From IMG/VR virus record IMGVR_UViG_3300022871_000705, positions 1-20,080 of that record: 20,080 nt of DNA; one strand, 5' to 3'. Under the pieces are notes generated by a model that saw nothing but the letters and a program-made list of their open reading frames with translations, ran no database searches and was not told the origin of the DNA. Every line of letters starts with the position of its first letter. The first letter of the stretch is position 1. The DNA is from a virus. Positions 1-20,080 of the stretch are shown here, one piece after another. The position numbers were made by a program, and so were the translations under genes.

Positions 1-252
1 GAAGCACGTCGATTAGGAGCGCCAGAAACATGTGAAGAGGGGTGCTGTCATTTGGATACGTATGCAGATAATTATGCAGAACCTTTTGAATCATCTGGAC
101 ACCCAATAACAATAATAGAAGAAAACCAACAAATAATGCAACTAGCTTCTGCTGCCTCTGCTATAAAATATCATGTTCGTAGAGCATATGTAAGACTTCT
201 AATTGAGGCAATGCACAAACATGAAATTGAAATAAATCTTACTGTGGCTTAG
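1..252 (+). CDS. C-terminal part of an unknown protein (5' end outside window)
   Basis: The reading frame is open from base 1 to the TAG at 250-252, so the gene begins upstream of the window and only its last 83 residues are visible. A TTG at 52 could be read as a start, but it has no good ribosome binding site and the frame continues upstream of it, so I treat this as a partial gene. The fragment has a Cys-rich patch near its beginning (CEEGCC) and then a mostly helical, charged tail. I recognise no family. A G-rich ribosome binding site for the next gene lies in the 23-base gap that follows, so the two genes are probably co-transcribed. Confidence 0.6.
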   Translation, partial: EARRLGAPETCEEGCCHLDTYADNYAEPFESSGHPITIIEENQQIMQLASAASAIKYHVRRAYVRLLIEAMHKHEIEINLTVA

Positions 253-275
253 AATAGAAAGAAAGGGGGTAAAGT

Positions 276-938
276 ATGGAAAAAGATACAGTAGAAACAC
301 ATGAAAGTTATGGGGTAATTGGTGCATCAAGGATAACTGGTACTGTGCGAACCCTATTTGGTAGCTCAATCACACATGGTAACTCAGTTAGATTAACTAT
401 TAAAAGAGCAGAAAAACACAGATCCCTCAGTAGAAATTGGTATTACGGGAGAGGTATAGTGGCTGAAGTAGAGATGTCACCAACACAATTTGCCGAAATG
501 ATTACAAGCATGAATATTGGTGACGGTGTTCCTTGCACATTAAGATATACTAATAACTATGAACGAATAGCAGATCCGCCAGATGTATCACAACGACAGG
601 TATTTGAAGAGGAATTTGAAAACAAAATAGAAACAATAGAACGTCTTTGTCATAAAGGCAATCAAGAAATTGAAGAATGCCTCCTGAAGAAAGGCACAAT
701 TACTGTCTCCGAACGCAAAAAAGTGGCAAATACAATAACAAAACTTATGCGAATAGTGGATGATTCAATACCCTTCTTACAGAAGAGCTTTAATGAAGCA
801 ATGGATAAAACAGTTAATGAGGCTAAGGGGGAGGTCGAGGCGTTTGTTATGAATAAAGTCACCTCACTTGGTATTGAAAAAATGAAGGATGATTTAATTC
901 AATTACAAGAAACAACTGAAAAGGAGATCTTGATATGA
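276..938 (+). CDS. Phage protein of unknown function with coiled-coil-like C-terminus
   Basis: A 220-residue protein starting at ATG 276 behind an AAAGGGGGT ribosome binding site. Residues about 12-95 form a compact, probably beta-rich region containing RTLFGSSI and a segment around MSPTQFAEMITSMNIGDGVPCTLRY. This style of sequence is common in uncharacterised phage proteins, but I cannot name a domain. Residues about 105-220 are highly charged, rich in Glu and Lys and likely helical or coiled-coil. Its TGA stop overlaps the ATG of the next gene (ATGA), indicating translational coupling. That overlap also shows TGA is used as a true stop in this genome. Function unknown. Confidence 0.8.
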   Translation: MEKDTVETHESYGVIGASRITGTVRTLFGSSITHGNSVRLTIKRAEKHRSLSRNWYYGRGIVAEVEMSPTQFAEMITSMNIGDGVPCTLRYTNNYERIADPPDVSQRQVFEEEFENKIETIERLCHKGNQEIEECLLKKGTITVSERKKVANTITKLMRIVDDSIPFLQKSFNEAMDKTVNEAKGEVEAFVMNKVTSLGIEKMKDDLIQLQETTEKEILI

Positions 939-1168
939 AAGGCAACATAGATATAAGAGGAAATCTACACATAGAACGAGCAGGTATACTAAGACCACAA
1001 TTTTGCTCATACAAAGACATACCTTGTGGGGATCACTGCCCTAAATTCGGAGAACCGCGAGAAGATTATATAACAACGAGAAATGCTATTTCTATTACTG
1101 GACTAGTGCTTCCATTATGCACAAGAGATCAGTTATTTTTCACAGTATTAATTGATAACAGAAAATAA
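935..1168 (+). CDS. Small Cys-rich phage protein of unknown function
   Basis: A 77-residue protein whose ATG overlaps the stop of the upstream gene by 4 bases. It has Cys24, Cys31 and Cys35 in the stretch CSYKDIPCGDHCPKFGEP, a possible metal-binding knuckle, and a C-terminal LCTRDQLFFTVLIDNR segment. Short proteins with a CG(D)xCPxFGEP-like segment recur in phage genomes without assigned function; this is a recollection of pattern, not a database match. It is the last gene before the 498-base regulatory gap. No hairpin plus U-run terminator is visible immediately after its stop. Confidence 0.75.
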   Translation: MKGNIDIRGNLHIERAGILRPQFCSYKDIPCGDHCPKFGEPREDYITTRNAISITGLVLPLCTRDQLFFTVLIDNRK

Positions 1169-1190
1169 ATAATCAAAACTGATAAAAGTG

Positions 1191-1199
1191 TGTTATACT
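1191..1199 (+). promoter_or_regulatory. Extended -10 promoter candidate
   Basis: TGT followed directly by TATACT gives an extended -10 element just downstream of the 935-1168 gene. There is no convincing -35 at the expected distance. It lies just upstream of the CATAA repeat cluster, so transcription from it would run through that cluster. Strength and use are inferred. Confidence 0.35.
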
Positions 1200-1214
1200 A
1201 TTGGTAGTTTGCCA

Positions 1215-1318
1215 CATAACTTGAAAAACCTAATCACTAAGAGCGACTCATAACCTGAGCTTATGTATTGAATCGATACATAAGAAAAAGTAATGAGTGG
1301 AAACGACTCATAAGAAAA
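1215..1318 (+). repeat. Iteron-like CATAA repeats with inverted repeats; operator or origin candidate
   Basis: CATAA occurs at 1215, 1249, 1279 and 1309; the last three are exactly 30 bases apart, about three helical turns. CGACTCATAA is repeated at 1244-1253 and 1304-1313, and CATAAGAAAA at 1279-1288 and 1309-1318. Three inverted repeats all have 7-base centres: CATAA/TTATG (1249-1265), a perfect 9-base pair CTTATGTAT/ATACATAAG (1260-1284) and ATGAGT/ACTCAT (1293-1311). The cluster ends 6 bases before the -35 of the promoter at 1325. This arrangement suggests cooperative binding of a dimeric regulator or initiator. The binding protein is unknown; the ribbon-helix-helix (3046) and multi-HTH (2281) proteins encoded downstream are candidates by proximity only. 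Confidence 0.6.
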
Positions 1319-1324
1319 TATGAC

Positions 1325-1354
1325 TTGACAAACTAAAGAAGACCATGCTACAAT
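1325..1354 (+). promoter_or_regulatory. Sigma70-type promoter TTGACA-18-TACAAT
   Basis: A consensus -35 (TTGACA, 1325-1330) is followed by an 18-base spacer and a -10 of TACAAT (1349-1354), one mismatch from consensus. Transcription would begin near 1361 and run through a leader of about 300 bases before the start codon at 1667. The iteron-like repeats abut the -35 side, so the promoter is probably under their control. Confidence 0.7.
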
Positions 1355-1666
1355 ATATATAATCCATAAAAAACCTCCTTTTATAGTGAATCTCCTTTTG
1401 AGTGCCTTGATGTAGATCTCCCTCTGGCCCGTCTAATGACAAAAAAGAGGGGGACATCTCTAAAATGACTGTGGTAAGATAATGCGTTTCCATAAATGAA
1501 AAGGGAAGTAGGTAATTAAGAATAGGAATTGTTATTCATAATAGTTCTCCAGCTGGGTCCACAGCTGTAGAGTGAGGGCGATTGAGCACTCACTAGACCT
1601 TCTGAGTATAATTTAGGGGGATGGATCGAGGGAGACATTTTTTTCTAAACGAAAGGAGGTAAATAA
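1355..1666 (+). other. Long structured leader or possible ncRNA, no gene
   Basis: No convincing coding frame is seen on either strand here. The + strand can form a stem with an internal loop at 1409-1458 (GATGT with ACATC, CCCTCT with AGAGGG), a perfect hairpin CAGCTG-GGTCCA-CAGCTG at 1550-1567, and AGTGAG/CTCACT at 1571-1594. A TATAAT at 1607-1612 with a weak TTGAGC 19 bases upstream may be a second promoter closer to the next gene. A run of seven T at about 1639-1645 lacks an obvious stem before it. The stretch ends in an AAAGGAGGT ribosome binding site. It could be an untranslated leader with regulatory folds or contain a separate small RNA; I recognise no riboswitch or known RNA family. 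Confidence 0.45.
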
Positions 1667-2281
1667 ATGAGTAAATATCTCAGTAGGTTTTTGGCATTGA
1701 AATGTGCTCCTGATATTCTTGCAACAGTTGGAAACTTAGGGAACAAACCAGAAAAAGAAATATCTGAAGCATTCGCAATAATCAGAAGGATCAGAAAAAT
1801 TGTTTTCAAACAGCCAAACCACTACCAAATAGTAGATCTATGTAGCGGAAATGCTTTAGTGCCGGTAACAGCAATTCATTTATTACCAATCACATATGCA
1901 TACGCTGTTGACAAATTACCAAGAGACAGAAGATGGGAATTAACCAATAATTTTGAGTATCTACAAAAAGATATTTATGAGATAGATTACACCATGTTTC
2001 AAAAACCTACCATCCTAACCGCAGTACATTCCTGTAGCAACCTCGCTGAGCAGACAATCAAAATATATAAAAAGTACCATCAAATTAGACATTTGATTCT
2101 GATGCCTTGTTGTTATGGAAAACTCAACAACCCTATTTTGAACTTTATTAAAAAAGAGGCTACTGGTGATCTTGCTTGGGTATTAAAGCTTGCTTTACAA
2201 TGTGGTGAAAATGTCGGGATAACAAAAGACGATCATGTTTTAAGTCCAAAGAATTATATTATTGTTGCGAGTAAAAAATAA
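1667..2281 (+). CDS. Methyltransf_32-like (class I SAM methyltransferase fold) protein
   Basis: A 204-residue protein with an excellent AAAGGAGGT ribosome binding site before ATG 1667. Residues 55-64 (IVDLCSGNAL) resemble the SAM-binding motif I of class I methyltransferases, and AVDK at 80-83 fits the acidic end of strand 2. HSCSNLAEQTI (121-131) and LILMPCCYG (143-151) resemble the HxCxxL and PCCY motifs of the Methyltransf_32/METTL25-like family. The SAM-binding glycine signature is only partly kept (DLCSGNA rather than DxGxGxG), so activity is not certain. The substrate is unknown; families of this type act on RNA or protein. The next gene's ATG shares the last base of this stop codon, so the two are translationally coupled. 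Confidence 0.65.
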   Translation: MSKYLSRFLALKCAPDILATVGNLGNKPEKEISEAFAIIRRIRKIVFKQPNHYQIVDLCSGNALVPVTAIHLLPITYAYAVDKLPRDRRWELTNNFEYLQKDIYEIDYTMFQKPTILTAVHSCSNLAEQTIKIYKKYHQIRHLILMPCCYGKLNNPILNFIKKEATGDLAWVLKLALQCGENVGITKDDHVLSPKNYIIVASKK

Positions 2282-2985
2282 TGACTGAACTCTGTACATA
2301 TTGTAAAAAAAGACCCATCAATATTCAGAAATGGAAACTCTGTGATTCATGCTATGGTAAGCTGCGACGAAATGGAAAACTACAGAGTATGTCGAAATAT
2401 AAGGTATACCACAAAGTAACATATCCCAAAATATCTAATGAGTGCATTAGTGATATGATTAAAGAAGGATTTACTACAGCACAAATAGGAAAAACTTGTA
2501 ACATTTCAAGACAAGCAGTACATCAACGTGTGAACAAAGAAAAGTACAAAGTGTACACAACATACCACAATCATTATGAGATTATTTTTCTTCATAAAAT
2601 TGGGTTCGCCCCAAAAGACATTGAAAAATTAGTAAATAAATCAATAGTTACAGTGTATAGGGTATTGAAACGGTATAGTATTAAAAAACCAATAAAAGCA
2701 ACAACAAAACAAATAGCATGGAATATGTATGGTGAAGGAAAAACACCACAAGAAATAGCAACTAGTTTAGATATGAGTATAGGTACAATCTATAACTATC
2801 TTACAGAAAGTGGGCAATATAAACCAGCCCACACAAGAGATAAAAATAAACACACATTTGAAGTAAACTTTTTAAAAAGGCTTGGATTTACAACAAAAGA
2901 AGTACATAAATATATAAAGCTATCAGAATCACAAATTTTATTATTAACAACAGCAAAATTTAAAAAAACTAATAGTAAAAAATAA
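2281..2985 (+). CDS. Zinc-knuckle protein with repeated helix-turn-helix units
   Basis: A 234-residue basic protein coupled to the upstream methyltransferase-like gene by a 1-base stop/start overlap. Residues 5-24 carry Cys5, Cys8, Cys21 and Cys24, a likely four-Cys zinc site. Four helix-turn-helix-like segments follow at roughly 58-86 (TTAQIGKTCNISRQAVHQRV), 103-130 (APKDIEKLVNKSIVTVYRVL), 144-173 (TPQEIATSLDMSIGTIYNYL) and 197-222 (degenerate). Such resolvase- or sigma-type HTHs bind DNA, so this is probably a multi-site DNA-binding regulator. No catalytic domain is visible. A bipartite DNA-recognition protein related to homing-enzyme binding modules is an alternative. Confidence 0.65.
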   Translation: MTELCTYCKKRPINIQKWKLCDSCYGKLRRNGKLQSMSKYKVYHKVTYPKISNECISDMIKEGFTTAQIGKTCNISRQAVHQRVNKEKYKVYTTYHNHYEIIFLHKIGFAPKDIEKLVNKSIVTVYRVLKRYSIKKPIKATTKQIAWNMYGEGKTPQEIATSLDMSIGTIYNYLTESGQYKPAHTRDKNKHTFEVNFLKRLGFTTKEVHKYIKLSESQILLLTTAKFKKTNSKK

Positions 2986-2988
2986 AGC

Positions 2989-3017
2989 TTGACTTTTCCA
3001 GAAATATCATATATACT
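2989..3017 (+). promoter_or_regulatory. Sigma70-type promoter TTGACT-17-TATACT
   Basis: TTGACT (2989-2994), a 17-base spacer and TATACT (3012-3017) sit in the gap right after the multi-HTH gene. Transcription would start near 3024, about 20 bases before the ATG at 3046. The TTG of the -35 could be misread as a start codon extending the next gene; the promoter argues against that. Confidence 0.65.
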
Positions 3018-3045
3018 AATAGCAATACCAACTAAAGGAGGACGT

Positions 3046-3243
3046 ATGTCAAAAAAATATGAGAAAGCACTACTAGTTAGGTTTCCAAAAGAACTACACC
3101 AACAGATGAGAGAAGCTGTTGCTTATTTGGAAACAGATATGACTACCCTAATCAATAGACTAGTGGATAAAGAAGTTAAAAAGGTAATCAAAGAACGTAA
3201 TCAAGAATTAGCAGAAAGAGAAACCTTCAAGTCACATGATTAG
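3046..3243 (+). CDS. Ribbon-helix-helix (CopG/Arc-like) small DNA-binding protein
   Basis: A 65-residue protein starting at ATG 3046 after AAAGGAGG. A longer version from TTG 2989 is rejected because that stretch is occupied by promoter elements. The sequence follows the ribbon-helix-helix plan: a short strand (ALLVRFPKEL, residues 8-17), helix 1 (about 18-30) and helix 2 containing MTTLINRLVDKEV, then a charged tail. These proteins bind DNA as dimers and are usually repressors or antitoxins; no toxin gene is next to it, so a transcriptional repressor is the better guess. Its own promoter suggests autoregulation. The ribosome binding site of the following gene overlaps its stop. Confidence 0.7.
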   Translation: MSKKYEKALLVRFPKELHQQMREAVAYLETDMTTLINRLVDKEVKKVIKERNQELAERETFKSHD

Positions 3244-3252
3244 GAGAACAGT

Positions 3253-4716
3253 ATGAGTACAGATAAGATAAATCCAATTTGTATGGAGATGGGAAAAATT
3301 AATTTCGCGGGCAATGTTAACGTAATTCATGATAATTGGTACCAACATGTTAAAACAGATTCAGGGAAAACAGACGCAGTTGCATTACTAATATTATCAG
3401 ATATAGTTTACTGGTATACACCAACAGAGATCAGAAGTGAATCAACAGGCAAGACAATTGGGTATAGACAAAAATTCAAAGCAGACAAACTACAAAGATC
3501 ATATAAAGATTTTGAAAACCAATTTGGATTCTCACATATACAAATCAAGAGAGCAACAGATAGACTCGTAGCTCAAAATCTTATAACAAAGGAATTTAGA
3601 ACAGTTGAGTATGGTACATTACGAATGAATAATGTGCTATTTATGGAACCTGTATCAGCTACTATTGAATATATTACCAACAATATTGCACCTGACCCCT
3701 CTTTACTAAAAAGTAAACAGGTATCTACTGAAAAGTCAATAGGTGATAGTGAAAAAGTAAACATAAGTACAGAGACTACTCCAGAGATTACCCCAGAACA
3801 ATCTAAAGATTGTTCTACTGCATCTGAAGAACGATGCAGAGAAAAAGATGGTAATTTTATCAATCAAGAGAATAACCTTGAATCACAACGAAGCTCAGCC
3901 AAACAAAAACCTATAAAAAAGAAATCCCTTGATTCCAACCAAAGCAATGCAGCAACTTTAAGAAATAATACACCACGCAAAACCAAAAAATTAGTTAAGC
4001 CAGATTATATGTGCCCAAAAACTATACAACCTTACATTGATGTTTGGTCCACAATTACAGGTAGGCGTTATCGTGGTAAAAATACAAATACCTATAAACA
4101 AGATTGCCAAGCTATCAAACGTATGGTCAGTGGAACATTTTTCAATCCAAAAGATACACCAACTGTTGATAAGAAATATGATGGTGAAAAACTTACATTA
4201 GATGAATGGCGTGAGACTTTGGAATCATTTAGCCTTATGCGGAACAATGCCGATTATTTCCCAAAGAATAAAAAGAATATTAAAACATTGACGATTAAAT
4301 CTTTTCTGTATAATGCAATGTCTCCATGTACAATGAAAAGTTATTTTATCACCTGCATTGAGTCTGCACCGAAATTATTATCACCTCAACTAAAAGATTC
4401 AAACCCAGATTACACTGATTACGTAATCCAAGCATGTAAGAAAGTCTTTGATTGGGATCTTGGTAATGGTGATAGAGCAACAGCAATTAAATGTGCCAAC
4501 AAATTATCTAAATTCTTTGTTGATAATAAGCATAGGATCAGTATGTATGATATTCATTACAAATTTACAAACCAACAGGTGGATGAGTTGCTTACAATGC
4601 TTGAAAAGAATGAATCTCCTGAATATCCGGCAAAACCAACGTATCTGTATGGAAGTTTGACTTACGATAAATTATTGCCGGAACACCTTGATAGGGTGGG
4701 ATCATTGTTACAATAG
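3253..4716 (+). CDS. Winged-helix protein, candidate phage replication initiator
   Basis: A 487-residue protein starting at ATG 3253, six bases after an AGGAG that overlaps the previous stop. Residues about 40-135 form a winged-helix-like domain (DIVYWYTPTEIR, then FGFSHIQIKRATDRLVAQNLITKEFRT and a strand ending NNVLFMEP). This is the style of N-terminal domain found in phage replisome organisers and DnaD-like initiators. Residues about 165-255 are a polar, low-complexity linker. A C-terminal domain of about 230 residues begins near YIDVWSTITGRRYRGKNT. The three-part plan fits a DNA-binding initiator with a partner-binding C-terminus. The role is inferred from architecture and the nearby regulatory genes; I see no initiator catalytic motif and no clear origin inside the gene. 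Confidence 0.6.
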   Translation: MSTDKINPICMEMGKINFAGNVNVIHDNWYQHVKTDSGKTDAVALLILSDIVYWYTPTEIRSESTGKTIGYRQKFKADKLQRSYKDFENQFGFSHIQIKRATDRLVAQNLITKEFRTVEYGTLRMNNVLFMEPVSATIEYITNNIAPDPSLLKSKQVSTEKSIGDSEKVNISTETTPEITPEQSKDCSTASEERCREKDGNFINQENNLESQRSSAKQKPIKKKSLDSNQSNAATLRNNTPRKTKKLVKPDYMCPKTIQPYIDVWSTITGRRYRGKNTNTYKQDCQAIKRMVSGTFFNPKDTPTVDKKYDGEKLTLDEWRETLESFSLMRNNADYFPKNKKNIKTLTIKSFLYNAMSPCTMKSYFITCIESAPKLLSPQLKDSNPDYTDYVIQACKKVFDWDLGNGDRATAIKCANKLSKFFVDNKHRISMYDIHYKFTNQQVDELLTMLEKNESPEYPAKPTYLYGSLTYDKLLPEHLDRVGSLLQ

Positions 4717-4742
4717 CAATTATAAAGAAAGGAGGTAAAATA

Positions 4743-5069
4743 GTGTTCAATGTGTTAAGTTTATTTGATGGTATGAGTTGTGGTCAGATTGCACTAAACA
4801 GAGCTTGTATAAAGTATGATAATTACTTTGCATCTGAGGTGGATAAATATGCCATCAAAGTAACTCAGGCAAATTACCCAGATACTATTCAGTTGGGTGA
4901 TGTGTGCAAAGTAAAAAGTTCTGATTTACCAAAGATTGATTTGTTGATGGGTGGCAGTCCATGCCAAGGATTTAGCTTTGCTGGGAAACAACTTAATTTT
5001 GAAGATCCACGTAGTGCATTGTTTTTTGAATTTGTTAGATTATTGAAAGAGTGTAAACTAGATTATTGA
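4743..5069 (+). CDS. Cytosine-C5 DNA methyltransferase, N-terminal fragment (frameshifted)
   Basis: The gene begins at GTG 4743 after a strong AAAGGAGGT. The 108-residue product contains motif I (VLSLFDGMSCGQIAL), the acidic ASEVDKYA segment and catalytic motif IV (GGSPCQGFSF, nucleophile Cys74). This is diagnostic of Dcm-type enzymes that methylate C5 of cytosine in DNA. It stops early, after FEFVRLLKECK, because the 23-base tandem duplication at 5036-5081 shifts the frame. Removing one copy joins it in frame to the next fragment as LLKECKPRYFLLENV, giving an enzyme of 311 residues, normal for the family. As written, the fragment lacks motifs VI-X and should be inactive. Confidence 0.8.
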   Translation: MFNVLSLFDGMSCGQIALNRACIKYDNYFASEVDKYAIKVTQANYPDTIQLGDVCKVKSSDLPKIDLLMGGSPCQGFSFAGKQLNFEDPRSALFFEFVRLLKECKLDY

Positions 5070-5081
5070 AAGAGTGTAAAC
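5036..5081 (+). repeat. Exact 23-base tandem duplication that breaks the C5 methyltransferase
   Basis: Bases 5036-5058 and 5059-5081 are identical, head to tail, starting TAGATTATTG. Twenty-three is not a multiple of three, so the second copy shifts the reading frame and places a TGA at 5067-5069. The flanking coding sequence is otherwise intact. This looks like a recent replication-slippage event, and loss of one copy would restore the gene exactly. An assembly error is the main alternative. Confidence 0.92.
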
Positions 5082-5701
5082 CAAGGTATTTTTTGTTGGA
5101 AAATGTTAGAATGAAAACAAAGCACCTGAATATTATTTCAAGTTATTTGGATGTAAATCCCATCATGATAAATAGTGCTTTGGTATCTGCACAGAATAGA
5201 GTTCGTTATTATTGGACTAATATTCCTAATGTGGTGCAACCAAAAGATAATGACACCTATTTGGAAGATATATGGTCTGGTGGTAAGGAAATCACAGACA
5301 TCTTTTTTACTATGAAAATAGGAACAATGTCATATTTAAAAAGTAGGGGAGCAGTTCAGGAATTATCACAAAAAAACAAATGTTTAACTGGGGGGGGTCA
5401 GAATATAGCAAATTCTGGAGCAACCAACATAAAGATTGCCAAAAGTTACTTTAAATTAACTCCAACAGAATGTGAGAGATTACAAACAGTTCCAGATAAT
5501 TATACAGATCATGTTAGTAACTCACAACGGTATAAAATGCTTGGTAATGGGTGGACTGTTGATGTCATTGCTCATATTTTCAAGAGTTTGAAAACGAAGC
5601 CATCTCCAAAAGTAGATAAACCACAATGTCTTATTCCATGGAATGAGTTACAAACTGATATTACAATAGGCTGTGAGAGTTCACAGAATCAATCACAGTA
5701 G
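5066..5701 (+). CDS. Cytosine-C5 DNA methyltransferase, C-terminal fragment
   Basis: This is the second part of the methyltransferase begun at 4743. The frame opens at TTG 5066 inside the duplicated sequence and has no ribosome binding site of its own, so it is probably not translated independently. It carries motif VI (FLLENVRMK), motif VIII (NSALVSAQNRVRYYWTN), the target-recognition region (about residues 70-130 of the fragment), motif IX (ECERLQTVPDNYTD) and motif X (YKMLGNGWTVDVIAHIF). The C-terminal 35 residues are poorly conserved in style. All motifs after VI appear intact, which suggests the break is recent. Joined to the first fragment it would make a complete Dcm-type enzyme, perhaps protecting phage DNA from host restriction. 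Confidence 0.8.
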   Translation: MKECKPRYFLLENVRMKTKHLNIISSYLDVNPIMINSALVSAQNRVRYYWTNIPNVVQPKDNDTYLEDIWSGGKEITDIFFTMKIGTMSYLKSRGAVQELSQKNKCLTGGGQNIANSGATNIKIAKSYFKLTPTECERLQTVPDNYTDHVSNSQRYKMLGNGWTVDVIAHIFKSLKTKPSPKVDKPQCLIPWNELQTDITIGCESSQNQSQ

Positions 5702-5793
5702 CTGTCTATGAAAAACGTATACCATTGGGTGTATTTACAATTACTGGCGATCTTGGTTGAGATTAGAGCTTTTGAGAAGGAGAGGAGGTTGTC

Positions 5794-6102
5794 ATGAAAA
5801 TAGTAAAAGGTAAAAATGTGAAAGCAATACCAACTGAAACTGATAAAATGAAGGAGTTGTTCGCAGAAAATGCAGAATATATGGTTGAATTCTTTGACAA
5901 AACAATAGAACAGTATAGAAATGGAGAGCTTCTTAATTTTGTGGTAATTACAGAAACAGATGGTGAAGATGTTGAAGAAGTTGGTCTGGAAATTTTTGCG
6001 TTGATGCATTCAACACCAACACATCTTCGTGGTCTTTTGGGTGATGCCATTGTAACTGTAAGACGCAGAGAATGGGGAGAGGAAGACGAGGATGATGAAT
6101 AG
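5794..6102 (+). CDS. Hypothetical acidic protein
   Basis: A 102-residue protein with a strong GGAGAGGAGG ribosome binding site before ATG 5794. The first half is helical (DKMKELFAENAEYMVEFFDKTIEQYRNGE). The middle, LLNFVVITETDGEDVEEVGLEIF, looks like beta strands, and the tail is strongly acidic (EEDEDDE). Small phage proteins with this kind of hydrophobic strand followed by an acidic stretch are common and mostly uncharacterised. The stop TAG is followed immediately by the ATG of the next gene, so the two are probably co-translated. No known function. Confidence 0.75.
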   Translation: MKIVKGKNVKAIPTETDKMKELFAENAEYMVEFFDKTIEQYRNGELLNFVVITETDGEDVEEVGLEIFALMHSTPTHLRGLLGDAIVTVRRREWGEEDEDDE

Positions 6103-6387
6103 ATGGGAAACCAAAAATATAAACTTCTTCATAAAAAACTTGGGTTGTGTGTTGATTGTTCAGAGCCAGCCATTCCTTTTGAAACCAGATGTGCGAAACA
6201 CAGTTGGAATTTAAAACAGCAACATAATAGATGGTATAAAAATAATAGCATAGAACAAAATAGAATAGGAAGAGAACAAAAACAACAGTATAAGATCGAT
6301 AATCGGTGCGCATCTTGTTCAGCACCATTAGATCCAGATGCTGACGCAGGTTATATAACGTGTGTTAATTGTAGGTTAAATAGTTAA
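6103..6387 (+). CDS. Small protein with two predicted zinc sites
   Basis: A 94-residue basic protein whose ATG directly follows the previous stop. It has two metal-ligand clusters: Cys16, Cys19, Cys30 and His33 at the N-terminus, and a zinc-ribbon-like Cys69, Cys72, Cys87 and Cys90 at the C-terminus. They are joined by a Gln/Arg-rich, probably helical linker (about 36-65). This suggests a small nucleic-acid-binding or protein-interaction module. Similar zinc knuckles accompany HNH and recombination proteins, but no catalytic residues are visible here. Function unknown. Confidence 0.72.
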   Translation: MGNQKYKLLHKKLGLCVDCSEPAIPFETRCAKHSWNLKQQHNRWYKNNSIEQNRIGREQKQQYKIDNRCASCSAPLDPDADAGYITCVNCRLNS

Positions 6388-6408
6388 TTATAATATGGGG
6401 TGTACAGT

Positions 6409-7269
6409 ATGAAATTATTAAAATGTGATTTACCAGTAAGTCATAATATTTTTTTATTCGGTGATTTGCACATAGGAACAGTTTTGTGTCATAGAGATGG
6501 AATACAACAATTAATTGAAATGATGCAAAGTTCATACCATTCTTGTACAAATAACTATGGTGTTTGTGTAGGAGATATGATTGAAGCTATCATGGTTGAT
6601 GACAAAAGGTATGATATTGAAACCACAGCTGAGCCTTTCCCTTTACAACAAGTCAAAGATGCAGTAAAAACGTTATCACCTATTGCAAGTAAGCTACTCT
6701 GTATACTAAAAGGGAATCACGAGCAAAAACTATGGAAATTTGGAGATTTAGCAAAGGAAATTGCTGATCAGTTAAATGTTCCTTATGGTACATGGACTGC
6801 GAAACTAACTATTAATGACAGAGAGAAGAAGAATAGTAAATATTTATATAAAATATTTGCTACTCATGGGAGAAAATCAATCACTTCAACTGCTGATGAT
6901 CCAAAACGAAGATTGGTTAACCAAAGGTTGATTTTGAAAAGGCACCTTAAATTTAAAGCAGCTGACTGTGTTGTTCAAGTTAAAGGACATACCCATAAGT
7001 TAATTGTGTGTGCTCCAGAGGAAGAACTTTACCTTATTGATGATGGTAAAAAGGTGAAACAAAAATATATTTCATCCAGCCAAAATGCTCCATATATTCA
7101 CCCTGATCATCGCTATTATATCAATTCAGGTAGCTTTTATAAATTATATGGAAAAGATGGAATTAGCTCCTATGCAGAGATTGCAGAATATGATCCACTT
7201 GAACTAGGATTTTGTATTTTAATGGTAAGAGATGGTAAAATTCAAGGTGTGGAGAGAATAGTACTGTAA
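6409..7269 (+). CDS. Calcineurin-like metallophosphoesterase
   Basis: A 286-residue protein. ATG 6409 is chosen because GGGGTG lies a suitable distance upstream; a GTG at 6400 is in frame but falls inside that site. All metal-binding motifs of the calcineurin-like fold are present: GDLHIG (18-23), GD (55-56) in VGDMIE, GNHE (102-105), ATHG (151-154) and GHTH (193-196). These coordinate two metal ions for phosphoester hydrolysis. Phages use such enzymes as nucleases, nucleotide phosphatases or end-processing enzymes; a role alongside the RNA ligase at 9994 (healing and sealing) is possible but not shown. The stop is followed by the secreted protease gene after 35 bases. Confidence 0.88.
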   Translation: MKLLKCDLPVSHNIFLFGDLHIGTVLCHRDGIQQLIEMMQSSYHSCTNNYGVCVGDMIEAIMVDDKRYDIETTAEPFPLQQVKDAVKTLSPIASKLLCILKGNHEQKLWKFGDLAKEIADQLNVPYGTWTAKLTINDREKKNSKYLYKIFATHGRKSITSTADDPKRRLVNQRLILKRHLKFKAADCVVQVKGHTHKLIVCAPEEELYLIDDGKKVKQKYISSSQNAPYIHPDHRYYINSGSFYKLYGKDGISSYAEIAEYDPLELGFCILMVRDGKIQGVERIVL

Positions 7270-7304
7270 AAAAACTATAAATCTTTTGACAAGGAGATCG
7301 AAAA

Positions 7305-9257
7305 ATGAAATCTTTAATTATTCTCACCCTGAGCACGTTATTGGCGTTGGGAGCTGTGAATGCATATGGTCTTAGTAAAAACGAAATCAAGATTGCTGCA
7401 AGACAGGCAAGCGTCCAACCTAGCTTCTTTATTCCTGTTATTAAGGTGTATTTTGCAACAACACTTGAAGAAGAAGAAAAAGAACAAACTATCGAAGAAG
7501 TAAAAAAGGAGATGGCTGAATTGATGGAGAAGCGTATCAAAGATGCTATTGAAAAAGCTACTGAAGATGCTAATGAGCCACGCTACCTAACCACCTTGAC
7601 AGATATTGAAAAATATGGAGTGCTTGGTAAAAGCCGTCAAGAGATCGCCCTCGGCACGATTGCACCAGAATATGCAAAATTCCCAGAGAAGGTCTTGGTT
7701 GTTTCTAAGATCGACAAAAAGAATATCAGTGCCTATGGGGAAGAATTTGAAAAAGATGTCCTTGCAATATCCGAAACTACTGGCGTTTCTGCGAGTAAAG
7801 CGAAAAATATGTTGAAGAAGTTGGCCACCGAGGGGTATCAGGTCACGAAAGATACAGTGAAACCTGAAACAGAGGTTGTCTTATTGCATTTCAATGGATG
7901 GGATGACTCTTACCCATCAACCCTTAAATGGGAGGTTCGGGTCAATGGCGGAAATAATCTGATTAGGGGTTATGACCCAAGGGGTATATTGATTATCCAA
8001 ACCTTGCCCGAAGACCAAGACGGTGAAATCCAAAGGGTTTATGTTAAGGCTGGATACTTCGACCTTAAAGAGAAATTCAAGTTTGTACCCCATGCAGAAA
8101 CAACTCTTATTGAGGAAAAGGAAGCCCTTGAAGAGGAGATAAAAGAACTCGAAAAGAAACTTGAAAAACCAGAGGTGATTGAAAAACGAGATATCACAAA
8201 GGCTACCATGTATGATGTGATGGTAGGATTTGTAAAATTAGACACCTTTTTTGTGCGGTCTGCGGCGTCCGGTGTTTACCTTGGAAGCATGAAGGTCAGT
8301 AAAGAGATGACAGGTTTTTCCTATGCTAATTTTCATACAATGTCAAGTGAATATAAGGGTGTAGTGCTAACAAATAGTCATGTTGGGGCTATGCTTTACC
8401 AAAGTTATATTTACGTTTCAAGTGATAAAGAAGTTATGTTTCTTGTCTTACCGGCATACGGTTTCATTCGATACACACAGGATAGTGATTCGATTGGTTC
8501 GCCTGTCGATATTTTAGCTATTGATGGCGCTCTCGTTGATAGCTATGACAATGATGCAATAATTTTAGTGACCTCTTCAATTAAAAGCCTTGAGAAATAT
8601 GCTGCAAAGTTGGGGGATTCAGACAAAGTAGAAGAAGGTTTGGAAGTATGTTCAGTCGGTAGCCCCATGATGGTACAGAAACAACTCACCGTTGGGGTTG
8701 TGTCAAATACTAATTATAGTGTCCTGAAATCTCCTATTGCTGATGGTTGGTTAGCAGGTGGGATGTCCCGTAGAGATTTCGAATGGGTCATGGCGAGTAC
8801 TATGTGGATTGACACAACCCAGGGAATTGGTGGGGTTTCCGGCAGTCCGGTCTATGCACTCGAAGGATCTCAGGCGGGAAAGGTAATAGGATTACGAAAT
8901 ATGGGTATGATGTCAAAACACGTTATAGCCGCACCGATTACCATGCAAAAGCCTGACCCCACATATTTGTTTGACAACATTGAATCTGGCCCATTACGAA
9001 TAGTATTACTCAAGAATTGGAAAGTGGTTTTCTCTGGTTTTGACTATAAAAATGCAATCTATAACATAGCAATAAAAGAGTTCACAGGAGAAGATGAAAC
9101 CGTAGAAAGTATATTACAGACTGGTAGCAGGCACTCGATTAGTGGGATGAACGGTGCTATCCCGATCAACTCTATTGTTGAATACCTTATGGAACGGGGG
9201 TTGCCTGTGGAGAAATTTGGCGCACGAAGTCCTTCCAGTAAATATTGGACAAGGTAG
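7305..9257 (+). CDS. Secreted trypsin-like serine protease
   Basis: A 650-residue protein with an AAGGAG site before ATG 7305. Residues 1-22 look like a Sec signal peptide (Lys3, hydrophobic stretch, ...AVNAYG). Residues about 50-90 and 264-296 are Glu/Lys-rich and probably coiled-coil. The C-terminal half carries a chymotrypsin-fold triad: His359 in LTNSHVGA, a probable Asp417 in YDNDAIILVTSS, and Ser512 in GGVSGSPVYA, which matches the GxSG(S/G)P motif. No PDZ domain is evident. Its codon use looks richer in G and C than its neighbours, suggesting acquisition. A secreted or periplasmic protease is unusual next to replication genes; it could act on envelope or capsid proteins or on host surface proteins. 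Substrate unknown. Confidence 0.8.
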   Translation: MKSLIILTLSTLLALGAVNAYGLSKNEIKIAARQASVQPSFFIPVIKVYFATTLEEEEKEQTIEEVKKEMAELMEKRIKDAIEKATEDANEPRYLTTLTDIEKYGVLGKSRQEIALGTIAPEYAKFPEKVLVVSKIDKKNISAYGEEFEKDVLAISETTGVSASKAKNMLKKLATEGYQVTKDTVKPETEVVLLHFNGWDDSYPSTLKWEVRVNGGNNLIRGYDPRGILIIQTLPEDQDGEIQRVYVKAGYFDLKEKFKFVPHAETTLIEEKEALEEEIKELEKKLEKPEVIEKRDITKATMYDVMVGFVKLDTFFVRSAASGVYLGSMKVSKEMTGFSYANFHTMSSEYKGVVLTNSHVGAMLYQSYIYVSSDKEVMFLVLPAYGFIRYTQDSDSIGSPVDILAIDGALVDSYDNDAIILVTSSIKSLEKYAAKLGDSDKVEEGLEVCSVGSPMMVQKQLTVGVVSNTNYSVLKSPIADGWLAGGMSRRDFEWVMASTMWIDTTQGIGGVSGSPVYALEGSQAGKVIGLRNMGMMSKHVIAAPITMQKPDPTYLFDNIESGPLRIVLLKNWKVVFSGFDYKNAIYNIAIKEFTGEDETVESILQTGSRHSISGMNGAIPINSIVEYLMERGLPVEKFGARSPSSKYWTR

Positions 9258-9269
9258 TAAACTAATAAG

Positions 9270-9318
9270 TGGGGATAGGGTCATTCCCGAACACTGGCAA
9301 ACCTTGCCAGTTTCCCCA
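9270..9318 (+). other. Compact three-way-junction-like hairpin element
   Basis: An outer stem TGGGGA (9270-9275) with TCCCCA (9313-9318) encloses two hairpins: GGG-tcatt-CCC (9278-9288) and a perfect 8-base stem ACTGGCAA-ACC-TTGCCAGT (9293-9311). It starts 12 bases after the protease stop and ends before the HNH gene. There is no U-run, so it is not a standard intrinsic terminator. It may block readthrough, protect the mRNA 3' end, or belong to the HNH insertion. The core bases of a hammerhead ribozyme are absent. Confidence 0.5.
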
Positions 9319-9351
9319 TTAAACAAAAGGTAATATCGAAAGGTGGATATT

Positions 9352-9834
9352 ATGAAGGAGATAAATCTAACACAAGGCCAAGTGGCACTCGTAGATGATG
9401 AAGAGTATGAAGAACTTAATAAATACAAGTGGTTTGCACATGACAATTACGGATGGACATTTTATGCAAGGTGAACGGGTAGAAAAGCTGATGGTAAAAG
9501 ATATCTCATTCAAATGCACAGGGTTATTCTCAATGCCCCAAAAGATATGTTCGTAGATCATATTGACAGCAATGGATTAAATAATCAAAGGTCAAATTTA
9601 AGGCTTTGTACTAACCAACAGAATAACAGACATGCCCGCCCATATTCAAATGGTAGCTCTAAATTTAAGGGAGTTTGTTGGCATAAACGAATTAAAGAAT
9701 GGCAAGCTAATATTAGAATCGATGGCAAACTCAAACACATTGGTTATTTTAAAAATGAAAAAGACGCCGCTTTAGCATACAATGTAAAGGCATTGGAATA
9801 TTTTGGAGAATTTGCATTACCTAATGAAATCTAA
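9352..9834 (+). pseudogene. HNH/AP2 homing endonuclease interrupted by an in-frame TGA
   Basis: ATG 9352 follows a GAAAGGTGG site and opens a reading frame (MKEINLTQGQVALVDDEEY...) that would continue to 9834, about 160 residues, except for a TGA at 9472-9474 (codon 41), where an Arg is expected; a CGA-to-TGA change would explain it. After the stop the frame shows the HNH core (MHRVIL, DHIDSNGLNNQRSNLRLCT) and a C-terminal AP2-like DNA-binding domain (KGVCWHKRIKEWQANIRIDG...). Homologues begin with this N-terminal segment, so the break is real. Translation could restart at ATG 9514, keeping the HNH core and AP2 domain, but no good ribosome binding site precedes it. TGA ends other genes here, so general recoding is unlikely. 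Confidence 0.75.
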
Positions 9835-9979
9835 CGATACTGGACAAAATAAGTTCTTATTAGAGTTAAGAAAAGAACGGGGTGCTATTACTAGATCAAT
9901 GCAACCTTGGATAATAGCTATTTTTGTATCAGTGGGGGTAGTGGGTGTGATAATCTTATCTATAATGGTGACAATGTAA
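9824..9979 (+). CDS. Small single-pass membrane protein
   Basis: A 51-residue frame starting at ATG 9824, which overlaps the end of the HNH gene by 11 bases. The N-terminus is polar (MKSNDTGQNKFLLELRKERG), followed by one strong transmembrane segment (WIIAIFVSVGVVGVIILSIMV, about residues 29-49) and almost no C-terminal tail. GGAGA lies about 13 bases upstream, rather far for a ribosome binding site. Its size and topology would suit a small holin-like or regulatory membrane peptide, but no lysis gene is nearby and the role is unknown. Because of the overlap, the HNH gene may have inserted directly in front of it. Confidence 0.5.
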   Translation: MKSNDTGQNKFLLELRKERGAITRSMQPWIIAIFVSVGVVGVIILSIMVTM

Positions 9980-9993
9980 AAAGGAGGTACTGA

Positions 9994-11031
9994 ATGGATA
10001 AAAAGCACACGAAGTTCACAAAAATCCCGCAGTTCAGGGATGTGATTAGAAATGTTACTCGCCAAGCACAATTTCAGGGTCTTGACGAGAATGATGAACC
10101 TATTTTAAATCCAAATGCAAAAAAGCCAACTATTACCTTTACCGGGACTGTAAAATTACATGGAAGTAACTCGTCGATCTCTACTAATGGAGATGAAATT
10201 TGGTATCAATCAAGAAAGAGAATCATTACAGTTGATAAAGATAATTGTGGATTTGCTCAGTTTTGTACAGCAAGAAAAGAATCTATTGGTAAACTATTTA
10301 CAGTAGTAGATATGAGAGTTGGTGAACCAGATGCTATCGTATGTATATTCGGTGAAATCTGTGGACAAGGTGTACAGAAGGGAGTATCCATTTCAGCACT
10401 ACCAAGAATGTTTGTTATTTTTGCTGTGAAGGTTGTGCCAAAAGAAGGTGTTTCCTATTACATTGATTCAAAGGGTTTAAGTGATCCAGATAATTTAATC
10501 TATAATATCTATGATTTCCAGACTTTTGAAGTAGAGGTTGATTTTGAATATCCGAGCATAGCACAGAATAAATTTGTAGAATTAGTAAATGAAGTTGAAA
10601 GGGAATGTCCTGTCGGGAAAGCTTTGGGAGTTACAGAAGGCAATACAATAGGAGAAGGAATTGTATGGACTGCTTATTTTGATGGAGTAAAACATTCCAT
10701 GAAAACTAAGGGAGAGAAACATTCTTCATCAAGAACCAAGACTATTGCACCTATAGATATTGAAAGACTTAATTCAATACAAGAGTTTGTTGAGTATGCT
10801 GTTACTAATAATAGGCTTAACCAAGCCATAGCAGAGATATTTGAAGGTGCTGAACCAGTAATACAGCAGATGAGTGATTTCTTAAAGTGGATTATAAGAG
10901 ATATTGCAGATGAAGAAGTGGGTGTATTGGAAGAGAATGGGCTAATCCTAAAAGATGTTACCCGAGCAGTCTCAAATAAAGCTAGGTCATGGTTTCAGGA
11001 ATTACTAAATAAAAACACAGGATTGAAATAA
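9994..11031 (+). CDS. Rnl2-like RNA ligase
   Basis: A 345-residue protein starting at ATG 9994 after AAAAGGAGGT. It has the nucleotidyltransferase motifs of covalent ligases: motif I TVKLHGSNSS with the adenylated Lys at residue 54 (KxHG as in T4 Rnl2), FGEICG (119-124) as a motif III-like acidic strand, EGIVW (221-225) as motif IV and MKTKG (236-240) as motif V. A helical C-terminal domain of about 90 residues follows. Rnl2-type enzymes seal nicks with a 3'-OH and 5'-phosphate in RNA duplexes, and phages use them to repair damaged tRNAs or mRNAs. The C-terminal WFQELLNKN sequence is repeated 720 bases downstream, beyond the HNH gene. Confidence 0.88.
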   Translation: MDKKHTKFTKIPQFRDVIRNVTRQAQFQGLDENDEPILNPNAKKPTITFTGTVKLHGSNSSISTNGDEIWYQSRKRIITVDKDNCGFAQFCTARKESIGKLFTVVDMRVGEPDAIVCIFGEICGQGVQKGVSISALPRMFVIFAVKVVPKEGVSYYIDSKGLSDPDNLIYNIYDFQTFEVEVDFEYPSIAQNKFVELVNEVERECPVGKALGVTEGNTIGEGIVWTAYFDGVKHSMKTKGEKHSSSRTKTIAPIDIERLNSIQEFVEYAVTNNRLNQAIAEIFEGAEPVIQQMSDFLKWIIRDIADEEVGVLEENGLILKDVTRAVSNKARSWFQELLNKNTGLK

Positions 11032-11082
11032 AAAGGAAAGAAAAAAGAAATAGATTGGTAAGTAGATGGTATGAATAATAAA

Positions 11083-11113
11083 AGGTGATAAAACCGTGAG
11101 GGTTCTACCACCT
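11083..11113 (+). promoter_or_regulatory. Hairpin in the leader of the HNH gene
   Basis: AGGTG (11083-11087) pairs with CACCT (11109-11113), and AACC (11092-11095) with GGTT (11101-11104), separated by symmetric 4-base internal loops and closed by a 5-base loop GTGAG. The GTG at 11096, which would extend the HNH gene, lies in this loop; that supports a start at 11147. The fold may be a translational control element or a 3'-end barrier after the ligase gene. Confidence 0.45.
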
Positions 11114-11146
11114 CAATTCACAATCACATATATGAGGTATGTTACT

Positions 11147-11728
11147 ATGAACAAAATTATAGCACAAAACCAATCTAGTAAAGTCAAGTATAAAACTCTT
11201 ACCCAGAAACGTCTCAAAGAACTTTTAACCTATAATCCCAAGACTGGATTATTTACCAGGAAAATGACGTGTAATAATGGTATAAAAATTGGTGCCGTGG
11301 CAGGGCACAAAAAATCTGATGGATACATTGTTATCAGAGTTGATAGGAAATTATATCATGCTTCTATATTAGCGTTCCTCTGGATGAAAGGTTTTATACC
11401 TGAATATGAAGTTGATCATAAAAACCGTGTTACTAGTGACAATAGATGGGAAAATCTACGTCATGTTACACATCAATGTAATGGAAGAAATCGTTCTGTT
11501 GGTAAAAACAACACATCTGGAATTATTGGAGTACATTGGGATAAACAAAGCAAAGGATGGCGTGCTAGAATTTCTACTGATGGTAATAGCAACCAAGAAA
11601 ATCTTGGTTGTTTTCCTAATTTAAAAGATGCTGCAAGAGCTAGATGGTACGCAGAAATAAAGTATAATTTCCCTGATTGTAATAGCACCTCTTCTGCATT
11701 TCTTTTTTTACAAGAAAATAAAAAATAG
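11147..11728 (+). CDS. HNH homing endonuclease with AP2-like domain
   Basis: A 193-residue protein from ATG 11147, chosen because GAGGT lies 8 bases upstream and the longer GTG start at 11096 falls in a hairpin loop. The protein contains an HNH core: HASILAFLWMKGFIPEYEVDHKNRVTSDNRWENLR, with His of the DH pair and the closing Asn (N-x8-N pattern). A C-terminal AP2-like DNA-binding region follows (SGIIGVHWDKQSKGWRARIS...NLGCFPNLKDAARARWYAE). Free-standing HNH-AP2 genes are typical phage homing endonucleases that cut intron- or gene-free cognate sites and are copied in during repair. It sits exactly between the ligase gene and a second copy of the ligase 3' end, which supports a recent insertion there. 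Confidence 0.8.
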   Translation: MNKIIAQNQSSKVKYKTLTQKRLKELLTYNPKTGLFTRKMTCNNGIKIGAVAGHKKSDGYIVIRVDRKLYHASILAFLWMKGFIPEYEVDHKNRVTSDNRWENLRHVTHQCNGRNRSVGKNNTSGIIGVHWDKQSKGWRARISTDGNSNQENLGCFPNLKDAARARWYAEIKYNFPDCNSTSSAFLFLQENKK

Positions 11729-11751
11729 AATGGGGGGGCAGCAATCACAGA

Positions 11752-11796
11752 AGACCTTGGTTTCAAGAATTGCTCAATAAAAATGCAGGATTATAG
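11752..11796 (+). pseudogene. Leftover copy of the RNA ligase C-terminus
   Basis: In the frame ending with TAG 11794-11796 the bases encode RPWFQELLNKNAGL, matching RSWFQELLNKNTGL at the end of the intact ligase (12 of 14 residues; 33 of 42 bases, most differences synonymous). It has no start and follows the HNH gene by about 20 bases. It is most simply the original 3' end of the ligase gene, displaced when the HNH insertion brought in a replacement 3' end. Confidence 0.75.
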
Positions 11797-11806
11797 GAGG
11801 TGTTGA

Positions 11807-11935
11807 ATGGAGAGTTCTGAATTGTTAAGTGAGATAAACCACTGTTTGAAAGAAGTTAGGGAAATTGAGAAAATTTTAATGGGAATATGGAAGCGGATCA
11901 TACCAGGTGAAGAATTACCAAAAGGACTAAAATAG
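11807..11935 (+). CDS. Very small hypothetical protein
   Basis: A 42-residue frame from ATG 11807 with an ideal AGGAGG site seven bases upstream, ending at TAG 11933-11935. The product is helical and charged (ELLSEINHCLKEVREIEKILMGIWKRI) and ends in a proline/lysine-rich tail. The strong ribosome binding site and its place in a compact gene series are the main reasons to call it. The ribosome binding site overlaps the stop of the leftover ligase 3' end, so this gene probably originally followed the ligase directly. Function unknown. Confidence 0.6.
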   Translation: MESSELLSEINHCLKEVREIEKILMGIWKRIIPGEELPKGLK

Positions 11936-11955
11936 TAGAAGGAAAAGGAGAATGT

Positions 11956-12114
11956 ATGCTAAAGAAAACATTGAAAAATCCAGATATTAGAAAAGAGAAG
12001 CCAAATTTGAAGTTGTGTACAAATCACTATCATTTTACAACAGGTAGGGGCAGGACATGGAATTCAGAGATGCGTGGGCAAGCTCTAAGTGACAACAAGG
12101 GCTGGTATAAATAA
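11956..12114 (+). CDS. Very small basic hypothetical protein
   Basis: A 52-residue basic frame from ATG 11956 after AAAAGGAGAA, ending at TAA 12112-12114; the next gene's ATG shares the last base of that stop. It contains KLCTNHYHFTTGRGRTWNSEMRGQ, with one Cys and two His but no complete metal site. The start 11956 is preferred over the overlapping ATG at 11952, whose frame stops after 12 codons. Co-translation with the DUF3310 gene is likely. Function unknown. Confidence 0.6.
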   Translation: MLKKTLKNPDIRKEKPNLKLCTNHYHFTTGRGRTWNSEMRGQALSDNKGWYK

Positions 12115-12692
12115 TGACTTGTTTTATGGATGACGAAGGTAATATACGTAACCCTGAGAAGGAACTGATTCAGTATTCCCTTTGTACTTTAAAAAATCCA
12201 TTTCATAAGCTAAAAAAGGAGAATAAAATGGCAGATGTAGGTAAAATTGAATTTAATGTAAAAGAAGGCTATGTACCCACAATACCAAAAGGATGGCCAC
12301 AGCCGAAAACAAAGGAATCATTGATCCCAGAAGGTTGGAATAAACCAAAATCTGGTGGAATGACAGAAGCAGGTCATAATTTTAAAGTAGAATATATGAA
12401 TGAAGAGATAATGGAGAAAAGGGAAGAAGAAAAAATTCCAAATGTATTAGACAAACAAGTTGGTGGAAGTCACTACAAACAGTACAAAATCCAACCATAT
12501 GAATTTTTCATAGTAAATCAAATACCACACCACAAAGCAGCAATTATTCGTAGAATATTAAGATATGATCATCCAACAGGTAAAGGATTGGAAGATCTAC
12601 AAAAAATAATGCATGAGATTGAGATGATTATCCAACTGGAAAATTGGGAGGAAACTGAAATTGACACACAAGTTGAGGAGAGTGCATGTTAG
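12114..12692 (+). CDS. DUF3310-domain phage protein
   Basis: A 192-residue protein. The C-terminal part contains DKQVGGSHYKQYKIQPYEF, the hallmark of DUF3310, followed by AAIIRRILRYDHPTGKGLEDLQKIMHEIEMII, the helical half of that domain. DUF3310 proteins are widespread in phages, usually near replication and nucleotide genes, without an established reaction. The first 110 residues are proline- and charge-rich and probably disordered. Two starts are possible: ATG 12114, coupled to the previous stop, and ATG 12228, which has a much better AAAAAGGAG site and is in the same frame. A dual-start product is possible. Its 3' end overlaps the helicase gene by 32 bases. Confidence 0.75.
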   Translation: MTCFMDDEGNIRNPEKELIQYSLCTLKNPFHKLKKENKMADVGKIEFNVKEGYVPTIPKGWPQPKTKESLIPEGWNKPKSGGMTEAGHNFKVEYMNEEIMEKREEEKIPNVLDKQVGGSHYKQYKIQPYEFFIVNQIPHHKAAIIRRILRYDHPTGKGLEDLQKIMHEIEMIIQLENWEETEIDTQVEESAC

Positions 12693-14175
12693 TTCTGCTA
12701 TTGAGAAACGAATCCTCACATCTATGATTGTCTCAACACAGTTCAATCAGGAGATTGTTCATCTTTTAAACCTTGATTATTTTACTAATTCATTTATAAG
12801 AAAAGTAGCAAGATGGTGTGTAGATTTTTTTCAGAGCTATGAAGTAGCACCATTCAACCACATTCAAGATATATTCAATGAGAAACAGGTTGAATTAGCA
12901 GATGAAGATAGTGATTTAATACAGAAAATCTTAATAGATATTTCTAAAAAGTATGAACTGGATCAAGGTTTAAATGTGGGGTATAGTGTCGATCAGGCAC
13001 TAAGGTTTTTCAAAGAACGTGAATTACAGATAACCCATGGTAATATAGGAATATTATTAGAAAAAGGAGATGTGGATGGTGCTGAGGAACAGATAAATAG
13101 TTTTACTAAAATAGCTAAGGTGGCTTCTGGATGGATTGATCCGTTGGATGCTAAGTATGTTGATGAAGTTTTTGAAAAAGAAAGTGAAATGTTTAAATTT
13201 CCAGGGCAATTAGGAGAATTTTTAGGAGGATACCAACGGGGATGGTTAGTGGCAATTGCAGCTTCATTTAAAAAAGGAAAATCTTTTTTTATGCAAGAGA
13301 TCGCAATAGCTGCCATGCAACAAAGACTGAAGGTTGCTTTCTTTTCTTTAGAAATGTATCGTGCCGCATCGAATGAGCGTATATACAAAAGATTATTAGG
13401 GGCAGGGGCTGAAGAGGAGGGTTCCGCTGTCTACCCTTGTTTTGATTGTGCCTATAATCAAGATGGTTCTTGTAATAAATCTGAACGAACTAATGGTATT
13501 CCACTTACAACAAATGGTGCAAAGCCAACATTCTCCTATAATAATAAATACACGCCTTGTACATACTGTCGAACTAAGTGCCCAGAGGATTATAAGTTGG
13601 CTTGGTGGAAAGAGGTCATCGAACGCCCTGCTTTTAATAAAACCAATGTACAGAATCATATTGAAGCAATGGCTAAACTACATAGAAACAGCTATCAATT
13701 TAAAAACTACCCACGCTTTTCAGCAAATACCTCTGATATAATTAGAGATCTTGATATTCTCGAACAAACAGATGCTTTTGTACCAGATGTTATTGTCATT
13801 GATTACGCAGATATTTTACGACCAGAAGACAGTGGACCAACTACTGGTACTGAACAATTAGATAATACATGGAAGAGTCTGGCGAGATTGGCTGGAGAAA
13901 GGCATGCTTTAATTGTAACAGCATCACAAATAACAAGATCTGGTATGGACAAAAAACAAGTTAAGGCTGGTGATTTGGCCTCCTGGATTGGTAAGCTCGG
14001 GCACATCGATGTGTTCAGTAGTTTACAACAAACACCGGAAGAGAAGAAGGATGGCATAATGAGAGTTGGGTTATTGGCACATAGATACCGTGATTTTGAT
14101 GAAAATAACAATTGCATGATCCTTCAAAAGTTAGATTACGGGCAGGTGTGTCTTGATTCAGAGATAATGAAGTAA
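12661..14175 (+). CDS. DnaB-like replicative helicase with Cys-rich insertion
   Basis: A 504-residue protein. TTG 12661 is chosen because GGGAGG lies nine bases upstream; a later GTG at 12682 sits too close to its ribosome binding site. Residues about 11-150 match the DnaB N-terminal helical domain. The RecA-like core has Walker A AASFKKGKSFF (200-210, an atypical GKS loop), FFSLEM (227-232), Walker B DVIVIDYADI (376-385), TASQ (420-423) and the arginine-finger-like HRYRD (474-478). Between Walker A and B lies an insertion with Cys260, Cys263, Cys271, Cys300, Cys303 and Cys307, probably a metal site. It should unwind DNA at the phage fork, with the clamp at 16446 and polymerase at 18288. A terminator follows the gene. 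Confidence 0.85.
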   Translation: MTHKLRRVHVSSAIEKRILTSMIVSTQFNQEIVHLLNLDYFTNSFIRKVARWCVDFFQSYEVAPFNHIQDIFNEKQVELADEDSDLIQKILIDISKKYELDQGLNVGYSVDQALRFFKERELQITHGNIGILLEKGDVDGAEEQINSFTKIAKVASGWIDPLDAKYVDEVFEKESEMFKFPGQLGEFLGGYQRGWLVAIAASFKKGKSFFMQEIAIAAMQQRLKVAFFSLEMYRAASNERIYKRLLGAGAEEEGSAVYPCFDCAYNQDGSCNKSERTNGIPLTTNGAKPTFSYNNKYTPCTYCRTKCPEDYKLAWWKEVIERPAFNKTNVQNHIEAMAKLHRNSYQFKNYPRFSANTSDIIRDLDILEQTDAFVPDVIVIDYADILRPEDSGPTTGTEQLDNTWKSLARLAGERHALIVTASQITRSGMDKKQVKAGDLASWIGKLGHIDVFSSLQQTPEEKKDGIMRVGLLAHRYRDFDENNNCMILQKLDYGQVCLDSEIMK

Positions 14176-14200
14176 AAAATTGAATATTTTTAAATAAAAT

Positions 14201-14229
14201 GCATCTTATTTTCATAGAGGTGCTTTTTT
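14201..14229 (+). terminator. Intrinsic terminator after the helicase gene
   Basis: GCATCT (14201-14206) pairs with AGGTGC (14218-14223, one G-U pair) and is followed directly by six T. It closes the operon ending with the helicase and stands just before the next promoter. Confidence 0.65.
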
Positions 14230-14230
14230 A

Positions 14231-14260
14231 TTGCAAAAAGCAAGAAAAGTATGCTATAAT
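14231..14260 (+). promoter_or_regulatory. Sigma70-type promoter TTGCAA-18-TATAAT
   Basis: TTGCAA (14231-14236), an 18-base spacer and a consensus TATAAT (14255-14260), preceded by TATGC. Transcription would start near 14267 and give a leader of about 60 bases before ATG 14329. Because no terminator is seen until after the structured RNAs, this promoter probably drives the acidic gene, both RNA candidates and the replication genes. Confidence 0.7.
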
Positions 14261-14328
14261 AGAATTAAGAAATTGAGAGAGCCAACACGGGGCAACATTA
14301 ACATTTCAACTTTGAAAGGAGGAATATT

Positions 14329-14982
14329 ATGTTAGCATACAGCGAAATTAATTACAAAGAGTTAAAAGCAATGTGTATTGAAACAAATTTAGGGGGGGTA
14401 CTGGAAAATAATATTAAATATGTAGCGGTAAGTGGGGTACAATTGTATGATGACTTCATTGCTGCAATTGAAGGCTTGAATAAGGATCTTCAAGAAGAAT
14501 TGCCTCGCAAGGTTATCGATTACTATAATAAGGTGATGTTTGATGAAGAACCTGAAGAGGAACAAAAGGAGTTAGATTTTGAACCAGTAGAAGCAAGGGA
14601 AGAATTTAATGTTCCTGTCCCCGAAGAGGAAGAGGAAGCTGATCCTATCCCTGATCCTGTTGTTAAAGTAAAGGCAGAGCCTAAGCCTGTTGTAGACGAG
14701 GAAGAAGGCGAAGAGGTAGAGCTTGAAACAGTGCCTATTAAAAAGGTAATGCGTCTGTCTACAACTCCAATGACCCCTAAAATTGAGGATAGCAAACTCA
14801 CTATCAATTTTAAGGAATTGGATGTGACAGAAGTTTTTGACTTGCCTGTAACGGAAGATAAGGAAAAACTTGGGGTAGTGCGGAAAAAGGCAATGGCTTT
14901 TGCAAAAGAGAGTGGAGCAACAAAAGGCCAGCTCTGCAACATTTCTAAGATCCTTAATCAGGCTGGTTACTATATGAGATAA
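14329..14982 (+). CDS. Acidic protein of unknown function upstream of the structured RNAs
   Basis: A 217-residue protein with a strong GAAAGGAGG site before ATG 14329. Residues 1-70 and the last 40 (VVRKKAMAFAKESGATKGQLCNISKILNQAGYYMR) look folded. Between them, about residues 72-135, lies a Glu/Pro-rich disordered stretch (EEPEEEQKE, PEEEEEADPIPDP, VVDEEEGEEVELE). This resembles a two-domain protein joined by an acidic linker. The first of two structured RNAs starts five bases after its stop, so they share a transcript. It could be an RNA- or DNA-mimic partner or a structural protein; nothing in it is diagnostic. Confidence 0.7.
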   Translation: MLAYSEINYKELKAMCIETNLGGVLENNIKYVAVSGVQLYDDFIAAIEGLNKDLQEELPRKVIDYYNKVMFDEEPEEEQKELDFEPVEAREEFNVPVPEEEEEADPIPDPVVKVKAEPKPVVDEEEGEEVELETVPIKKVMRLSTTPMTPKIEDSKLTINFKELDVTEVFDLPVTEDKEKLGVVRKKAMAFAKESGATKGQLCNISKILNQAGYYMR

Positions 14983-14986
14983 AATA

Positions 14987-15161
14987 TTGTGGCAGTGGTG
15001 GAAAATGGTAAGGCTATTCAGGGGTATATCCCGACATCTTGCCAGTAGACGCTGGTTTAGGTTCCTGACAGGTGCGAAAGGCAGAATATCGCCAATCTAA
15101 GAACTCGTGGGTCGCTCCCAGAATGTCCTGTCATCCAGGTATTAAATCCTGGCTGCCACAA
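14987..15161 (+). ncRNA. Structured RNA candidate 1 (multi-branched, tRNA-like 3' end)
   Basis: The terminal stem TTGTGGCAG (14987-14995) with CTGCCACAA (15153-15161) is nine perfect pairs and encloses 157 bases. Inside are TGGTAAG (15006-15012) with CTTGCCA (15038-15044, one G-U pair) capped by a GGG/CCC hairpin; TGACAGG (15066-15072) with CCTGTCA (15127-15133), seven perfect pairs, itself holding GGC/GCC and TGGG/CCCA hairpins; and CCAGG (15135-15139) with CCTGG (15148-15152). The last hairpin stacks directly on the terminal stem, as a T-arm does on an acceptor stem, but the loop has eight bases and lacks TTC. No CCA end is encoded. There is no coding frame here. I recognise no known RNA family. 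Confidence 0.7.
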
Positions 15162-15176
15162 CAACTTTAATCAAGT

Positions 15177-15342
15177 GTGCGCCCAGCGGAATGTAGGAGG
15201 TCGTGCGAAGGACGTTTGGTAGGGGTGGCTGACATGGCGGGATCACCGCGAGCCTAACTTGGCACTCATGTTGCGATGTGAGTGATTAGACCCAGGAACA
15301 GCATCTACCAGCCTCACACAATCCGGGTCGACCTGGGCGCAC
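15177..15342 (+). ncRNA. Structured RNA candidate 2 (GC-rich, multi-branched)
   Basis: GTGCGCCCAG (15177-15186) and CTGGGCGCAC (15333-15342) form ten perfect pairs around 146 bases that are visibly richer in G and C than any neighbouring gene. Inside, TGGTAG (15217-15222) pairs with CTACCA (15305-15310) and encloses a hairpin of GGCT/AGCC around GCGG-GATCA-CCGC (15227-15254) and a hairpin CACTCA/TGAGTG (15263-15284). A CGT-GCGAAGG-ACG hairpin (15202-15214) lies in the 5' part. The octamer ACTTTAAT follows each of the two RNA candidates. The gene-free stretch ends in the ribosome binding site of the methyltransferase. No known family recognised. Confidence 0.7.
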
Positions 15343-15374
15343 TTTAATACTTAAATTTTAAAGGAAAAAACAGA

Positions 15375-16445
15375 ATGATACCTTACTGCAAAACTAAAAA
15401 GGGTGTCCTTTATTATGGGGATGCCATTGATATTCCTACAAGAATCAAACCAAACAGTGTTCATTGTGTGGTGACAAGCCCCCCATATTGGGGGAAAGTT
15501 ATTTATGGTGTAGAAGGGGAGCTTGGATTAGATGAAACACCATTACTATACGTCAATAAATTAGTAGAAATTTTTAGGGGGATTAGAAAAGTTTTACACC
15601 CAACTGGTACTGTGTGGCTAAATATTGGGGATACTAATTGTGTGCCAAGTACAGTACGAGAAACAGTGTTAGGAATGAAACCAGGAGTTCCTGCTAAGAA
15701 TAGAATAGGTGTGCCATGGAAAGTACTATTCGCATTACAAGAGGATGGTTGGAATTTTAGATGCGATATTGTTTGGTGGCGTAAAAATTCACCGCGTGAA
15801 CCTGTCAGAGATAGACCAACATATGAACATGAATATATGTTTTTGCTGACAAAAAAACAGCACTATTTTTATGATAAGATTGCAGTAGAGTTACCATATA
15901 ATGGGTACTTCGCAGGGACGCGTGGGAATATAGCCAAAGAAAGTGGCGGTATGTTTCATGGAGGGCATAATATAAAAGCAGAGCTAACAGGAAGGAATTT
16001 AGGATCTGTTTGGGATATAGCAACACAAGGTAGAACAGATTCACATTACTCTGCTTTCCCAGATGAATTAGCAGCAAGATGTATTAAGGCAGGAACATCG
16101 TTAAAAGGATGTTGTAGTAATTGCTATGCACCAATAAAACGAATGACAGAACGTAAGGATAAAGCAAGTCCTTTGAAAACTATTGGATGGGAACCTACCT
16201 GCAAATGTAATGCAAAAATTATACCATGCACTGTGCTTGATCCATTTATGGGTAGAGGAACTGTCGCACTAACAGCAGAAACGTTAGGTAGAAGTTGGAT
16301 TGGTGCAGAATTGGGTGAAGAATCTTGTGAACTTATAAAACAAAACTTAACCAATAGAAAAGTTGGATTGTTACCATCAACAAAAGTACAAGATGGTTTG
16401 TTTAAAGGCGATGAAATAGATATTGAGATAAAAGGAGAAAAATAA
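15375..16445 (+). CDS. DNA methyltransferase, N4-cytosine/N6-adenine type
   Basis: A 356-residue protein with AAAGGA upstream of ATG 15375. The catalytic motif VTSPPYWGK (33-41, core SPPY) comes before the SAM-binding DPFMGRGT (289-296), the order of the beta class. The S/TSPPYW form favours N4-cytosine methylation, but N6-adenine is possible. Between them the target-recognition region contains Cys246, Cys247, Cys250, Cys276, Cys278 and Cys285, probably a zinc site just before the SAM motif. It lacks a partner restriction enzyme, so it is likely an orphan phage methyltransferase that protects or marks the genome. The clamp gene starts directly after its stop. Confidence 0.85.
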   Translation: MIPYCKTKKGVLYYGDAIDIPTRIKPNSVHCVVTSPPYWGKVIYGVEGELGLDETPLLYVNKLVEIFRGIRKVLHPTGTVWLNIGDTNCVPSTVRETVLGMKPGVPAKNRIGVPWKVLFALQEDGWNFRCDIVWWRKNSPREPVRDRPTYEHEYMFLLTKKQHYFYDKIAVELPYNGYFAGTRGNIAKESGGMFHGGHNIKAELTGRNLGSVWDIATQGRTDSHYSAFPDELAARCIKAGTSLKGCCSNCYAPIKRMTERKDKASPLKTIGWEPTCKCNAKIIPCTVLDPFMGRGTVALTAETLGRSWIGAELGEESCELIKQNLTNRKVGLLPSTKVQDGLFKGDEIDIEIKGEK

Positions 16446-17501
16446 ATGAAAATTAAAAGATCAGAATTATTACAAGCACTAAACGCAGTGAAGCCGGGAT
16501 TAGCCACTAAAACTGTTGTACAGCAAATGGAGCACGTTATATTCACAGGGCAGGATATCATTACCTACAACGAACAGACGGGCATCCTATACCCCTTTGA
16601 GACGGAATTTGAGGCATCTGTGAACTATAACGATCTCTACAAAATCATAACTAAAATCAAAAAAGATGAAATCGATTTGACAGTAGAAGGATCTGAATTA
16701 TTGATTACTACAAAGACTACTAAGGCAGGTTTAGTAACCATGAATACAGGTGAGATTGACGAAAGTCTTAATGGTCTGATCAATCAATTACCTGATGAAG
16801 AGAACGGTCTTGAGTGGCAGAATCTACCAAGTGATTTCATAGATGGTGCACTACTATGTATTCCAGCAACTTCACGGGATCTATCACAGGGTACGCTGGC
16901 TTGCCTATATGTTAATGGGACTAATATGATATGTAGTGATAATCAACGAGTGAGTTGGTATGAGTTGAGTGAAGCTGTAGACGCTGAATTCTTTATCAGA
17001 GCTGGAACAATTAGGGAATTAGCCAGTTTTGACATAAAGAGGTTATGTGTATCTGAATCATGGGTACATTTTATCACAGAGAATGATGTAGTGTTCTCAA
17101 CAAGATTGATTAGAGGAAAGTCTTTCAATTATTTTTTAGATATGTTTGATGGGTTCAAAGGAACAGCTGTGAAATTACCGGAAGGACTAAAAGCATTGGT
17201 GGATGCTGCGGCTGTTATGGCTGAAGACGAAGATGTGCGAAATATGAAAATAACATTGCGAGAAGGTGAAATGATCTGTGCAACTCAAAACGCACGCGGG
17301 TGGATCGAGGAGCCAGTACCTATTAAATTTAATAAGAAAACACCTATCGATTTTCAAGTCAGTGCTGTATTTTTACAACAGATTTTGAACCTGCCTTTAC
17401 AAATGACAGTAGGAAAAAACAAATCTTTGTTTGAATCTGGAGCATTTAAACATATATTGCTGCATAAGGCTAAGAAGAAGGAAGTAGGGGAGAAGCTATG
17501 A
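16446..17501 (+). CDS. DNA sliding clamp (DnaN-like)
   Basis: A 351-residue protein whose ATG immediately follows the methyltransferase stop, with AAAGGAG upstream. It opens with MKIKRSELLQALNAVKPGLATKTVVQQMEHVIFTG, matching the start of beta-clamp-like processivity factors, and shows repeated strand-helix patterns across its length, as expected for a three-domain clamp. Clamps encircle DNA and tether the polymerase; the UDG-PolA fusion at 18288 is the likely partner. No clamp loader gene is seen in the window, so the phage may use the host loader or encode one elsewhere. Its TGA overlaps the next ATG by four bases. Confidence 0.7.
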   Translation: MKIKRSELLQALNAVKPGLATKTVVQQMEHVIFTGQDIITYNEQTGILYPFETEFEASVNYNDLYKIITKIKKDEIDLTVEGSELLITTKTTKAGLVTMNTGEIDESLNGLINQLPDEENGLEWQNLPSDFIDGALLCIPATSRDLSQGTLACLYVNGTNMICSDNQRVSWYELSEAVDAEFFIRAGTIRELASFDIKRLCVSESWVHFITENDVVFSTRLIRGKSFNYFLDMFDGFKGTAVKLPEGLKALVDAAAVMAEDEDVRNMKITLREGEMICATQNARGWIEEPVPIKFNKKTPIDFQVSAVFLQQILNLPLQMTVGKNKSLFESGAFKHILLHKAKKKEVGEKL

Positions 17502-18109
17502 AAGAAGATGATTTCAAGATAGATGCGGGGGGCAATATCAAAGGTCTTAATGGTTTGTTAGGTGGATTGGGCAACATTGGCAAATTGATAGAGTCTGCTT
17601 CCAAACTTGCTGAAAGCACAGGAAATCTTACAGATGAACAACAGGAGCGATTGGCCGAAGCAAAAGAAATGCTTGGAGAACAGGGAATGACCACCTCTGG
17701 GAATGATAAATTTCAGATTGCTCACGGATTCAATATATCAAGCATGGGCGGCAGATCTGCGACTGACAAGCCCCACCGAGAGAAATCTTCCGGTTCGGCA
17801 TTTACAGGAGGAGGCAAGAAAAGACCCAAAACGTCACCGAAGCCTCCTGAAGTAGAGAGGCACGAACCGATTGTGGATCTATTCGAAGAAGATGATGGTA
17901 TACATATTGTTGTTGAGATGCCTGGTATCGAAGAAAAAGAGATCAGTCTGGGGATCAATGAGAAGGCCCTGAGCCTTGTTGTCAATGGCAAAAGAAAATA
18001 TCAAAAGGAGATTGATCTCCCCCAACCTGCCAGGTCTGAGGACATGGCCTGGACATATCGAAATGGGATATTGGATATCAAGATAAAAAACCAGAGGACA
18101 AATAAATGA
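17498..18109 (+). CDS. Hsp20-family chaperone, GvpH-like
   Basis: A 203-residue protein whose ATG overlaps the clamp stop (ATGA). Residues 123-200 form an alpha-crystallin domain: EPIVDLFEEDDGIHIVVEMPGI and the closing YRNGILDIKI motif. The N-terminal part has GLNGLLGGLGNIGKLIES followed by a helical segment (about 15-60) and a Gly/Lys-rich linker. This layout, and especially the EPIVDLFEEDD entry into the domain, resembles GvpH of gas-vesicle clusters rather than a plain small heat shock protein, but no other gas-vesicle gene is present. The DNA looks richer in G and C than the surrounding genes, suggesting acquisition. It may prevent aggregation of phage or host proteins during replication. 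Confidence 0.75.
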   Translation: MKEDDFKIDAGGNIKGLNGLLGGLGNIGKLIESASKLAESTGNLTDEQQERLAEAKEMLGEQGMTTSGNDKFQIAHGFNISSMGGRSATDKPHREKSSGSAFTGGGKKRPKTSPKPPEVERHEPIVDLFEEDDGIHIVVEMPGIEEKEISLGINEKALSLVVNGKRKYQKEIDLPQPARSEDMAWTYRNGILDIKIKNQRTNK

Positions 18110-18276
18110 AAGCATCAGAATTGATTAGCGAATTACAAAGAATGGTTAAAAAACATGGAGATCTTGATTGTATGCGCCAAGATCTTGATAATTATAGTTG
18201 GTGTGATTTTGATGTTGAAAATATTGAAGTAGATTCGTTAGGGTATCGTAAAGAACCTATTTTTAGAGTGAATTAA
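18106..18276 (+). CDS. Small hypothetical protein (phage MKASELI-type)
   Basis: A 56-residue frame whose ATG overlaps the Hsp20 stop by four bases and which ends at TAA 18274-18276. It opens with MKASELISELQRMVKKHGDLD, an N-terminal pattern common in short phage proteins of unknown function, followed by an acidic, probably beta-rich half (WCDFDVENIEVDS). The overlap and the position in a tight gene series support it. The polymerase gene follows after 11 bases. Confidence 0.72.
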   Translation: MKASELISELQRMVKKHGDLDCMRQDLDNYSWCDFDVENIEVDSLGYRKEPIFRVN

Positions 18277-18287
18277 AGGATAACTAA

Positions 18288-20080
18288 ATGCAGGGATTTT
18301 TCACACCAGAAGAATTGGAAGAGAGAACTCAAATAGAGTTTGATTTTGATGAAGGCCCTAACTGCCAACAGTGTGGTTTGTTTAGAAATTGCCAAAGTCC
18401 TAAGATGAAGTATACTGGACAAGGTGAGAAGGGTGTACTCATTGTGGCAGAATCTCCAGGAAAAAATGAAGACCAACAAGGCATTCAGCTAATTGGAGAT
18501 GCAGGGCAACTGTTAAGGCAAGAGCTTAAAATTCTCAAGCTGGATTTAGACAAAGATTTTTGGAAAGTGAATGCCATAAATTGCAGGCCCCAATCACCAA
18601 CCGGAGCAAACAGACCACCAACTAAAACAGAAATAAAATATTGTAAACCGTTAGTTGACAAAACAATTAAGGAACTAAAACCAAAATTTATCTGGCTTAT
18701 GGGAGGTAAAGCCATTGAGTCGATGTATATGGGCAGATTCAGCAAACTTGCAATCAATCGATGGAGAAAGCTGTGTATACCTGACAGAAAAACAGGCTCT
18801 TATGTAATACCACTATTCCATCCAAGTTATATTTTAAGAAATGACTACGATGAAAACCTGAAAGGAACATTCAAGAGAGATCTGAAGTGGGCTGTTTCGT
18901 GTATTAAAAAAGAACCTTTCGTATGGACAGATGAGCGAGAAGAGGTAGTTTGCCTATACGACTTTGATCAGATTATCAACACATTACAGGAAATATTACA
19001 GCAGGCTAGCAATAGACCAATGCAACTATTTCTTGACTATGAAACAAATGCCCTAAAACCCCAATGGCCAGGAGCCAAAATAGCAACTATCTCACTTTGT
19101 CAAGGTCATGATAAAATCGCTTATGCTTTCCCATATCAGTACAGTGATTTTTTCAATAGAAAACAGCAGACTCATATCAAAGCAATGATGCGTAAGTTGT
19201 TTCAACACCAACAGATTTCATGGGTAGCACAGAATATAAAGTTTGAAGACGCTTGGACCAGAATCATCTTGGGAGTAAGGCCATACAGCTGGCAGTGGGA
19301 TACAATGCTTGCTTCTCATATTGAGGATAATAGATCAAGTTATACAGGATTAAAATTCCAGAGTTATGTCAAGTTTGGTTTAGAGCCTTATAATAAAGAG
19401 GTTGAAAAATATCTAAAAGCTAAAGGAAAAAGTCATTTCAACAATGTAGATAAAGCACCATTAGACCAGCTGCTTTTATACAATGGTCTTGACACAAAAA
19501 TGACTGCGAAATTGTGTCAAAAACAGATGGAAATGTTTACCCTAACCCCACGATTAAACTCAAAGAATAGGCTATCAGAGGCATATCAACTGTTTCATCA
19601 GGGTACACTGGCTTTTTCTGACATGCAAATGAATGGTATTTGTATTGATGAAGAGTACTACAAAAGAGAAGACCAGAAATTAACTACTGAGATAGATTTA
19701 ATTGAGAATAAACTTAAAAACAGTGAAGAAGCTGTACAATTCGAAGAAGAAACCAAGAAAGAACTTGATTTTGGATCGACAACGGATTTGGGTAAATTGT
19801 TTTATGAGGTACTTGGTTTGCCTGCACAACGTACAGCTAAGAAAAATTATCAAGTTGATGTAAACGCTCTTGAGAATATAAAGTTGCCTTTCGTAGATGA
19901 TTTGTTACGATTGAGGAAGTTGGAGAAGGTGAAAGGGACTTACATTTCACAATTATTGAGAGAAGTGTCTAACGGGAAGGTCTATCCGTTCTATTCTCTA
20001 AATATTCCAGTGTCATATAGAAGTTCGAGTTCCGCTCCGAATTGGCAAAATCAGCCCGCACATGATGAAGAAGCAGGTAG
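18288..20080 (+). CDS. Uracil-DNA glycosylase (family 4) fused to DNA polymerase A, truncated by window end
   Basis: The frame starts at ATG 18288, 11 bases after the previous stop with AAAGGA upstream, and is still open at the window end (597 codons). Residues about 24-205 are a family 4 uracil-DNA glycosylase: Cys26, Cys29, Cys99 and Cys119 for an iron-sulfur cluster, AESPGKNED (54-62) and LFHPSY (176-181) as active-site motifs. From residue about 247 a family A polymerase follows: 3'-5' exonuclease motifs LFLDYETNALK (Asp250, Glu252), WVAQNIKFEDAW, and YNGLDTKMTAK, then the start of the palm, YRSSSSAPNWQNQP. The palm and fingers motifs lie beyond the window. The fusion suggests uracil removal at the replication fork. 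The C-terminal half is not visible. Confidence 0.85.
   Translation, partial: MQGFFTPEELEERTQIEFDFDEGPNCQQCGLFRNCQSPKMKYTGQGEKGVLIVAESPGKNEDQQGIQLIGDAGQLLRQELKILKLDLDKDFWKVNAINCRPQSPTGANRPPTKTEIKYCKPLVDKTIKELKPKFIWLMGGKAIESMYMGRFSKLAINRWRKLCIPDRKTGSYVIPLFHPSYILRNDYDENLKGTFKRDLKWAVSCIKKEPFVWTDEREEVVCLYDFDQIINTLQEILQQASNRPMQLFLDYETNALKPQWPGAKIATISLCQGHDKIAYAFPYQYSDFFNRKQQTHIKAMMRKLFQHQQISWVAQNIKFEDAWTRIILGVRPYSWQWDTMLASHIEDNRSSYTGLKFQSYVKFGLEPYNKEVEKYLKAKGKSHFNNVDKAPLDQLLLYNGLDTKMTAKLCQKQMEMFTLTPRLNSKNRLSEAYQLFHQGTLAFSDMQMNGICIDEEYYKREDQKLTTEIDLIENKLKNSEEAVQFEEETKKELDFGSTTDLGKLFYEVLGLPAQRTAKKNYQVDVNALENIKLPFVDDLLRLRKLEKVKGTYISQLLREVSNGKVYPFYSLNIPVSYRSSSSAPNWQNQPAHDEEAG

Follow-up and report, generated by a model that had tools for sequence, protein, structure and literature searches.

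Between a 217-aa gene and a DNA methyltransferase gene of the viral DNA analyzed here (the window, 20,080 nt) lie two consecutive structured RNA candidates, RNA1 and RNA2. The first of them is, on balance, probably a member of a widespread and little-annotated class of phage RNAs, in which a tRNA-Leu-like frame encloses a large, folded and rapidly exchanged interior. From sequence comparison and covariation, we regard the following as established for the class: a frame with compensatory pairing; the lack of an anticodon arm, except in about 2 of 61 members (among the matches listed); interiors that have turned over at a single syntenic location; and at least one conserved domain that is portable, being found both in the tRNA frame and on plain stems. 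The features of the locus are the following.

14329-14982, + strand: upstream 217-aa gene, without Pfam or PHROG match
14987-15161, + strand: RNA1, tRNA-framed structured RNA of about 171-175 nt (unconstrained MFE; same-design relatives at the same site)
14987-14995 TTGTGGCAG / 15153-15161 CTGCCACAA, + strand: RNA1 closing stem, 9 bp (base-by-base check)
14989-14995, + strand: acceptor 5' strand GTGGCAG, pairing with 15153-15159 (covariation in 54 sequences)
14998-15000, + strand: D-stem 5' strand GTG, preceded by TG (tRNA positions 8-9), pairing with CGC 15050-15052 (MFE)
15006-15044, + strand: D-loop insert forming a hairpin, TGGTAAGG...TCTTGCCA (MFE; similar insert in L021, L150, L151, L149 and L004)
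15046-15052, + strand: TAGACGC, 3' D-arm signature common to tRNA-Leu and the family (exact match to the family consensus)
15066-15133, + strand: large branched arm before the T-arm, closed by TGACAGG/CCTGTCA (MFE)
15135-15152, + strand: T-arm position, CCAGG-TATTAAAT-CCTGG, with a non-canonical T-loop (MFE; relatives)
15153-15159, + strand: CTGCCAC, 3' strand of the acceptor, without an encoded CCA (sequence; covariation)
15177-15342, + strand: RNA2, on a plain perfect 10-bp closing stem (fold and stem check)
15177-15186 GTGCGCCCAG / 15333-15342 CTGGGCGCAC, + strand: RNA2 closing stem, 10 bp (base-by-base check)
15375-16445, + strand: downstream DNA methyltransferase (N6_N4_Mtase)

The preliminary description of this DNA had placed two structured RNAs in a gene-free stretch of a phage replication region. 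No ORF of at least 50 aa is found within 14983-15374 (392 nt), and a DnaB-like helicase, an N4/N6 methyltransferase and a polymerase processivity factor are encoded nearby, so that both points stand. The strong upstream promoter proposed at the same time does not: three promoter-like sites were found where 2.7 are expected, which is the chance level. The stem of RNA1 starts 5 nt past the stop codon of the 217-aa gene, and a closing stem about 5 nt after the upstream stop is found in L004 as well as in the window, which suggests processing out of a polycistronic transcript. Elsewhere in the window, a C5 cytosine methyltransferase appears, from its translations, to be split into overlapping ORFs (4743-5069 and 5066-5701), and two ORFs read by eye as HNH-like homing endonucleases (9514-9834 and 11096-11728) lie on either side of an RNA ligase gene (9994-11031).

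Both perfect terminal stems are present at the coordinates first reported. The composition is also unlike that of the surrounding genes, as had been claimed: the GC content is 0.497 for the stretch 14983-15374, 0.497 for RNA1 and 0.596 for RNA2, as compared to 0.39 and 0.38 in the neighboring genes and 0.365 in the whole window. The assertion that these folds are far more than chance is borne out by the closing stems, since three perfect stems of at least 9 bp with a spacing of 140-180 nt were observed versus 0.06 expected from shuffles, but not by the fold energies (z against shuffles of -2.45 for RNA1, -1.78 for RNA2 and -1.55 for the whole gap). By themselves, the latter are only moderately beyond chance, and the decisive evidence comes from the relatives. 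The minus strand of 14983-15374 folds with a z of -3.58, better than the coding strand.

Read from its sequence, RNA1 is tRNA-like, with a shell of the tRNA-Leu type whose decoding part is replaced by another folded domain. Its unconstrained fold comprises the 9-bp stem, a short helix GGTG/CGCT, the hairpin of the D-loop and the large TGACAGG...CCTGTCA arm, and places the hairpin of the T-arm position directly on the closing stem. The 9-bp stem corresponds to a 7-bp acceptor with two pairs outside, and this acceptor adjoins the 5-bp T-arm, the loop of which is canonical in relatives only. In the predicted fold, the oversized arm occupies the place of the anticodon and variable arms. All features of the class are found in RNA1: a paired 7-bp acceptor, TG, the TAGACGC D-arm, the T-arm position, an interior of at least 80 nt, and no anticodon arm, as no canonical one (5-bp stem, 7-nt loop, U33) can be formed. 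With a non-canonical T-loop and a D-stem of only 3 bp, RNA1 itself may fall short of a complete tRNA elbow. ARAGORN called no tRNA and no tmRNA for RNA1, and a search of RNA1 and RNA2 against Rfam 15 gave no match at or above the gathering score, the single match being at chance level (E 1.1). The preliminary view that neither segment is a known RNA is thus upheld as far as Rfam families are concerned; its exclusion of a tRNA has to be amended for RNA1, in which the acceptor, D-arm and T-arm position of a tRNA are present and the anticodon arm is absent. With introns allowed, ARAGORN returned 105 'tRNAs' in the window, a non-informative outcome.

Relatives of the window, with flanking proteins near-identical or 82-93% identical, have another insert where the 217-aa gene is followed by that of the methyltransferase. 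RNAs with an acceptor and a T-arm are found at this junction in each case, of 171 nt in the window, 136 nt in L003 and 193 nt in L004/L005. The acceptors of L003 and L004/L005 are paired and of the TGGCAG type, and their T-arms (CTAGG-TTTGAAT-CCTAG in L003, CCAGG-TTCAAAT-CCTGG in L004/L005) have canonical T-loops. Their interiors are no more similar to that of RNA1 than shuffled sequence is. Such unalike interiors at a shared junction indicate that the frame was kept and the interior exchanged. No relative of the RNA1 interior was found beyond one near-identical contig, nor any homologous DNA in isolated phages, where a query with the frame alone matches ordinary tRNAs. The methyltransferase gene of L004 contains a 1.1-kb in-frame, intein-like insertion (5037-6161), which is absent from L005 and from the window.

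Searches with DNA patterns turned up RNAs of this design in dozens of unrelated phages. With the first pattern, modeled on RNA1, a single remote relative was obtained. This is L021, a contig of 36 kb that has an RNA1-like D-loop insert, TAGACGC and a canonical T-arm, and that, from a reading of its ORF list, also encodes a DNA methylase. The second (TGGCGGAATTGG...GGTTCGARTCC, with an over-long gap) matched at least 120 contigs. Once matches touching ARAGORN tRNAs were removed, this motif scan of viral contigs comprised at least 61 distinct RNAs of 133-162 nt with a paired acceptor; as the pattern fixes the tRNA-Leu D-arm, the spread of the class seen here is a sample and not a measurement. 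Among the matches listed and without any acceptor filter, pairing is 7/7 in 57 and 6/7 in 4 of the 70 distinct non-ARAGORN matches, whereas none of the listed matches that overlap canonical tRNAs pairs at 6/7 or better. Distinct acceptor pairs are 7/7 complementary in 39 of 52 cases, again among the matches listed, versus about 1 with shuffled partners. A descriptor scan yielded 133 sites in 1.25 Mb versus 0 in the shuffle.

Covariation among relatives, which the preliminary description had named as a check, is what the family displays. In 54 aligned frames, RNA1 included, 98.8% of the acceptor and T-stem cells are paired, the covariation score is 0.888 as against 0.212 with shuffled partners and at most 0.18 when partners are slid, and double changes occur at every acceptor pair. 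ARAGORN called none of the 61 family members among the matches listed, and an anticodon arm could be recovered in about 2 of these 61, even after deletion of a segment. With Rfam, only the generic tRNA model responds to the family, and its cut-off is reached by some members (L037, L050, L103, L113 and L146), not by most. A description of the class was not found in the openly licensed literature.

Within the family, the D-loop-insert subtype of RNA1 recurs in L021, L150 and L151, the last two having unrelated acceptors (TGGTGTG/CACACCA and GCTGAGG/TCTCAGC); the insert itself, of the type GGYAA...TTGYC followed by ATTGG, is shared by L021, L150, L151, L149 and L004. Two contigs, L055 and L060, carry about 10 such RNAs each (77-147 nt), mostly with the acceptor AGTCAGG/CCTGACT and interspersed with 14-16 canonical tRNAs. 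The flanking ORFs are on the same strand as the tRNA-framed RNA in 97 of 109 cases. No dedicated partner protein emerged from these neighborhoods, no neighbor family occurring in more than 2 of 95 proteins. Other RNA elements were seen close by. In L086, two tandem tRNA-framed RNAs separated by 6 nt (9510-9646 and 9653-9812) are preceded by a type II hammerhead ribozyme (9217-9291), and a conserved RNA, GTGTTGT...ACAACACAGRGGACTTCTC, adjoins tRNA-framed RNAs in L055 (about 6943-7045), L060 (minus strand, about 4685-4790), L094 (minus strand, 1815) and L109 (364-455).

The interiors are highly diverse. The 61 examined fall into 55 clusters without detectable similarity (among the matches listed), no k-mer is common to them above the level of shuffles, and no single common topology was found, a weak excess being all that was seen. 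They outscore shuffles in folding (mean z -0.93 +/- 0.13), the effect being weak when they are scored in the context of the frame (mean z -0.26 +/- 0.13). Given this weak in-frame score and the lack of a common motif, some interiors could be filler.

One of them, designated cargo C, is a conserved domain of about 100 nt present in 44 viral contigs, 32 of them distinct (for example L153 7207-7324 and L157 5205-5321). It resides in a tRNA frame in L109, L169 and L170 (acceptor AGTCAGG), in L157 (GGTTGGG) and probably in L155 (AGCCATG). Outside the frame, it is found as a free domain immediately 5' of tRNA-framed RNAs, and also on plain closing stems, as in L156 (GACCGTCA/TGACGGTC). This occurrence in the frame, on plain stems and free implies that interiors can be real, portable RNA domains. 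The helices of cargo C covary (0.325 versus 0.106), and columns 38-41 of alignment A4 read as a self-complementary 4-mer in 31 of the 32 sequences; seven distinct palindromes are represented, and the background is 3%. Such a palindromic loop is likely to be a homodimer contact, by which the RNA would pair with its own copy. Cargo C has no match in Rfam and was not found in the phage group of RNA1.

For RNA2 the picture differs from what had been assumed, namely that both segments are of a single kind: a placement in the family was obtained for RNA1 only. Plain-stemmed RNAs adjoin tRNA-framed ones in L021 (2778-2892, with 11-bp arms) and, from a reading of the sequence, in L003 (about 4672-4853), and we therefore treat RNA2 as a probable companion; most likely, it is a companion RNA borne on a plain closing stem. 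It contains GCGGAAT at 15186-15192 and CCGG-GTCGA-CCTGG at 15323-15336, which bear a weak resemblance to a D-arm and to a degenerate T-arm and may be relics of a tRNA frame. The palindrome GGTCGACC of RNA2 (15326-15333) was set aside, since chance alone would supply about one 8-mer of this kind.

Four other explanations of the tRNA-framed RNAs have to be weighed. The strongest is a tRNA decoy, in which the frame itself would be functional as a mimic of tRNA-Leu that occupies or misdirects a tRNA-binding factor (a synthetase, EF-Tu, or a tRNA modification or tRNA-cleaving defense enzyme), the interior doing no more than abolish decoding. LeuRS identity is not known to depend on the anticodon, and a decoy would agree with a constant frame around unrelated interiors and with the one acceptor common to many copies in L055 and L060. 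However, the interiors are structured, at least one conserved and covarying domain also exists outside the frame, and acceptors vary so widely between phages that no single tRNA is mimicked. Cargo C thus argues against a decoy for at least part of the family, and we consider this explanation unlikely. An interrupted tRNA gene, whose interior would be an intron spliced out to give a working tRNA-Leu, would account for the tRNA-Leu features of the frame, and L059 and L063 do rejoin to a canonical anticodon arm. Yet 2 of 61 rejoinable members (among the matches listed) compare with 3.1 expected by chance, RNA1 is not rejoinable, and the roughly 10 copies that have a common acceptor within a single contig would amount to the same tRNA many times over; such an origin is very improbable.

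The YrlA Y RNAs, which also occur in phages, are non-coding and contain a tRNA-like module. They reportedly mimic tRNA and come in pairs, so that RNA1 and RNA2 might be imagined as a Ro60-binding Y RNA with its tRNA-like module and a second Y RNA. The tRNA-framed RNAs differ from them in having no association with Ro60/TROVE: of 40 records with such RNAs, some of them possibly fragments, one was found to contain a TROVE (Ro60) gene, and the window contains none. In that sole case the gene is tens to hundreds of kb away, the RNA being at 2.4 kb and TROVE at 311 kb in a record of 341 kb. No Rfam match of the Y RNA kind was obtained either, and we give this reading hardly any credit. The same low credit goes to decaying tRNA pseudogenes or integration scars that have retained tRNA ends. 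Fragments of tRNAs are indeed common at phage integration sites (PMC9897764), but here the acceptor and T-stem pairing is kept through double changes, 133 sites were found versus 0 in shuffled sequence, and a scar would leave a 3' fragment rather than both strands and a D-arm around unrelated interiors.

Among described RNAs, the closest known case would be T4 species 1 RNA (rnaC), not a proven relative. RNAs C and D of T4 (species 1 and 2, rnaC/rnaD) are two adjacent stable RNAs of 139 and 119 nt, annotated without function. Like the RNAs described here, rnaC has tRNA-like sequence at its 3' side: its T-arm, CCGGG-TTCGAAT-CCCGG, is canonical, and the acceptor-like strand behind it could form internal pairs (CGGAACG/CGTTTCG). 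It has, however, no Leu-type D-arm, its tRNA-like closure involves the 3' 91 nt only, it lies inside a tRNA cluster, and no sequence similarity was found in the phage collection. With tRNA-Leu (RF00005), the family shares the acceptor, positions 8-9, the D-arm GCG..TAGACGC and the T-arm, some members scoring above the RF00005 cut-off; it differs by the missing anticodon arm, an interior twice the normal size and the lack of ARAGORN calls, and RNA1 has no RF00005 match. The idea of a tRNA-like shell enclosing a second functional domain is that of tmRNA, but no tmRNA was called by ARAGORN or Rfam, the family has a real D-arm, and the G3-U70 alanine signature of tmRNA is not one of its features, so that we regard a tmRNA as unlikely. 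In the laboratory 'tRNA scaffold', a foreign RNA replaces the anticodon arm and is stabilized by the tRNA shell; that system is engineered, whereas the RNAs described here are natural, widespread and phage-encoded.

Returning to the framed-interior class, its members are probably non-decoding RNAs cut from polycistronic mRNA by tRNA-processing enzymes, and host machinery is likely to handle them. RNA1 would be co-transcribed with the upstream 217-aa gene, RNase P would cut its 5' end, and the tRNA 3'-processing and CCA-adding machinery would finish its 3' end, on which CCA is not encoded. Its tRNA-like ends would keep RNA1 stable, the frame thereby stabilizing an exchangeable cargo. Given the lack of a dedicated partner protein in the neighborhood, the displayed domain may act in trans, either by way of host machinery or on RNA of the host or the phage. 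We tentatively propose, as a possibility that falls somewhat short of a probable one, a modular phage RNA system in which constant tRNA frames or plain long stems are interchangeable carriers of folded effector RNAs. Some of these, such as cargo C, would probably self-assemble by a palindromic loop; cargo would be swapped between phages in an arms-race-like manner, and arrays of such RNAs delivered during infection.

Since the frame is stretched past their models, tRNA finders and Rfam miss most members, and a common class of structured RNA in environmental phages has for the most part escaped annotation. Should the cargo act in trans, this would be a new phage route to stable, fast-evolving regulatory or anti-host RNAs that uses host tRNA processing, and a natural counterpart of the engineered tRNA scaffold. 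The class may further be relevant to the long-standing question of what function the T4 stable RNAs C and D have.

A separate observation in the contig set concerns tRNA genes that look circularly permuted, with a T-arm and acceptor 3' strand, a linker of 3-20 nt and, behind it, a D-arm preceded by the matching acceptor 5' strand. They were seen in L118 (T-arms at 7169, 9033 and 9202), L126 (643), L144 (2781), L044 (minus strand, 3565 and 5046), L014 (4187) and L054 (2733 and 2891). When the halves are rejoined, 10 of 19 candidates form a canonical anticodon arm, versus 4% for shuffled halves; an ARAGORN test of the rejoined genes gave no discrimination. These genes may alternatively be read as trans-interrupted or intron-bearing. 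Neighboring tRNA-like genes with swapped halves were also noted in L035 (7573-7800), L057 (234-500) and L092 (minus strand, 7765-7960), where the 5' acceptor strand pairs with the 3' acceptor strand of the next gene. In L118, L126 and L144, a conserved GTTACTTC-like motif precedes the 3' halves.
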